Assembly (NCBI GenBank): GCA_900316165.1
Contig: ONBW01000009.1
Span: forward strand, 1-57,981
Origin: an uncultured Lachnospiraceae bacterium
Lineage (GTDB): Bacteria; Bacillota; Clostridia; Lachnospirales; Lachnospiraceae
Length of the DNA: 57,981 bases
Direction of reading: 5' to 3'
Shown: positions 1 to 57,981 of the stretch, in pieces
Layout of the letters: each line of letters begins with the position of its first letter
Numbering within the stretch: position 1 is the stretch's first letter
Position numbers and translations under genes: made by a program
Notes under the pieces: model-generated
The model's database searches: none
Told to the model about the DNA's origin: nothing
The model's input: only the letters and a program-made list of their open reading frames with translations

Positions 1-150
1 GCCAGGAATAGACATAACCCTGTTTCTCTGATATTTCTCAAGTTTGGATAAGCTCAGTCTGAGCCGATTTTGTTAATATGATTTACTGTGAATGGTAACG
101 ACCTTCAATTTTCACCTACGATTTATGGTACTGAATTCTCCATTTGACTG

Positions 151-597
151 TCAGGAGACTTTAGTCTGCTTTTTTACCTCTTTTTTGATATCGTCTACGA
201 CATCTGAAAGCTTGAATTTCTTTAAGTCATCCTCAAAATCCTTCTGTGCCTCGGCAAGCTTGTCGTCGAGGGCAGTGTGGATATTCCGGCCGACAGGGCA
301 GGCCGGGTTTGGATTATCGTGAAAATTAAACAGCTGGTCCTTATTTTTCTCGACAGCCTCATAGACATCGTAGAAGCTGATCTCATCGAGTGGTTTTTTG
401 ATGACTATTCCGCCAGGTCCACGCTTGGTCTCGATTATGCCGGCCGCGGCAAGGTCAGACATGATATTCCTGATGATGACAGGATTGCTGCCGATGCTCG
501 ATGCCAAAAGGTCGCTGGTAACCTTTGTATCTCCGCCGAAATAATGAGCTGCCGCGATTATATGAATAGCAATAGTAAATTTCGTTGAAATCTGCAT
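151..597 (-). CDS. Rrf2-family transcriptional regulator (YwnA-like)
   Basis: A 148-residue winged-helix regulator. The N-terminal part carries the Rrf2 helix-turn-helix (about residues 24-55), followed by the wing motif KRGPGG. There is one cysteine, C100, in the motif NPACPVGRNIH. Iron-sulfur Rrf2 proteins such as IscR and NsrR have three spaced cysteines, so this is more likely the clusterless type seen in YwnA-like proteins. The reading frame extends to a GTG at 606, but that GTG lies inside the ribosome site AAAGGAGTG; the ATG at 597 sits at proper spacing and is preferred. It is divergent from the MATE gene at 786, a plausible target. The ligand is unknown. Confidence 0.85.
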   Translation of the reverse strand: MQISTKFTIAIHIIAAAHYFGGDTKVTSDLLASSIGSNPVIIRNIMSDLAAAGIIETKRGPGGIVIKKPLDEISFYDVYEAVEKNKDQLFNFHDNPNPACPVGRNIHTALDDKLAEAQKDFEDDLKKFKLSDVVDDIKKEVKKQTKVS

Positions 598-785
598 ACT
601 TTTCACTCCTTTTTTAATTTATTGTAATATAAAACATTTCATCCGTTTTGTCAAGAAAGATTCACCTCTTGTCTCATCACTATATCCGCAGGCAACAGGA
701 AATTTTTTATTTGTGCAGGTTCTTATGTATTTTTCTTTAGAAAAATTTAATTGCATAATCCAAAAATAGGTCTAAGATTTTATTT

Positions 786-2147
786 ATGAGTGAAAATAAC
801 AAAAGAGCCGTGGATATGCTCCACGGCGGTATTTTTAAAAAACTGCTGTACATCACGATTCCTATTTTTCTGATGAGTACGCTTCAGCAGCTGTTTAACG
901 CGTCAGATACGGCGATAGTCGGTAATTTTTCCTCGTCTGAAGCGATGGCGGCGGTTGGCAGCAACGCTCCGGTCATCAACATGATAGTGACTTTCTTCAC
1001 CGGGCTTTCAATCGGCAGCAATGTCATGCTTTCTCACTTTATAGGCAGGAACGAAGAGGAAAAAGTAAACGATGCCCTGCACACCAGCTTTTCAGTCGCG
1101 CTGATCAGTGGCTTTATCATGCTCTTCTTAGGACAGGTTATTGCCGTTCCAATCCTTAAGCTTTTAAATACACCTTCACATATCCTTCCGATGGCGCAGA
1201 TGTATCTGAGGATTTATTTTCTCGGGATGCCGTTTCTGATGATCTACGATTTCGGCTCGGCTGTACTTAGATCGATTGGAGATACCAGAAGACCGCTCTA
1301 TTTTCTGATTGCAGCCGGCGTTTTAAATGTGCTGTTAAACCTTTTCTTTGTAATAGTGCTTGGAAGAAATGCCGACGGTGTCGCCTATGCCACTACGATT
1401 TCTAATGGTGTGAGCGCGTTCCTTACTCTCCGCACGCTGATACGTGAGAAGGGTATGCTTCACCTCGATTTCCGCAAGCTTTCATTCAAATGGAAGTACA
1501 TCAGGAGAATCCTCTGGATCGGAGCTCCGGCGGGACTTCAGGGTATGATATTTTCGATTTCAAACGTTGTGATTCAGGCTGCGATAAATCTCTTCGGTTC
1601 TGATTGCGTTGCCGGAAACTCAGCTGCACTTAATATCGAGTACATCTGTTACTTTATGGTAAATGCTACCTGCCAGGCTCTGATGACCTTTGTCAGTCAG
1701 AATTATGCGGCAGGAAATTACGACAGGTGCAAACGAACCACATATATCGCGTTTGCCTCGGCAATCGGCTTTACAGCAATTCTCAGTGTAGCGACTTACC
1801 TGCTGAGATTCCCTATCATATCGCTTTTTACACACGATCCGAATGTCATGAAGTACGCGATGATAAGAATGCTTTGGATCGCGCTCTTGGAGCCAATGAC
1901 TGCGCTATATGAGGTACCAGGCGCATCACTCCGCGGAATTGGCTATTCATTTGTTCCGACGATTATTACAATGCTTGGCTGCTGCGGTCTGCGTCTTTTG
2001 TACATTCACGCAATGCTGCACCAGTTTACGGCGTTCTATCAGGTTGTTATGATTTATCCAATCAGTTGGGCCATCACTGGTGCTGCGATGATTATTCTGT
2101 ATTTTATCGTAACGAAGCACGTATACCGGAAAAGAGAAAACAATTGA
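786..2147 (+). CDS. MATE family multidrug/cation efflux transporter
   Basis: A 453-residue integral membrane protein with about 12 hydrophobic segments in two homologous halves, as in the MATE/DinF-NorM group that exports drugs or metabolites by sodium or proton antiport. The early segment IPIFLMSTLQQLFNASDTAI and the matching motif near the middle (GAPAGLQGMIFSISNVVIQA) are typical of the family. Length is normal. The start at 786 has only a weak purine stretch upstream. Divergent transcription from the Rrf2 gene suggests that regulator may control it. The substrate cannot be told from sequence. Confidence 0.88.
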   Translation: MSENNKRAVDMLHGGIFKKLLYITIPIFLMSTLQQLFNASDTAIVGNFSSSEAMAAVGSNAPVINMIVTFFTGLSIGSNVMLSHFIGRNEEEKVNDALHTSFSVALISGFIMLFLGQVIAVPILKLLNTPSHILPMAQMYLRIYFLGMPFLMIYDFGSAVLRSIGDTRRPLYFLIAAGVLNVLLNLFFVIVLGRNADGVAYATTISNGVSAFLTLRTLIREKGMLHLDFRKLSFKWKYIRRILWIGAPAGLQGMIFSISNVVIQAAINLFGSDCVAGNSAALNIEYICYFMVNATCQALMTFVSQNYAAGNYDRCKRTTYIAFASAIGFTAILSVATYLLRFPIISLFTHDPNVMKYAMIRMLWIALLEPMTALYEVPGASLRGIGYSFVPTIITMLGCCGLRLLYIHAMLHQFTAFYQVVMIYPISWAITGAAMIILYFIVTKHVYRKRENN

Positions 2148-2152
2148 AATAG

Positions 2153-2749
2153 TTATGAGGCCTGCTGGCGGATATTTAGGGTATCCGTCTGCTCTACCAT
2201 CTCAAGAAAATACTGATGCACTGCGGTATTTCCTGAGATTTCCGGATGAAACGAGATTGCCAGCTGATTCTTATAGCGGGCAGCGACTATTTGTCCATCG
2301 ACCTCGGCCAGGATTTCAGTGCCATCTTCTACAGAGGAGATATAAGGCGCGCGGATAAAACACATCGGGATTTCGCCGATGCCCTTGAAGTCTGCGGTCG
2401 TATCAAAGCTCCCCAACTGTCTGCCGTAGGCATTTCTTTTTACATACATTGGCATGGTAGCTAAGTAGGTGGAAGACTTGCCGTCTATTCTTTCAGCTAA
2501 AAGTATCTCCCCGGCGCAGGTTCCAAAGACTGGCAGGCCGTTATTTATCAGGCCCTTGAGCGGCTCTAAAATCCCCAGATCCTTTAGAAGCTTTCCGCAG
2601 GTCGTGCTCTCGCCGCCCGGAAGGACGATGGCATCAATGCCAGCTAAGTCCTTTTTCTGGCGGATTTCTGTGGTTTCGGCACCGAGAGAGGATAGCATTT
2701 TTTCATGCTCGATAAAAGCGCCCTGAAGCGCAAGAACTCCAATTTTCAT
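2153..2749 (-). CDS. pdxT: Pyridoxal 5'-phosphate synthase glutaminase subunit PdxT
   Basis: A 198-residue class I glutaminase that supplies ammonia to PdxS for pyridoxal phosphate synthesis from ribose 5-phosphate and glyceraldehyde 3-phosphate. The start MKIGVLALQGAF is the family N-terminus; the longer frame to 2815 runs back into pdxS and is rejected. Visible motifs are GGEST (residues 45-49), the nucleophile C78 in FGTCAG, and the His/Glu pair in SFHPEISG near the C-terminus. The start codon lies one base after the pdxS stop, with a GAAAGAGG ribosome site inside the pdxS end, so the two are translated from one message. Confidence 0.96.
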   Translation of the reverse strand: MKIGVLALQGAFIEHEKMLSSLGAETTEIRQKKDLAGIDAIVLPGGESTTCGKLLKDLGILEPLKGLINNGLPVFGTCAGEILLAERIDGKSSTYLATMPMYVKRNAYGRQLGSFDTTADFKGIGEIPMCFIRAPYISSVEDGTEILAEVDGQIVAARYKNQLAISFHPEISGNTAVHQYFLEMVEQTDTLNIRQQAS

Positions 2750-2750
2750 T

Positions 2751-3635
2751 TTATTTGCCTCTTTCTTCCATGATAGTCTGAATCTCATCGGCGTTGATTC
2801 CGACCATTGCCTCACCGAGGTTCTCTGAGAGCTTTGCGAGCATATCAGGATCCTTGTAGTTGGTCACGGCCTTTACGATTGCGTCAGCTCTCTTTTCAGG
2901 GTCTCCGGATTTGAAGATTCCGCTTCCGACGAAGACGCCCTCAGCGCCTAATTCCATCATAAGGGCAGCGTCTGCAGGAGTAGCAACACCGCCGGCGGCG
3001 AAGTTTACGACTGGAAGCTTTCCGTTGTCGTGGACTGACTTTACGAGGTCGTAAGGTACCTGAAGCTCCTTGGCTGCCTCAAAAAGCTCGTCATCGCGGA
3101 GGGCAGTGAGCTCGTGAATTTGTCGGTTTATTTTTCTCATATGGCGGACTGCCTGAACTACATCCCCTGTACCCGGCTCTCCCTTGGTGCGGATCATCGC
3201 TGCTCCCTCGGCAATTCTCCTTAAGGCCTCTCCCAAATCTCTCGCTCCGCAGACAAACGGTACCTTGAACTGAGTCTTGTCTATGTGATAGACGTCGTCA
3301 GCAGGGGAGAGAACTTCTGACTCATCGATGTAGTCGATTTCAATCGCCTGCAGAATCTGCGCCTCGGTGATGTGTCCGATTCGGCATTTAGCCATGACAG
3401 GGATGGAAACGGCGTTCTGGATTCCTTTTATCATAGCAGGGTCACTCATCCTCGATACTCCGCCGGCTGCCCTGATGTCTGCCGGTATCCTTTCAAGTGC
3501 CATGACGGCGCAGGCACCTGCGGCCTCGGCTATTTTGGCCTGTTCTGGGTTTGTGACGTCCATGATGACGCCGCCCTTAAGCATTTGCGCGAGTCCACGG
3601 TTTAACTGAATTCTGTCCTGTTTTGTTTCAGCCAT
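2751..3635 (-). CDS. pdxS: Pyridoxal 5'-phosphate synthase subunit PdxS
   Basis: A 294-residue TIM-barrel PLP synthase, the core of the DXP-independent vitamin B6 pathway. The two lysines that carry the reaction intermediates are present: K83 in VMAKCRIGH and K151 in [11 protein letters not shown]. The family motif [16 protein letters not shown] is intact, and the length is as expected. An AAGGAGG site precedes the ATG. It forms an operon with pdxT; no MocR-type pdxR regulator is adjacent. The 248 bp upstream separates it from the divergent gamma-carbonic-anhydrase gene. Confidence 0.97.
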
Positions 3636-3754
3636 AAAATCCTCCTTAATCCAACTGGTATGTAAACTTTTATCAATTCGTTGCTAAACGTTATACCAAA
3701 ACACTGACTATTAAGAAATACTCAGTTTAAGAAAAAATAATATGACCAGATAAT

Positions 3755-3783
3755 TTGACGGCGGAGATAGAAGGTATTATAAT
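3755..3783 (+). promoter_or_regulatory. Sigma-A-type promoter for the 3884 gene
   Basis: TTGACG at 3755-3760, a 17-bp spacer, and TATAAT at 3778-3783, about 100 bp before the start codon of the gamma-carbonic-anhydrase-like gene. Near-consensus match and ideal spacing. Confidence 0.75.
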
Positions 3784-3883
3784 CGTGGCTGACAGCTTAT
3801 TTTTCAAGTGAATGCATGATTTTTAGAAAAGTTTGGACTGGTGAATTATTGCATGCCATCAGTTCCGATAGAAAGGATTTCAG

Positions 3884-4381
3884 ATGGAAATAGACAGCTC
3901 AGTATATGTAGCGCCGGGCGCTTTTATCAGTGACGTGGTAACTCTTAAGAAAAATGTCTCGGTTTTCCCAAATGCCGTAGTCCGCGGAGATGAAGGGGCT
4001 ATTTTTGTGGATCAGGGTACGAATATTCAGGACTGCGCTGTCCTGCACTGTGGAAACGGATTTACTGTGCATGTAGGAAAGGGCGTAACTATCGGGCATT
4101 CTGCGATAGTGCATGGCTCAACAGTTGGAGACAATTCTCTGATCGGGATGGGAGCAATCCTCCTCAATGGAGCGAAGGTCGGAAAGGACTGCATTATCGG
4201 AGCCGGCTCGCTCGTGACTGGAAAAATGGAGATACCGGATGGATACATGGCTTTCGGAAATCCCTGCCGCCTGATCCGTCCGATGACACCGGAAGAGATC
4301 GAGAGCAACCGTAAGAACGCAAGGCTCTACGTGCAGCTTGCACAAAGCAAGACAGATAACAGGATTTCGGAATTTATCTAA
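3884..4381 (+). CDS. Gamma-carbonic-anhydrase-like hexapeptide-repeat protein
   Basis: A 165-residue left-handed beta-helix protein of the gamma carbonic anhydrase/YrdA/PaaY group. The hexapeptide repeat pattern runs through about residues 8-125. Three histidines in the positions expected for the trimer-interface metal site are visible in AVLHCGNG, TIGHSAIVHG and the following turn. These proteins are cytoplasmic trimers; some hydrate CO2, others have unknown or acyltransferase roles. It has its own promoter at 3755 and converges on the serine acetyltransferase gene. Carbonic anhydrase activity is possible but not assured. Confidence 0.82.
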   Translation: MEIDSSVYVAPGAFISDVVTLKKNVSVFPNAVVRGDEGAIFVDQGTNIQDCAVLHCGNGFTVHVGKGVTIGHSAIVHGSTVGDNSLIGMGAILLNGAKVGKDCIIGAGSLVTGKMEIPDGYMAFGNPCRLIRPMTPEEIESNRKNARLYVQLAQSKTDNRISEFI

Positions 4382-4393
4382 ATCGTGAAATAA

Positions 4394-4430
4394 AGAGGGC
4401 CCACGCAAATCGCGTGGGCTCTTGCTTTTA
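4394..4430. terminator. Bidirectional terminator
   Basis: A GC-rich stem with arms around CCCACGC and GCGTGGG closed by AAGAG/CTCTT, with T-rich sequence on both sides. It lies between two convergent genes (3884 plus strand, 4450 minus strand) and can serve both. Confidence 0.75.
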
Positions 4431-4449
4431 GAAATATTCTTTCGGTCAT

Positions 4450-5442
4450 TCAGATGACATAAAACCAGGCATCTGAAGTTTCCAGGTCATTCTTCTCTAT
4501 GATGCTTCCGTTCTTGTCCTTCATGACGAGCTGCTGGTTCTTTATCGTAACACGGGTGCCTGCTGGAATCGACTTCGTGATGAAGGCGTTTGATCCGATT
4601 ACCGAGCCCTCACCTATTACGGTTTCTCCGCCAAGAATTGAGGCACCGGAATAGATAGTAACGTTATCCTTTATGGTCGGGTGACGCTTGATTCCGTGAA
4701 GCGCCTGGCCGGCTGCGGTAGAGAGCGCACCAAGAGTGACACCCTGGTAGACCTTTACATGGTCACCGATTATTGTTGTGGAACCAACTACGACACCGGT
4801 TCCGTGGTCCATGCAGAAGTATCTGCCAATCGTAGCGCCCGGATGGATATCAATTCCTGTAATAGAGTGTGCGTACTCAGTCATCATACGGGGAATCAGA
4901 GGTACGTTCAACAGGAAAAGTCCGTGTGCGAGACGGTTTATAGTCGTGGCCTTGATTCCAGGATAGGAGAGGATTATATCATCGAGACTTGAGGCAGCCG
5001 GATCGCCATCAAAGGTGGCGGTAAGGTCGCTCTCCACATAGTCTCTTATCTCAGGCAGCCTGTTTAAAAAGGTAAGTGCCAGGCAGTAGGCCTGTTCCTT
5101 GAACTTCGCAGACTCTTCAGGGGATAGAGCAGCCTCTTCTCCAGCATCAGCACGTTTCGTTATCTCATCATAGCAGAGCACGATCTCTATCTGTCCGCTC
5201 AGATTGTAGAGGACGTCCTCAATAAGTACAGTAAGGTTTCCACGGAGGTTGTAGCTCTTGTACACCTGATCCCTGTAGTATCCCGGGAAGACAAGCCTTA
5301 AGAGCTTATTTGTGATCAGGACGACCTTATCGCGGTCAGGTTGGTTGAATACAGCCATTTTGTCGATGTCACGTCCTTTTCCATAATCTGATAACAGCTT
5401 TGCGACAAGCTGATTTACTTCTTCATTTTCTAATTCGCCCAT
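4450..5442 (-). CDS. Serine O-acetyltransferase
   Basis: A 330-residue enzyme making O-acetylserine from serine and acetyl-CoA, the first step of cysteine synthesis. The C-terminal half is a left-handed beta-helix with the SAT signatures IDIHPGATIG, MDHGTGVVVG and QGVTLGALS; the H-G pair in MDHGTG supplies the catalytic histidine. The N-terminal helical domain is longer than in short EpsC-type enzymes, giving a length usual for one clostridial and Bacteroidetes subgroup. It is not next to cysK here: the acetylserine sulfhydrylase lies about 33 kb away at 37994. Confidence 0.93.
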   Translation of the reverse strand: MGELENEEVNQLVAKLLSDYGKGRDIDKMAVFNQPDRDKVVLITNKLLRLVFPGYYRDQVYKSYNLRGNLTVLIEDVLYNLSGQIEIVLCYDEITKRADAGEEAALSPEESAKFKEQAYCLALTFLNRLPEIRDYVESDLTATFDGDPAASSLDDIILSYPGIKATTINRLAHGLFLLNVPLIPRMMTEYAHSITGIDIHPGATIGRYFCMDHGTGVVVGSTTIIGDHVKVYQGVTLGALSTAAGQALHGIKRHPTIKDNVTIYSGASILGGETVIGEGSVIGSNAFITKSIPAGTRVTIKNQQLVMKDKNGSIIEKNDLETSDAWFYVI

Positions 5443-5523
5443 TAAATTACCAATCCTTTTACAGAAAAATATTTATCCCATTATAGGACAGTGGACTAAA
5501 AAAAACAATTATCACTCAATGAA

Positions 5524-5848
5524 AAAACTTTACAAATCACCCAAAAAGGGGTAACCTATTTGGCGGATGGTATTCGAAAGAAACTGTACCCGCGTTGACC
5601 AAATGTTCCGAAATTACTTCGGGCAGCTGACTTTTAGATAAAAGCAGTGAGCACAGATGAAGGTAATGGAACTTAAACAGGCTCTTCAGGTGCCGGAAAG
5701 ATTGGTACCTCAATTGGCGTTTATTTTTCCGGGAAAAATAAACGATACAGCCACACAAAAGGTCGTGCAAAGACGCTGTCAGAAAAGGACAGTGCATCAG
5801 TTTATATGAGATCAGAGGATACCGCCCATGTGAGCGGTATCTTTTTTT
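5524..5848 (+). ncRNA. Candidate structured RNA ending in an intrinsic terminator
   Basis: A stretch with no convincing gene. It contains several local stems on the plus strand: AGGTGCC paired with GGTACCT around 5690-5712, a long A/T stem closed over CCGGG near 5717-5742 (CGTTTATTTTT with AAAAATAAACG), and CTGTC with GACAG near 5777-5791. It ends in a strong terminator at 5818-5848. A possible promoter (TTTACA, N18, TATAGG) lies near 5456-5487. I compared it by eye with common riboswitch cores (TPP, FMN, cobalamin, purine, T-box, SAM) and saw none. It could be a small RNA or a regulatory leader; a 144-codon antisense frame here looks spurious. Confidence 0.3.
5818..5848 (+). terminator. Intrinsic terminator
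   Basis: GATACCGC (5818-5825) pairs perfectly with GCGGTATC (5834-5841), followed by seven T residues. It ends the non-coding stretch upstream of the ECF transporter gene. Confidence 0.8.
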
Positions 5849-5936
5849 CATCTGGCCAAAAGGCTGCTGATGATTTCCATCCAAACTTTTATAATTGAGC
5901 AGGCTCTGAATGGAGCAGAGAAATGGAGGGACTATC

Positions 5937-6053
5937 ATGGCACTTTTGAAGCGGTCTGTTGGTTCAGACAAGCGCCAAAAAGCTCTTTGTGCTTATAAGC
6001 CAAGGGATGGAGGCACAGGGTATCGGATGCGCCAGAGAAGCGGTATTTTTTAA
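5937..6053 (+). CDS. Small basic open reading frame (38 aa), uncertain
   Basis: An ATG preceded by a strong ribosome-site-like GGAGGG at six bases spacing opens a 38-codon frame encoding a basic peptide that starts MALLKRSVGSDKRQK. A consensus -10 box TATAAT lies at 5890-5895. The peptide is rich in Arg and Lys and has no motif I recognise. It ends 73 bp before the ECF transporter start, so it may be a leader peptide, a small protein or chance. Confidence 0.25.
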   Translation: MALLKRSVGSDKRQKALCAYKPRDGGTGYRMRQRSGIF

Positions 6054-6126
6054 AGAATACAGGACTGGCAGAAAATTAATGGTAACTAAAAAAATTATTG
6101 CAATCGAAAAACAAAAACATTAGAAT

Positions 6127-6948
6127 ATGAATCAGAATATTAAAAAAAATACACTTGACTTAGTACTTACAGCACTTTTTACAGCTATCATTATTATCAT
6201 GGCGTTTACCCCGCTTGGGTACATCCCGCTTGGAGTCATAAATGCCACGATAATCCACATCCCTGTAATCCTTGGAGCTATTTTCCTTGGACCTAAGAGG
6301 GGCGCGTTTTTAGGATTTATTTTCGGACTTACGAGCTTTATCAAGAATACAGTGACGCCGGCTACGGTCAGCGCCTTCGTATTTTCACCGGTGCTCGCAG
6401 CATCGCAGTTCGGACCGAGCGGAGCTATAAAGAGTGCGTTTATCTGCTTTGTACCGAGGATTCTTGTGGGAGTATTCCCATACCTTATTTACCTGCTGAT
6501 CAGGAAGCTGTCAACAGGAAACAACGCAAAGGTAAAGATTGCAGTCATGGATGCGATTATAAGCATCATAGCGTTTGCAGGACTTACACAGCTCCTTAAA
6601 AAGCAGATGTCTAGCGGATCGACAGTGCTTGCAGTAGTTATAGCAGCGGTTATTTTTGCAGTGCTTCTTATCGTCTCTGTAAAAAATGACACGAACGTCA
6701 CAGCATACGCCTATGCTGGACTTACAGGAGCGCTTACGAATACTCTTATAGTTATGCCGTCCATCTATCTGCTCTATCATGACGCATACGCAGCTGCCAC
6801 AAATGTCGCGCAGGATGCGCTCTTAGGCGTTATCATCGGAGTAATAGGATTTAATGGAGTAATAGAGGCAGTGCTTGCAGCCGTTATAGTAGCGGCCGTT
6901 TCAGGCGCCCTGGTACATATCATACCTACATACGCGAACAGAAAGTGA
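6127..6948 (+). CDS. ECF transporter S component (vitamin-type, substrate unknown)
   Basis: A 273-residue very hydrophobic protein with an N-terminal module typical of energy-coupling-factor substrate-binding subunits: a helix ending in IPLG, then HIPVILGAIFLGPKRGAFLG and FIFGLTSFIKN. Such proteins bind a vitamin or cofactor precursor in the membrane and share EcfA/EcfT encoded elsewhere. It is longer than the usual 170-200 residues because of extra C-terminal membrane segments. The neighbouring genes do not reveal the ligand and I see no known riboswitch upstream. The next gene starts 32 bp downstream and is probably co-transcribed. Confidence 0.8.
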   Translation: MNQNIKKNTLDLVLTALFTAIIIIMAFTPLGYIPLGVINATIIHIPVILGAIFLGPKRGAFLGFIFGLTSFIKNTVTPATVSAFVFSPVLAASQFGPSGAIKSAFICFVPRILVGVFPYLIYLLIRKLSTGNNAKVKIAVMDAIISIIAFAGLTQLLKKQMSSGSTVLAVVIAAVIFAVLLIVSVKNDTNVTAYAYAGLTGALTNTLIVMPSIYLLYHDAYAAATNVAQDALLGVIIGVIGFNGVIEAVLAAVIVAAVSGALVHIIPTYANRK

Positions 6949-6980
6949 TCATCCATACCTTTTGACAGAGGAGGAACATT

Positions 6981-7886
6981 ATGCAGCAGATTCTTGAGAA
7001 AAATGAAACCTGTACATACAGTGAAATCGACCACAGAGTTATAAAGGATGACTCAGGAGATTACTACTGCAGAGCTGCTGACGATGTTCTTTTGGATACT
7101 ATATCGTTCTGCAATGACTGTCCTTTAAGAAACGGCGATTTTCCTTCGAATTACTGCAGATATTTCGACCTGTCAGCTCCTAAGGACAGGTGGAGAGAGA
7201 TGAATCCGACACCAGAGATGGAAAAGGAGAGGATTGACCATCTGATGGCAGCAGGCATCAGCAGTGAGTTCCCTGAGTATGTCGAAGAGGATGGCTCTGC
7301 AGATGAGCTTCTTATAGAGAAGGCTATCAGGTTTGCAGCCAAGGCTCACAGAGGGGCCACAAGAAAAGGCAATAATATCCCATATATCGTTCATCCGATG
7401 GAGACCATGGGTCTTGTTTCAAAAATGACCGATGACGTCGATGTGATATGTGCAGCTGCACTTCACGATGTGATAGAGGATACTGCCTGTACAAAGGAGA
7501 TGCTCGAGGAAAATTTCGGAGAGCGGATCACAGAGCTAGTGCTCTCAGAATCTGAAAACAAGCGCGAGGGACAGCCAAAGGAAGATACCTGGCGCATCAG
7601 AAAAGAAGAGAACCTAAGGCATGTAAAGGATGCTCCGATAGAGTCGAAGATGATAATGCTTGCCGATAAGGTCAGCAACATGCGCTCGACCATCAGGGAC
7701 TTCCGTGAAAACGGCTCAGGCATCTGGGAGAAGTTCAACATGAAGGACGAGGCGCAGCAGGCCTGGTACTATAAGAGCGTTGCCCGTGTCTTAAATGAGC
7801 TTAATTACCTCCCTGCCTATCAGGAATATGTCTACATGCTCGAGGAGGTTTTCGAGGGTGTAGATACACCTCCTCTTATCGAGTAA
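6981..7886 (+). CDS. HD-domain protein, small alarmone hydrolase-like, with Cys-rich N-terminus
   Basis: A 301-residue protein. Residues about 110-290 carry a RelA/SpoT-type HD hydrolase domain: HPMETM, the metal motif LHDVIEDT and a late ADKVSNM, the signature of MESH1-like hydrolases that remove the 3'-pyrophosphate of (p)ppGpp. No synthetase domain follows. The first 65 residues contain cysteines at 11, 30, 44, 47 and 59, including CNDC, which looks like a small metal-binding module and is unusual for this family. GAGGAGG precedes the start. Alarmone hydrolysis is inferred from the family; other nucleotide substrates are possible. Confidence 0.78.
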   Translation: MQQILEKNETCTYSEIDHRVIKDDSGDYYCRAADDVLLDTISFCNDCPLRNGDFPSNYCRYFDLSAPKDRWREMNPTPEMEKERIDHLMAAGISSEFPEYVEEDGSADELLIEKAIRFAAKAHRGATRKGNNIPYIVHPMETMGLVSKMTDDVDVICAAALHDVIEDTACTKEMLEENFGERITELVLSESENKREGQPKEDTWRIRKEENLRHVKDAPIESKMIMLADKVSNMRSTIRDFRENGSGIWEKFNMKDEAQQAWYYKSVARVLNELNYLPAYQEYVYMLEEVFEGVDTPPLIE

Positions 7887-7901
7887 TACGATGATACATC
7901 C

Positions 7902-7933
7902 GGACCCCGCAGATTTTGCGGGGTTCGTTTTAT
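7902..7933 (+). terminator. Intrinsic terminator of the HD-domain gene
   Basis: GGACCCCGC pairs with GCGGGGTTC around the loop AGATTTT, followed by a T-rich tract. It lies 16 bp after the stop codon. Confidence 0.85.
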
Positions 7934-7951
7934 TTTTTACATAAAAAAAGC

Positions 7952-7980
7952 TTGAAATATGATTCAGGATAATTTATACT
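7952..7980 (+). promoter_or_regulatory. Sigma-A-type promoter for the 8020 gene
   Basis: TTGAAA at 7952-7957, a 17-bp spacer and TATACT at 7975-7980, about 40 bp before the start codon. Confidence 0.7.
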
Positions 7981-8019
7981 TAAAAAGTCGGTGAGAGTTC
8001 AAAAGAGGACAGTGTATTA

Positions 8020-8349
8020 ATGAGTTCATCAATTGGAAGAATCGGGAGAGTTGGAAGCGTTTCAGTTTCCCCAGTCAGTCAGAGAAGTTTTGCTTATCAG
8101 GTAGGAAATACCTCAAGTGTATCGAAGGCTTACACAGAGCGTATCTCAGGTATTGATCCTGCATCTCAGGTAGATCCTGTAGACCCTGTTAAGTATGCGA
8201 CAGCTGCCAGAGGGAAGGCACAGGCTTCGAAGGAAGCAAACGCGGGTTATAACGATTTAGCAGAAACATTCGAGACGGGCGGCTATACCAGATCCGGGGG
8301 AGCATATGAATACTCTGTGGTCGGAAAGAACTACGACGAATTTGTATAA
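8020..8349 (+). CDS. Hypothetical protein, Ser/Val-rich N-terminus
   Basis: A 109-residue protein that I do not recognise by function. The first 40 residues are rich in Ser, Val and Arg with no signal peptide or membrane segment; the middle has a D-P repeat-like stretch (GIDPASQVDPVDPVKY) and the C-terminus ends in an aromatic tail (YEYSVVGKNYDEFV). It has its own promoter and terminator, so it is a single-gene unit, which supports it being real. I have an impression of similar short proteins in other Lachnospiraceae but cannot confirm this here. Confidence 0.6.
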   Translation: MSSSIGRIGRVGSVSVSPVSQRSFAYQVGNTSSVSKAYTERISGIDPASQVDPVDPVKYATAARGKAQASKEANAGYNDLAETFETGGYTRSGGAYEYSVVGKNYDEFV

Positions 8350-8357
8350 GGAGACAC

Positions 8358-8388
8358 AAGGCTGCGGGTTTTGACCGCAGCCTTTTTT
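8358..8388 (+). terminator. Intrinsic terminator directly before the 8394 gene
   Basis: AAGGCTGCGG (8358-8367) pairs perfectly with CCGCAGCCTT (8375-8384), followed by six T residues. The next start codon begins only about six bases after the T-run, and the only ribosome-site-like sequence (AAGGAG, 8348-8353) lies before the hairpin. Confidence 0.9.
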
Positions 8389-8393
8389 ATCAT

Positions 8394-9551
8394 ATGAATT
8401 ATGAATTGATGGCACCCTGCCATTTCGGGCTGGAAACGGTGCTTAAACGGGAAATCTATGACTTAGGCTATGAGATCACGAAGGTCGAGGACGGTCACGT
8501 ATTCTTTGAGGCGGACGAGGACGGAATCGTAACCTCAAATCTCTGCCTGCGTACAGCGGAGAGAGTTCTTCTGGTCGTTGGCCGTTTCAGTGCAAAGACC
8601 TATGAGGAGTTTTTCCAGGGGATGAAGAGCATTCCATGGGAGAAGTACCTGCCAAAGGATGCGAAGTTCTGGGTCACTAAGGCTACCTCTGTAAAAAGTA
8701 AACTCTTCTCTGTTACAGACCTGCAGAGAGTCGGAAAGAAAGCCATGGTAAAAAGGCTTTCGGATATTTTTGGAATAGAGCATTTCCCTGAGAGCGGAAG
8801 CGACTACCCGGTAAGAATCTTTATCTACCACGATGAGGTTACTGTGACTCTCGACACCTCAGGTGACGCTCTGCACAAGAGAGGCTACCGTAAGGAGACC
8901 GGAAAGGCTCCGATCTCTGAGACGATAGCAGCGGCACTTATTATGCTCACTCCATGGAAGGCTGACAGGATTCTTGCTGATCCGTTCTGCGGCAGCGGGA
9001 CCATCCCTATTGAGGCAGCACTTATCGCCGCGAATATCGCACCGGGACTTTACAGGCATTTTGCCGCGGAGGGCTGGACGAACCTGATAGATAAGAAGCT
9101 TTGGGCCGATGAGAAAAAATGGCTCCGTGAGGCTGTAGATACCGATGTTAAGACACAGATCTTCGGCTCGGATATAGATCCTGATATGATCCGTATCGCA
9201 AACGAGAACGCGGCGAGAGCCGGAGTAAAGCAGCTTATCAGCTTTAAGAGGTTAGACGCCGGTGACTTCAGGATGAAAAGCCCTTATGGGTTTATGATAA
9301 CGAACCCTCCATACGGAGAGAGGCTCTCTGATAAGGAAGAGCTTCCGGAGCTTTATAAGAAGCTCAACAGATCGTACAGAAATCTGGACAAGTGGTCACT
9401 CTATGTGATAACGGCCTGGGAGGACGCTACCAAGTTCCTCGGTGGAAAGCCGGACAAAAACAGAAAGATTTATAACGGAATGCTAAAGACCTATTACTAT
9501 CAGTACATGGGCCCGAAGCCGAAAAAGGGAGAGATAGATGGGAAGGACTGA
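8394..9551 (+). CDS. THUMP-domain class I rRNA methyltransferase (RlmL-like)
   Basis: A 385-residue RNA methyltransferase of the RlmL/YpsC family, which methylates N2 of a 23S rRNA guanine. The N-terminal THUMP module begins with the family start ELMAPCHFGLETVLKREI; the C-terminal Rossmann domain has DPFCGSGTIPIEAA for S-adenosylmethionine binding and the catalytic TNPPYGER. No ribosome site lies between the preceding terminator and the ATG. The gene overlaps the amidase gene by 14 bases, so the two are coupled. The exact target base is inferred from the family. Confidence 0.9.
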   Translation: MNYELMAPCHFGLETVLKREIYDLGYEITKVEDGHVFFEADEDGIVTSNLCLRTAERVLLVVGRFSAKTYEEFFQGMKSIPWEKYLPKDAKFWVTKATSVKSKLFSVTDLQRVGKKAMVKRLSDIFGIEHFPESGSDYPVRIFIYHDEVTVTLDTSGDALHKRGYRKETGKAPISETIAAALIMLTPWKADRILADPFCGSGTIPIEAALIAANIAPGLYRHFAAEGWTNLIDKKLWADEKKWLREAVDTDVKTQIFGSDIDPDMIRIANENAARAGVKQLISFKRLDAGDFRMKSPYGFMITNPPYGERLSDKEELPELYKKLNRSYRNLDKWSLYVITAWEDATKFLGGKPDKNRKIYNGMLKTYYYQYMGPKPKKGEIDGKD

Positions 9552-10629
9552 AAAGACGGCGGTCCGCCTGACTGCAATTTTCTTAATTGTTTTTTCTTTA
9601 GCGGGAATCCTCATTCTCTGGACCAGGCAGGGTACAGGAGTTATGGCACGCCAGCGTGTTGCTGAAAAGAGCGGTTCGCTGATGGACTATCTGAAGGAGA
9701 CAGATCAGAAGACTGAGGCAGTGCAGAAGCTTCATTCACTCCGCCTGGTGCTGCCAGTTCGACACAGTGCTGATTCGATAAGTATTCGCAGTCAGAACCT
9801 GTTCACGGAGTACACGATCACAATCCCTGATATCACAGCCTCGTACTTCACGGAATATCCTGTATCTGGAAATGGTCAGGGCATAAATGACCTGACATAT
9901 GAGATGGACGGGGACAAGGGAGTGCTTACTCTTACAACGAACCAGTCACTTTTCCTCGAGGAGTCCGTATCCGGTTCCTATGTGTTCTTTGATTTCAAGG
10001 ACATAAGAGACTACTTCGACAAGGTTGTGGTAATCGATGCCGGACATGGCGGAAACGACAATGGCTGTATGGCCGACGGAGTATATGAGAAGGATCTGAC
10101 GCTTGAAATAGTAAAAAAATTTAAGCAGTTGACTGATCAAAATGCCGTTACAGAAGTTAAAGAATATGGAAATACTTTAACGTCAATGCAGATAGCCGGA
10201 GTTGGGAAGGTTGGATTTTTCTACACCAGACTTTCGGATAAAAAAGTATACCTGCGGCCTAGAAGAGAGATGGCAGAAAAGCTCGGAGCCGACCTGTTCT
10301 TATCCGTCCATATCAATTCGACATCTTCTGGAAGAGAGTCATCGATAAACGGAGGCCAGGTACTCTACAAGGCATCTGATAAGACAGGTGAGTCGAAGAA
10401 GTTTGCTGATATCGTTATGAATCAGATGGCTGAAAAGCTTGGCTGCCGAAAGAGAGGTGCTATCGCCGGAGATAATATCTATATCGTGCGTACTGCGAAA
10501 ATGCCGGTAGCTCTTGCGGAGATTGGCTTTATCACGAATAAGACTGAGAGAGAAAAGCTTTTATCAGATGATTATCAGGAGAAGACTGCACAGGCACTTC
10601 TTGATGCTATTACTGAATATTTGGGATAA
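9538..10629 (+). CDS. N-acetylmuramoyl-L-alanine amidase (Amidase_3)
   Basis: A 363-residue cell-wall hydrolase cutting the lactyl-amide bond of peptidoglycan. A single N-terminal membrane or signal segment (about residues 9-27) exports it. The C-terminal Amidase_3 domain starts at VVVIDAGHGGNDNG; zinc ligands and catalytic residues are visible as the His of AGHGG, the Glu of YEKDLTLEI, the His of LSVHINS and the Glu of ALAEIGFITN. Residues about 50-160 form an extra beta-rich domain of the AMIN type. The start has GGGAGAG upstream and overlaps the methyltransferase gene. Confidence 0.9.
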   Translation: MGRTEKTAVRLTAIFLIVFSLAGILILWTRQGTGVMARQRVAEKSGSLMDYLKETDQKTEAVQKLHSLRLVLPVRHSADSISIRSQNLFTEYTITIPDITASYFTEYPVSGNGQGINDLTYEMDGDKGVLTLTTNQSLFLEESVSGSYVFFDFKDIRDYFDKVVVIDAGHGGNDNGCMADGVYEKDLTLEIVKKFKQLTDQNAVTEVKEYGNTLTSMQIAGVGKVGFFYTRLSDKKVYLRPRREMAEKLGADLFLSVHINSTSSGRESSINGGQVLYKASDKTGESKKFADIVMNQMAEKLGCRKRGAIAGDNIYIVRTAKMPVALAEIGFITNKTEREKLLSDDYQEKTAQALLDAITEYLG

Positions 10630-10638
10630 GGAGAAAAT

Positions 10639-11247
10639 ATGCGTATTATTTTTGCAACAGGAAATAAAAATAAAGTAAGAGAGTGCCACGAGATTTTAAG
10701 CGATGTGGCTGATGAAATAATTTCGATGAAGGAAGCCGGACTTGACCCTGAGATAGTAGAGGACGGAAAGACCTTTGAAGAGAATGCGATGATAAAGGCA
10801 AAGACGGTTCATGACCTGGCAAAGGATGCTGTTGTAATCGCCGATGACTCCGGACTCTGTGTTGACGCCTTAAATGGAGAACCTGGAATCTACTCTGCCA
10901 GATATTTGGGTGAGGACACTTCCTATGATATCAAGAATGCGAAGATTCTCGAAAGACTTAAAGGTGTTCCGAAGGAGAAGCGCACAGCGAGATTCGTCTG
11001 CGCCATGGCCGCAGTTCTTCCAGACGAAACCTCTTTTACAAGGACAGGAGTTATGGAGGGTTACATAGGAGACCATGCTGAAGGAGAGAACGGATTTGGC
11101 TACGATCCGATATTTTTCGTAGAGCCACAGAACTGCTCGACAGCAGTGCTTTCTCCGGATGACAAGAATGCGATCTCACACAGGGGAAAGGCTATGAGGG
11201 CTATGGCGGAGGAGCTTAAGAAAAGACTTGGAAAGGATAAAAAATGA
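10639..11247 (+). CDS. rdgB: XTP/dITP diphosphatase (RdgB/HAM1)
   Basis: A 202-residue nucleotide house-cleaning enzyme hydrolysing non-canonical purine triphosphates (XTP, ITP, dITP) to monophosphates. The start IIFATGNKNKVRE is the nucleotide-binding signature; FEENAMIKA, ADDSGLCVDAL and GENGFGYDPIFF complete the active site, and ISHRGKAM is the conserved C-terminal motif. Length is normal. It follows the amidase gene by nine bases and overlaps the phosphodiesterase gene (ATGA), a common clostridial arrangement. Confidence 0.96.
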   Translation: MRIIFATGNKNKVRECHEILSDVADEIISMKEAGLDPEIVEDGKTFEENAMIKAKTVHDLAKDAVVIADDSGLCVDALNGEPGIYSARYLGEDTSYDIKNAKILERLKGVPKEKRTARFVCAMAAVLPDETSFTRTGVMEGYIGDHAEGENGFGYDPIFFVEPQNCSTAVLSPDDKNAISHRGKAMRAMAEELKKRLGKDKK

Positions 11248-11726
11248 CCGTTCTTGTAGTAAGCGATTCACACGGCAGAAATGATAACCTCGAGCGCGCA
11301 ATCCTTCAGGTGAGGCCAGACATCATTTACCATTTAGGTGACGCGCAGGGCTATGAAAACGAGCTTCGAACAGGCTGCGGCTGTCCGCTTTTCTACGTCA
11401 GAGGAAACTGCGACTGGGGAAGCGACGCGCCTGTGTATCAGGTCACCAAGCTGGGCAATCATCGTATATTTTTAACACATGGAGACAGATATGGCGTCAA
11501 GTATTCGAATGCAGAGCTTATCACTGCGGCAGAAGAACACAACTGTGATGTGGCTATCTACGGACACACGCACTGGCCTGAGCTGGTGAAGGCTGACGGC
11601 ATAACTATTTTAAACCCTGGATCGATTTCCCTGCCGCGTCAGCCGGGGCGGATTCCTACATTTGCGACCATAGATGTGGACAAAAACGGAGAGCTTCATT
11701 TTACAATAAATGAGATGAAACCTTGA
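11244..11726 (+). CDS. YfcE/MJ0936-type metallophosphoesterase
   Basis: A 160-residue calcineurin-like phosphoesterase. Metal-binding motifs are seen in order: VSDSHGR, LGDAQG, VRGNCDWG, LTHGDRYG and YGHTHWP. Proteins of this family are cytoplasmic phosphodiesterases of broad in vitro activity whose natural substrate is unsettled. It overlaps rdgB by four bases and is translationally coupled. The ileS promoter starts within its last codons. Confidence 0.92.
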   Translation: MTVLVVSDSHGRNDNLERAILQVRPDIIYHLGDAQGYENELRTGCGCPLFYVRGNCDWGSDAPVYQVTKLGNHRIFLTHGDRYGVKYSNAELITAAEEHNCDVAIYGHTHWPELVKADGITILNPGSISLPRQPGRIPTFATIDVDKNGELHFTINEMKP

Positions 11727-11751
11727 CAATAAATGCGATAGCACATAAAAT
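11723..11751 (+). promoter_or_regulatory. Promoter for ileS
   Basis: Consensus TTGACA at 11723-11728, exactly 17 bp, and TAAAAT at 11746-11751. The -35 box overlaps the stop codon of the upstream gene. No T-box leader fits into the 50 bp that remain before ileS. Confidence 0.85.
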
Positions 11752-11804
11752 AGTTTTTCAAGGCGTTTTGTCTTAAATGGAATAAGAAAGGATTGATTCC
11801 CAAA

Positions 11805-14800
11805 ATGAAAACAATCTACGACAGTGTAAACACTGACATGGACTTCGTCGGACGTGAGCACAGCGTCGAGGAGTTCTGGAGAAATGAGAACATCTTCGAG
11901 AAATCAGAAGAAGAGAATAAAGGCAAGGGTGAGACCTACACCTTCTATGACGGACCTCCGACAGCAAACGGAAAGCCTCATATAGGACACGTTCTTACCC
12001 GTGTCATTAAGGATATGATCCCTAGATACCAGACCATGAAGGGCAAGTATGTCCCAAGAAAGGCCGGCTGGGATACTCACGGACTTCCTGTAGAGCTTGA
12101 GGTCGAGAAGGAGCTCGGACTCAACGGAAAGGACCAGATAGAGAAGTACGGCATGGAGCCGTTCATCAAGAAATGCCGTGAGAGTGTTTGGAAATACAAG
12201 GGCATGTGGGAGAAATTCTCTGACCAGGTTGGTTTCTGGGCAGACATGAAGAATCCGTACATCACCTATGACAATAATTTCATCGAGTCCGAGTGGTGGG
12301 CCTTAAAGGAAATCTGGAACAAGGGCCTTCTCTACAAGGGCTTTAAGGTCGTACCTTACTGCCCTCGCTGCGGAACCCCGCTTTCAGCACAGGAGGTCGC
12401 ACAGGGCTATAAGACAGTCAAGGAGCGTTCAGCTATAGTCCGTTTCAAGGCTAAGGGTGAGGACGCTTACTTCCTCGCATGGACGACTACCCCATGGACA
12501 CTTCCTTCAAACGTTGCTCTCTGCGTTAACCCGGAGGAGACTTATCTTAAAGTAAAGGCCTGCGACGGATACACATATTACATTGCAGAGGCTCTTGCAG
12601 ACAAGGTCTTAGGCCAGCTGCTTTCTAAGGATGAGTTCAAGGAGGCAATGGGTGGAAAGGCCTATGAGGTTCTAGAGACTTATAAGGGTAAGGACCTTGA
12701 ATACAGAGAGTACGAGCCGCTTTACGAGTGTGCAGGTCAGGCCGCAGCAAAGCAGCACAAGAAGGCACATTTCGTTACCTGTGACGATTACGTAACCATG
12801 ACAGATGGTACAGGAATCGTTCATATCGCACCGGCCTTCGGTGAGGACGACAGCCGTATCGGAAGAGATTATGATCTTCCATTCGTACAGTTCGTAGATG
12901 ACAAGGGTGACATGACAGATGACACTCCATTCGGCGGCCTGTTCGTAAAGAAGGCTGATCCTGAGGTGCTTAAGGATTTAAGCTCCAAGAAGCTTTTATT
13001 TGATGCTCCGAAGTTCGAGCATGACTATCCTCACTGCTGGAGATGTGATACTCCACTTATCTACTATGCCCGAGAGTCATGGTTTATCAAAATGACTGAG
13101 GTTAAGGATGAGCTTGTAGCAAATAACAAGACTGTAAACTGGATTCCTAAGTCAATTGGTGAAGGCCGTTTCGGCAACTGGCTTGAGAACGTTCAGGACT
13201 GGGGCGTTTCAAGAAACAGATACTGGGGTACTCCGATGCCTATCTGGGAGTGCGAGGACTGCGGTTACCAGGAGGCTATCGGCAGCAGGCAGGAGCTTGC
13301 TGACAGAAGCGGAAATCCTGAGTATAAGACAATCGAGCTTCACAGACCGTATATAGATCAGGTTACTATGAAGTGCCCTAAGTGCGGAAAGACCATGCAC
13401 CGTATCCCAGAGGTTCTTGACTGCTGGTTCGATTCAGGAGCTATGCCTTTCGCACAGCATCACTATCCATTCGAGAATCAGGATGTATTCAAGCAGCAGT
13501 TCCCGGCAGAGTTCATCTCCGAGGCTGTCGATCAGACACGTGGATGGTTCTACTCACTTATGGCAGAGTCGACCTTACTTTTCCACTGTGCTCCATATAA
13601 GAACGTTATCGTTTTAGGACATGTTCAGGATAAGAACGGTCAGAAGATGTCAAAGAGTAAGGGCAACGCTGTAGACCCGTTCGAGGCACTTGACCAGTTC
13701 GGTGCAGACGCGATCAGATGGTATTTTTACATCAATTCAGCACCTTGGCTTCCGAACAAGTTCCACGAGGATGCCGTTAAGGAGGGCCAGAAGAAGTTCT
13801 TATCAACTCTATGGAACACCTACGCCTTCTATGTCCTCTATGCAAATATCGATGAGTTCGACCCGACGAAGTACAGCCTCGACTACGACTCACTTACTGT
13901 AATGGATAAGTGGATCCTCTCAAGACTTAACTCAACTGTAAAGGAAGTCGACTCAGACTTAGGCTCATACAAGATCCCTGAGGCCGCAAGAGCATTAGAG
14001 TCATTTGTAGATGAGCTTTCTAACTGGTATGTCCGCCGCTGCCGTGAGAGATTCTGGGCTAAGGGCATGGAACAGGATAAAATAAACGCATACGAGACTT
14101 TATACACCTGCCTCGTTACTATCTCAAAGACTGCTGCTCCGATGATCCCGTTCATGACTGAGGAGATTTATCAGAACATTGTAAGAAAAGTAGACGCTTC
14201 TGCACCTGAGTCAATCCACCTCTGCTCATTCCCTGAGGTAAATGAGAGCTTCATCGACTCCGACTTAGAGGATAAGATGGGCGAGCTCCTTAAGGTTGTA
14301 GTAGCCGGACGTGCCTGCAGAAACGCAAGTAATATCAAGAACAGACAGCCATTGGCTCAGATGTTTATAAAGGCTGATGAGAAGCTCGATAAGTTCTATA
14401 CAGATATCATCGCAGACGAGCTCAATGTCAAGAAAGCAGAGTTCAAGGACGATATCTCAGACCTTACTACCTACACCTTCAAGCCTCAGCTTAAGACTGT
14501 AGGACCTAAGTACGGTAAGTTCTTAGGAAAGATCCAGGGCGCCTTAAAGGAGCTTGATGGAAATAAGGCCATGGCAGAGCTTAATGAGAACGGAGCTCTG
14601 AAGTTCCCTGAGATCGATTCAAGCATTGAGCTTACAAAGGACGATCTGCTTATCTCAGAGCAGGCAGAGCCAGGCTATGTGACAAACACTAACGGAAATG
14701 TCACAGTAGTCATGGATACGAACCTTACACCGGAGCTTCTTGAAGAGGGATTTGTAAGAGAGCTTATCTCAAAGATTCAGACTATGAGAAAAGAAGCTGG

Positions 14801-14993
14801 ATTCGAGGTTATGGACCGTATCTCAGTCGGCTTTACCGGAAACGATAAGATCAAGGATATTTTTACAGCTAACAAGGAAACCATCAGCCACGAGGTCTTA
14901 GCAGACAGTATCGAGGAAGGTGAGCTTTCAGGTTATACAAAGGAGTGGAACATCAACGGAGAGAAGGTTTCACTTACTGTAAAGAAGAACTAA
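11805..14993 (+). CDS. ileS: Isoleucine--tRNA ligase
   Basis: A 1062-residue class I aminoacyl-tRNA synthetase. Motifs: the HIGH equivalent in PHIGHVLTR near residue 59, the editing (CP1) domain with TTTPWTLPSN, KMSKSKGN for ATP binding, and a C-terminal anticodon-binding region. Length about 1060 and the overall sequence fit the eukaryote-like, mupirocin-tolerant IleS type rather than the shorter 920-residue bacterial type. The frame reaches a TTG at 11793, but that abuts the AAAGGA ribosome site; the ATG at 11805 is preferred. Its own promoter lies at 11723. No T-box is visible, which is unusual for a clostridial synthetase gene. Confidence 0.97.
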   Translation: MKTIYDSVNTDMDFVGREHSVEEFWRNENIFEKSEEENKGKGETYTFYDGPPTANGKPHIGHVLTRVIKDMIPRYQTMKGKYVPRKAGWDTHGLPVELEVEKELGLNGKDQIEKYGMEPFIKKCRESVWKYKGMWEKFSDQVGFWADMKNPYITYDNNFIESEWWALKEIWNKGLLYKGFKVVPYCPRCGTPLSAQEVAQGYKTVKERSAIVRFKAKGEDAYFLAWTTTPWTLPSNVALCVNPEETYLKVKACDGYTYYIAEALADKVLGQLLSKDEFKEAMGGKAYEVLETYKGKDLEYREYEPLYECAGQAAAKQHKKAHFVTCDDYVTMTDGTGIVHIAPAFGEDDSRIGRDYDLPFVQFVDDKGDMTDDTPFGGLFVKKADPEVLKDLSSKKLLFDAPKFEHDYPHCWRCDTPLIYYARESWFIKMTEVKDELVANNKTVNWIPKSIGEGRFGNWLENVQDWGVSRNRYWGTPMPIWECEDCGYQEAIGSRQELADRSGNPEYKTIELHRPYIDQVTMKCPKCGKTMHRIPEVLDCWFDSGAMPFAQHHYPFENQDVFKQQFPAEFISEAVDQTRGWFYSLMAESTLLFHCAPYKNVIVLGHVQDKNGQKMSKSKGNAVDPFEALDQFGADAIRWYFYINSAPWLPNKFHEDAVKEGQKKFLSTLWNTYAFYVLYANIDEFDPTKYSLDYDSLTVMDKWILSRLNSTVKEVDSDLGSYKIPEAARALESFVDELSNWYVRRCRERFWAKGMEQDKINAYETLYTCLVTISKTAAPMIPFMTEEIYQNIVRKVDASAPESIHLCSFPEVNESFIDSDLEDKMGELLKVVVAGRACRNASNIKNRQPLAQMFIKADEKLDKFYTDIIADELNVKKAEFKDDISDLTTYTFKPQLKTVGPKYGKFLGKIQGALKELDGNKAMAELNENGALKFPEIDSSIELTKDDLLISEQAEPGYVTNTNGNVTVVMDTNLTPELLEEGFVRELISKIQTMRKEAGFEVMDRISVGFTGNDKIKDIFTANKETISHEVLADSIEEGELSGYTKEWNINGEKVSLTVKKN

Positions 14994-15039
14994 GGAAAAA
15001 GAAACTTCGCATCAGCCTGTTTTCAGGCGGGAGGGAATC

Positions 15040-17520
15040 ATGAGTCATCTTAAGGATCTGGACAAGGACACTATCAAAGAAGAGATCAAGGAAAATGTTA
15101 AGCGCCTTTACCGTAAGGAGTTCAAGGAAGCTACAGAGAAGGAAATATTCCAGGCTGTTTCCTTAGTAGTAAAGGACGAGATTATCGACGACTGGCTGGC
15201 AACACAGAACGCAATGGAGGAGCAGGATCCAAAGACAGTTTATTACATGTCGATGGAATTTCTGATGGGCCGTGCGCTCGGAAACAACATGCTAAACCTC
15301 TGCGTCTATGATGAGTTCAAGCAGGCACTTGATGAGCTCGGACTTGATATAGTTTCGATAGAGGATCAGGAACCGGATCCGGCTCTTGGTAACGGAGGTC
15401 TCGGCAGACTTGCTGCCTGCTTCCTCGATTCACTCTCTACACTGGGTTATCCGGCTTATGGCTGCGGAATCCGTTACAGATACGGTATGTTCAAGCAGAA
15501 GATCGAGAACGGCTACCAGAAAGAGGTTCCGGATGACTGGCTTAAGGATAGCTATCCATTCGAGCTGAAGAGAAGTGAGTACACCTTCGAGGTAAAGTTC
15601 GGAGGCTATGTACGTTCTGAGACTGCTCCTGATGGAAATATCAAGTTCATCCAGGAGAATTACAACTCAGTTCTTGCTGTTCCTTATGATATGCCTATCG
15701 TAGGCTACAACAACCACGTAGTAAACTCCCTTATGATCTGGGATGCCCAGCCGAAGCAGGTATTTTCACTTGAGTCTTTCGACAAAGGTGACTATACAAA
15801 GGCTGTTGAGGATGAAAACCTTGCGAGATCTCTTGTAGAGGTTCTCTATCCTAACGATAACCATATCTCTGGTAAGGAGCTTAGACTTAAGCAGCAGTAC
15901 TTCTTCGTATCTGCTTCTCTTCAGAGAGCCATCCAGAGATTCAAGAAGTATCATGATGATATTCACGACCTTCCTAAGAAGGTTGTCTTCCAGATGAATG
16001 ATACCCATCCGACACTTACAGTTCCTGAGCTTATGAGACTTCTTATGGATGTCGAGGGCTTAGGCTGGGATGAGGCCTGGGATATCACGACTCACTGCGT
16101 AGCCTATACAAACCACACTATCATGACTGAGGCTCTTGAGAAGTGGCCTATCGAGATTTTCTCAAGACTCCTTCCACGTATCTACAATATCGTTGAAGAG
16201 ATCAACCGCCGTTTCTGCCTTCAGATCCAGCAGAAATATCCTGGTGATCAGGGCAAAATAGACCGTATGGCCATTATCTACGATGGCCAGGTACGTATGG
16301 CTTACCTCGCTATCGCAGCTGCTTTCTCTGTAAACGGTGTTGCCAAGCTTCATACTGAGATCCTCAAGAAAGAGACCTTAAAGGATTTCTACGAGCTCTA
16401 TCCTGAGAAGTTCAACAACAAGACAAACGGAATCACCCAGAGAAGATTCCTTCTTCATGGAAATCCGCTTCTTGCTTCATGGGTTACAGATAAGATCGGT
16501 GACGGCTGGATCACAGACCTCTCACAGATGAGCAGACTCAAGGTCTTTGTAGATGATGAGAAGGCTCAGCAGGAATTCAGAAGCATCAAGTATAAGAACA
16601 AGGTCCGCCTGGCCCGCTATATAAAGGAGCACAATGGAATCGATGTAGATCCTAACTCCATCTTCGATGTTCAGGTTAAGAGACTTCACGAGTATAAGAG
16701 ACAGCTTCTTAATATCCTTCATGTGATGTATGAGTACAACCGTATCAAGGAGCACCCGGAGATGAAGGTTATTCCTAAGACATATATCTTCGGTGCAAAG
16801 GCAGCTGCCGGATACAAGATTGCCAAGCTTACTATTAAGCTTATCAACAATGTCGCAGCAGTAATAAATAACGACCGTTCCATCGGAAACAAGCTCAAGG
16901 TAGTTTTCATTGAGGACTACAAGGTATCAAATGCCGAGCTTATCTTTGCCGCAGCAGATGTCTCAGAGCAGATATCTACAGCTTCAAAGGAGGCTTCAGG
17001 TACTTCAAATATGAAGTTCATGATGAACGGAGCCATCACCATCGGTACCATGGACGGTGCTACTGTAGAAATGGTTGATGAGATGGGTAAAGAGAATGCG
17101 TTTATTTTTGGAATGAGCGCAGATGAAGTCATACAGCACGAGCAGAGAAGAGACTACAATCCTATGGATATCTTCAATCAGGACCAGGATATCAGAAAAG
17201 TTCTGATGCAGCTTGTAAACGGCTTCTACAGCCCGGAGAATTCAGAGCTGTTCAGACCTATTTACAACTCTCTCTTAAATACTAACGAGACACAGTTCGC
17301 TGATACCTACTTCAACCTTAAGGATTTCCGTTCTTATGCTGAGGCTCAGGATAAGATCATGGAGACCTATCAGGACGAGGCAAAGTGGACACGCATGGCT
17401 ATGATGAACACTGCCTGCTGTGGAAAGTTCTCATCAGACAGAACTATCCAGCAGTATGTCGATGACATCTGGCACCTGGATCACATTAATGTAGACCCGC
17501 TTAAAGACGACGAGATTTAA
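15040..17520 (+). CDS. glgP: Glycogen/maltodextrin phosphorylase
   Basis: An 826-residue GT35 phosphorylase releasing glucose 1-phosphate from alpha-1,4-glucans. The PLP-lysine signature EASGTSNMKFMMNGA is present, with the phosphate-site motif GNGGLGRLAACFLDS near residue 120. Length is typical. A GGGAGGG ribosome site precedes the start. It lies 46 bp behind ileS and shares one base with the ClpX-like gene, so the three are likely co-transcribed. Together with the extracellular amylase at 50104 it supports starch or glycogen use. Confidence 0.96.
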   Translation: MSHLKDLDKDTIKEEIKENVKRLYRKEFKEATEKEIFQAVSLVVKDEIIDDWLATQNAMEEQDPKTVYYMSMEFLMGRALGNNMLNLCVYDEFKQALDELGLDIVSIEDQEPDPALGNGGLGRLAACFLDSLSTLGYPAYGCGIRYRYGMFKQKIENGYQKEVPDDWLKDSYPFELKRSEYTFEVKFGGYVRSETAPDGNIKFIQENYNSVLAVPYDMPIVGYNNHVVNSLMIWDAQPKQVFSLESFDKGDYTKAVEDENLARSLVEVLYPNDNHISGKELRLKQQYFFVSASLQRAIQRFKKYHDDIHDLPKKVVFQMNDTHPTLTVPELMRLLMDVEGLGWDEAWDITTHCVAYTNHTIMTEALEKWPIEIFSRLLPRIYNIVEEINRRFCLQIQQKYPGDQGKIDRMAIIYDGQVRMAYLAIAAAFSVNGVAKLHTEILKKETLKDFYELYPEKFNNKTNGITQRRFLLHGNPLLASWVTDKIGDGWITDLSQMSRLKVFVDDEKAQQEFRSIKYKNKVRLARYIKEHNGIDVDPNSIFDVQVKRLHEYKRQLLNILHVMYEYNRIKEHPEMKVIPKTYIFGAKAAAGYKIAKLTIKLINNVAAVINNDRSIGNKLKVVFIEDYKVSNAELIFAAADVSEQISTASKEASGTSNMKFMMNGAITIGTMDGATVEMVDEMGKENAFIFGMSADEVIQHEQRRDYNPMDIFNQDQDIRKVLMQLVNGFYSPENSELFRPIYNSLLNTNETQFADTYFNLKDFRSYAEAQDKIMETYQDEAKWTRMAMMNTACCGKFSSDRTIQQYVDDIWHLDHINVDPLKDDEI

Positions 17521-19106
17521 TGAATACAGACGATTTTAAAGAAGTTACAAATACAACAGGCACAGGCTCTGACAGCAGCAAAGACGACAGCAGCGATTAT
17601 GAGGATATCTGCTACGTCTGCCGCCGCCCTGAGCATGTGGCTGGCAAAATGATACATATCCCGGGTGGAATCTGCATCTGCGAGGACTGCCTTCAGAAGA
17701 CATTTGACGCGATGAATTCTATTCCTGGATTTTCAGGAACTACGCCTTGGCAGCCTCAGAATAATAGTTCAAATGATTCTACTGCCACCAGTCAGCCTGA
17801 AAAGCCGGATGGTGATGACAAGGAAGAAAAAAATAAAAGCTCAAAGATCCCGCAGTTTTCTATGCTCGATTTAAACGACATCGCCGGACTTTTTCAGGGA
17901 GCTTCTCCTGTTCCTGAGAACCAGAAACTCAAGAAGCGCCACGAGAAGAGAAAGCACAAGAAGGGGCTTTTGACTGAAGGTCCTGTTTTCGATATCAAAA
18001 ATATTCCGCCTCCTCACCGTATCAAGGCTGCCTTAGATGATTACGTAGTAGGGCAGGAGAAGGCGAAGAAGGTTATGTCTGTCGCTGTCTACAATCACTA
18101 CAAGAGAGTCATCGATTCCGACAATCTCCTTGACAGCGATAATGACGACGACATCGAGATAGAAAAGTCAAATATCCTTATGATCGGACCTACTGGTTCC
18201 GGTAAAACCTATCTCGTAAAGACCTTAGCAAAGCTTCTCGATGTGCCGCTTGCGATAACTGACGCGACGACTCTTACTGAGGCCGGCTATATCGGTGATG
18301 ATATCGAGTCTGTCGTAAGTAAGCTCCTCGCCGCTGCTGACAATGACGTAGAAAAGGCTGAACACGGCATCATCTTTATAGATGAGATCGATAAGCTCGC
18401 CAAGAAGAATTCTGCTACTAATCGTGATATAAATGGTGAATCTGTTCAGCAGGGAATGCTCAAGCTTTTAGAGGGCGCTGAGATCGAGGTTCCTGTAGGT
18501 GCCTCATCAAAGAACGCAATGGTTCCAATGACTATCGTAGATACTACGAACATTCTATTTATCTGCGGCGGTGCATTCCCTAGACTTACTGATATAATAA
18601 GAGAGCGCCTTAAAAAGACGAGCTCTATCGGTTTCGTGGCTGATATCGGCGATGAGTACGATAAGGACGAGGACGTTCTGCCGAAGGTTACTCCTGAGGA
18701 TTTAAAGAAATTCGGTTTCATTCCTGAGTTTATCGGCCGTCTTCCGGTTGTAGTGACGCTTGAAGAGCTTTCAAAGGAAATGCTTGTAAAAATACTCACT
18801 GACCCTAAGAACGCTATCATAAAGCAGTATCAGAAGCTTCTCGCCTTAGATGAGGTGGACCTCGAGTTTGATCAGGATGCCTTGGAGTATATAGCTGAGA
18901 AAGCACAGGAGAAGAAGCTCGGTGCCCGTGCGCTGCGTTCTATTATCGAGGAGTTCATGATTGACATCATGTATGAGATCCCGAAGGATCCTGAGATTGG
19001 TAAAGTCACTATCACAAGGGATTACCTCGAGAAGAAGGGCTCTCCGAAGATTGAGATGCGTAAGGATATAGTGCCGAGACTGGAGTCAAGTGGGGTTACG
19101 GCGTAA
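17520..19106 (+). CDS. ClpX-like AAA+ protease ATPase with long linker
   Basis: A 528-residue unfoldase of the ClpX family. The zinc-binding domain uses C31, C34, C54 and C57 (CYVC, CEDC). A low-complexity Ser/Asp/Lys-rich linker of roughly 90 residues follows, absent from normal ClpX of about 420 residues. The AAA+ domain has LDDYVVGQEKAKKVM, Walker A GPTGSGKT near residue 222, Walker B IIFIDEIDK, the ClpP-docking IGF (SSIGFVAD) and sensor 2 GARALRSI. The IGF loop suggests it docks with ClpP. No clpP is adjacent, so this may be a second, specialised ClpX. Confidence 0.9.
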   Translation: MNTDDFKEVTNTTGTGSDSSKDDSSDYEDICYVCRRPEHVAGKMIHIPGGICICEDCLQKTFDAMNSIPGFSGTTPWQPQNNSSNDSTATSQPEKPDGDDKEEKNKSSKIPQFSMLDLNDIAGLFQGASPVPENQKLKKRHEKRKHKKGLLTEGPVFDIKNIPPPHRIKAALDDYVVGQEKAKKVMSVAVYNHYKRVIDSDNLLDSDNDDDIEIEKSNILMIGPTGSGKTYLVKTLAKLLDVPLAITDATTLTEAGYIGDDIESVVSKLLAAADNDVEKAEHGIIFIDEIDKLAKKNSATNRDINGESVQQGMLKLLEGAEIEVPVGASSKNAMVPMTIVDTTNILFICGGAFPRLTDIIRERLKKTSSIGFVADIGDEYDKDEDVLPKVTPEDLKKFGFIPEFIGRLPVVVTLEELSKEMLVKILTDPKNAIIKQYQKLLALDEVDLEFDQDALEYIAEKAQEKKLGARALRSIIEEFMIDIMYEIPKDPEIGKVTITRDYLEKKGSPKIEMRKDIVPRLESSGVTA

Positions 19107-19187
19107 ATTTTTGTTTTCTGTTTCTGACCAGTTTTGGTTAATGTGACTTTTGTTTTGGGGAGATGTTAATAAAAGAGAGGGGATTCT

Positions 19188-19661
19188 ATGAGAAGTTTTT
19201 CGATTTCACATAAAAAAGATTTCATGTCAGCCGTGCTTCTGCACGATGATTTTGATGACTTTACTCTTAGTGAGGCCACGGTTAAGACCGCGGTCTCATT
19301 TGTGATTGACGGAAAAATAAACGCTGATTTCTTCAGCTCTGAGGATCCGGCACCTGCAGAGCCGTTTGTGAGGTATGGAGAGATAAGAAACTTTTTCTTT
19401 GAGATTATAAAAGGGAAGAGGACACCTGTCTATTTCAAATTCGTTTTCCATGCTCCGAAGGCTTTGGTTGAAAAAATTCTTGCTGAGGCCGATTCGGGCT
19501 TTTCAATTCAGGATATAAATTCACTTTCTTTTACGGCCACGTTTAAGGACGGTGCGCTTTCTGTCATCTCCGGTACTAATCTGGCCACATTTTCGCTTGA
19601 TAAGAGCGTGGATGAGGCGTGGGATAAGTATGTGGAGGGTTTCCTGGCTAAATTTGAATAA
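19188..19661 (+). CDS. DUF5721-like protein of unknown function
   Basis: A 157-residue soluble protein. The pattern of an early phenylalanine/leucine-rich strand (DDFDDFTLSEATVKT), FVIDGKINADFF, and the central FFFEIIKGKRTPVYFKFVFH resembles the DUF5721 family, which I recall as common in Lachnospiraceae. No catalytic motif, signal or membrane segment is seen. A GAGAGGGG ribosome site precedes the ATG. It is 81 bp downstream of the ClpX-like gene. Function is unknown. Confidence 0.7.
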   Translation: MRSFSISHKKDFMSAVLLHDDFDDFTLSEATVKTAVSFVIDGKINADFFSSEDPAPAEPFVRYGEIRNFFFEIIKGKRTPVYFKFVFHAPKALVEKILAEADSGFSIQDINSLSFTATFKDGALSVISGTNLATFSLDKSVDEAWDKYVEGFLAKFE

Positions 19662-19687
19662 TCAAGTGGCTTTAAATGCAATCTTTC

Positions 19688-19754
19688 AGCCGCCACAGCT
19701 AACAGCTCACTAGGTCACGTCTCCCTGTTCGTTCGCTGTTTAGCTGTGGCGGCT
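19688..19754. repeat. Long-stem inverted repeat after the DUF5721 gene
   Basis: AGCCGCCACAGCTAACAGC (19688-19706) pairs with 19735-19754 with one unpaired base, around a 28-base loop. There is no clean T-run, so it may be a REP-like palindrome or a weak terminator. Confidence 0.6.
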
Positions 19755-19820
19755 GTTATTTTGCAGGTAATCTTAATAAAATATAGTTGATACAAGGACC
19801 AAGAAACGAAAAGTGGAAAG

Positions 19821-20034
19821 TTATCCACATGTAAACAGTGGGATGATAAGGAGTTGTCCACCGGTGTCAACAGAATTTTGTGGAGGAAATTGCGGGAAAA
19901 AGTGGTTTTGAGGGGTTTATCAACGGAGTTGTAAACTCTATTCACATTTCGTGTCCACGGGTGTTTAGTTGAATGATGCGTCATAAGGCGTAAAATTCGA
20001 ATTGTTGTACGAGTGTGGATAGAATTGTGGATAA
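19821..20034. promoter_or_regulatory. Cluster of DnaA-box-like sites
   Basis: Perfect DnaA boxes TTATCCACA at 19821-19829 (plus) and 20026-20034 (TGTGGATAA, minus), a one-mismatch box at 20014-20022 (TGTGGATAG), and weaker relatives TTGTCCACC (19854-19862) and TTATCAACG (19918-19926). An A/T-rich segment (19756-19795) precedes them. The stretch has no gene. dnaA and dnaN are not nearby, so I do not call it oriC; it may be a DnaA-titrating or regulatory cluster. Confidence 0.5.
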
Positions 20035-20056
20035 ATCGTGGAAAACAAATCGCACT

Positions 20057-20084
20057 TGCGGGCGGCGTGGTTTACGCTTATAAT
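20057..20084 (+). promoter_or_regulatory. Promoter that may give a leaderless ogg transcript
   Basis: TTGCGG (20057-20062), a 16-bp spacer and consensus TATAAT (20079-20084). The ATG starts after seven bases, which is where transcription would be expected to start. No ribosome site is present. Confidence 0.55.
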
Positions 20085-20091
20085 GCACTGT

Positions 20092-20952
20092 ATGGATAAA
20101 TATGTAGTGAAGCTGGATGACAGCATTGATTTAAAAAAGATTGCAGACAGCGGGCAGTGCTTCCGTTGGAAAGGAGTTTCTGACGGTACATTTCGGGTGA
20201 CTGCCTTTGGTAAGGTCAGATATTTTTCTCAGATTGATTCTCATTCTATAAGTATTGACTGCGATGAAGATGAGTACAATGAGATCTGGCATGATTACCT
20301 GGATGCAGGTACGAATTATGACAGGATTATTGCATCTATCGATTCTGATGATAAATTTCTTTCAGAGGCCGGCGAGTTTGGCAGAGGCATCAGAATCTTA
20401 AAGCAGGACCCGCTCGAGACGCTTATCACTTTTATTATTTCCCAGAGGAAGAACATTCCTGCGATTAAGTCATGTGTTGAAAAGCTCTGTCAGGCTGTCG
20501 GTTCTTTTATTGGTGAGTTCGATGGTGAGCAGGTCTATGCTTTCCCGTCTCTTGTGGAGCTCAGCGGTCTTTCATGCCAGAAATGCGGCGGTGAGTTCTG
20601 TTCATATAAAAAGGCTGGTCTAGACAGCTGTTCGTTAGGTTACCGTATGCCGTACATCCAGGAGACTGTGAGCAGGCTTCTTATGAATCCTGATTTGATC
20701 GAGTATCTGTGTCAGCTGGATGATGACGCTTTATATGAAGAGCTCCTTGGATTCAAGGGCGTCGGCAAGAAGGTTGCCAACTGCACTGCGCTTTTCGGCT
20801 TCCATCGTCTGGATTTCTTCCCGATTGATGTCTGGATCAAGCGTGTTATCGACGATGTCTATGGTGGTTCCTTTGATGAAAAGCGCTACAGCCCTTACGC
20901 CGGCGTAATCCAGCAGTACATGTTCTACTACGGACGGTCGAAGGGAATCTGA
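20092..20952 (+). CDS. 8-oxoguanine DNA glycosylase/AP lyase (OGG1 type)
   Basis: A 286-residue base-excision repair enzyme. The N-terminal OGG domain has SGQCFRWK; the helix-hairpin-helix GPD motif FKGVGKKVANC contains the catalytic lysine (GVGKK), and the aspartate lies in FFPIDVWIKRV. A segment with several cysteines (LSCQKCGGEFC) is inserted near residue 165 and may bind metal. The open frame reaches a GTG at 20038, but homology begins at MDKYVVKL (20092), directly behind a -10 box, so 20092 is preferred. Confidence 0.88.
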   Translation: MDKYVVKLDDSIDLKKIADSGQCFRWKGVSDGTFRVTAFGKVRYFSQIDSHSISIDCDEDEYNEIWHDYLDAGTNYDRIIASIDSDDKFLSEAGEFGRGIRILKQDPLETLITFIISQRKNIPAIKSCVEKLCQAVGSFIGEFDGEQVYAFPSLVELSGLSCQKCGGEFCSYKKAGLDSCSLGYRMPYIQETVSRLLMNPDLIEYLCQLDDDALYEELLGFKGVGKKVANCTALFGFHRLDFFPIDVWIKRVIDDVYGGSFDEKRYSPYAGVIQQYMFYYGRSKGI

Positions 20953-20993
20953 TTTACGGACTGGAATAGAAAATCCTGTCTGAGTCCGTAAAT
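20952..20993. repeat. Palindrome related to the 39-bp repeat family
   Basis: ATTTACGGACT (20952-20962) and AGTCCGTAAAT (20983-20993) are perfect 11-bp inverted arms around a 20-base loop. The TCCGTAA end and A-rich loop resemble the units at 47753-48215, but spacing differs by about one base. It fills the gap between the glycosylase and crcB genes. Confidence 0.5.
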
Positions 20994-21011
20994 GAGAATG
21001 AGGTAATGATT

Positions 21012-21377
21012 ATGTTTTTGAATTGTTTGGTTGTTGCGTTAGGTGGCGCGTGTGGCGCGGTGGGCAGATATCTGATTGGATTGCTGCCGCTGGCACCTGA
21101 TAATGGATTTCCTGTGAAAACATTCATTATAAATGTAAGTGGAGCTTTCCTGATAGGGATTATTGCGGCTCTTGTAGGAAGCCACCAGGTAAATCCGAGA
21201 CTTGTCACATTCATAAAGGTCGGCATCTGCGGCGGCTTTACTACTTTTTCAAGCTTTGCACTGGAGACAGACCAGCTTATGGCGAGCGGAAAAAACGCGG
21301 TAGCCTTTTTATATGTAATCACTAGCATCATCTGCGGCGTAATCGCAGTATTCGCAGCGCAGAAGATTATCGGATAA
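21012..21377 (+). CDS. crcB: Fluoride channel CrcB/Fluc
   Basis: A 121-residue protein with four membrane segments. Family motifs are GGACGAVGRYLIG at the N-terminus, the central FIINVSGAFLIGI, and GICGGFTTFSSFA, which lines the fluoride pore. Fluc works as an antiparallel dimer that releases cytoplasmic fluoride. An in-frame ATG also occurs at 21006; 21012 is better spaced from the GAGG ribosome site. No fluoride riboswitch is visible in the short upstream gap, and there is no second crcB copy beside it. Confidence 0.9.
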   Translation: MFLNCLVVALGGACGAVGRYLIGLLPLAPDNGFPVKTFIINVSGAFLIGIIAALVGSHQVNPRLVTFIKVGICGGFTTFSSFALETDQLMASGKNAVAFLYVITSIICGVIAVFAAQKIIG

Positions 21378-21381
21378 GAAT

Positions 21382-21420
21382 TTGACAAAAAGCGGTTCCC
21401 ACAGGAGCCGCTTTTGTCAA
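21382..21420. terminator. Bidirectional terminator
   Basis: TTGACAAAAAGCGG pairs with CCGCTTTTGTCAA around a 12-base loop; the outer A/T stretches supply U-runs on either strand. It lies between convergent crcB and the choloylglycine hydrolase gene. Confidence 0.85.
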
Positions 21421-21442
21421 AGAAAAAGTGATGACAATTACT

Positions 21443-22420
21443 TTAATTTATCTGGTTGATCTGCTGCTTTGTCACAAGCGGGTATGAAACCAGTTCCCTG
21501 CCATCTAAGTCCTCGTGGTGCATGTCGACAGCAGAAATCTGGCTGTTGTCATAGGTGCGGTAGTAGTAGATGCCGCGGTCCATATTGCAGCAGGAGGAGT
21601 AAATCGTGATCTCGTACTTGCCGTCACCTAAGTCGCAGCACCCTCGCTGCTGCTCGACAGAGCCAAGAATATGGAAGAACTGGCTCACAGAGGAATCCTC
21701 ATCGTCATTTGAGACAGAATTCATCTTTGTAAAAGCAACCTTTACGAAGCGGGAGCCGGAGGAGAGGTCACCAGGAAGACCGATACCACCCATGCCTCTG
21801 CTGTAGGGATCTAAGTCAAGCCCCTTTGCAAAGGTATTTTCAGAAGGTCCTGCGGATACGCTGCGGTAATCGTTGAGCCTGAACAGCTGCTTGTCAAAGG
21901 TCGGATTGTTGGTCATGACACCGACCGGATTGTCATAGATGTGGAGCCCGTCGCGCACCGACTCGACTACAATTGAGCCTGACTGGTCGCCAATCATCCA
22001 GTGGAGCGGCGTGATCGGAAGCTCCTTACTGAAAGGAATGTCAACAAGGCGGATTTTGTCCAGGAGAGCTCTCGCCTCATCCAGATTTTTACACTGTCCA
22101 AGAATCCAGGGAATGAATTCAAAGGGCGAAATGTTATCCCTGCCATCTGATTCTGGCTTGAAAAAATAACCGTTTCCCGGGAAATTGAGTCCTGCCATCG
22201 AGAGACCGAACTCGTTAGTCGCATCGTAGTAAAGTGGAAATCCACCGCAGACAAAGGCCATGCCGATAAGAGCATAGTGGTTATTCATCGAACCTGCTTG
22301 ACGGAACGTGATAGGAAAATTCCGTGGCGTTATCGTCACAGACTCCTGATATGAAAATTCAAGATCTAAGTTCCTGCCAAAATAATGGTCCTTTGTATGA
22401 TACATAGCACATGTACACAT
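21443..22420 (-). CDS. Choloylglycine hydrolase family (bile salt hydrolase/penicillin V acylase type)
   Basis: A 325-residue N-terminal nucleophile hydrolase. The start MCTCAMYH is chosen because removal of Met exposes C2, the catalytic nucleophile; an upstream extension to 22501 would bury it. A good GAGGTGAT ribosome site supports this. The expected Arg and Asp follow in FGRNLDLEF, and later motifs VMTNNPTFDKQL and GLPGDLSSGSRFVK match the oxyanion and substrate residues. Such enzymes cleave conjugated bile salts, penicillin V or acyl-homoserine lactones; I cannot tell which. It has no signal peptide and stands alone. Confidence 0.87.
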   Translation of the reverse strand: MCTCAMYHTKDHYFGRNLDLEFSYQESVTITPRNFPITFRQAGSMNNHYALIGMAFVCGGFPLYYDATNEFGLSMAGLNFPGNGYFFKPESDGRDNISPFEFIPWILGQCKNLDEARALLDKIRLVDIPFSKELPITPLHWMIGDQSGSIVVESVRDGLHIYDNPVGVMTNNPTFDKQLFRLNDYRSVSAGPSENTFAKGLDLDPYSRGMGGIGLPGDLSSGSRFVKVAFTKMNSVSNDDEDSSVSQFFHILGSVEQQRGCCDLGDGKYEITIYSSCCNMDRGIYYYRTYDNSQISAVDMHHEDLDGRELVSYPLVTKQQINQIN

Positions 22421-22533
22421 CTTTATCACCTCGTAACTAATGATATTTCTAAGAGTGAAAACATTTCTAATCATTAGAAGAATACCACAAACTGATTTCA
22501 AATTCCATTTGTTTTCTGCATTTTAGGAGCTGA

Positions 22534-22728
22534 TTTTACGATATAGCAGGATTTATCGCATCAGATATTGTAAAAAATGCAAAATATGATGCGATAACGT
22601 ATATTATTGATGGATTTTATGAAGGACGGGAAGATCTTTTTGATATCTGCACGTGTTCCAGAGGTAGTTGCTCCTTTTATGTATGCTTTGCAGTTGATTT
22701 TACTATACTGCTTTTGGGTGGAAAATAA
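22534..22728 (+). pseudogene. Possible gene remnant without start codon
   Basis: A 64-codon open frame without ATG lies in an otherwise empty 418-bp gap. Its first part reads like protein (for example KYDAITYIIDGFYEGREDLF), while the last 25 codons look random and Cys-rich. I do not recognise a family. The first codons overlap a perfect palindrome at 22553-22597. It may be a decayed gene or chance. Confidence 0.2.
22553..22597. repeat. Perfect 11-bp inverted repeat
   Basis: TTATCGCATCA (22553-22563) and TGATGCGATAA (22587-22597) are exact reverse complements separated by 23 bp. No T-run follows. It may be an operator-like or REP-like element. Confidence 0.55.
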
Positions 22729-22755
22729 CAGATATTTCTTAAACATCTTGTCCGC

Positions 22756-22784
22756 TTGACACGGGTTTTTAAATCCGTTAATAT
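22756..22784 (+). promoter_or_regulatory. Promoter for the 22839 gene and tRNA-Leu
   Basis: TTGACA (22756-22761), 17 bp, TAATAT (22779-22784). It lies 55 bp before the 22839 start codon; the tRNA follows in the same direction without an obvious promoter of its own. Confidence 0.8.
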
Positions 22785-22838
22785 ATATGAGTTGCAGTAA
22801 TTATGAACGCTCCGCAGCATTTTTGAAAGGAGCCTGTT

Positions 22839-23051
22839 ATGGCAGAAGAGAAGAAAACTACGACTGAGAACTCCAGCGATACAGAAGCTGAGATCATGAA
22901 GTTCCGCGAGCACCTTGGAATCAAGGATCAAGAGGAAGAGGAACCGCTTTTTGGCAAAATGGAGCAGGCGCTCAATGCTTTTTCCGAGCTTGACAGCCAG
23001 GACATTCTTGATGCCCTGAATTCTCTTTCAAAGGATGACGACGAAGAGTGA
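22839..23051 (+). CDS. Small acidic hypothetical protein
   Basis: A 70-residue highly acidic, soluble protein (many Glu and Asp, tail KDDDEE) with no signal, membrane segment or motif that I recognise. It has a strong promoter and an AAAGGAG ribosome site six bases before the ATG, which supports it being expressed. It ends 16 bp before tRNA-Leu and is probably on the same transcript. Confidence 0.65.
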   Translation: MAEEKKTTTENSSDTEAEIMKFREHLGIKDQEEEEPLFGKMEQALNAFSELDSQDILDALNSLSKDDDEE

Positions 23052-23067
23052 TTTGCTGATACGACAG

Positions 23068-23147
23068 GCGGATATGGCGGAATTGGCAGACGCGCCAGAT
23101 TTAGGTTCTGGTGGGAGACCGTGCAGGTTCAAGTCCTGTTATCCGCA
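23068..23147 (+). tRNA. tRNA-Leu (anticodon TAG)
   Basis: Acceptor stem GCGGATA (23068-23074) pairs with TATCCGC (23140-23146), with A as discriminator. The anticodon stem CCAGA/TCTGG encloses the loop TTTAGGT, giving TAG, which reads CUA and other CUN codons. A long variable arm and the T-arm GGTTCAAGTCC are present, as in class II tRNAs. CCA is not encoded. Confidence 0.95.
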
Positions 23148-23159
23148 TAATTTTTGAAA

Positions 23160-23198
23160 CCTTGAAAACCGCTTGATGACTGGTTTTCAAGGTTTTTT
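23160..23198 (+). terminator. Terminator after tRNA-Leu
   Basis: CCTTGAAAACC (23160-23170) pairs perfectly with GGTTTTCAAGG (23182-23192), followed by six T residues. luxS begins 18 bp later. Confidence 0.85.
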
Positions 23199-23215
23199 GT
23201 ATGGAGGAAAAATAA

Positions 23216-23692
23216 ATGGAAAAAATCACCAGTTTTACGATTAATCACCTGAAGCTTCTGCCGGGAGTGTATGTGTCGAGGAAGGACCACTACGGTGACG
23301 CGGTCATTACGACATTTGATCTCAGGATGACGGCGCCGAACAGAGAGCCGGTCATGAACACGGCTGAGGTGCATACTATTGAGCATCTCGGGGCAACTTT
23401 TTTAAGGAACCACAAGGAGTTTGGTGACAAGACTGTTTACTTCGGGCCAATGGGCTGCAGGACTGGATTCTACATGCTTCTCGCCGGTGACTATGACTCA
23501 AAGGACGTGCTGCCGCTCGTTATAGAGATGTTTGAATTCATCAGGGATTTTGAGGGCGACATTCCGGGCGCTGCGCCAAGAGACTGCGGAAACTATCTGG
23601 ATCAGAACCTGGGAATGGCTCATTTCCTGGCAAAGAAATACCTAGAGGTGCTTAATAACGCGACAGAGGAGAACCTGGTATATCCGGAATAA
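23216..23692 (+). CDS. luxS: S-ribosylhomocysteine lyase LuxS
   Basis: A 158-residue metalloenzyme splitting S-ribosylhomocysteine into homocysteine and DPD, the precursor of autoinducer-2. The metal site H53-x-x-E56-H57 (HTIEH) and C124 are present, along with the conserved FGPMGCRTGFY. GGAGGAAA precedes the ATG. The next gene, mtnN, supplies its substrate, so the pair forms the activated-methyl-cycle recycling route. A lone 39-bp inverted repeat of the array family lies between the two. Confidence 0.97.
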   Translation: MEKITSFTINHLKLLPGVYVSRKDHYGDAVITTFDLRMTAPNREPVMNTAEVHTIEHLGATFLRNHKEFGDKTVYFGPMGCRTGFYMLLAGDYDSKDVLPLVIEMFEFIRDFEGDIPGAAPRDCGNYLDQNLGMAHFLAKKYLEVLNNATEENLVYPE

Positions 23693-23702
23693 TGGACTGG
23701 TC

Positions 23703-23741
23703 TTACGTACAGAAACAAGAATACAAGCAATCTGTCGGTAA
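23703..23741. repeat. Lone 39-bp inverted repeat between luxS and mtnN
   Basis: TTACGTACAGA (23703-23713), a 17-base A-rich loop, then TCTGTCGGTAA (23731-23741). The arm length, loop length and sequence are the same as in the units of the nine-copy arrays at 40718 and 47753. It lies 10 bp after the luxS stop. Confidence 0.85.
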
Positions 23742-23767
23742 CGGCGTTACAAAGAAAGGAACAACAA

Positions 23768-24463
23768 ATGAAAATCGGAATTATTGGAGCTATGGAGATC
23801 GAGGTCGAGCACCTCAAGGCAGAGATGACAACAGAGCGTACAGTTGAGCGCGCCGGCATGAAATTTTTCGAGGGAAAAATCGGCAGCACCGACGTCGTAG
23901 TAGTTCAGTGCGGTGTTGGAAAAGTAAACGCTGCCGCCTGTGTTCAGATTCTCTGCGACTGCTTCGAGGTTACACACGTGATAAATACTGGAGTTGCAGG
24001 CTCAATGGATGCTGATATCGACATCGGAGATATCGTAGTTTCAGAGGACGCCATCTACCATGATTTTGACGTGACACCGCTTGGATATAAGGTCGGCGAG
24101 GTACCGGGCATCGGAACCGTAAGCTTTCCAGCTGATAAAATGCTTCACGACTGCGCAGTAAAAGCAGTTAAGGAAGCAGCACCTGACATTCATGTATTTT
24201 CAGGAAGAGTCGTATCAGGAGACCAGTTCATTGCCGGAAATGACCAGAAGGAAGCTATCCAGCAGAAGGTAGGCGGAATGTGCACTGAGATGGAAGGCAC
24301 AGCAATTGCACAGGTAGCTTACTTAAACAAGGTTCCGTTCGTAATCATCCGCGCTATCTCAGATAAGGCCGACAATTCAGGTTCTATGGACTACCCGACA
24401 TTCGAGAAGGCCGCCGCCGCACACTGTGCAGCAATCGTAGAGTACATGCTGAAAAATCTTTAA
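23768..24463 (+). CDS. mtnN: 5'-methylthioadenosine/S-adenosylhomocysteine nucleosidase
   Basis: A 231-residue nucleosidase (Pfs) that removes adenine from S-adenosylhomocysteine and methylthioadenosine. The start MKIGIIGAMEIEVEHL is typical; VINTGVAGSMD, SGDQFIAG and MCTEMEGTAIAQVA contain the ribose-binding residues, and the catalytic Asp is in IRAISDKADNSG. Length is normal. It acts just before LuxS in the same pathway. An AAAGGAAC ribosome site precedes the ATG. Confidence 0.96.
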   Translation: MKIGIIGAMEIEVEHLKAEMTTERTVERAGMKFFEGKIGSTDVVVVQCGVGKVNAAACVQILCDCFEVTHVINTGVAGSMDADIDIGDIVVSEDAIYHDFDVTPLGYKVGEVPGIGTVSFPADKMLHDCAVKAVKEAAPDIHVFSGRVVSGDQFIAGNDQKEAIQQKVGGMCTEMEGTAIAQVAYLNKVPFVIIRAISDKADNSGSMDYPTFEKAAAAHCAAIVEYMLKNL

Positions 24464-24469
24464 TCAGGA

Positions 24470-24498
24470 TTGACATCTCTTAAAAGATTGTGTACAAT
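24470..24498 (+). promoter_or_regulatory. Promoter and possible operator of the MarR gene
   Basis: TTGACA (24470-24475), 17 bp, TACAAT (24493-24498). The dyad ATTGT-GT-ACAAT (24487-24498) overlaps the -10 box, as expected for autorepression by a MarR-type dimer. Confidence 0.75.
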
Positions 24499-24530
24499 GT
24501 AATTGCGTTTTATTTTTTGGAGATGTATTT

Positions 24531-24992
24531 ATGGAAGACAACAAATATGCCTGCCTCGAACTGAAAAACCAGCTCTGCTTCCCGCTCTATGCCTGCGCGA
24601 AGGAAGTGGTCAGAGCTTATAAACCATATCTGTCGGCGCTTGATCTGACTTACACCCAGTACATCACGATGATGGTGCTCTGGGAGAAAAAGCAGATGAA
24701 TGTCAAAGAAATAGGCCGCTGCCTGTATTTGGATTCAGGCACACTTACTCCTCTTCTTAAAAAACTGGAGTCGAAGGGTTACATCTACAGGCACAGAAGT
24801 AAGACCGATGAGAGAAACCTTCTGATTTCGATAACAGATGAAGGCATGAAGCTCCGCGACAAGGCGCTTGCGGTGCCGGCTGAGATGACGAAGTGCATAA
24901 GGCTTGATGCGGATGAGGCGAAGGAGCTGTACAGGCTGCTGTACAAATTTTTGGACAACAACTGCAACTGTGATGAAAAAAAGGAGCTGTGA
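24531..24992 (+). CDS. MarR-family regulator, OhrR-like peroxide sensor
   Basis: A 153-residue winged-helix dimeric regulator. The N-terminal motif LKNQLCFPLYACAKE with C16 matches the peroxidatic cysteine of OhrR, which senses organic hydroperoxides and releases DNA on oxidation. The recognition helix region LYLDSGTLTPLLKKLE and the wing RSKTDERNLLISIT are typical. Two more cysteines are near the C-terminus (NNCNC). No ohr gene is adjacent, so the target is unclear. A dyad over its own -10 box suggests autoregulation. Confidence 0.87.
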   Translation: MEDNKYACLELKNQLCFPLYACAKEVVRAYKPYLSALDLTYTQYITMMVLWEKKQMNVKEIGRCLYLDSGTLTPLLKKLESKGYIYRHRSKTDERNLLISITDEGMKLRDKALAVPAEMTKCIRLDADEAKELYRLLYKFLDNNCNCDEKKEL

Positions 24993-25016
24993 AGCAGAAA
25001 GCACAGCTCTATTTTT
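24984..25016 (+). terminator. Terminator overlapping the MarR stop codon
   Basis: GAGCTGTG (24984-24991) pairs with CACAGCTC (25002-25009), followed by TATTTTT. The 5' arm lies inside the last codons of the gene. Confidence 0.75.
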
Positions 25017-25174
25017 ATAATTGGAGATTATTCTGCATTAAAATTGAAAACCTATTAAAAATGCAGAACCTATATATGGTAGTATTTCATGTAAAGTGAA
25101 ATCATGTCTGTGTTTTGATGCCGGACACGATTATAAATCACCGGACTATAAGGATTTAATCAGGGGAACAAGTA

Positions 25175-27016
25175 ATGGCAAATTGGAACGTATATTGTAA
25201 GAGAGCAGATTTCAAGGGAATCGGGGAAAAATACGGCATTGATCAGGTTACGGCCCGTATCATCGTAAACAGGGATATCCCGGAAGAACAGATCGGGCAT
25301 TATCTGCACCCTGAGATAACAGATCTGCACAGTCCAAAGCTGATGAAGGACCTGCCGAGAGCCTGTGAGATTATAATGAAACTGATTCAGGAGAATAAGA
25401 AAATCCGTGTTATCGGTGACTATGATGGAGACGGAATCTGTTCGGCGTACATACTCACTGATGGGCTTAGGACTTTGGGGGCGGAATGCGACTACAAGCT
25501 GCCGGACAGAATAGTGGATGGTTACGGCCTGAATCCTCAAATGGTTGAGCAGGCAGTAGAAGACGGGGTAGAGGCAATCATCACCTGCGATAACGGCATT
25601 GCGGCGGGCGAGGCAGTAAAGCTTGCTAAGAAAAATAACCTGACTGTCATAGTAACTGACCACCATGCGATTCCATTTACGACGGTTGAAGAAGACGCCG
25701 CAAGCCAGTATCCACAGGAACCGGACACCGAACGCGGCAGCTTTGATTTTTACAAGGATGGAAATGTTTATCATCTGCCGCATGCAGACTGTGTCGTGGA
25801 CCCGCACCGCGCGGACGATACATATCCGTATCCGGGCATCTGCGGGGCAGTCGTTGCTTTTAAGCTGATAAGCGAGCTGTTTCAGATGGCAGGGAGGACG
25901 GATTCCGGGAAGTATCTGCCGGAGGCTGCTTTTGCGACGGTTACGGATATTATGGAGCTTAAGGATGAGAACCGCGCGATAGTAAGCCTCGGTCTAAAGC
26001 AGCTTTCGCAGGGTGAAAATATTGGACTCGATAAGCTGATAGCAGTCACTGGACTTGACAAAAATCATATCAAAGCGTGGCAGATAGGCTTTGTTTTAGG
26101 GCCGTGCTTTAATGCGTCGGGCCGAATCGACAGCGCGGAAAAGGCCTTGAGGCTTTTGCTTGAAACGGATGAAGAGAAAGCTGAACAGGAAGCTTTGGAG
26201 CTCGTTTCACTCAATGAACAGAGGAAGGCAATGGAACAGCAGGGAATAGACGTGGCCTTAGAGACGCTTTCGCATGCAGAGAGCCTGCCGACGGTCATAG
26301 TCTATTACATGCCTGCGCTGCACGAGAGCCTCTGCGGTCTCGTTGCTGGAAAAATAAAAGAAAAATACAATCGTCCGACTTTTGTGCTGTGTAAAACTGC
26401 AAATGGAGATGTGAAGGGCAGTGGCAGAAGCATCGAAGCCTACCCGATGTATGAAAAAATGGTAGAGGCCAACGAAGCGTTCGGCGGAGACGGCGTCTTT
26501 ACAAAGTTCGGCGGACATCCGATGGCAGCAGGCCTTTCGATGAGGGAGAAGGATATCGAGTGGCTGCGTTTATTTTTAGATGAACACAGCGGGCTTACGG
26601 ATGACGACATGCAGGAGAAGGTCATGATAGACGTGCCGATGCCGCTCTATTACGCGAATATCCCGCTTGTCGAGGAGATTCAGAAGCTTGAGCCGTTTGG
26701 TAACGGCAATCCAAGCCCCGTTTTTGCGGACCGAAACCTGCCTGTGATGTCTTATAGAAAAATAGGCAAAGAATCGCAGTATAGGAAACTTTCGTTTAAT
26801 TCCAACGGGACCCGGATTGATGGAATCTATTTTGGTGATGGTGAAGAGATGGATGAAAAAATCACTGAGGCGTTTGGGGCAGGAGAGTTTCAGAAGGCTC
26901 TTGCTGGAAAGCCGAATCAAATAAGGCTTGACATTATCTACGATCCGGATATAAATGAATATAACGGGTTTCAGAGCATCCAGGCAAAAATAAAAAGCTA
27001 CAGGGTAAGGCGATAG
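25175..27016 (+). CDS. recJ: Single-stranded-DNA-specific exonuclease RecJ
   Basis: A 613-residue DHH-family nuclease acting 5' to 3' on single-stranded DNA in repair and recombination. Metal motifs: VIGDYDGDG (D82, D84), ITCDNGI and VTDHHAIP; the DHHA1 domain follows with SGRSIEAYPMYEKM and KFGGHPMAAG; a C-terminal OB-fold ends the protein. An insertion of about 35 residues after DHH (near 170-205) makes it slightly longer than usual. AGGGGAAC precedes the ATG. The lipase gene follows after nine bases. Confidence 0.93.
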   Translation: MANWNVYCKRADFKGIGEKYGIDQVTARIIVNRDIPEEQIGHYLHPEITDLHSPKLMKDLPRACEIIMKLIQENKKIRVIGDYDGDGICSAYILTDGLRTLGAECDYKLPDRIVDGYGLNPQMVEQAVEDGVEAIITCDNGIAAGEAVKLAKKNNLTVIVTDHHAIPFTTVEEDAASQYPQEPDTERGSFDFYKDGNVYHLPHADCVVDPHRADDTYPYPGICGAVVAFKLISELFQMAGRTDSGKYLPEAAFATVTDIMELKDENRAIVSLGLKQLSQGENIGLDKLIAVTGLDKNHIKAWQIGFVLGPCFNASGRIDSAEKALRLLLETDEEKAEQEALELVSLNEQRKAMEQQGIDVALETLSHAESLPTVIVYYMPALHESLCGLVAGKIKEKYNRPTFVLCKTANGDVKGSGRSIEAYPMYEKMVEANEAFGGDGVFTKFGGHPMAAGLSMREKDIEWLRLFLDEHSGLTDDDMQEKVMIDVPMPLYYANIPLVEEIQKLEPFGNGNPSPVFADRNLPVMSYRKIGKESQYRKLSFNSNGTRIDGIYFGDGEEMDEKITEAFGAGEFQKALAGKPNQIRLDIIYDPDINEYNGFQSIQAKIKSYRVRR

Positions 27017-27025
27017 GAGGTTATT

Positions 27026-27979
27026 ATGGTTAAGGAGAATTATAGTATCAAGTCACACGATGATTTGGGAACGCAGCTCCACTGCGTTGAGTGGAGAAAT
27101 GTGGACAAAGAGCCGGTGGGGGTTATCCAGCTCGTTCACGGAATGATAGAATACATCGAGAGGTACGAGGAGTTCGCTGAGTACATGACTGACCATGGCT
27201 TTGTTGTGATTGGACACGACCACATTGGACACGGGCACTCTCTTCCGAAGGATGACAAGGAGGAGCTCGGCGTCATGCATTCGAAGGCACCGGAGGTCAC
27301 GATGTGCAAGGATATGCTTTCGGTGTATAATTATGGAAAGAAAAAATATCCGAAGCTGCCTTATTTTATCCTGGGACATTCGATGGGAAGCTACATGCTC
27401 CGCAGATTTTTGTCAGTTTACAGCGAAGAGACAAAGGGGCTTAGCGGTGCTATAATCGTAGGAACCGGCACTGTGCCGAATCCGGCGATTATCATAGCAA
27501 AGCTTGTGATTAATATCACGGCGCTTTTCCATGGCTGGAACTACAAGAGCCAGACGGTAACGAATTTCCTGTTCGCGGGCGATTACCACAAGTTCTGCAT
27601 GGATGGCTCAGAGCCTGAAAAAAGCTGGCTTTCGAAGAACGTCGAGAGCGTAAAGAAATACTACAGCGATCCGTACGATACCTATCTGTTCTCGGTGAAC
27701 GGCTACCGCGGAATGACATCTGCGATGCTTTTTGACAACGCCCAGAAAAATGTCAACCGTATCAGAAAAGATCTGCCGATTCTTTTTGCATCGGGCGCTG
27801 ACGATCCTGTCGGAGCTATGAGCAAGGGTGTAAAGAGTGCATTCGAGCGCTTCAAAAAGGCTGGGATCAAGGACCTGACTCTCAAGCTTTTCGATGGCGA
27901 CAGGCACGAAATCCTAAACGAGACCGACCGCGACAAGGTACGGGAGTTTATCTATAGTTGGATTAAGGAAAGAATGTAA
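27026..27979 (+). CDS. Alpha/beta hydrolase, monoacylglycerol lipase-like
   Basis: A 317-residue serine hydrolase of the lysophospholipase/monoglyceride lipase group. The nucleophile elbow is GHSMGSYML, preceded by the oxyanion segment QLVHGMIEYIERY and the HG-type loop GHDHIGHGHS; the charge-relay Asp is in SGADDPVG and the His in DGDRHEILNE. No signal peptide is seen. GGAGG lies before the start, and it is probably translated with recJ. Substrate is inferred from the family only. Confidence 0.88.
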   Translation: MVKENYSIKSHDDLGTQLHCVEWRNVDKEPVGVIQLVHGMIEYIERYEEFAEYMTDHGFVVIGHDHIGHGHSLPKDDKEELGVMHSKAPEVTMCKDMLSVYNYGKKKYPKLPYFILGHSMGSYMLRRFLSVYSEETKGLSGAIIVGTGTVPNPAIIIAKLVINITALFHGWNYKSQTVTNFLFAGDYHKFCMDGSEPEKSWLSKNVESVKKYYSDPYDTYLFSVNGYRGMTSAMLFDNAQKNVNRIRKDLPILFASGADDPVGAMSKGVKSAFERFKKAGIKDLTLKLFDGDRHEILNETDRDKVREFIYSWIKERM

Positions 27980-28075
27980 CGAGACGGCATTTAGTAATTT
28001 GACAAGGAAAGACTCGTCTGCGTTTATTTTTCGCAGAAATCAATCTGACAAGTAAGCTTTTTTAAAGGAAATACA

Positions 28076-28996
28076 ATGTGTGAGAGTTACACGTCGTTTG
28101 CTGAGGTCTACGATTTGTTCATGGACAATGTTCCATATGACAGGTGGGCCGCGGGAATTGACACCCTATTGAAAAAATATCTGCCACCGGCTGCTGAAAA
28201 GTCTGAGGCTTCAGGCTTAGATAAGTCAATTGCTGATGAGAAGCCGATGGTTCTCGATTTAGGCTGTGGTACTGGGCAGATCACAAGAAGGCTCAGAGAC
28301 ATGGGCTACGATATGACTGGAGTCGACAGCTCAGACGAGATGCTTGAGATTGCGAGAGGCCATGAGATTGAAAGATTTGATGGCGCTGAGACTCAAGGCA
28401 TTGAGAAATCAGATGGCACTGTGGCACAAGAGTCTGCTGACTCGATTTTATATATATGTCAGGATATGAGAGAGCTTGATTTGTTTGGCACATATCAGGG
28501 AGTGGTCAGTGTCTGTGACTGCATGAATTACATCACTGACAAGGATGATTTCCTCAAGGTGCTGAAGCGGGTAAATAATTTCCTGCATCCCGGCGGAGTG
28601 TTTATTTTTGATGTAAATACGGAATACAAGTATGAGAAAGTGCTTGCGGACAACACATTTGCTGAGAACCGCGACGAGGGAAGCTTCATCTGGGAAAATG
28701 AATACGACAGCGATGCGAGGCTTAATATCTACGACCTGACGCTTTTTATCAGGGGTGGCGATGGCCGCTTTGATAAGTTTTTCGAGCAGCATCTGCAGAG
28801 ATGCTACGAGAAATCTGAAATCGTGGAAATGATTGAGGCTGCAGGCCTCGAGCTGGTTGAAGTTCTTGATACGGATACATTTGAGGAGCCGTCGCCGACG
28901 TCTGAAAAGATTACCTTTGTGGCGCGTGAGCACCTGAAGGATCCGGACAGGCCGGGATTCTACAAGGACGGCACCCGCCAGGCACAGTTGCAGTAG
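28076..28996 (+). CDS. Class I SAM-dependent methyltransferase
   Basis: A 306-residue Rossmann-fold methyltransferase. Motif I is VLDLGCGTGQITRRL, followed by GVDSSDEML; the post-I acidic loop and CDCMNYITD complete the fold. It starts with YTSFAEVYDLFMDNVPYDRW, a start common in clostridial methyltransferases next to hslO. Two low-complexity inserts (about residues 38-58 and 99-118) look like species-specific expansions. AAAGGAAA precedes the ATG. The substrate is unknown. hslO follows after 27 bp. Confidence 0.85.
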   Translation: MCESYTSFAEVYDLFMDNVPYDRWAAGIDTLLKKYLPPAAEKSEASGLDKSIADEKPMVLDLGCGTGQITRRLRDMGYDMTGVDSSDEMLEIARGHEIERFDGAETQGIEKSDGTVAQESADSILYICQDMRELDLFGTYQGVVSVCDCMNYITDKDDFLKVLKRVNNFLHPGGVFIFDVNTEYKYEKVLADNTFAENRDEGSFIWENEYDSDARLNIYDLTLFIRGGDGRFDKFFEQHLQRCYEKSEIVEMIEAAGLELVEVLDTDTFEEPSPTSEKITFVAREHLKDPDRPGFYKDGTRQAQLQ

Positions 28997-29023
28997 ATTA
29001 CTTGTGAAAAAGAAAGGACTTGC

Positions 29024-29881
29024 ATGAACGACTACATGGTTCGCGCGATTGCGGCGCACGATCAGATAAGAGCATTCGCGATAACAGACAAAGGAGTGGT
29101 GCAGACCGCAAGGAATGATCACGACACCTGGCCGGTTACAACGGCAGCTTTGGGGCGCACGCTCTCGGCCGGACTGATGATGGGATTTATGATGGATGGA
29201 GAAAATGACGAGATTACAGTCCAGCTGATAGGTGACGGGCCAGCCGGCGGCGTCACAGTAACGGCAGATTCACAGGGACATGCGAAGGGATTTGTTAACA
29301 ATCCACATGTCGACCTGCCGGAGAAAAGTCCGGGACACCTCGATGTAGGCGGGGCAATCGGCCACGGCTATCTGCGGGTCATAAAGGATATGGGACTCAA
29401 GGAGCCGTACAGCGGATCGATAAATCTCGTGTCAGGAGAGGTCGCAGAGGACTTTACCTATTATTTTGCAGAGAGTGAGCAGGTGCCGTCGTCAGTGGGA
29501 TTAGGAGTTTTGGTCGATACGGATTTGAGCGTCAGACAGTCGGGCGGCTTTATCGTCCAGCTGATGCCAAATACCGATGATGCGGTAATAGACAAGCTCT
29601 CAGATAACATCGCTCACATAGACTCAGTAACGACGATGCTTGAGAAGGGCCTTACACCTGAGCAGATGCTTGAAACAGTTCTTGATGGATTTGACATCGA
29701 ATTCACCGATAAGAAGGACGTCGAGTTCAAGTGTGACTGCAGCCGCGAGAAGTTTCTTGCGAAAATCAAGACTCTTTCACAGCAGGACAAAAAGGACCTC
29801 GCAGCCCCTGGAGAGCCGATAGAAGTCGTATGCAGATTCTGCGGGAAAAAATACACGTACACGCCAGAGGAGATCGTCTAA
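29024..29881 (+). CDS. hslO: Redox-regulated chaperone Hsp33
   Basis: A 285-residue holdase activated by oxidative unfolding. The zinc-switch cysteines are present as CDC (C237, C239) and CRFC (C270, C273). The N-terminal domain shows the family start DYMVRAIAAHDQIRAFA and the GGAIGHGYLRV segment. A ribosome site AAAGGA precedes the ATG. Its TAA overlaps the nadE start as TAATG. Confidence 0.95.
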   Translation: MNDYMVRAIAAHDQIRAFAITDKGVVQTARNDHDTWPVTTAALGRTLSAGLMMGFMMDGENDEITVQLIGDGPAGGVTVTADSQGHAKGFVNNPHVDLPEKSPGHLDVGGAIGHGYLRVIKDMGLKEPYSGSINLVSGEVAEDFTYYFAESEQVPSSVGLGVLVDTDLSVRQSGGFIVQLMPNTDDAVIDKLSDNIAHIDSVTTMLEKGLTPEQMLETVLDGFDIEFTDKKDVEFKCDCSREKFLAKIKTLSQQDKKDLAAPGEPIEVVCRFCGKKYTYTPEEIV

Positions 29882-31812
29882 TGTCATACGGATATATAAG
29901 AGTTGCAGCGGTAACACCGGATACTGTTGTGGCAGATACCAAGGCAAATTCAGAGAGCATAGTAAAATGGGCTAAGAAGGCCGCAGAGTCGGGAGCACAG
30001 ATAATAGTATTTCCAGAGCTTTCGATTACAGGATATACCTGCGGTGAGCTGTTCTTTCAGGATACACTTTTAAGAGGAGCACTCGAGGGTCTCAGGTTTA
30101 TAGCGGAAAGCACAAAAGAGCTTGATGCGGTTATTTTTGTAGGATTACCGCTTCTTTACAAGGGACATCTCAGAAATACTGCATGTGCAATTAACCGCGG
30201 AAAATTCTTAGGTTTTGTACCAAAAATGCACCTTCCTAACTACAGCGAATTCTATGAGGCCAGATACTTTAAGGAAGGACCAGGAGAAGTTGAGTATATA
30301 GACCTTCCAAATGGAAAGTGTCCAATAGGTTCAAGACTTATTTTTTCATGTGAGAGCATTCCAGGGGTCGATATTTCAGCTGAGATCTGCGAGGACCTCT
30401 GGGTTCCGGATTCGCCATCGACACAGGCAGCTATGGCTGGAGCGAATATCATCGTAAATCTATCTGCCTCAGATGAGCTGACCGGAAAGGCCGCCTACAG
30501 AAGGCAGCTCGTCTCGATGCAGTCGGCTAAATGCTATGTCTCTTACATCTACTCGAATGCCGGAATTGGCGAGTCGACACAGGATGTCGTCTATCCAGGT
30601 GGCGGAATTATAGCAGAGAACGGGAGAATTCTCGCTGAGACGAAGCCATTCGACGGTCAGATGACTATCACAGAAATCGACGTCACTTCATCCGTAAAGC
30701 GTCGCGGGCAGATGACGACATTTGATTCAGTAGCAGATGAATATGTGAGAGTGCCGTTTAAGCTTTCACCGCAGAAGGTGACACTTACAAGAGAGGTGGA
30801 TCCGCACCCATTTGTACCATCAGATAAGGAGCACTTGAGAGAGCGCTGCGAGGAAATTCTTAATATCCAGGCCTACGGACTCAGAAAGCGACTCGACCAC
30901 ACCCATGCGAAAACAGCAGTAATTGGCATTTCAGGCGGACTCGATTCGACGCTTGCGCTTCTCGTTACAGTCAGGGCATTTGATGTCTTGGGACTGGACA
31001 GGAAGGGAATAATCGGCGTAACGATGCCGGGCTTCGGCACGACCGACAGGACATATACGAATGCGGTCACAATGATAAAAACCCTCGGCGTGACCTTACG
31101 AGAGATAAATATATCAAAGGCAGTCCGCGTTCATTTTTCAGATATAGGACAGGATGAGGCAGTCCACGATGTGACGTATGAGAATTCGCAGGCCAGAGAG
31201 CGCACGCAGATTCTAATGGACATCGCGAACAAGGAGGGCGGCCTCGTAATCGGAACCGGCGATCTCTCGGAGCTTGCGCTTGGCTGGGCCACCTACAACG
31301 GCGACCACATGTCGATGTACGCGGTAAACTGCTCGGTACCGAAGACGCTCGTAAGGCATCTGGTCAGATTTTACGCGGATTACTATGGAAAAAATGACGA
31401 AAACCTCAGGAAGGTGCTGCTTGACGTTTTGGATACTCCAGTTTCACCTGAGCTGCTTCCACCTGAGAAAAATGGAAAAATAGCCCAGAAGACCGAGGAC
31501 CTCGTAGGTCCTTATGAGCTCCACGACTTCTATCTGTACTATGTTTTGAGGTATGGTTACTCACCAGAGAAAATTTACTTCCTTGCGAAAGAGGCATTCA
31601 AGACCGGAACGCCAGAGGAGGTCTATGACGAAGATACGATAAAGAAGTGGATAAAGGTATTTTACCGCCGATTCTTTGCGCAGCAGTTTAAGAGAAGCGC
31701 AATCCCGGATGGCCCGAAGGTCGGAACCGTCGCCCTTTCACCACGTGGCGACCTCCGCATGCCATCTGACGCGTCCGCCAGGATCTGGCTCGATGAGGTG
31801 GAAAATCTGTAG
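29881..31812 (+). CDS. nadE: Glutamine-dependent NAD+ synthetase
   Basis: A 643-residue fused enzyme making NAD+ from deamido-NAD+. The N-terminal nitrilase-type glutaminase has the catalytic Glu in FPELSITGYTC, Lys in FVPKMHLPNY and Cys in AEICEDLW; the C-terminal synthetase has the ATP-binding SGGLDSTLALL. The frame extends back to 29830 inside hslO, but the ATG at 29881, overlapping the hslO stop, starts the homologous region (MSYGYIRVAAVTP). Its TAG abuts the large fold-back element. Confidence 0.95.
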   Translation: MSYGYIRVAAVTPDTVVADTKANSESIVKWAKKAAESGAQIIVFPELSITGYTCGELFFQDTLLRGALEGLRFIAESTKELDAVIFVGLPLLYKGHLRNTACAINRGKFLGFVPKMHLPNYSEFYEARYFKEGPGEVEYIDLPNGKCPIGSRLIFSCESIPGVDISAEICEDLWVPDSPSTQAAMAGANIIVNLSASDELTGKAAYRRQLVSMQSAKCYVSYIYSNAGIGESTQDVVYPGGGIIAENGRILAETKPFDGQMTITEIDVTSSVKRRGQMTTFDSVADEYVRVPFKLSPQKVTLTREVDPHPFVPSDKEHLRERCEEILNIQAYGLRKRLDHTHAKTAVIGISGGLDSTLALLVTVRAFDVLGLDRKGIIGVTMPGFGTTDRTYTNAVTMIKTLGVTLREINISKAVRVHFSDIGQDEAVHDVTYENSQARERTQILMDIANKEGGLVIGTGDLSELALGWATYNGDHMSMYAVNCSVPKTLVRHLVRFYADYYGKNDENLRKVLLDVLDTPVSPELLPPEKNGKIAQKTEDLVGPYELHDFYLYYVLRYGYSPEKIYFLAKEAFKTGTPEEVYDEDTIKKWIKVFYRRFFAQQFKRSAIPDGPKVGTVALSPRGDLRMPSDASARIWLDEVENL

Positions 31813-32106
31813 GCCCGTTAGTTTGCAGGCTTAGTATTCTTATTTTGCGGCGGACACAGACATGGCGAACGATTTTTGTGTTTTTCGTCGTGAACGAGTG
31901 CGCTAGCTGCGGCCCGGTTGACAACCGTTCAAAGCAGAAATGCTTCCTTGAAAAAACTTGTGTCTACAAGAATAGAATAAAGCATTTCTGCACGTTTTGT
32001 CAGAGGGCCGCAAATAAGCGCGCGCGAGTGAACAGAAAAACACAAGCTAGTGAGCCATGGTGCTGTGTCCGCCGATAGAAAAACTACAAGCCTGCAAACG
32101 AAGGGC
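31812..32106. repeat. Large imperfect fold-back element (MITE-like)
   Basis: About 295 bp that folds on itself over nearly its full length. Nested matches from outside in: GTTTGCAGGCTT (31821-31832) with AAGCCTGCAAAC (32088-32099); GCGGCGGACACAG near 31847-31859 with CTGTGTCCGCC near 32063-32073; TTGTGTTTTTC with GAAAAACACAA; TGCGGCCC with GGGCCGCA; GCAGAAATGCTT with AAGCATTTCTGC; apex CTTGT/ACAAG. Near-identical GGCCCGTTA and GGGCCGTTA flank it and could be a target duplication. It separates convergent nadE and PAP2 genes. It codes for nothing obvious; it could be a MITE, or a structured RNA. Confidence 0.8.
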
Positions 32107-32118
32107 CGTTAAAGGTGG

Positions 32119-32778
32119 TTATTTTTCCTTCAGCCAGGCAGGCAGCCGGAATTTTTTAAAGAAAACGACGTAGAACACACCGTACATCAAAGCGGCGCCA
32201 ATCAGGTCCACGATTGTGTGCTGCTTGATGAAGACAGTCGCGAGGATGATCAGGGTGCAGAGAATAGAGGAGAGCGCTGATTCCCAGGTGCGGCCTTTTC
32301 TCTCGCTGCGGTGGCAGATCGCAGTGTTCGCGATGAGCGCGTTGTAGACGTGAATCGACGGCATGATATTTGTCGGCGTGTCCGCAGCGTAGATGGCGCC
32401 GACCATTTTTGAAAAAATATCCGTTCCAAGTGAGGTCGGGCGCAGCGTCTGCTCATTTGGAAAAATAATCGAAACCACGATAAAGACAGTCATGCCCGAA
32501 AAAAGAGCGAAGGCAGTCCTGTAATAATCGTCGGGCTCATCGTCGATAAAAGGCGGAAGCAGGGCCCAGACATGGTAGACAAACCAGAGATAGTATGGAA
32601 GCACGAAAACTGGAATGAATGGAATCATGTGATCAAAAGGGAGATCAAGCACATGATAATGCCTGTTGATCCATACATGCTCTATCAGATAGAAAAAAAT
32701 CAAGTAGATGGCGAAGTATAGAAGGATGAGAATCCTCTTTCTTCTTTTATATAAAAATTGTTTAGCTATTTTACCCAT
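32119..32778 (-). CDS. PAP2-superfamily membrane phosphatase
   Basis: A 219-residue membrane protein with about six hydrophobic segments. The PAP2 signature is seen late: NIMPSIHVYNALIANT, then KQHTIVDLIGA with the catalytic His and Asp. The arrangement resembles the inositol-phosphorylceramide-synthase-like branch; lipid phosphate phosphatase activity is likely. The frame reaches 32847, but the ATG at 32778 begins the homologous part and sits seven bases after a TACAAT -10 box with no ribosome site, suggesting a leaderless message. It is divergent from the L,D-transpeptidase gene. Confidence 0.8.
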   Translation of the reverse strand: MGKIAKQFLYKRRKRILILLYFAIYLIFFYLIEHVWINRHYHVLDLPFDHMIPFIPVFVLPYYLWFVYHVWALLPPFIDDEPDDYYRTAFALFSGMTVFIVVSIIFPNEQTLRPTSLGTDIFSKMVGAIYAADTPTNIMPSIHVYNALIANTAICHRSERKGRTWESALSSILCTLIILATVFIKQHTIVDLIGAALMYGVFYVVFFKKFRLPAWLKEK

Positions 32779-32846
32779 AGGCCCTATTGTACGATAAAAA
32801 GAACTGATTTGAAAGGTACAAAAATCGGTGTTTGTCGACACGTACA

Positions 32847-32875
32847 TTGAAAAATAAGCAGGTTTGTAGTACGAT
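32847..32875 (+). promoter_or_regulatory. Promoter for the L,D-transpeptidase gene
   Basis: TTGAAA (32847-32852), 17 bp, TACGAT (32870-32875), 35 bp before the start codon. Confidence 0.6.
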
Positions 32876-32909
32876 AGACGCTGACTGATTAATTATAAAG
32901 GATGATGAG

Positions 32910-34361
32910 ATGAAGCACAAGGGATTACTGATCGCGGCAGCAGTGATTACAGCGGCCGCAGCGATATATGCGGGAACGGCGTTGTATTTTACCAGCCACG
33001 TGATGCCACACAGCCGTATAGCAGATGAAAAAGCAGACGGAGCAGATGTAGATGGAATCGTAGATATACTTAAGGATTCTGCCTCGTCTTATTCGCTTGA
33101 GATAAAAGGCGATACGACTGATGATGTGCTCTACGGCAAGGACGTATCCCTTTCTCTCGATGACGCGTCAGCGAAAAAAGCAGCGCAGCAGATCCTTGAC
33201 TCACAGAAGGTAGGAGAGTGGCCGGCAGCATTTTTCAAAAAAAATACCGACGTCAAGGTACCGGCTATGTCAGCGACATTTGATAAGACGGCTTTAGAGA
33301 GTGCAGTCGATAACCTGACAGCTGTTACCGGAGAAGCCACCCCATCAGAAAATGCGACCTATGAGCTCTCATCAGACGGAACTTTCAAGGTTAAAAAGGA
33401 AGTATACGGTACAGAGATAAATAAGGAAGCTCTGACAGCCAATATCGAAAAGTCGCTAGAGTCCTTGAGTGACGATCTGAACTTAAGAGAGAGCGGAAGC
33501 TATATTGATCCTGAGATAAAAAGCGACAACAAGACCTTAAATAAAACAGTAAATTCGCTCAACAAATACATGGGAGTCGACATCACCTATGATATGGCTG
33601 ATAAGGGAAAAGTAAAAGTCGACAAGGAGGACCAGGCAAAGTGGTTTAAGGTCAGCAAAAAAGGCAAGGTCTCTTTCGATGACGATGCTATCTACAGCTA
33701 CGTCCAGAAGAATTTAGGTTACAAATACAATACATTTGGCCTCGAAAGAACGCTTAAGACGCAGTATGGAACTACCGCAAAAGTAAAAGGCGGCAACTAC
33801 GGCTGGTGGATAAACTACGACAGCGAGGTCAAGGAGATAAAGAAGGATATAAAGTCCGGCAAAAGCGTTACCCGCGAGCCAATCTACCGCAGCAAGGCTG
33901 CCAACCACGGTGACTATCATTTTGACTACGGTGACAGCTATGCCGAGGTAAACATCGCGACACAGCATATGTTTTTGGTTATAAATGGCAAGAAGGTGCT
34001 CGACTCAGACGTGGTTACCGGAAAGGACGTGGATGGCAGAAGGACTCCGACAGGAACCTACGCTATCACCTATAAGACAAAGGATGCCACACTTAAGGGG
34101 CAGGGCTATGCCTCACCGGTTTCGTGGTGGATGCCTTTCAACGGCAATATCGGTTTCCACGATGCACCGTGGCGTCACGGCAGATTCGGTGGAGAAATAT
34201 ACAAAACTGCCGGTTCTCACGGCTGCGTTAACATGCCGCCGGAGATGGCAGCAAAGCTCTACAAGTACGTAGAAAAGGGCTTCCCTGTCATAGTCTATAA
34301 TCAGAAAGAGACAGATAATGCCCGCGAAAAGGCAGAGACAGGCTGGAAATACAAGGAATAA
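32910..34361 (+). CDS. L,D-transpeptidase with peptidoglycan-binding linker domain
   Basis: A 483-residue cell-wall crosslinking enzyme anchored by one N-terminal membrane segment (about residues 4-26). Residues about 40-330 resemble the YkuD-linked putative peptidoglycan-binding domain; the catalytic YkuD domain at about 345-465 has AEVNIATQHMFLVINGKK and the active site SHGCVNMP with C439. It forms 3-3 peptide links outside the membrane, independent of penicillin-binding proteins. AAAGGATG precedes the ATG. hisC follows 18 bp downstream, but the functions are unrelated. Confidence 0.93.
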   Translation: MKHKGLLIAAAVITAAAAIYAGTALYFTSHVMPHSRIADEKADGADVDGIVDILKDSASSYSLEIKGDTTDDVLYGKDVSLSLDDASAKKAAQQILDSQKVGEWPAAFFKKNTDVKVPAMSATFDKTALESAVDNLTAVTGEATPSENATYELSSDGTFKVKKEVYGTEINKEALTANIEKSLESLSDDLNLRESGSYIDPEIKSDNKTLNKTVNSLNKYMGVDITYDMADKGKVKVDKEDQAKWFKVSKKGKVSFDDDAIYSYVQKNLGYKYNTFGLERTLKTQYGTTAKVKGGNYGWWINYDSEVKEIKKDIKSGKSVTREPIYRSKAANHGDYHFDYGDSYAEVNIATQHMFLVINGKKVLDSDVVTGKDVDGRRTPTGTYAITYKTKDATLKGQGYASPVSWWMPFNGNIGFHDAPWRHGRFGGEIYKTAGSHGCVNMPPEMAAKLYKYVEKGFPVIVYNQKETDNAREKAETGWKYKE

Positions 34362-34379
34362 TTTTTAAAGAGGTGTCAA

Positions 34380-35447
34380 ATGAGCAGTTGGGAAGAAAAA
34401 GTTCACAAGGTAACGCCGTACACTCCAGGCGAGCAGCCGAAGAGTACGAACGTCATCAAGCTTAACACGAATGAAAATCCGTACCCGCCGGCAGGCGCAG
34501 TGCAGAAGGCTATAGCTGATTTTGATTATGAGTCACTCCGAAAATATCCGGATCCTACGGCAGCAGGCCTTATCGGAGCGCTTTCAGACACCTATGGGGT
34601 GCCGGCTGACCAGATTTTTGTGGGAGTCGGCTCTGACGATGTGCTTGCGATGAGCTTTCTTTCATTTTTTACATCAGGAGAGAAAATCCTTTTCCCGGAC
34701 GTGACATATTCATTCTACGATGTCTGGGCCGACGAGTTTCGAATCCCGTTCGAGACAGTGCCGCTCCTGCCTGATTTTTCCATCGATATAGATGGTTTCT
34801 GCAAGGGAGACGCCGCTGGAATCGTAATCCCGAACCCGAACGCGCCGACTGGTCTTGACGCGGGCACTGCTGCTCTTGAAAAAATAATACGCTCCAATCC
34901 ACAGTGCGTCGTTATTATAGATGAGGCATACGTGGACTTTGGCGCTGAGTCAGTTCTTCCACTTATTGAAAAATACGACAATCTCCTTGTGACTCAGACT
35001 TTCTCGAAGTCGAGAGCCCTTGCGGGAAGCAGAATTGGCTTCGCCTTTGGCTCAAAGAAGCTGATAAAATACTTAAATGATGTGAAGTATTCGTTTAACT
35101 CTTATACGATGGATGCGATTACGCAGAAGGTCGGAGTTGCCGCTCTTTCAGACCCTGAGTACTTCAAGATGCGCTGCCTCGCCATTATAAACGAGAGGGA
35201 GAGAGCGAAGAAGAGATTTACAGAGCTCGGATTCGACTTTCCTGATTCAAAGAGCAACTTCATCTTTGTACATCACCCAAAGGTGGCGGCAGAGGATATT
35301 TTTGCAGCACTGCGTGAGAACAATATATTTGTGCGCCATTTCGATGGTGAGAGGGTACACGACCACTTGAGAGTAACGATAGGAACCGAGGAGCAGATGG
35401 ATGCCCTCTTTGAATTTTTAGGAAAATATCTGGAGGAGAAAGCTTGA
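34380..35447 (+). CDS. hisC: Histidinol-phosphate aminotransferase
   Basis: A 355-residue PLP-dependent class I/II aminotransferase of histidine synthesis. Signatures are KLNTNENPYPP, the cofactor region IPNPNAPTG, IIDEAYVDFG and the PLP lysine in QTFSKSRALAGSRIGFA. It stands outside any his operon in this window, so it may also serve aromatic amino acids. The following membrane gene starts with TTG inside its stop region, so the two are translationally coupled. Confidence 0.92.
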   Translation: MSSWEEKVHKVTPYTPGEQPKSTNVIKLNTNENPYPPAGAVQKAIADFDYESLRKYPDPTAAGLIGALSDTYGVPADQIFVGVGSDDVLAMSFLSFFTSGEKILFPDVTYSFYDVWADEFRIPFETVPLLPDFSIDIDGFCKGDAAGIVIPNPNAPTGLDAGTAALEKIIRSNPQCVVIIDEAYVDFGAESVLPLIEKYDNLLVTQTFSKSRALAGSRIGFAFGSKKLIKYLNDVKYSFNSYTMDAITQKVGVAALSDPEYFKMRCLAIINERERAKKRFTELGFDFPDSKSNFIFVHHPKVAAEDIFAALRENNIFVRHFDGERVHDHLRVTIGTEEQMDALFEFLGKYLEEKA

Positions 35448-35941
35448 ACGCATTTGTAAACTGGTTCGCCGGAACCTTAGGACAGTACGTTTCGAAAGAG
35501 GTAGCGGTCTTTATCGTATCGCTTTTTCCGATACTTGAGTGCCGCGGCGGCCTGATAGCATCAGCGCTTCTTAAAGTGCCAATCCTTCATGCGATTCCTC
35601 TCTGCGTCATTGGGAATATTCTCCCTATTCCGTTCATTCTGCTTTTTATCAAAAAGATCCTGAACTGGATGAAGGGCACGAGGCTCCACGGTCTTGCAGA
35701 CTGGGTAGAGCGCCACGCAGCAAAGCGCAGCGGAAAGCTAAAAAACGGAGAGTTTGTGGCATTGATGCTCTTTGTAGGAATCCCGCTTCCCGGCACCGGT
35801 GCCTGGACCGGAAGCCTCATCGCGGCACTTCTTGATATGGATATCAGGAAGGCAGTTATTGCAGAGCTTCTTGGAGTAGCAATCGCGACAGTGATCGTGG
35901 GCTCACTCAGCTACGGGCTGTTGGGGGCCATCGGAGCATAA
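35444..35941 (+). CDS. COG2426/Sm_multidrug_ex family small membrane protein
   Basis: A 165-residue integral membrane protein with about four or five hydrophobic segments. Motifs FPILECRGGLIASA and VGIPLPGTGAWTGSLIAALL identify the small multidrug export protein family (COG2426); a transport role is presumed, not proven. The start is TTG, overlapping the hisC TGA, with a strong GGAGGAGA site six bases upstream, so this is a well-supported non-ATG start. Confidence 0.83.
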   Translation: MNAFVNWFAGTLGQYVSKEVAVFIVSLFPILECRGGLIASALLKVPILHAIPLCVIGNILPIPFILLFIKKILNWMKGTRLHGLADWVERHAAKRSGKLKNGEFVALMLFVGIPLPGTGAWTGSLIAALLDMDIRKAVIAELLGVAIATVIVGSLSYGLLGAIGA

Positions 35942-35958
35942 ATGCTTTGGAGGTTTAT

Positions 35959-36147
35959 ATGTCTAGACAAGTAATAAATTTGATAACGAGTTTCGTCTGC
36001 CTGATTGCAGGTGTACTTATATATCTGGGAATCATGCACACTGCCTGGGGCAAAAAGCAGACAAAGTACCAGGTGTTTATTATGATCGTTTCGATTGTCG
36101 TGGCCTGCGTGGTCGGTGGACTGATCAGGTTCTTTATTTTCGGGTGA
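35959..36147 (+). CDS. Small two-segment membrane protein
   Basis: A 62-residue protein with two hydrophobic helices (about residues 5-26 and 40-60) linked by a short basic loop (GKKQTKYQ). The ATG at 35959 is chosen over 35947 because TTTGGAGG sits seven bases upstream of it. It is 17 bp after the COG2426 gene, so part of the same transcript. Function unknown. Confidence 0.65.
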   Translation: MSRQVINLITSFVCLIAGVLIYLGIMHTAWGKKQTKYQVFIMIVSIVVACVVGGLIRFFIFG

Positions 36148-36154
36148 GGCGCGT

Positions 36155-36337
36155 ATGAGCGGAAATCAGTGTGATATGTGCAACAACCTCGTCTACGATG
36201 AGGACGAGGAGGACTACATCTGTGAGGTCGACATGGACGAGGACGACATGGCCCGCCTCTATTCCGGACACTACCCATCCTGTCCGTACTTCCAGTCAAA
36301 CGACGAGTACGAGGTCGTAAAGCACCAGGCGTTCTAA
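36155..36337 (+). CDS. DUF6472-like small Cys-containing protein
   Basis: A 60-residue acidic protein with four cysteines in the pattern CDMC...C...C (C6, C9, C23, C43), followed by PYFQSNDEYEVVKHQ. This resembles the short DUF6472 family, which I recall from Lachnospiraceae. The cysteine pattern suggests a small zinc ribbon. GAGGCG precedes the ATG, and it lies eight bases after the two-segment membrane gene. Function unknown. Confidence 0.7.
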   Translation: MSGNQCDMCNNLVYDEDEEDYICEVDMDEDDMARLYSGHYPSCPYFQSNDEYEVVKHQAF

Positions 36338-36431
36338 CAGATGATATGTGTGATTTCGTGAAGCACCTAACGTTTAAGTGGGATGACATTTGCGAAATCG
36401 TAATGAAGCATCTGAACCAGCATAAATTTTT

Positions 36432-37553
36432 ATGATTGATTTAATTGAAAAATTAAAAGAAACCAAAGACCTTACAGACGAGGAATTCATTCGCCTCCTG
36501 ACCATGCCTACAGCTGTGCCGGAGGCGCTTTTTCCAAATACACCTGAGGCTTCTTCACATCCGAGTGGGCTTCTGCCCTTAAACCTTGAGTTCACGGATG
36601 ATGAAGAGTCTCTTTTTTCAGCCGCCGATGAGGTCAGAAGGCAGGTCTACGGCACCGGCGTCTATGTCCGTGGGCTTATAGAGTTCACGAGCTTCTGTAA
36701 AAATAACTGCTACTACTGTGGAATCCGCAGGGACGACAGGGAGCTTAAGAGGTACCGGCTGACAAAGGATGAGATACTTAAATGCACTGATGAGGGTTAC
36801 GAGCTGGGATATCGGACCTTCGTGCTCCAGGGTGGGGAGGATCCATTTTTTACAGATGAGAAGATCTGCGATATCGTATCAGCAATCCACGCGGCTCATC
36901 CCGACTGCGCCATAACTCTTTCCATCGGCGAAAAATCAAAGGAGTCCTACCAGAAGTATTTCGACGCCGGAGCTGAGAGGTATCTTCTTCGACATGAGAC
37001 CGCGAATGAGGAACATTACCGCGTTCTTCATCCGGCTGAGCTTTCGCTTTCACACAGGAAGCAGTGTCTCTATGATTTGAAGGAGATAGGCTACCAGATC
37101 GGAGCCGGTTTTATGGTGGGTTCGCTGAAGCAGACGCCTGAGTATCTGCTTGAGGATCTTCATTTTCTGCAGGACCTGCAGCCTGATATGATTGGTATCG
37201 GGCCGTACCTGACGCACCACGCGACACCTTTTAAGGACTGCTGCAATGGTTCGATCGCAATGACTTTACGACTCATTTCAATTCTAAGGCTGATGTTTCC
37301 ATACGCACTGATTCCGGCCACAACTGCGCTTGGAACGATTCATCCTAAGGGAAGAGAGTACGGCCTTTCGGCCGGGGCAAATGTCGTGATGCCAAACCTT
37401 TCTCCAACCGGAGTAAGAAAGCTCTATTCCCTCTATGAAAATAAAATCTGCACCGGCGAGCTCTCATCAGCCTGCCGAAGCTGCATAGAAAGACGCGCCG
37501 CCTCCAGCGGCTACCAGCTTGTGGTAGGACGGGGCGACGTCGCAGCACATTGA
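36432..37553 (+). CDS. hydE: [FeFe] hydrogenase H-cluster radical SAM maturase HydE
   Basis: A 373-residue radical SAM enzyme that helps build the diiron subcluster of [FeFe] hydrogenase. The 4Fe-4S motif is C-KNN-C-YY-C in FTSFCKNNCYYCGIRRDD, followed by VLQGGEDPFFTD and YLLRHETANEEHY, typical of HydE rather than biotin synthase. C-terminal cysteines (CRSC) are also present. No ribosome site is seen before the ATG. hydF, hydG and the hydrogenase are not in the window. It implies hydrogen metabolism in a fermentative anaerobe. Confidence 0.93.
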   Translation: MIDLIEKLKETKDLTDEEFIRLLTMPTAVPEALFPNTPEASSHPSGLLPLNLEFTDDEESLFSAADEVRRQVYGTGVYVRGLIEFTSFCKNNCYYCGIRRDDRELKRYRLTKDEILKCTDEGYELGYRTFVLQGGEDPFFTDEKICDIVSAIHAAHPDCAITLSIGEKSKESYQKYFDAGAERYLLRHETANEEHYRVLHPAELSLSHRKQCLYDLKEIGYQIGAGFMVGSLKQTPEYLLEDLHFLQDLQPDMIGIGPYLTHHATPFKDCCNGSIAMTLRLISILRLMFPYALIPATTALGTIHPKGREYGLSAGANVVMPNLSPTGVRKLYSLYENKICTGELSSACRSCIERRAASSGYQLVVGRGDVAAH

Positions 37554-37557
37554 TTCT

Positions 37558-37584
37558 AAGCCATCCTTCGGGGTGGCTTTTTTT
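37558..37584 (+). terminator. Terminator of hydE
   Basis: AAGCCATCC pairs with GGGTGGCTT around TTCG, followed by seven T residues, four bases after the stop codon. Confidence 0.85.
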
Positions 37585-37590
37585 AATTGA

Positions 37591-37737
37591 TCAGCACCCC
37601 AAATTCGAGGTGCTTCGCACCTCGAATTGTGGGTGTCCAGAGTCGCTACGCGCCTTGGCCACCCCTAAAATCGATAAAAAACTGCTCCTGCAAGCAAGCT
37701 TGCATCGCCATTTTTTATCGATTTTAAGGGGTGCTGA
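37591..37737. repeat. Multi-stem fold-back element upstream of cysK
   Basis: An outer stem TCAGCACCCC (37591-37600) with GGGGTGCTGA (37728-37737) encloses a perfect 12-bp hairpin (37602-37613 with 37617-37628, loop TTC) and a perfect 16-bp A/T-rich stem (37666-37681 with 37711-37726). A second CCCC at 37662-37665 can compete for the same GGGG. Eight T residues follow on the plus strand, so it can also act as a terminator. It resembles a small mobile palindromic element or a conformational switch; no gene lies within. Confidence 0.75.
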
Positions 37738-37757
37738 GATTTTTTTTAAAAAACTAC

Positions 37758-37786
37758 TTGACAAATAGGAATTATATGAATATAAT
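37758..37786 (+). promoter_or_regulatory. Consensus promoter for cysK
   Basis: TTGACA (37758-37763), exactly 17 bp, TATAAT (37781-37786): a full match to the sigma-A consensus. It gives a leader of about 200 nt before cysK. The leader holds the hairpin TTTGTA-GAGA-TACAAA (37825-37840) just before a strong ribosome site. Confidence 0.92.
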
Positions 37787-37847
37787 ACAAAGCATAACAG
37801 AGATAACCCATTAACCCGATAGGATTTGTAGAGATACAAAGGAGGTT

Positions 37848-37961
37848 ATGATGACTCAGATATTTAAAGACATTCGATGTTACGATCGATGTTGGGGCAG
37901 AAGCCAGACAGAAAGATTTTTAATAGGAGATTATTTGATGCGGGGCACCGCAGAGGATTGA
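37848..37961 (+). CDS. Candidate cysK leader peptide (37 aa, two Cys)
   Basis: A short frame with the strong ribosome site AAAGGAGG three bases before tandem ATGs. The peptide begins [19 protein letters not shown] and has Cys codons 11 and 15 close together, followed by Trp. A stem TGCGG-GGCA-CCGCA (37938-37951) overlaps its end, and the cysK ribosome site follows. It is in the transcript of a cysteine synthase, so ribosome stalling at Cys codons could regulate cysK. I see no classical terminator between it and cysK, so regulation would be at translation. This role is inferred. Confidence 0.45.
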
Positions 37962-37993
37962 TATATTTTTTAAATAGAGAAAGGACTTTTATC

Positions 37994-38926
37994 ATGAGTA
38001 AATACGTTAACACAACACTTGAACTGATCGGAAATACACCACTTCTTAAGGCAGACAGATACGCTAAGGCAGCAGGAGCAGACGCAGCAAATATTTTTGC
38101 AAAGCTTGAGCTCTTCAACCCGGCAGGTTCAGTAAAGGATCGTATCGGTCTTGGAATGATCGAGGATGCTGAGAAGGCAGGTCGCATCAAGCCAGGTGCA
38201 ACACTGATCGAGCCTACCTCAGGAAACACAGGAATCGGAATTGCCGCAGTTGCAGCAGTTAAGGGATACAAAGTTATCATTGCTCTTCCTGAGACGATGT
38301 CAGTTGAGAGAAGAAATCTTCTAAAGGCTTACGGCGCAGAGCTCGTTCTTACAGACGGAGCCAAGGGAATGAAGGGAGCTATCGAGAAGGCTAATGAGCT
38401 TCAGAAGCAGATCCCAGGATCAGTTATCCTCGCTCAGTTCGATAACCCGGCTAACGCAACTACTCATGAGAAGACCACAGGCCCAGAGATCTGGGACCAG
38501 ACAGACGGTAAGGTTGATATCTTCGTGGCAGGTGTTGGTACAGGCGGAACACTTACAGGTGTTGGCCACTACTTAAAGAAGCAGAACCCGAATGTGAAGA
38601 TCGTAGCAGTTGAGCCTTCAGGAAGCCCGGTACTTTCAAAGGGCCAGGCAGGACCTCATAAGATTCAGGGAATCGGAGCAGGTTTCGTTCCAAAGGTTCT
38701 CGATACAAAGGTTTACGACGAGATCATCGAGATCGACAACGATGACGCATTCGAAGAGGGACGCCGCTTCGCAGTTACTGAGGGAACTCTCGTAGGTATC
38801 TCTTCAGGAGCTGCACTCAAGGCTGCCGACATCCTCGCTAAGAGACCCGAGAACAAGGGCAAGAACATCGTAGCCCTTCTCCCGGATTCAGGCGACAGAT
38901 ACTTATCAACCGCACTTTTTTCATAA
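37994..38926 (+). CDS. cysK: Cysteine synthase (O-acetylserine sulfhydrylase)
   Basis: A 310-residue PLP enzyme forming cysteine from O-acetylserine and sulfide. PLP lysine K48 lies in [11 protein letters not shown]; the substrate loop is [11 protein letters not shown] and the phosphate loop [14 protein letters not shown]. The frame extends to 37877, but the ATG at 37994 with AAAGGAC upstream gives the family N-terminus. The C-terminal part [11 protein letters not shown] is typical. It follows a consensus promoter and a possible leader peptide; metY follows. Confidence 0.97.
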
Positions 38927-39001
38927 ATAGTTATAAGGAATTAGAACATAGGGGTTAGGGATAGGAAAATTCCTCAACCTGACAATAATAAGGAGAAATA
39001 A

Positions 39002-40306
39002 ATGGCTAGATACGCAGATAGAAAGTTACATTTTGAGACACTTGCACTTCACGTAGGACAGGAGCAGGCAGACCCGGTTACTGACTCAAGAGCAGTACCT
39101 ATTTATCAGACATCATCTTACGTATTTCATAATTCAGACCACGCTGAGGCCAGATTCGGACTCAAGGACGCTGGAAATATCTACGGCAGACTCACAAACC
39201 CGACTGAGGACGTATTCGAGAGAAGAATCGCAGCCTTAGAGGGAGGTGTTGCAGCACTTGCAGTTTCATCAGGTGCAGCAGCTGTTACCTACGCATTCAA
39301 GGCAGTAGCAAAGGCAGGAGACCACATCGTTTCAGCAAAGAACATCTACGGTGGTACTTATAACTACCTCGCTCATACCTTCGTAGACTACGGCGTAAAC
39401 ACCACCTTCGTAGATCCGTTCAACTATGACGAGATCGAGGGCGCTATCAAGGATAACACCAAGGCTCTTTATGTAGAGACTCTTGGAAACCCGAACAGCG
39501 AGGTAGTAGACATCGAGAAGTGGGCACAGATCGCTCATAAGCATGGCCTTCCACTCATCGTTGACAATACCTTCGCTACTCCATATTACATCAGACCAAT
39601 CGAGTACGGCGCAGATATCGTAGTTCACTCAGCTACAAAGTTCATCGGCGGACACGGAACCACAATCGGCGGTGTCATCGTAGATGGCGGAAAGTTTGAC
39701 TGGGCTTCATCAGAAAAATACCCATGGCTTACTGAACCAAACCCATCCTACCATGGACTTTCATTCGCTAAGGATACAGCTCCAGCTGTTATCGCTACTT
39801 ATCTTCGTGCTATCATCCTTCGTGATGAGGGCGCTACACTCAGCCCAATCCACGCATGGATCTTCCTTCAGGGACTTGAGACACTTTCACTTCGTGTTGA
39901 GAGACAGGTTCAGAACGCACTGAAGGTAGTTGAATATTTACAGACCAGACCTGAGGTAGAGTACATCTCTCACCCAGCAGCATCAAAGGACCCTCTGCAG
40001 CAGCAACTCTATAAAAAGTACCTTCCGAATGGCGGTGCATCAATCTTCACCTTCGACATCAAGGGCGATGAGAACACAGCAAAGAAGTTCATCGATCACC
40101 TCGAGCTCTTCTCACTCCTCGCAAATGTCGCAGATGTTAAGTCACTCGTTATTCATCCGGCTTCAACAACTCATTCAGAGGACAGCCCGGAGGAGCTTCT
40201 CGAGCAGGGCATCAAGCCAAACACCATCCGTCTTTCAATCGGAACCGAGCACATCGATGACATCATCGAGGACCTCGAGCAGGGCTTCGAATCACTGAAA
40301 AAATAA
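39002..40306 (+). CDS. metY: O-acetylhomoserine aminocarboxypropyltransferase (sulfhydrylase)
   Basis: A 434-residue PLP enzyme of the Cys/Met metabolism family that makes homocysteine from O-acetylhomoserine and sulfide. It begins with the family start FETLALHVGQE; the PLP lysine is in VVHSATKFIGGHGTTIGG. Length 430 and the insertion of about 30 residues after that motif distinguish MetY from shorter cystathionine synthases. AAGGAGAA precedes the ATG. It lies 75 bp behind cysK and is probably co-expressed in sulfide assimilation. Confidence 0.95.
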   Translation: MARYADRKLHFETLALHVGQEQADPVTDSRAVPIYQTSSYVFHNSDHAEARFGLKDAGNIYGRLTNPTEDVFERRIAALEGGVAALAVSSGAAAVTYAFKAVAKAGDHIVSAKNIYGGTYNYLAHTFVDYGVNTTFVDPFNYDEIEGAIKDNTKALYVETLGNPNSEVVDIEKWAQIAHKHGLPLIVDNTFATPYYIRPIEYGADIVVHSATKFIGGHGTTIGGVIVDGGKFDWASSEKYPWLTEPNPSYHGLSFAKDTAPAVIATYLRAIILRDEGATLSPIHAWIFLQGLETLSLRVERQVQNALKVVEYLQTRPEVEYISHPAASKDPLQQQLYKKYLPNGGASIFTFDIKGDENTAKKFIDHLELFSLLANVADVKSLVIHPASTTHSEDSPEELLEQGIKPNTIRLSIGTEHIDDIIEDLEQGFESLKK

Positions 40307-40365
40307 ACGAAAGCCAATACATTCTTCCTACACTTTTCATACTTACTATACTTACTTTACATATC

Positions 40366-40391
40366 AAGGGACTGCGGAGCAGTCCCTTTTT
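40366..40391 (+). terminator. Terminator of metY
   Basis: AAGGGACTGC (40366-40375) pairs perfectly with GCAGTCCCTT (40379-40388), followed by T residues. Confidence 0.9.
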
Positions 40392-40448
40392 CATACTCAC
40401 CCTGGGAAGTGGCCTGGCTTTTCAATATTTCGCCCATCCGGCTCTCAA

Positions 40449-40580
40449 AGATACAAACCACTGGATGGAGTTGCAATAATTCGCCCATCCGGTTGATAAA
40501 GATACAAATCACTATTTGGAGTTGCAATATACAAAGGGAAATTTTCAATAAGATACAAACGCTGACTCCCAGTTGCAATA
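40449..40580. repeat. Three-copy 30-bp repeat at 51-bp period
   Basis: Units at 40449-40478, 40500-40529 and 40551-40580, each starting AGATACAAA and ending GTTGCAATA, exactly 51 bp apart. The spacers also share TTCGCCCATCCGG. A degenerate fourth unit may end at 40427 (TTCAATA), again one period upstream. It lies between the metY terminator and the 53-bp array. Confidence 0.85.
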
Positions 40581-40717
40581 TATAGCGGGGTGAAATTAAA
40601 AAAATACCCCCGGCGGGTGTTTAGTAAAGTTTCATTTTACATTGTGTGCAATCTATTATATAATAGAGCCTGATATTTTGTTATTACTAAAACTTCGCAC
40701 CTGATCTGAGCCAGAGA

Positions 40718-41180
40718 TTACATACAGAAAAGAGATGAAGTCAAATCTGTATGTAAAGAAATCTGGAAGATTACATACAGAAAGGCAAACAAGTCTAATC
40801 TGTATGTAAAGCGAGCTTGGAAATGACATACAGAAAAGCAAGCAAGTCAAATATGTATGTAAAGACGGCTGGAAAATGACATACAGAAAGGCAAACAAGT
40901 CAAATATGTATGTAGAGACGGCTGGAAAATGACATACAAAAGAGCAGCCAAGTCAAATCTGTATGTTAAGCGAGCAGGAAAATGACATACAGAAGAGCAA
41001 GCAAGTCAAATATGTATGTAAAGACGGCTGGAAAATTACATACAGAAAGGCAAACAAGTCAAATATGTATGTAAAGACGGCTGGAAAATGACATACAGAA
41101 AAGCAATCAAGCTAAATCTGTATGTAAAGAAATCTGGAAAATGACATACAGAAAAGCAAACAAGTCAAATCTGTATGTAA
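40718..41180. repeat. Palindromic repeat array 1: nine 39-bp units at 53-bp period
   Basis: Units begin at 40718, 40771, 40824, 40877, 40930, 40983, 41036, 41089 and 41142, each 39 bp: arm TTACATACAGA (or TGACATACAGA), 17-bp A-rich loop, arm TCTGTATGTAA. Spacers are all 14 bp and fall into three classes (agaaatctgg, agcgagc, agacggctgg) in the order A-B-C-C-B-C-C-A, so they too are duplicated. The array ends 40 bp before the MATE gene. Minus-strand frames here are read-through of the repeat. Confidence 0.95.
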
Positions 41181-41220
41181 AACGGTGGAAGTTTTAGGTG
41201 TTTAGGAGAACGTAAAATGT

Positions 41221-42618
41221 ATGAAAGGGCATAGAAACCTGCTTGCTGCGATGCGCGCAGGAGAGGAGCTCACAAGCAGGGAAGAAGTGCTTCTAATAGC
41301 GCAGCTGGCGCTTCCGGCGATAGTCGCGCAGCTGTCCTCGATCATCATGCAGTACATAGACGCATCGATGGTGGGACAGCTCGGAGCCACGGATTCAGCG
41401 GCAATAGGCCTGGTATCATCAACTACCTGGCTGATCGGAGGCATCTGTACATCGGCCTGCATGGGCTTTGCAGTTCTTATAGCCCACCGTATCGGGGCAG
41501 GAGAGGAGAAGGAAGCTAGAAATGTCGTAAAAATAGGCCTCCTGGTGGCGCTGGCCATAAGCATAGTATTCTCAGCCTTCTGTGTGATTTTCTCAGGGAA
41601 GATACCAGTATGGCTAGGCGGCGATGCAAAAGTAGCTCCGCGGGCCTCGCAGTATTTCCTGATATATGCGGCGGCGCTGCCGGCGATGCAGATGATGTAT
41701 TCGACGGCGGGAATAGTCGAAGCCTCCGGGAACATGAAGCTTCCAAGCATCCTTGGCATTTTGGAATGTGCGCTCGACGTAGTCTTCAATCTGGTGTTTA
41801 TTTTTCCTACAAGAAAAGTAAACGGCATCACGGTTTTTGGCTTCGGGATGGAAATTCGAGGCGCGGCATTAGGAACTGCGCTGGCAGAAATTGTTGCGGC
41901 AGTCACAGGACTTATCTATGTGTTGAAGATTTCAAAGGTCCTAAGGCCGCGCGCCGGCGAGAGGATGCGCGATGTGAAGCTTACAATAAAGAGAGCTTTT
42001 CGAATCTCGATTCCGTCCGCGATAGAGTCGCTAATAATGGGCGGCGCGCAGGTCGTATCGACTACGATAGTAGCGCCACTCGGCGCGATTTCCATCGCAG
42101 CGAATTCTTTTGCGGTCACGGCAGAAAGCCTCTGCTACATGCCGGGCTACGGCATCCAGTCCGCGGCGGTAACTCTTATAGGGCAGTGCTACGGAGCGAA
42201 GAGACATGAGCTGACGAGAAAGCTCGGTTTTCTGACCACACTGTGTGGAATCGTTGTGATGTCGGCGGCCGGGGTGCTGATGTATATTTTTGCGCCGCAG
42301 ATGATAGGAATTTTGACACCGAACAAGGTGATAAGAGACTTGGGAACTGAGGTGCTTCGAATCGAGGCCTTCGCTGAGCCGATGTTTGGAGCATCAATTG
42401 TGGCTAGCGGCGTCTTCAGAGGCACAGGAGATACGCTTTCATCGATGATCCGGAATATCATCAGCATGTGGGGAGTCAGAATCCCGATGGCAGCAGTCCT
42501 TTCCGGCAGGCTTGGACTGCGGGGCGTATGGATAGCGATGTGCACGGAGCTCATCATCAGAGGTATCCTCTTCCTGACTCATCTGGCGGGAGGCCGTTGG
42601 GACAGGGTGAAGGAGTAA
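41221..42618 (+). CDS. MATE family efflux transporter
   Basis: A 465-residue membrane protein with about 12 segments, MATE family. The opening LIAQLALPAIVAQLSSIIMQ with YIDASMVGQLG is the family signature; a matching second half starts ISIPSAIESLIMGGAQ. It is only distantly similar to the MATE protein at 786. The ATG at 41221 has AGGAGAA 10 bases upstream; an out-of-frame ATG four bases earlier opens only a five-codon frame. Repeat array 1 lies directly upstream, leaving little room for a conventional promoter outside it. Confidence 0.87.
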   Translation: MKGHRNLLAAMRAGEELTSREEVLLIAQLALPAIVAQLSSIIMQYIDASMVGQLGATDSAAIGLVSSTTWLIGGICTSACMGFAVLIAHRIGAGEEKEARNVVKIGLLVALAISIVFSAFCVIFSGKIPVWLGGDAKVAPRASQYFLIYAAALPAMQMMYSTAGIVEASGNMKLPSILGILECALDVVFNLVFIFPTRKVNGITVFGFGMEIRGAALGTALAEIVAAVTGLIYVLKISKVLRPRAGERMRDVKLTIKRAFRISIPSAIESLIMGGAQVVSTTIVAPLGAISIAANSFAVTAESLCYMPGYGIQSAAVTLIGQCYGAKRHELTRKLGFLTTLCGIVVMSAAGVLMYIFAPQMIGILTPNKVIRDLGTEVLRIEAFAEPMFGASIVASGVFRGTGDTLSSMIRNIISMWGVRIPMAAVLSGRLGLRGVWIAMCTELIIRGILFLTHLAGGRWDRVKE

Positions 42619-42672
42619 TGGATGCTTTCTCACAGGAAAGCATCTGACGGGGACAGAGTAAAGGAGTAAATT

Positions 42673-43338
42673 ATGCAGGATGTATGGCAGGTAGTAGTCC
42701 AGTCGTTCCCGCAGCTTTTGAGCCGCGGACTATTGATGACAATACCTCTTACTGTAATTTCATTTGCGATAGCCTTAGTCATTGCGGTAGTCGTGGCCTT
42801 GGTTCAGTTCGCGAAGGTGCCGGTATTAAGGCAGATCTGCAGATTTTATATCTGGGTAATCAGAGGAACACCGCTGCTCGTCCAGCTGTACGTGATCTTC
42901 TTTGGACTCCCGTCAATCGGTGTAAATATTGACGCGTTCCCAGCAGCAGTCGTCGTTTTTTCTATAAATGAAGGAGCCTATGCAGCCGAAACCTTAAGAG
43001 GAGCCTTAGAGAGCGTGCCGGCAGGACAGCTTGAGGCAGGCAGATGCGTGGGCATGAGCTATGTGCAGATCATGTGGCACGTAATTCTGCCTCAGACCTT
43101 CAGGACAGCCTTCCCAGCACTAGGAAACGAGCTTATCGACATGGTAAAGAACACTTCGCTCGCCGCGAATATCACAGTCACAGAGATGTTCTTCCAGGCG
43201 CAGCGAATCGCAGGCCGCACGTATCAGACGATGGCACTTTATCTCGAGGTTGCTGTCATCTACCTGATTTTCTCGACAGTACTTTCCCTGCTGCAGAGAC
43301 TCGGCGAGAAAAAGCTCAGCGCATACGGGAGGCAGTAA
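42673..43338 (+). CDS. Polar amino acid ABC transporter, permease
   Basis: A 221-residue HisM-type permease with about five membrane segments. The N-terminal [20 protein letters not shown], the [16 protein letters not shown] helix and the EAA loop [20 protein letters not shown], where it contacts the ATPase, identify it. AAAGGAG precedes the ATG. Its stop overlaps the ATPase start by one base, and the binding protein follows: one importer operon. The nearby cysteine and homocysteine genes make cystine a reasonable but unproven substrate. Confidence 0.92.
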
Positions 43339-44084
43339 TGGCATTACTTGATTTAAAAAATATCCGCAAAAAATTCGACTCTACTGAGGTCTTAAAGGGC
43401 GTAAGCTTTGACGTCGAAAAGGGCGAGGTAGTTTCAATCCTTGGACCATCAGGATCGGGAAAGACAACTCTTCTCAGGTGCATCAATTTCCTCGAGAGAG
43501 CAGATTCCGGCACGATGGAATTCGATGGGACGAGCTACGACCTGGGAACTATATCAAAGAAGGACATGCTTGCCATTCAGAAAAAGACCGGCTTTGTGTT
43601 CCAGGACTATAACCTGTTCAGAAATAAAAATGTCCTCGATAACGTCACCTTAGGCCTCACCTCTGCTAGAAAAATTCCAAAGGATAAGGCAGAGAAAAAG
43701 GCAATGGACATGCTCTCCCGCGTAGGAATGGCGGACTACGCAAAGCAGTATCCGTCGCAGCTTTCGGGTGGGCAGCAGCAGAGAGTTGCGATAGCGAGGG
43801 CATTGGCCACAGACCCGGAGATCATTTATTTTGACGAGCCGACATCGGCATTGGACCCACAGCTTACCGGCGAGGTGCTTTCAGTTATGAGAAAGCTTGC
43901 CTCAGACGGTATGACGATGCTTGTAGTCACCCATGAGATGTCATTTGCGAGAGAGGTCTCGAGCAAGGTCATTTTCATGGATGGAGGGGTAGTCGCCGAA
44001 AGCGGCAGCCCCGAAGATATATTTACTCATCCCAAGAAGGATAGAACAAGAGAGTTTTTAAGACTGGAGGAAAAAACAAAATGA
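43338..44084 (+). CDS. Polar amino acid ABC transporter, ATP-binding protein
   Basis: A 248-residue ABC ATPase of the HisP/GlnQ group. Walker A is [10 protein letters not shown]-loop in FVFQDYNLF, signature [15 protein letters not shown], Walker [14 protein letters not shown], and the switch His in [12 protein letters not shown]. The longer frame from 43044 overlaps the permease gene and is rejected; the ATG at 43338 gives the family start. It overlaps both neighbours by a few bases. Confidence 0.95.
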
Positions 44085-44893
44085 AAAAGAGATTACTTGC
44101 AGCTGTTCTGGCAGCAACGACCGTACTTCTTTGTGCCTGCGGTTCTACGAGCGCGAGCACTGCATCAGGTAACAGTGAAAGCGACCATCTCGAGCAGATA
44201 AAGATGGCCGGAAAGATAGTAGTGGGGCTCGAAGGAGACTGGCAGCCGTTTTCATATCATGACGACAACGACAAGCTCGTTGGGTATGATGTAGAGGTTG
44301 CTCAGAATATTGCAAAGAAGTTAGGCGTCAAGGCAGACATCCAGGAGGGCCCGTGGGACGGACTTTTCGCAGGAATGGATTCAGGCAGGTACGACATAGT
44401 GGTCAACGGTGTCGATGTGACTGAGGAGAGACAGAAGAAGTACGATTTCTCAGATCCGTATGCCTATGACCACACTGTACTTATCGTAAAGAAGGGAAAT
44501 ACCGATATCAAGAGCTTCGATGACCTGAAGGGCAAGACCACGGCGAATTCCATCGGCTCCACCTACCAGGAGATAGGCGAGCAGTACGGAGCTACAGTAA
44601 AGGGCGTAGATACCTTGGTTGAGACACTTCAAATGGTAAAGAACGGGCAGGTGGATGCCACTATTAATGCGTCCACCTCATTCGGCGATTACATGAAGTA
44701 CAACCCGGATGATCCGCTCGAGATAGCCGCTACTGCAGAGGAAGCCACGGCCTATGCCATCCCTATGGAGAAGGGTGAGGTGAATGCGACTCTTAAGGAG
44801 GCAATCAACAAGGCCTTAAAGGAGATGCGTGACGACGGCACATTAAAACAGCTTTCAGAGAAATATTTCGGGGCTGACCTGACAAACGAATAA
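44081..44893 (+). CDS. Polar amino acid ABC transporter, substrate-binding lipoprotein
   Basis: A 270-residue extracellular binding protein. The N-terminal signal ends in a lipobox LLCAC, so it is anchored by lipid at the cysteine near residue 19. The SBP_bac_3 fold shows [20 protein letters not shown] and [22 protein letters not shown]. The WxPFxYxDDxxKLxGYDVEV motif resembles cystine-binding proteins, but dibasic or polar amino acids are also possible. It overlaps the ATPase gene by four bases. Confidence 0.92.
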
Positions 44894-44906
44894 ATTTATG
44901 CAACCA

Positions 44907-44954
44907 GCCGCGGAGACGTTTATTTTTACAAGAAAAATACAGCGCCCTCGCGGC
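44907..44954 (+). terminator. Hairpin after the ABC transporter operon
   Basis: GCCGCG (44907-44912) with CGCGGC (44949-44954), and an inner stem TATTTTT (44921-44927) with AAAAATA (44933-44939). Not a classical terminator, as the T-rich part follows only after a gap, but well placed for one. Confidence 0.5.
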
Positions 44955-44984
44955 ATTTCTATCTGTGTTTTTAAGCAAAACAGG

Positions 44985-45013
44985 TTGACAAGAAGCCATT
45001 AAAAAAATAAAAT
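44985..45013 (+). promoter_or_regulatory. Promoter for the chemoreceptor gene
   Basis: TTGACA (44985-44990), 17 bp, TAAAAT (45008-45013), followed by a leader of about 110 nt. It is a sigma-A type, not the sigma-28 type usual for chemotaxis genes. Confidence 0.8.
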
Positions 45014-45125
45014 AGTAGGTGTGTGAGTCCGAATTGTGTTATCCAAAAAGGTGGGCAGCATTAAAGACAGCATATAAATCAGACCATGGTAATGGCTGTG
45101 TTTTAATAATTGGAGGGAATTTTAT

Positions 45126-46103
45126 ATGTTCGGAAGAAAGAAGAAAATTGAAGCGCAGGCTCCTGAGGCTCAGGTAGAGAAGATTGACATCACGAAGGAG
45201 ATGCAGCCTGTTATAGACAGCGGGAATTATATTCTCGAGCAGAAGGACAAGCTCCAGCAGGAAGAACAGAACACTTCTGACGCATTAGGTGAGATAAAGG
45301 ATTCTTTCCAGATGGTAGAACAGCGTTCTGACGAAGTAACTGAGTCAATGGAACAGTTCAACGAGCGCTTCAAGGAGGTTACATCTGTTACAGAGAACTT
45401 CGAGCAGATCATCAAGAAGATGCTCGCTACAGCAGATGACACCCACAGGAATATGAATAATGTCCGTACCTCATCCTCATCTGTAAACGACACGATCTCT
45501 ACAGTAGAGGAAGTATTCAGGGAGTTCCAGTCAAGCTTCGATGAAATCCTCGAGAAAGTTAATGCCATCAACGGCATTGCAAACCAGACCAACCTTCTTG
45601 CACTCAACGCTTCAATTGAGGCTGCAAGAGCTGGTGAGAGTGGTAGAGGATTCGCAGTCGTAGCTGATCAGGTAAACGAGCTTTCAAGTAATATCAAGAC
45701 CCTCGTTGCTTCAATCGGTGAGTCCATGGAGAAGCTGAACCAGAATAACAACCGTCTGATGAACTCCATCAATGATACAAGAACAGCTATTCAGGATTCT
45801 ATGACTCATATCAATGAGACAGAGGAGATTGTCGATTCTATCAAGTCTGTAGCAGGTGAGATCGAAGAAGGTAACACAAATATGGTTGGCGTCATCGGTA
45901 AGTGCTCAGAGGATATGAACTCACTCCAGACCACTATGGAGGAGTCAAAGCCTTATTATAAGGAAGTATCCGACCACATCGATTCGCTTTCTACAAATAT
46001 CTCGAATAAGAACCTGATATTTGATGATATGACAAATACCCTCCAGCAGTTCCCAGAGCTGGTAAAGAGAGTAGAGGAAAGAGTTCAGCAGGGGCAGCAG
46101 TAA
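45126..46103 (+). CDS. Soluble methyl-accepting chemotaxis-type signalling protein
   Basis: A 325-residue protein with the conserved MCP hairpin tip [20 protein letters not shown] and [15 protein letters not shown] that binds CheA and CheW. There is no signal peptide or membrane segment and no recognisable sensor domain in the first 60 residues; the rest is predicted coiled coil. It is therefore a cytoplasmic receptor-like protein that may sense an internal or membrane-linked signal, or cluster with other receptors. GGAGGG lies before the ATG. With flagellin nearby it supports motility. Confidence 0.88.
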
Positions 46104-46133
46104 GCCTCAATAAATCATAGGAGATATTTCAAA

Positions 46134-46658
46134 ATGAAAAAAGTAGAAGATTATGTACGTACGATTCCTGATTTCCCGGAAAAGGGCATTATGTTCCGTG
46201 ACATCACGACAGTCCTTAAGGATCCGGATGGATTCGAGCTTGCTATCGATGAGCTCCAGGGATTCCTCGAAGGAGTAGACTTCGACGTTATAGCGGGAAC
46301 AGAGTCGAGAGGCTTTATTTTCGGAACGCCTCTGGCCTATAATCTTCATAAGCCGTTTGTACTTATCAGAAAAAAGGGTAAGCTTCCAGCTGAGACAGTA
46401 GAGCAGACCTACGACCTCGAGTATGGCACAGCTACTATCGAGATGCATAAGGATTCTATCCAGCCAGGACAGAAGGTTGTACTTGTAGACGATCTGATTG
46501 CTACAGGCGGTACTATAGAGGCAGCTGCAAAGCTTGTAGAGAAGCTCGGCGGCAAGGTCGTAAAGATGATTTTCCTTATGGAGCTTGCTGGTCTCAAGGG
46601 CCGTGAGAGACTTAAGAATTATGAGATTGATTCTGTAATCACGTATCCTGGAAACTGA
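46134..46658 (+). CDS. apt: Adenine phosphoribosyltransferase
   Basis: A 174-residue purine salvage enzyme making AMP from adenine and PRPP. The start VEDYVRTIPDFPEKGIMFRD is characteristic; the adenine-site segment is AGTESRGFIFGTPLA and the PRPP loop VVLVDDLIATGGT. An AGGAGA ribosome site precedes the ATG. It is 30 bp behind the chemoreceptor gene with no terminator between, so it may be co-transcribed. Confidence 0.96.
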   Translation: MKKVEDYVRTIPDFPEKGIMFRDITTVLKDPDGFELAIDELQGFLEGVDFDVIAGTESRGFIFGTPLAYNLHKPFVLIRKKGKLPAETVEQTYDLEYGTATIEMHKDSIQPGQKVVLVDDLIATGGTIEAAAKLVEKLGGKVVKMIFLMELAGLKGRERLKNYEIDSVITYPGN

Positions 46659-46776
46659 TACTTTGAGTAAATGATGCATTAAGTGTTGATATAGTTTCCA
46701 AGCGGGCTTGTAAATGCGGCTTTCGAATTAATTATCGACGGATGCATCTCTGATTAAAAAATATTTAGAAGGGGTG

Positions 46777-46807
46777 GCAGTGGGATTTTGTCTCCCACTG
46801 CTTTTTT
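46777..46807 (+). terminator. Terminator directly before the 46815 gene
   Basis: GCAGTGGGA (46777-46785) pairs perfectly with TCCCACTGC (46793-46801), then six T residues. The next start codon is seven bases further. A purine run AGAAGGGG (46767-46774) lies before the hairpin; nothing ribosome-site-like lies after it. Confidence 0.88.
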
Positions 46808-46814
46808 ATTATCT

Positions 46815-47750
46815 ATGAGAGATATTTCTTTAGTGATTATGGCAGCCGGCATCGGTTCACGCTTCGGCGGCGGGATCAAGCAACTGGCTTCTGTCGGTGA
46901 GGATGGGAGCATTATCATGGACTACTCAGTCCATGATGCCATCGAGGCTGGATTCGATGAAATCATCTTTATCATCAGGGATGAGATAGAGAAGGATTTC
47001 ATGGACATCATCGGGCACCGTATCGAGAAGGCAGCTTCCGCGCGAAATGTCCGTGTATACTATGTGAATCAGTCGCTTACGATTCTGCCGAAGGGTTTTA
47101 CTCTGCCAGCTGGCCGTACAAAACCGTGGGGAACCGGAAAGGCAGTGCTTTCAGCATCAACGCTTCTTGATAAGCCATTTGCTGTAATAAATGCCGATGA
47201 CTACTATGGCAAAGAGGCTTTCGTTCAGATGGCTGATTTCCTTAAGAATACTCCGGAGGATTCAAGAGACCACTACTGCATGGCAGGCTTCCTTTTGAAA
47301 AATACCTTAAGTGATTTTGGCTCAGTTACCCGTGGAATCTGTCGTGCCACAGATGACGGCTTCCTTTCTGGAATCGAGGAGACTCACGATGTAAAGAAGC
47401 TCCCAGGCGGAAAGGCCGCTGGCGAATTCGGAGAAGTCGATGTGAATTCACTTGTCTCGATGAATATGTGGGGATTTACACCAGACTTCGTTTCAAAGCT
47501 TTCAGATGGTTTTGTCGAATTCCTCGATAAAGTCTTAAATCGTGGCGAGGGAGACCCGATGAAGGCTGAGTATCTGCTTCCGAACTTTGTCGAAGAGCTG
47601 CTTCAGAAAAATGAAGTAGATGTAAAAGTCCTTCCGTCAAAGGATACCTGGTATGGCCTGACTTATAAGGAGGACATCCCAGCAGTTCGGGAGGCATTTA
47701 AGAGAATGGTGTCCTCTGGGGTTTACGCTAGTCCGTTATTTGGAGACTGA
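46815..47750 (+). CDS. Nucleotidyltransferase (NDP-sugar pyrophosphorylase-like)
   Basis: A 311-residue protein of the nucleotidyl transferase superfamily. The nucleotide loop is VIMAAGIGSRFGG; KPWGTGKAVLSAS and VINADDYYGKEAF hold the sugar- and metal-binding residues. It probably transfers a nucleotide to a sugar phosphate or similar, but the exact substrate is unknown. The frame reaches 46788 inside the terminator, but the ATG at 46815 begins the conserved domain. It ends two bases before repeat array 2. Confidence 0.82.
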   Translation: MRDISLVIMAAGIGSRFGGGIKQLASVGEDGSIIMDYSVHDAIEAGFDEIIFIIRDEIEKDFMDIIGHRIEKAASARNVRVYYVNQSLTILPKGFTLPAGRTKPWGTGKAVLSASTLLDKPFAVINADDYYGKEAFVQMADFLKNTPEDSRDHYCMAGFLLKNTLSDFGSVTRGICRATDDGFLSGIEETHDVKKLPGGKAAGEFGEVDVNSLVSMNMWGFTPDFVSKLSDGFVEFLDKVLNRGEGDPMKAEYLLPNFVEELLQKNEVDVKVLPSKDTWYGLTYKEDIPAVREAFKRMVSSGVYASPLFGD

Positions 47751-47752
47751 TA

Positions 47753-48215
47753 TAACGTACAGAAATAAGAAAAGCTGGAATCTGTCCGTAAGATTCTGAG
47801 CGTTGTTACATACAGAAATAAGAAAAGCTGAGATCTGTCCGTAAAAATCTGAGCGTTGTTACGTACAGAAATAAGAAATGTTGAAATCTGTCCGTAAAAA
47901 CGTCAAAGAAATTACGTACAGAAATGAGATTTGATGGAATCTGTCCGTAAGAATTTCTGTCAGTTGACATACAGAAATGAGATTTAATGGATTCTGTATG
48001 TAAGAATTCCTGTCAGTTGACATACAGAAATAAGAAAAGCTGGAATCTGTCTGTAATAACGGCAAAGAAATTACATACAGAAATGAGAGATACTGGAATC
48101 TGTCTGTAATAATGGCAAAGAAATTACATACATAAATGAAAAATACTGGAATCTGTCTGTAATAACGGCACAAAACTTACGTACAGAAATTAGAAAAACA
48201 AAATTCTGTCCGTAA
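47753..48215. repeat. Palindromic repeat array 2: nine 39-bp units at 53-bp period
   Basis: Units begin at 47753, 47806, 47859, 47912, 47965, 48018, 48071, 48124 and 48177, each 39 bp with 14-bp spacers. Consensus arms: TTACRTACAGA and TCTGTCYGTAA. Arm position 5 is G in units 1, 3, 4 and 9, where the partner is C, and A in units 5-8, where the partner is T; unit 2 is an A/C exception. Most copies share a fixed T-C mismatch at arm position 6. It fills the gap between two convergent genes. Confidence 0.95.
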
Positions 48216-48231
48216 GCAGGCTGCCACAAGC

Positions 48232-48888
48232 TTATTTAATAAGACAAATGATATCCGAGAGGCTCTTTGCTGTAGCATAGAGTCTCTTTTTTAGTTCAAA
48301 ATCTGGTTCTGTCAGATCTGGCACCATTATAGTGTCAATGCCTGCATTGATTGCTGACATGCAGCCGTTTGGGGAGTCTTCTACAGCAAGACATTCGGAA
48401 GGTGCGAGGCCCAGTCGGTCAGCAGCAAGCAGATATGGATCTGGATAAGGCTTACCACGCTTAGCCTCGTGAGCGCTTATTACATCATCGAAGTGCTCGT
48501 ATAGTCCTGCATTCTTCAGCCTCCCTGTTGCAGCTACAAGATTTGTAGCAGTAACTACAACTGCCTTTATTCCAGACCTATGGCAGTAGTCGAGGATTTC
48601 CATAATACCCGGCTTCAGAGGCACAGGATTATCCTGCAGATATTTCATGACAGAGTCAGCAACAGCGGTGTGAAGCTCATCGTAATCGACAGCGTCCCCG
48701 TGTCTGTCCTGTAACAGCTTCTTGGAATCATCGCGGTTTAATGATCTTAAGTCTAGAGAATCCTGGTAAGTGAATTCGTTCATCCCGAGATCCTTTGCAC
48801 ATTGATTCCAATAGATATTATAGATTCTCTCAGTATCTGTAATCGTGCCGTCCATATCGAACAGAACGGCCTTCCAGTTTTTCTTCAT
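48232..48888 (-). CDS. HAD-superfamily phosphatase/phosphomutase (beta-phosphoglucomutase-like)
   Basis: A 218-residue HAD hydrolase. Motif I is LFDMDGTITDTE, motif II VVTATN, motif III the Lys in AHEAKRGKPYPDPYL, motif IV AVEDSPNGCMSA. The helical cap after motif I and the KPxPDxYL motif place it with beta-phosphoglucomutase and sugar-phosphate phosphatases (GPH/PGMB type). Substrate unknown. TTTGGAG precedes the ATG. Its stop is 16 bp from repeat array 2 and an IS element lies upstream. Confidence 0.87.
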   Translation of the reverse strand: MKKNWKAVLFDMDGTITDTERIYNIYWNQCAKDLGMNEFTYQDSLDLRSLNRDDSKKLLQDRHGDAVDYDELHTAVADSVMKYLQDNPVPLKPGIMEILDYCHRSGIKAVVVTATNLVAATGRLKNAGLYEHFDDVISAHEAKRGKPYPDPYLLAADRLGLAPSECLAVEDSPNGCMSAINAGIDTIMVPDLTEPDFELKKRLYATAKSLSDIICLIK

Positions 48889-48959
48889 AAAAACTCCAAA
48901 TGATAATTTTTTTAGTTTCGTTGCACTATTCTGACTACTCCTCGGGGCAAGCCCCGAGG

Positions 48960-49145
48960 GTTCCTCTGACTGTGGTGTTCTAGGATCGTTCGCTTACGCG
49001 AGGGAACATAGATGATGCACAGGAGCAGCAACACTTTACCTTCGCACATACCCTTACAGGCTGCCTTGCGGGACAACTCCCACGTTGACGAAGAGATTTT
49101 TGTACCGATGGGTACAGGGAAGCGCAGTCGGTCTCCCTGTTATAT
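48960..49145 (-). ncRNA. Omega-RNA-like 3' tail of the IS element
   Basis: The non-coding stretch between the transposase stop and the right-end hairpin reads on the minus strand with several stems (for example CTCGCGTAAGCGA, and GGGAGTTGTCCC) and ends GAGGAACCC-hairpin-GAGTAGTCA. From memory, this resembles the 3' tails of TnpB-bearing IS605 elements, where the omega RNA lies. No TnpB frame is present, so it would be an orphan scaffold. Confidence 0.35.
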
Positions 49146-49242
49146 TATCAAAGTTATTTATCAGGCTATCTTTATACCACTGTTTAATATCTTTATCTTA
49201 TTATCCTTTATCCACGCCATAAGTTCTTTTTCTTTCTGATAT

Positions 49243-49692
49243 TCAGTTTTTGGCTTTCTTTTCATTTTCGTCATGGGCTTTCTGTTCCGCTATATACTTT
49301 TTGACAGTCTCCTCGCTGATATGCCCCACCGTTGAGACAAAGTATCCGGATGACCATAGTACTCCGCATCTGGCATAGAACCTTTTGAGCTGTGGATATG
49401 CTCTGAACAGTTCTATTGCACTCCAGCTCTTTAAAGTCCGGGCTATATCGCAAGGAGCGACAGTCTGCGGACAGTCTACAAAGATATGGATATGATCCGG
49501 CATGACTTCCAGTGCTTTTATTGAGTATCCATACCTGGTACATATATCAGCGAGGATCTTTTTAAGTGTCACATCTACGCCGTCCTTTAATACCGAGAAT
49601 CTGAACTTAGGGCACCAGATGATATGATACTGTGTAAGGTACCTGCAGTGTGATGCATGGTGGTACTGCTCGTTATTCCTGTCCATCATCAT
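49243..49692 (-). CDS. tnpA: IS200/IS605 transposase TnpA (Y1/HUH)
   Basis: A 149-residue single-strand transposase. The HUH pair lies in VMPDHIHIFVD and the catalytic tyrosine in EETVKKYIAEQ near the C-terminus; CRYLTQYHIIWCPKFR is the family N-terminus. Length is normal and the frame is intact, so it may be active. Its start overlaps the end of the upstream ribbon-helix-helix gene by 20 bases and has no good ribosome site, so translation may be coupled. Confidence 0.93.
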   Translation of the reverse strand: MMMDRNNEQYHHASHCRYLTQYHIIWCPKFRFSVLKDGVDVTLKKILADICTRYGYSIKALEVMPDHIHIFVDCPQTVAPCDIARTLKSWSAIELFRAYPQLKRFYARCGVLWSSGYFVSTVGHISEETVKKYIAEQKAHDENEKKAKN

Positions 49693-49864
49693 TACCGTCT
49701 GTGAGCTGATACTTTTCCTTTATGCCTCTTCTCATCAGATCAAGGAATGTTACTGTACGCCCTTCATCTACCGAATAGATACGTGCCAGGTTTTCCAGTT
49801 GGTCTTTCCACACAGTGGGTATTGTTATGTTTATCTGTGTATTTCCTTTTTTTGACTGTGCCAT
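49673..49864 (-). CDS. Ribbon-helix-helix-like small protein within the IS element
   Basis: A 63-residue protein. A short strand (TQINITIPTVW) followed by two helices (DQLENLARIYSV, TFLDLMRRGIKEK) fits a ribbon-helix-helix DNA-binding fold as in CopG/MetJ. A GAGAGG ribosome site precedes its ATG. It overlaps tnpA, so the two proteins would be made together. It may repress or guide transposition; that is inference. Such a gene is not part of the classical IS200 layout. Confidence 0.6.
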   Translation of the reverse strand: MAQSKKGNTQINITIPTVWKDQLENLARIYSVDEGRTVTFLDLMRRGIKEKYQLTDGNDDGQE

Positions 49865-50103
49865 GTGATACCTCTCTTGTCACCACTTTATTATCATATA
49901 TTATATATTTTTTCTATGAAAACATCAAGAGCTGTGCATCAAATTGAAGGTGGCTTCATCCCCGAGGTTTGCCTCGGGGGGTTCACCTTTGTGTAAGTTA
50001 AAGTTTATTTTATAACAGATTTTGATCGAACGTACACATTTTTCTCCAAATCTGATAAAATAAAAAGAATAAGGCTAACACAATCTATAAAAGGAGTAAA
50101 CAG

Positions 50104-51756
50104 GTGAGAAAAAGATTTGTAAATTCAATCATAGCAGCAGCGCTGGTCTGCGCGTGTCTCGTCACTGGCTGCGCAGGCGGCAATACTTCAGGCAGTGCCG
50201 GGAAGGCATCAAATGTCTCTTACATGGAGAGCATCAACGGGAAGTTGAAGGAAAATGTGCCGGACGATAAGTATCGGACGACTTACGAGATTTTTGTCGG
50301 GTCGTTCTATGATTCAAACGGTGACGGAATCGGTGACCTGAAGGGAGTCGAGGAGAAACTCGACTATATAAAGGGAATGGGCTTCAACCAGATCTGGCTT
50401 ATGCCGATATGTCCATCACCGTCATATCACAAGTACGATGTGACTGACTACATGTCGATAGATCCTGATTATGGCACAATGGAGGACTTCGAGAGCCTTG
50501 TGGCAGCCTGCCATAAGGACGGAATAAAGATAATAACAGATTTGGTCTTAAACCACACTTCAACCCAGCATCCATGGTTCCAGAAGGCAAAGGAGTACCT
50601 GAAAAACCTGAAGGACGGCGAGAAGCCGGATGTGAAGAAGTGCCCGTATGTGAACTACTATAATTTCACCCGCGAGGAGGGTGAGAGCGGATATTCCCAG
50701 CTGGCTGGCAGCATGTGGTACTATGAGGCGCAGTTCTGGGAAGGTATGCCAGACCTGAACCTCGATAACAAGGCGGTCAGGGATGAGATTAAAAAAATAA
50801 CCGATTTCTGGCTCGATGAGGGCGTAGACGGCTTCAGACTAGATGCCACCACCAGCTACTACACCGGAAATGAGGAGAAGAATATCGAATTCCTGAAGTG
50901 GCTCAACGATGAGGTAAAGGCAAAGAATCCAGACGCCTATATGGTAGGTGAGTGCTGGACAGACCTTGCTACTTATAGCAGATATTACAAGAGTGGAGTA
51001 GACAGCTTTTTCGACTTTGACTTTGCAAACACCGATGGAGTCATAAAAAAGACAGTAAACGGTGAAACTACAGCAAAGGGCTATGGAGAGGAGATGGTCA
51101 CAGCTCAGGATAAGATCTCTGAGAACTCAGATGGCAAAGGTATCGAAGCACCATTCTATACAAATCACGACCTGGCACGTTCAGCTGGATATTATCCAGG
51201 AGATGACGGCTCGAAGACAAAGTTTGCCGAAGGCCTGAATCTGATGATGAGCGGCTGCGCCTTTGTCTACTATGGCGAAGAAATCGGAATGAAGGGCAGT
51301 GGCAGTGATGAAAACAAACGAGCACCGATGTACTGGACCTCAGACAGCACAGCAAAAGGCATGACCAAGGGCCCAAAGGATATGGACCTCTTTGATATGA
51401 AGTACGATCCGGAAGACAAGCAGGTAAAGTCTGACAGCTCAATCTTAAGCTACGTAAAGCAGGCCATTAAGCTCCGTAATTCCTTCCCGGCTATAGCACG
51501 CGGAACTATTACACTTGATGAGAACGCATCAGGAGATAACATCCTCGTAATCACAAAGACACCATCAGACTCATTATACGATCCGGTAGTTTTAGTCTAT
51601 AACACCGGAGAAAAGTCAGCAACACTGAAGAAGTCGAATCTCCCAGATGGATTTACAAAGCTTTCTGGGGTACTTACAGTGGATAAGAATAAGATCACAG
51701 AGAAGGACGGCACGATCACAATGCCAAAGGAGAGTATAGCAGTTTATACCAAATAA
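50104..51756 (+). CDS. Alpha-amylase family (GH13) lipoprotein
   Basis: A 550-residue secreted glycoside hydrolase. The signal peptide ends in the lipobox LVTGC, so it is lipid-anchored outside the membrane. The (beta/alpha)8 barrel has the four GH13 regions: LVLNHTSTQHPW, GFRLDATT with the nucleophile Asp, MVGECW with the acid Glu, and FYTNHDLAR with the third carboxylate. It may act on starch or maltodextrins, feeding glgP. The start is GTG with AAAGGAG upstream. A 16-bp perfect terminator follows. It lies next to an IS element. Confidence 0.92.
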   Translation: MRKRFVNSIIAAALVCACLVTGCAGGNTSGSAGKASNVSYMESINGKLKENVPDDKYRTTYEIFVGSFYDSNGDGIGDLKGVEEKLDYIKGMGFNQIWLMPICPSPSYHKYDVTDYMSIDPDYGTMEDFESLVAACHKDGIKIITDLVLNHTSTQHPWFQKAKEYLKNLKDGEKPDVKKCPYVNYYNFTREEGESGYSQLAGSMWYYEAQFWEGMPDLNLDNKAVRDEIKKITDFWLDEGVDGFRLDATTSYYTGNEEKNIEFLKWLNDEVKAKNPDAYMVGECWTDLATYSRYYKSGVDSFFDFDFANTDGVIKKTVNGETTAKGYGEEMVTAQDKISENSDGKGIEAPFYTNHDLARSAGYYPGDDGSKTKFAEGLNLMMSGCAFVYYGEEIGMKGSGSDENKRAPMYWTSDSTAKGMTKGPKDMDLFDMKYDPEDKQVKSDSSILSYVKQAIKLRNSFPAIARGTITLDENASGDNILVITKTPSDSLYDPVVLVYNTGEKSATLKKSNLPDGFTKLSGVLTVDKNKITEKDGTITMPKESIAVYTK

Positions 51757-51763
51757 TCATTAG

Positions 51764-51806
51764 AAGATACCTTTCAATAACCCCTATTGAAAGGTATCTT
51801 TATTAA
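51764..51806 (+). terminator. Terminator of the amylase gene
   Basis: AAGATACCTTTCAATA (51764-51779) pairs perfectly over 16 bp with 51785-51800, loop ACCCC, followed by TATTAAT. Confidence 0.88.
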
Positions 51807-51867
51807 TAAAAATTTCTTGAAAAAAATAAAATTTTTTTCAAAAAGGGGTTATATAATTTCTGCTTCT

Positions 51868-51875
51868 CCCGATAA
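51868..51875 (+). promoter_or_regulatory. Possible sigma-28 -10 element of the flagellin gene
   Basis: CCCGATAA matches the flagellar sigma-28 -10 consensus GCCGATAA at seven of eight bases. A clear TAAA -35 at proper distance is not seen; a vegetative-like TATAAT also occurs at 51852-51857. So the promoter class is uncertain. Confidence 0.45.
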
Positions 51876-51897
51876 TAAAAGTGTAAGGAAAAGAGAG

Positions 51898-52058
51898 ATG
51901 TATCAGGCAGGATACCAAAGCTTACGTGCACTAGGGTGGAGGCATTTAACACAGATACATCAATCTTCCAAAAGCGTACAGGCAGGGAATGGATTTCCTG
52001 TCAGACAAACCAGGAAGGAACCTGGTGTCTTAAACATATTACATGGAGGTAATTTCAT
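51898..52058 (+). promoter_or_regulatory. Flagellin leader with CsrA-like sites and an overlapping leader frame
   Basis: Two hairpins present GGA in their loops: ACCAGG-AAGGAA-CCTGGT (52009-52026) and, just upstream, CAGGGAA-TGGA-TTTCCTG (51980-51997). A third GGA is in the flagellin ribosome site GGAGG (52045-52049). This matches the layout of CsrA repression of hag in Bacillus. A 55-codon frame starts at ATG 51898 with its own purine-rich site, runs through the whole leader and stops at 52065, overlapping the flagellin start. Confidence 0.55.
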
Positions 52059-52871
52059 ATGGTAGTACAGCACAACATGCAGGCAGCAAATGCCAACAGA
52101 ATGCTCGGAATCACAACTGGAGCACAGGCTAAGAGCACAGAGAAACTTTCATCAGGATACAAGATCAACCGTGCAGCAGATGATGCAGCAGGCCTTGCTA
52201 TTTCTGAGAAGATGAGATCACAGATCCGTGGTCTTGACAGAGCTTCAACAAACGCTCAGGATGGTATCTCAGTAGTTCAGACAGCTGAGGGTGCTTTAAA
52301 CGAGGTTCATTCAATGCTTCAGCGTATGAATGAGCTTGCTACACAGGCTGCTAACGATACCAATACTTCTCAGGACAGAAGCCAGATCCAGCTCGAGATT
52401 AACCAGCTTACATCAGAGATTAACCGTGTTAGATCAACAACTCAGTTCAACACAATGAACCTTCTTTCTGGATCATTCAAGAACAAGAACCTTCAGGTTG
52501 GTTCTCTTTCAGGTCAGAGCATCGAGCTTAATATCAGTAACATGAGTGCTAGTGCACTTGGTGTAAGCGGACTTAAGGTTTCAAGCCACCTTAAGGCTGG
52601 TAACGCAATGTCTAAAATCCAGAAGGCTATCGATAAGGTTTCTACTCAGAGAGCTAAGCTTGGTGCCGTTCAGAACAGACTTGAGCATACAATTGCAAAC
52701 CTCGACAACGTATCTGAGAATACTCAGGCAGCTGAGTCACGTATCCGTGATACAGATATGGCTAAAGAGATGGTTACCTACAGCAAGAACAACATTCTTA
52801 TGCAGGCTGGCCAGTCAATGCTCGCACAGGCTAATCAGTCTAACCAGGGAGTTCTTTCTCTCCTTCAGTAA
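52059..52871 (+). CDS. hag: Flagellin
   Basis: A 270-residue flagellar filament protein. The N-terminal D0/D1 region has AQAKSTEKLSSGYKINRAAD and DAAGLAISEKMRSQIRGLDR; the C-terminal D0/D1 region ends in ILMQAGQSMLAQANQSNQGV, the self-assembly and export-linked tail. The variable central domain is nearly absent, as in short Firmicutes flagellins. GGAGG lies eight bases before the ATG. It stands alone with its own leader and terminator. It is exported by the flagellar type III system. Confidence 0.96.
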   Translation: MVVQHNMQAANANRMLGITTGAQAKSTEKLSSGYKINRAADDAAGLAISEKMRSQIRGLDRASTNAQDGISVVQTAEGALNEVHSMLQRMNELATQAANDTNTSQDRSQIQLEINQLTSEINRVRSTTQFNTMNLLSGSFKNKNLQVGSLSGQSIELNISNMSASALGVSGLKVSSHLKAGNAMSKIQKAIDKVSTQRAKLGAVQNRLEHTIANLDNVSENTQAAESRIRDTDMAKEMVTYSKNNILMQAGQSMLAQANQSNQGVLSLLQ

Positions 52872-52939
52872 TGGTTATACCGCAGGCTTGATGTCTGCAT
52901 GACTTTACGATTCAATAGTGCACAAACCGCTTAGCGGTG

Positions 52940-52976
52940 ATCGGAAGTCCGAAAGTTACGGGCTTCCGATTCTTTT
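52940..52976 (+). terminator. Terminator of flagellin
   Basis: ATCGGAAGTCCG (52940-52951) pairs with CGGGCTTCCGAT (52959-52970) with one G-T pair, followed by TCTTTT. A smaller hairpin ACCGCTTAGCGGT lies just before it. Confidence 0.85.
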
Positions 52977-52998
52977 ATAAGAGGCGGAAAACTAGCAT

Positions 52999-54372
52999 AT
53001 GACGAAAGTAATCACATATGGTACATTCGATTTATTCCATCAGGGACACTATAATCTCTTGAAACACGCTAAGGCACTTGGCGACTATCTGATAGTTGGA
53101 GTTACTTCAGAGCATTTCGATGAGAACCGTGGCAAAATAAATGTTCTTGAGGATGTTCTGACCAGGGTTCAGCATGTCCGTGACACTGGCTTTGCAGACC
53201 AGATTATTATAGAAGATCACGAGGGACAGAAGATTGAGGATATCCAGAGGTATGGAGTAGATATCTTCACTGTCGGCAGCGACTGGGTCGGTACCTTTGA
53301 TTATCTGAATCAGTATTGTAAGGTTGTCTACCTGCCACGAACTCCTGACATTTCTTCTACAGCCATCAGGTCGAATATGTTCCAGCCGGTGCGTATAGGA
53401 ATAGTCGGTACAGGTCGTATGGCACCTAGATTTATCTCAGAAGCTAAGTATGTCAGTGGTGCACAGATTATAGCGGCGTATAACCCTGTAAATGATGCAG
53501 AGAGTTTTTCTGAGTTCAGAACGCATTTTCCATCACTTATATATGAGACAGAGAATTATGAACATTTCCTGGAACTAATAGACGCTGTTTACATAGCATC
53601 TCCAAACGAAACACACTATAATTATGCCCAAAAGGCTTTACTTCAAGGAAAACATGTGCTTTCCGAAAAACCGTTGGCTTTCACTAAGAGAGAGACGCAG
53701 GAACTTTATGATTTGGCAGAAACGAAAAACCTCGTACTTCTTGAAGCAGTAAAAGCTGCTTACTGTCCGGGTTTTCAGGAGCTTATCAATGTTGCAGAAA
53801 GCGGCAGAATAGGAGAGATAAAAGATATCGAGGCCGATTTTACGCGATTGGCTGCTGAAAATTCCAGAGAGCGGACTGATGCTGAGTATGGTGGAGCATT
53901 CTATGAGTTCGGCCCTTCAGTACTTGTACCTATCATAAAGCTCTTAGGTACTAACTATAAAGATATATCATTTCACAGTATTTTTGACACCAGCGGGGTG
54001 GATGAATATGATAAAATGGATATATATTATGATAATGCTATGGCATCAGCCAGAACCGGAGTTGCTGTAAAGACAGAAGGACAGCTCGTTATCTCCGGAA
54101 CAAAGGGATATATCCTGGCACAGTCACCATGGTGGCTTACAAAGCATTTTGAGGTCAGATATGAGGACTCTGAGAAAATCGAATCCTACGATCCACCGTT
54201 CAGAGGAGATGGACTGCGTTATGAGATCAGTGAATTCATCAGAAAGATAATAGGATTTTCAAGAAATGGCTATAAGCTTACAGCTGAAGAATCTATTTTT
54301 ATGGCGGAGATTATAGAAAAATACACAGAGTATAAAAATAAACAGACTTCAGGGATTGACCATTTAAATTAA
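52999..54372 (+). CDS. Fused glycerol-3-phosphate-type cytidylyltransferase and Gfo/Idh/MocA oxidoreductase
   Basis: A 457-residue two-domain protein. Residues 1-130 form a TagD-like cytidylyltransferase: YGTFDLFHQGHYNLLKHAK with the HxGH motif (H14, H17) and RTPDISSTAIRSN. Residues about 131-450 are a Gfo/Idh/MocA dehydrogenase with the NAD loop IGIVGTGRM and the catalytic EKP in LSEKPLAF. The second domain is a paralogue of the free enzyme at 55576. It may make a CDP-activated alcohol for the LicD enzymes that follow; the metabolite is unknown. Confidence 0.87.
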   Translation: MTKVITYGTFDLFHQGHYNLLKHAKALGDYLIVGVTSEHFDENRGKINVLEDVLTRVQHVRDTGFADQIIIEDHEGQKIEDIQRYGVDIFTVGSDWVGTFDYLNQYCKVVYLPRTPDISSTAIRSNMFQPVRIGIVGTGRMAPRFISEAKYVSGAQIIAAYNPVNDAESFSEFRTHFPSLIYETENYEHFLELIDAVYIASPNETHYNYAQKALLQGKHVLSEKPLAFTKRETQELYDLAETKNLVLLEAVKAAYCPGFQELINVAESGRIGEIKDIEADFTRLAAENSRERTDAEYGGAFYEFGPSVLVPIIKLLGTNYKDISFHSIFDTSGVDEYDKMDIYYDNAMASARTGVAVKTEGQLVISGTKGYILAQSPWWLTKHFEVRYEDSEKIESYDPPFRGDGLRYEISEFIRKIIGFSRNGYKLTAEESIFMAEIIEKYTEYKNKQTSGIDHLN

Positions 54373-54384
54373 AAGAGGAATACA

Positions 54385-55305
54385 ATGAAACTGGATTTTC
54401 CAAAAGAATTTTTCGATGAAGAGGTAAGAGATGGCTTTACAGTATCTTCCGAGATGAAGCATGCATGGGCAGCAGAAATGGAAGTGCTGGCGAAGGTTGA
54501 TGATATCTGTAAAGAGTATGGATTACACTATTTTGCCATGTATGGGACAATGCTTGGAGCTGTAAGGGACAAAGGATTTATAGCCTGGGATGATGATATC
54601 GATATCGGAATGCTGAGAAGTGACCTTACTACATTCGAAAGAATAGCCCCCATGGTCCTTCCTAAAGATCTGCATCTGGTCAGTTATTTGAGTATGAAAG
54701 AATATAATTTTATTATTCCGAGAGTTACAAATGGAGTAGATTTTCCAGGCTCAGTAGAGATGCTGCAAGACAGGATGGATCATTATCATGGATGGCCGTA
54801 TATAGCAGGAATAGATATTTTTCCATTGGATTATATACCGGAAGGACAGGAAAGAGTTAATCAAAATGGCTGCTTATCATTCATGGAAGAATGCCTGCAG
54901 TGCTGGCAGAATGACAAGATTTCGTTAGCTGATAAACGTTATTTGACAGTTCAATTAGAAAAGGCTTTGAATGTCACGATTAAGGAGAACGAAAATGTCA
55001 ATGAAATCGTAAATCAGTTGACAAAGCTTGAAGATGCAGCCTGCGCCATGTATGGTCCAAAGGATACTGATAAAGTAGGAATCGCCATGAGGGAATTGAA
55101 GTTCCCGGTTGAACTGTTCGAGCATACCCAGATGCTGCCGTTTGAGTTCACAGAGATACCTATCCCACTTGGCTATAAAGAGTTCCTGACAGCACATTAT
55201 GGTGATTATATGAAAAAAGTAAATTGTGGTTCATCCCATGATTATCCTTATTACAAGGAACAGAAAGAAATACTTCAAAAATTAGGAATAACGGTCAATT
55301 ACTGA
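54385..55305 (+). CDS. LicD-family phosphotransferase
   Basis: A 306-residue LicD protein, a nucleotidyltransferase-fold enzyme that transfers phosphocholine or a related phospho-alcohol from its CDP form to a glycan or teichoic acid. The signature is YFAMYGTMLGAVRDKGFIAWDD followed by DIDIGMLR with the metal aspartates; the C-terminal motif GSSHDYPYYKEQ is typical. It starts 12 bp after the fused cytidylyltransferase gene with AAGAGGAA upstream. The substrate is inferred from the family. Confidence 0.88.
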   Translation: MKLDFPKEFFDEEVRDGFTVSSEMKHAWAAEMEVLAKVDDICKEYGLHYFAMYGTMLGAVRDKGFIAWDDDIDIGMLRSDLTTFERIAPMVLPKDLHLVSYLSMKEYNFIIPRVTNGVDFPGSVEMLQDRMDHYHGWPYIAGIDIFPLDYIPEGQERVNQNGCLSFMEECLQCWQNDKISLADKRYLTVQLEKALNVTIKENENVNEIVNQLTKLEDAACAMYGPKDTDKVGIAMRELKFPVELFEHTQMLPFEFTEIPIPLGYKEFLTAHYGDYMKKVNCGSSHDYPYYKEQKEILQKLGITVNY

Positions 55306-55344
55306 GAAAAGCATAGTTGTTAACTCATTAAATTAAATTTTTTT

Positions 55345-55494
55345 ATGAATGAACGACAATATATCACATACCGAAAAATAAAAGCCTTCTTCAGAAGCCT
55401 GGCTTTTTACATCTGCAGGATTTTCCCGATAGAAAAGAATCTGATATGTGTCTGTACCTTTGAGGGCAAAGGTGGTTTCGGCTGCAATCCATGA
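55345..55494 (+). pseudogene. N-terminal fragment of a CDP-glycerol glycerophosphotransferase (TagB/TagF-like)
   Basis: A 49-codon frame starting at an ATG encodes a peptide whose second half, FPIEKNLICVCTFEGKGGFGCNP, matches the start of CDP-glycerol:poly(glycerophosphate) glycerophosphotransferases (the F-x-G-KG-x-x-x-NP pattern), but it stops just after NP. The rest of the enzyme of about 380 residues is missing. At the breakpoint the sequence continues as the tail of a LicD gene in another frame, so this is a deletion scar. Confidence 0.6.
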
Positions 55495-55585
55495 CTATCC
55501 TTTTTTCAAGGATCAAAAAGAGATTCTGGAGAAATATATAAGTGACAACCATCTAACAAAGAAAGAATTACTTGGTTGGGAATAG
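55490..55585 (+). pseudogene. C-terminal fragment of a LicD gene
   Basis: 31 codons encoding HDYPFFKDQKEILEKY and a further tail ending KKELLGWE, which align with the C-terminus of the intact LicD at 54385 (HDYPYYKEQKEILQKL). It has no start and directly abuts the glycerophosphotransferase fragment in a different frame. It ends over the start of the next oxidoreductase gene, as an intact licD would. Confidence 0.65.
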
Positions 55586-56562
55586 GGACGAAAACTTTGG
55601 TGAAGCTTGGAATCATAGGAACAGGAAGAATTGCAAATCGTTTTGTGCTTACATCAGAGACCGTACAGGGACTGAAGGTTAACGCAGTATATAATCCGCA
55701 TCTTTTGAGCGCGGAAGCGTTTGCTGCGAATCATAAGCTTGCCCATGCATATTCTGATTTTGGATTATTTCTGGATGAGGTTGATGCAGTTTACATTGCG
55801 ACACCTCATGAGACACATAAGGAATATGTGAGTAAGGCTTTAGATGCCGGAAAGCACGTTCTGTGTGAGAAACCGATGTGCTTCTCAAAAATAGATGCAG
55901 AGAGCCTTTTTTCAAAGGCAAAGGAGAAGCAACTTGTTCTGATGGAAGGATTTAAGACTGCCTACTGCCCAGGGTTTCAGTTGATTATGGAACAAATCAG
56001 GACGGGGAAAATCGGTGAAGTCGTTGATATCTCTGCAGCCTTTAGTCGTATTCCAGAGAATATGGCCGGGCTGAGAGAAGTGGAAAACAGAGAATATGGT
56101 GGAAGCTTCACAGAATATGGTTCCTATACCTTGCTTCCAATAGCGATGCTTTTTGGATGTCATCCCAAGGAGATGCGATTTTCATCAATATTAAATTCGA
56201 ATGGGACGGATTGCTTTACGAAAGTAGATTTAGCCTTTGATAAGGGCTTTGCAGAAGGCAGAACAGGACTTGGTGTTAAGACGGAAGGCCAACTGGTAGT
56301 TAGTGGGACCCAAGGATATCTTTTAGCTCCTTCGCCATGGTGGCTGACAAAATACTTTGAAATACGACACGAAGATCCAAATGATGCAGAAAGATTTGAA
56401 ACGAACTTTGATGGTAGTGGACTTCGATACGAGATGGAAGAGTTTCTGATGCAGATATCTGGAACGCGACCTACAAATAAAGAGATGCAAAATGTGAGTA
56501 TATTTGCAGCTGAGATAATGGAAGAATTTCTGAAGAAAAGGATGTCTCAGAATGGAATTTGA
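55576..56562 (+). CDS. Gfo/Idh/MocA family oxidoreductase
   Basis: A 328-residue NAD(P)-dependent dehydrogenase with [13 protein letters not shown] and the catalytic motif [10 protein letters not shown]. It shares long identical stretches with the second half of the fused protein at 52999, such as [15 protein letters not shown] and PSPWWLTK, so the two are paralogues. The start is uncertain: the frame opens at TTG 55576, overlapping the LicD scar, and GTG at 55600 would also give the family N-terminus. It overlaps the next licD by 11 bases. Confidence 0.83.
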
Positions 56563-57400
56563 GTATACAGTTGAAATCATCAGGAAAATTCAAAAAGTAG
56601 AACTTGAAATGCTCCTCGAGGTGGATCGCCTCTGTCGAGAAAACGGAATTATCTATGTGATGGATGGTGGGACACTTTTGGGAGCAGTACGTCATAAAGG
56701 TTTTATCCCTTGGGATGATGATGTTGATCTTAGGATGGATCGTAAAAACTACGATGCATTTTGTAAGTTGTGTGAGACAAAACTGGATTCAGAGAAATAC
56801 TTCCTTCAGACAAACCATACGGATCCCGGTTATCGTTGGGGCTACGCAAGAATCCTACGCAAAGGTACTGTCTTCATGAGAAAGAATCAGGAGATGCTTA
56901 CCATGCAGAGAGGTATTTTCCTGGATATCTTCCCTTGTGATGCACTTCCTGATCAGGAACCCCAAAAAACAATCTACAATTTCAAAAGTTTTCTGGCTAG
57001 AAAACTGGCATACTCACCTGTCGGCTTTCGACATGACCCGAATATTCTAAAGAGAGTCGCCTATATGTTCCTACAGCTCTTCCCTAAATCGGCCTCTGTG
57101 AAAATATTTGATGCTCTGGCAGATCAATATCGAATGGTACCGACAAGACTGGTCAGAACACCTGGTTGGGGAGACCATAAGGAAGCAATCGGATATCTCC
57201 GGAGCTGGATGGACGAGACTACCGAGTTGGAATTTGAAGGACATATGTTGATGGCACCAAGGGATTACGATGGATATCTTCGTATGAAGTTTGGAGAGGG
57301 TTATATGACTCCGCCCCCCATAGAGGCCAGGGTGCCGAAACATACGGTGACCGCGTTGGATTTTGGGAATGTGCTTTGTGATGAAGAGGTGGCAAAATGA
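56552..57400 (+). CDS. LicD-family phosphotransferase (second copy)
   Basis: A 282-residue LicD protein with the signature [20 protein letters not shown], then [14 protein letters not shown] with metal-binding aspartates. It is only distantly similar to the one at 54385 and probably acts on a different acceptor. The start codon lies inside the end of the oxidoreductase gene, and its stop overlaps the next gene as ATGA, so the three are tightly coupled. Donor and acceptor are unknown. Confidence 0.87.
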
Positions 57401-57981
57401 AAGCATTTGAATTTGAATTACTGAGAGATATTGCTGAAGATGGTCAGAAAGATATGGCAGGAGCTAAGATGAATCCTGACTATTCAGTTACGATGGAAAA
57501 TCTTGAAAGATCCGGACTGATTAAGGGTGGCAAGATCACTGAGGATGGATTACAGGCACTTAAGCCCTATAAAGTAGATAATGCTATTATCATGGCCGCA
57601 GGATTCAGCGCGAGATGTATGCCACTTTCGAAAGATATGCCGAAGGGACTCTTTTTAGTCAAAGGAGAGTCTTTGATGGAGAGAGATTCGTCAGCTGGTC
57701 GATGCGGGAATCCGGGAGATTATAGTGGTTACAGGCTATCTTCATGAGAAATATGATTTTCTTGCAGATAAGTATGGCGTAAAACTCATCTATAACGAGG
57801 ATTACGATAAGTATAACAATATGTCTTCGCTATATGCGGCCAGGGATTATCTGAAAAACTCGTATGTGTTGTGTTCAGATAATTACTATGAGGAGAATGT
57901 ATTCCACCAGTATGTTCTGGATTCCTATTATTCCTGTATTTATTCGGAAAAATTCTGTGACGAGTTCTGTGTGACAGAACT
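57397..57981 (+). pseudogene. LicC-like wHTH plus nucleotidyltransferase gene, frameshifted and cut by the window edge
   Basis: The N-terminus (residues 1-60) resembles a small winged helix; then a nucleotidyltransferase begins, IIMAAGFSARCMPLSKDMPK and GLFLVKGESLMER. At about 57680, in GAGAGAG, the frame breaks. The expected continuation (IRQLVDAGIREIIVVTGYLH, then YNEDYDKYNNMSSLYAARDY) runs in another frame to the window end. One lost AG unit would explain it. Full homologues are choline-phosphate cytidylyltransferases, often fused to a choline kinase. It could be a mutation, a switchable tract or a sequencing error. Confidence 0.7.

Follow-up and report, generated by a model that had tools for sequence, protein, structure and literature searches.

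A family of short palindromic repeats, arranged in head-to-tail arrays of inverted half-sites, was identified in the genome of an uncultured Lachnospiraceae bacterium. With a probability of roughly 60%, we read these arrays as binding sites of a putative dimeric protein that recognizes double-stranded DNA. The window, the whole 57,981-nt stretch of DNA that was analysed, contains two of them. Interspersed repeats in bacteria are usually explained as REPs driven by Y1 transposases or as RNA hairpins. This family is apparently neither, given its geometry of about five helical turns, its independent arms, its occurrence in two genera and its near absence from 11 genus members examined. Among the literature matches listed, no prior description of such arrays was found. 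The features of the window are as follows:

20954..20991, strand not given: single unit of 38 bp belonging to the second subtype, TTACGGACT ... AGTCCGTAA
23703..23741, + strand: solitary 39-bp unit, 10 bp past the end of the ORF at 23216-23692
40718..41180, + strand: array 1, upstream of a MatE gene and made up of nine 39-bp units with a period of 53 bp
46788..47750, + strand: left neighbour of array 2, nucleotidyltransferase-like gene matching Pfam NTP_transferase, in convergent orientation, with synteny seen in sister species
47753..48215, + strand: array 2, units made of an 11-bp half-site, a 17-bp centre and an inverted 11-bp half-site, with 14-bp linkers and a period of 53 bp
48232..48888, - strand: right neighbour of array 2, HAD-family hydrolase, convergent, in four sister genomes beside the left neighbour with no array in between
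49243..49692, - strand: IS200-like Y1 transposase gene, 1 kb from array 2

Array 2 is built, as the sequence-only reading had proposed, of nine 39-bp units (starting at 47753, 47806, 47859, 47912, 47965, 48018, 48071, 48124 and 48177), with every unit-to-unit step exactly 53 bp. Its claims that array 1 shares this design and that array 2 occupies the gap between two convergent genes were borne out as well. The array begins 2 bp past the stop of the plus-strand gene and ends 16 bp short of the minus-strand gene. Tandem Repeats Finder detected an additional 159-bp, three-unit period in both arrays. In array 2, the linkers are near-identical in units 1-2, 4-5 and 6-7, which together with the 159-bp period indicates that blocks of it were probably copied. 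A tandem repeat of different sequence, with a 51-bp period and about two copies, is located at 40423-40529, ~190 bp upstream of array 1.

Many more copies were recovered from the same genome (G000) by a covariance model of the 19 window units and then by a sequence model of 97 units. The 39-bp type is represented there by 89 units at 14 places (fixed register), which align without gaps. A stricter set, for which an arm filter was used and units were chained across linkers of at most 16 bp, holds 227 units at 39 places in the fetched loci of three genomes: 97 units at 20 places in G000, 68 at nine places in "Candidatus Weimeria bifida" LCO1 (G012) and 62 at 10 places in a member of another genus (G333). 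A solitary G012 unit (L051, 7910) and 39-type units of C22 (3/10) and C37 (2/13) lie outside this set. Two G333 arrays at contig ends (L125 and L126) may be a single array split by the assembly. The units fall into two subtypes, one of 39 bp with the half-site TTACRKACA and one of 38 bp with the half-site TTACGKACT, each with a 20-21-bp centre between the half-sites. The 38-bp subtype has a 52-bp period and is found mostly in G012 (by a looser pattern), but also in G000. The 39-bp units use the same alphabet in both arms (A/G at position 5, T/G at position 6 and G/T at position 10).

The spacing of the half-sites is rigid. All 152 inward pairs of exact half-sites (TTACNNAC/GTNNGTAA) found within 60 bp have an inner distance of 22 or 23 bp, and the 126 outward pairs are separated by 14 bp (110), 13 bp (13) or other lengths (three). 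One mononucleotide shuffle per fetched locus, the loci having been picked for holding such units, yielded only three inward and two outward exact pairs within 60 bp. With one mismatch tolerated, the total number of inward pairs is near background (526 vs 462 in the shuffle), and at least 237 pairs are found at a distance of 22-23 bp vs at most 14 at any single distance in the shuffle. These counts presuppose no distance; the loci were discovered with patterns and models of limited loop length. Two of the three odd outward distances fall outside arrays. A 4-bp linker in G333 and a 26-bp linker were dropped as array irregularities, both being located outside arrays.

The period is equally constant. 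In the 227-unit set, 186 of the 188 in-array steps measure 52 or 53 bp, which is close to five turns of the helix, and the remaining two are 50 and 43 bp. The 43-bp step (L052) is the sole one that matches a one-turn (10-bp) shift; this idea does not account for the 50-bp step of L066. That step separates a mixed pair (L066 4671-4759), a 38-bp beside a 39-bp unit with a 12-bp linker. Neighbouring units have the same orientation in 177 of the 188 pairs and opposite orientations in seven, four being not called.

The distribution of the repeats is patchy. Among the genus members, the pattern was counted 52 times in G000 and 69 times in G012, and 0-2 times in the other 11, which is background level (0-3 in reversed-pattern controls). 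The name Candidatus Weimeria bifida for LCO1 is that given in PMC6974650. When 397 genomes of the family were searched with a two-unit pattern of 37-38-bp units, only G000, G012 and G333 matched. The last of these has 63 unit matches genome-wide vs five for the reversed control; they form long arrays of 52/53-bp period whose arms read TTACGTAC. A pattern of 38-39-bp units matched only G000 itself among 391 genomes of the class, a sample with just 15 other family members. Model R2, searched against the 397 genomes, did not recover G333, so single-subtype models understate the spread; with so few family members in the class sample, the true spread may be wider. Weaker, unconfirmed matches were also obtained: model R1 (E<=0.01, 61 genomes) gave one in G011, one in G025 and two in G038, those of G038, from another family, being 50 bp apart, and R2 (E<=0.001, 397 genomes) gave partial matches in G372 and G387. 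The stretches fetched as L053-L055 contain no 39-type unit by a motif scan. A scan of genome contigs, which may omit the window's own genome, matched the LCO1 record only. Array 2 had no blastn match in plasmid and phage collections, and four scans of viral contigs gave no matches, or one stretch each in two of them. None of these collections yielded an array, and a viral or plasmid origin was rejected; those single viral matches (L104 and L118) sit inside long ORFs without an array.

A comparison of array 2 between sister strains had been suggested by the sequence-only reading. It could be made between species, and the syntenic site is empty in four of them. The left gene was found in eight of 12 genus members. 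Measured between the ends of the tblastn matches, its gap to the HAD gene is 12 bp in G002, 13 bp in G007, 12 bp in G009 and 0 bp in G011. The corresponding values are 487 bp for the window and 929 bp for G012; in G001, G004 and G005 the fetched stretch does not include the HAD gene. Since the gap is nearly empty in the sisters, array 2 is probably a lineage-specific arrival or expansion. The 929 bp of G012 are other sequence, without exact half-sites. This stretch of ~930 bp at the position of array 2 (L077 2434-3362) carries two GAGTCCG-AGGACGAAG motifs, and a search of L077 against Rfam with gathering thresholds gave nothing there.

By ORF-based calls, most places lie between genes with few overlaps, and their setting is convergent in 12, tandem in 17, divergent in seven and unclassified in three of 39 cases. 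Transcription terminators were rejected as an explanation, as convergent, tandem and divergent settings all occur. Fifty proteins were scanned against Pfam, of which 37 are immediate neighbours according to the ORF calls; the scans reached 18 of the 39 places, all outside G333. The flanking genes are of diverse, ordinary kinds and encode transporters, hydrolases, a small heat-shock protein and regulators of three families (AraC, GntR and MarR, each beside one array). Next to one G012 array, ribosomal protein genes follow. Only MatE recurs among the immediate neighbours scanned, at two arrays of G000 (array 1 and L043 5220-5629), and a single gene family beside all arrays was therefore rejected. 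The latter array is the first of three within 6 kb of one contig (L043 5220-10800), made of three recurring unit types and showing in places a 159-bp higher-order repeat.

The main rival holds that the units are selfish palindromic repeats of the REP/BIME kind, with the arms as recognition sites of a mobilizing enzyme and no function for the host. The empty syntenic site in four sister species and the patchy occurrence described above are what such repeats would leave, as are the intergenic dispersal and the block-wise amplification, including the 159-bp higher-order period. The resemblance extends to the units themselves. Like REPs and BIMEs (e.g., BIME-2) of Enterobacteria, Pseudomonas and Stenotrophomonas, they are short intergenic, species-specific palindromes that number tens to hundreds in a genome and occur singly or clustered in tandem, and units of 38/39 bp in 97, 68 and 62 copies correspond to short extragenic multicopy palindromes. 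BIMEs are moreover bound by proteins, gyrase and IHF among them, according to PMC2817692.

Several hallmarks of these elements are missing, however. PMC3733652 describes REPs as tagged with GTAG or CGTC beyond the stem at one of their ends, whereas our units start with TTAC and end with GTAA, and no conserved adjoining tag was seen in the unit alignments inspected. REP clusters are described there and in PMC2817692 as alternating or head-head, with head-tail arrangements absent or under-represented; the present arrays are head-to-tail (177 vs 7), with 13-14-bp linkers and 17-21-bp centres. These linkers are rigid, unlike the variable inter-REP segments reported for Stenotrophomonas BIMEs in PMC2817692. 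Compensatory changes of the arms, as in REP/BIME stems, are also lacking at positions 5 and 6 (see below). The Y1 gene 1 kb from array 2 suggested dispersal by a Y1/RAYT transposase, and this was not supported. No exact half-sites are present in 48741-50200, so the gene is not flanked by units. Among the genus members scanned, PF01797 (Y1) has four matches in G000, none in the array-rich G012, and matches in six of the 11 array-poor members (G004, G005, G007, G008, G009 and G011), and does not appear to track the arrays there. As the tag, orientation and complementary changes of REPs are lacking and Y1 does not appear to track the arrays in these genomes, the family is somewhat BIME-like without being classed as BIME. 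A purely selfish origin appears unlikely, though it deserves serious consideration. Selfish dispersal and protein binding are compatible, and both can be true.

According to a second rival, the units are functionless tandem duplications, and their seeming constraint reflects recent copying. Some arrays have identical units and linkers, the 159-bp period points to copied blocks, and some G333 arrays have barely diverged in any part, with a small difference between arms and centres (e.g., 0.080 vs 0.086). Constant length is also left behind by tandem duplication, which counts against the binding reading. The divergence within arrays argues the other way. In 15 arrays of fixed register, without arm filter, the mean proportion of differing positions is 8.9% in the arms, 37.3% in the centres and 40.5% in the linkers, and the arms are lowest, below both other parts, in all 15. 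About 601 substitutions have accumulated in their loops and linkers at constant length (minimum spanning tree). This set has no irregular steps and does not extend to G333; it therefore contains neither L052 nor the G333 arrays in which steps of 52 and 53 bp are mixed. In the arm-filtered set, the arms are less diverged than the centres in all 25 arrays of at least four units; the filter biases this result, like the half-site pair and 227-unit analyses, towards conserved arms. Identical half-sites and lengths also recur in another genus. Purely neutral duplication is therefore very unlikely, and the combination of conserved half-sites, fixed spacing and free intervening sequence is that of an array of protein-binding sites.

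The last rival supposes transcribed arrays of RNA hairpins at gene ends, halting the polymerase or shielding the mRNA, with pairing under selection; it fits the convergent setting of array 2 and is already largely refuted by pairing tests on 97 and 227 units, which leave it quite improbable. The sequence-only reading had taken covariation at arm position 5 of array 2 as the mark of selected pairing. The pairs themselves are largely as described, G-C in units 1, 3, 4 and 9 and A-T in units 5-8, except that unit 2 has A against C; eight of the nine units pair. The T-C mismatch reported at position 6 of most units is present in eight of the nine, unit 5 having T-A. The association at position 5 is weak (Fisher p=0.048), and array 2 position 5 is one of two array-by-position permutation tests, out of 14, with p<0.05. 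For the first 19 units of the window, the result was suggestive, as the count of cells altered in both arms was attained in none of 500 shuffles. With 97 units, helix pairing is 78.1% vs 79.3% in the shuffles, 498 of 500 being at least as high.

The statistical test of covariation over units aligned genome-wide, which the same reading had proposed, was carried out on the 227 units at 39 places in three genomes by shuffling the right arms within each array, and the pattern of array 2 did not generalize. The two arms agree at position 5 in 152 units (permutation mean 151.5) and at position 6 in 161 (mean 160.7), so there is no excess, and the claim that covariation signals selected pairing has to be abandoned. 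Position 2 is slightly above expectation (186 vs 183.7; 32 of 2000 permutations as high), the sole one of nine positions under 5%. When G-U pairs are allowed, 1832 of 2043 cells are paired on the plus strand (mean 1828.2; 142 of 1000 permutations as high) and 1820 on the minus strand (mean 1819.3; 464 of 1000). At position 5, the 39-bp units of G000 most often oppose A to C (41 of 89), which is unpaired on the plus strand and would be a G-U pair on the other. Array 2 does fold strongly as RNA relative to shuffles (z -8.0 on the plus and -6.8 on the minus strand), as is expected of any inverted repeats. Against a transcribed hairpin stand also the loops of 17-21 nt, the divergent setting of seven of the 36 classified places, where an array is upstream of both genes, and the Rfam scan, which at the gathering threshold matched only a tRNA in the window and likewise only tRNA in L077, L052 and L069 together.

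It had been foreseen that the pairs of array 2 might simply be copied together in blocks. For pairing this largely holds. Both sides of position 5 change between units 4 and 5; between units 1 and 2, the position changes on one side only. A symmetric binding site, the other explanation given for the covariation, survives in another form: the arms share approximately one half-site alphabet at fixed spacing and vary independently of each other within arrays. The arms thus act mainly as two independently tolerated copies of a half-site, which is a signature of duplex recognition by a protein. Position 9 switches jointly in both arms between the subtypes (A/A in 83 and T/T in 102 of the 227 units), which could be explained by protein recognition or by pairing, and is expected if one protein reads both arms.

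In the protein-binding reading, a homodimeric (or paired) duplex-binding protein would contact both half-sites, about 30 bp apart, and may bend or wrap the A-tract centre. With units following one another head to tail every 52-53 bp, or five turns of the helix, all bound dimers would lie on one of its faces, so that neighbours could touch and form a regular nucleoprotein filament. Such a filament could serve as an architectural anchor or boundary. Copies would multiply as blocks are duplicated in tandem and as units disperse to intergenic sites not occupied before. The reading is favoured by the design common to G012 and another genus (G333); that inverted repeats can fold as RNA, and that a single step shows the 10-bp shift, weigh against it. 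It predicts, in a testable manner, an unrecognized DNA-binding protein with sequence specificity for inverted half-sites spaced by about 30 bp. For finding its gene, the carriers and array-poor genus members provide a natural presence/absence contrast.

Iterons, parS and matS also present one protein with duplex sites that are repeated or in phase with the helix. The present arrays differ from them in occurring at 39 fetched places in three genomes; to judge from the contigs, they are not confined to a single origin or domain of the chromosome. With CRISPRs, they have a regular period and palindromic units in common; their linkers, however, are 13-14 bp long and often interrelated within arrays instead of unique, the unit centres are variable and the ends constant, and there are many places per genome. 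A bolder and rather doubtful extension would be a hitherto unrecognized chromosome-wide architectural system of clostridia, in which a putative wrapping dimer forms short intergenic filaments on many helically phased 52-53-bp sites per genome, paralogues read the two half-site subtypes, and the whole system, common to different genera, comes and goes as one piece.

Close to the dyad, an A-rich tract is visible in three of the four unit groups, namely the 39-bp units of G000 and of G333 and the 38-bp units; it is less clear in the eight 39-bp units of G012. In G333, one array (L105 10380-10881) starts directly after a tRNA-Glu gene (10380-10451), its incomplete first unit merging into terminator-like sequence and its first whole unit starting at 10526. 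The common unit centre of G333 with AATCAAGAATTTA (L105, L119-L124) fits the IHF consensus, WATCAANNNNTTR.
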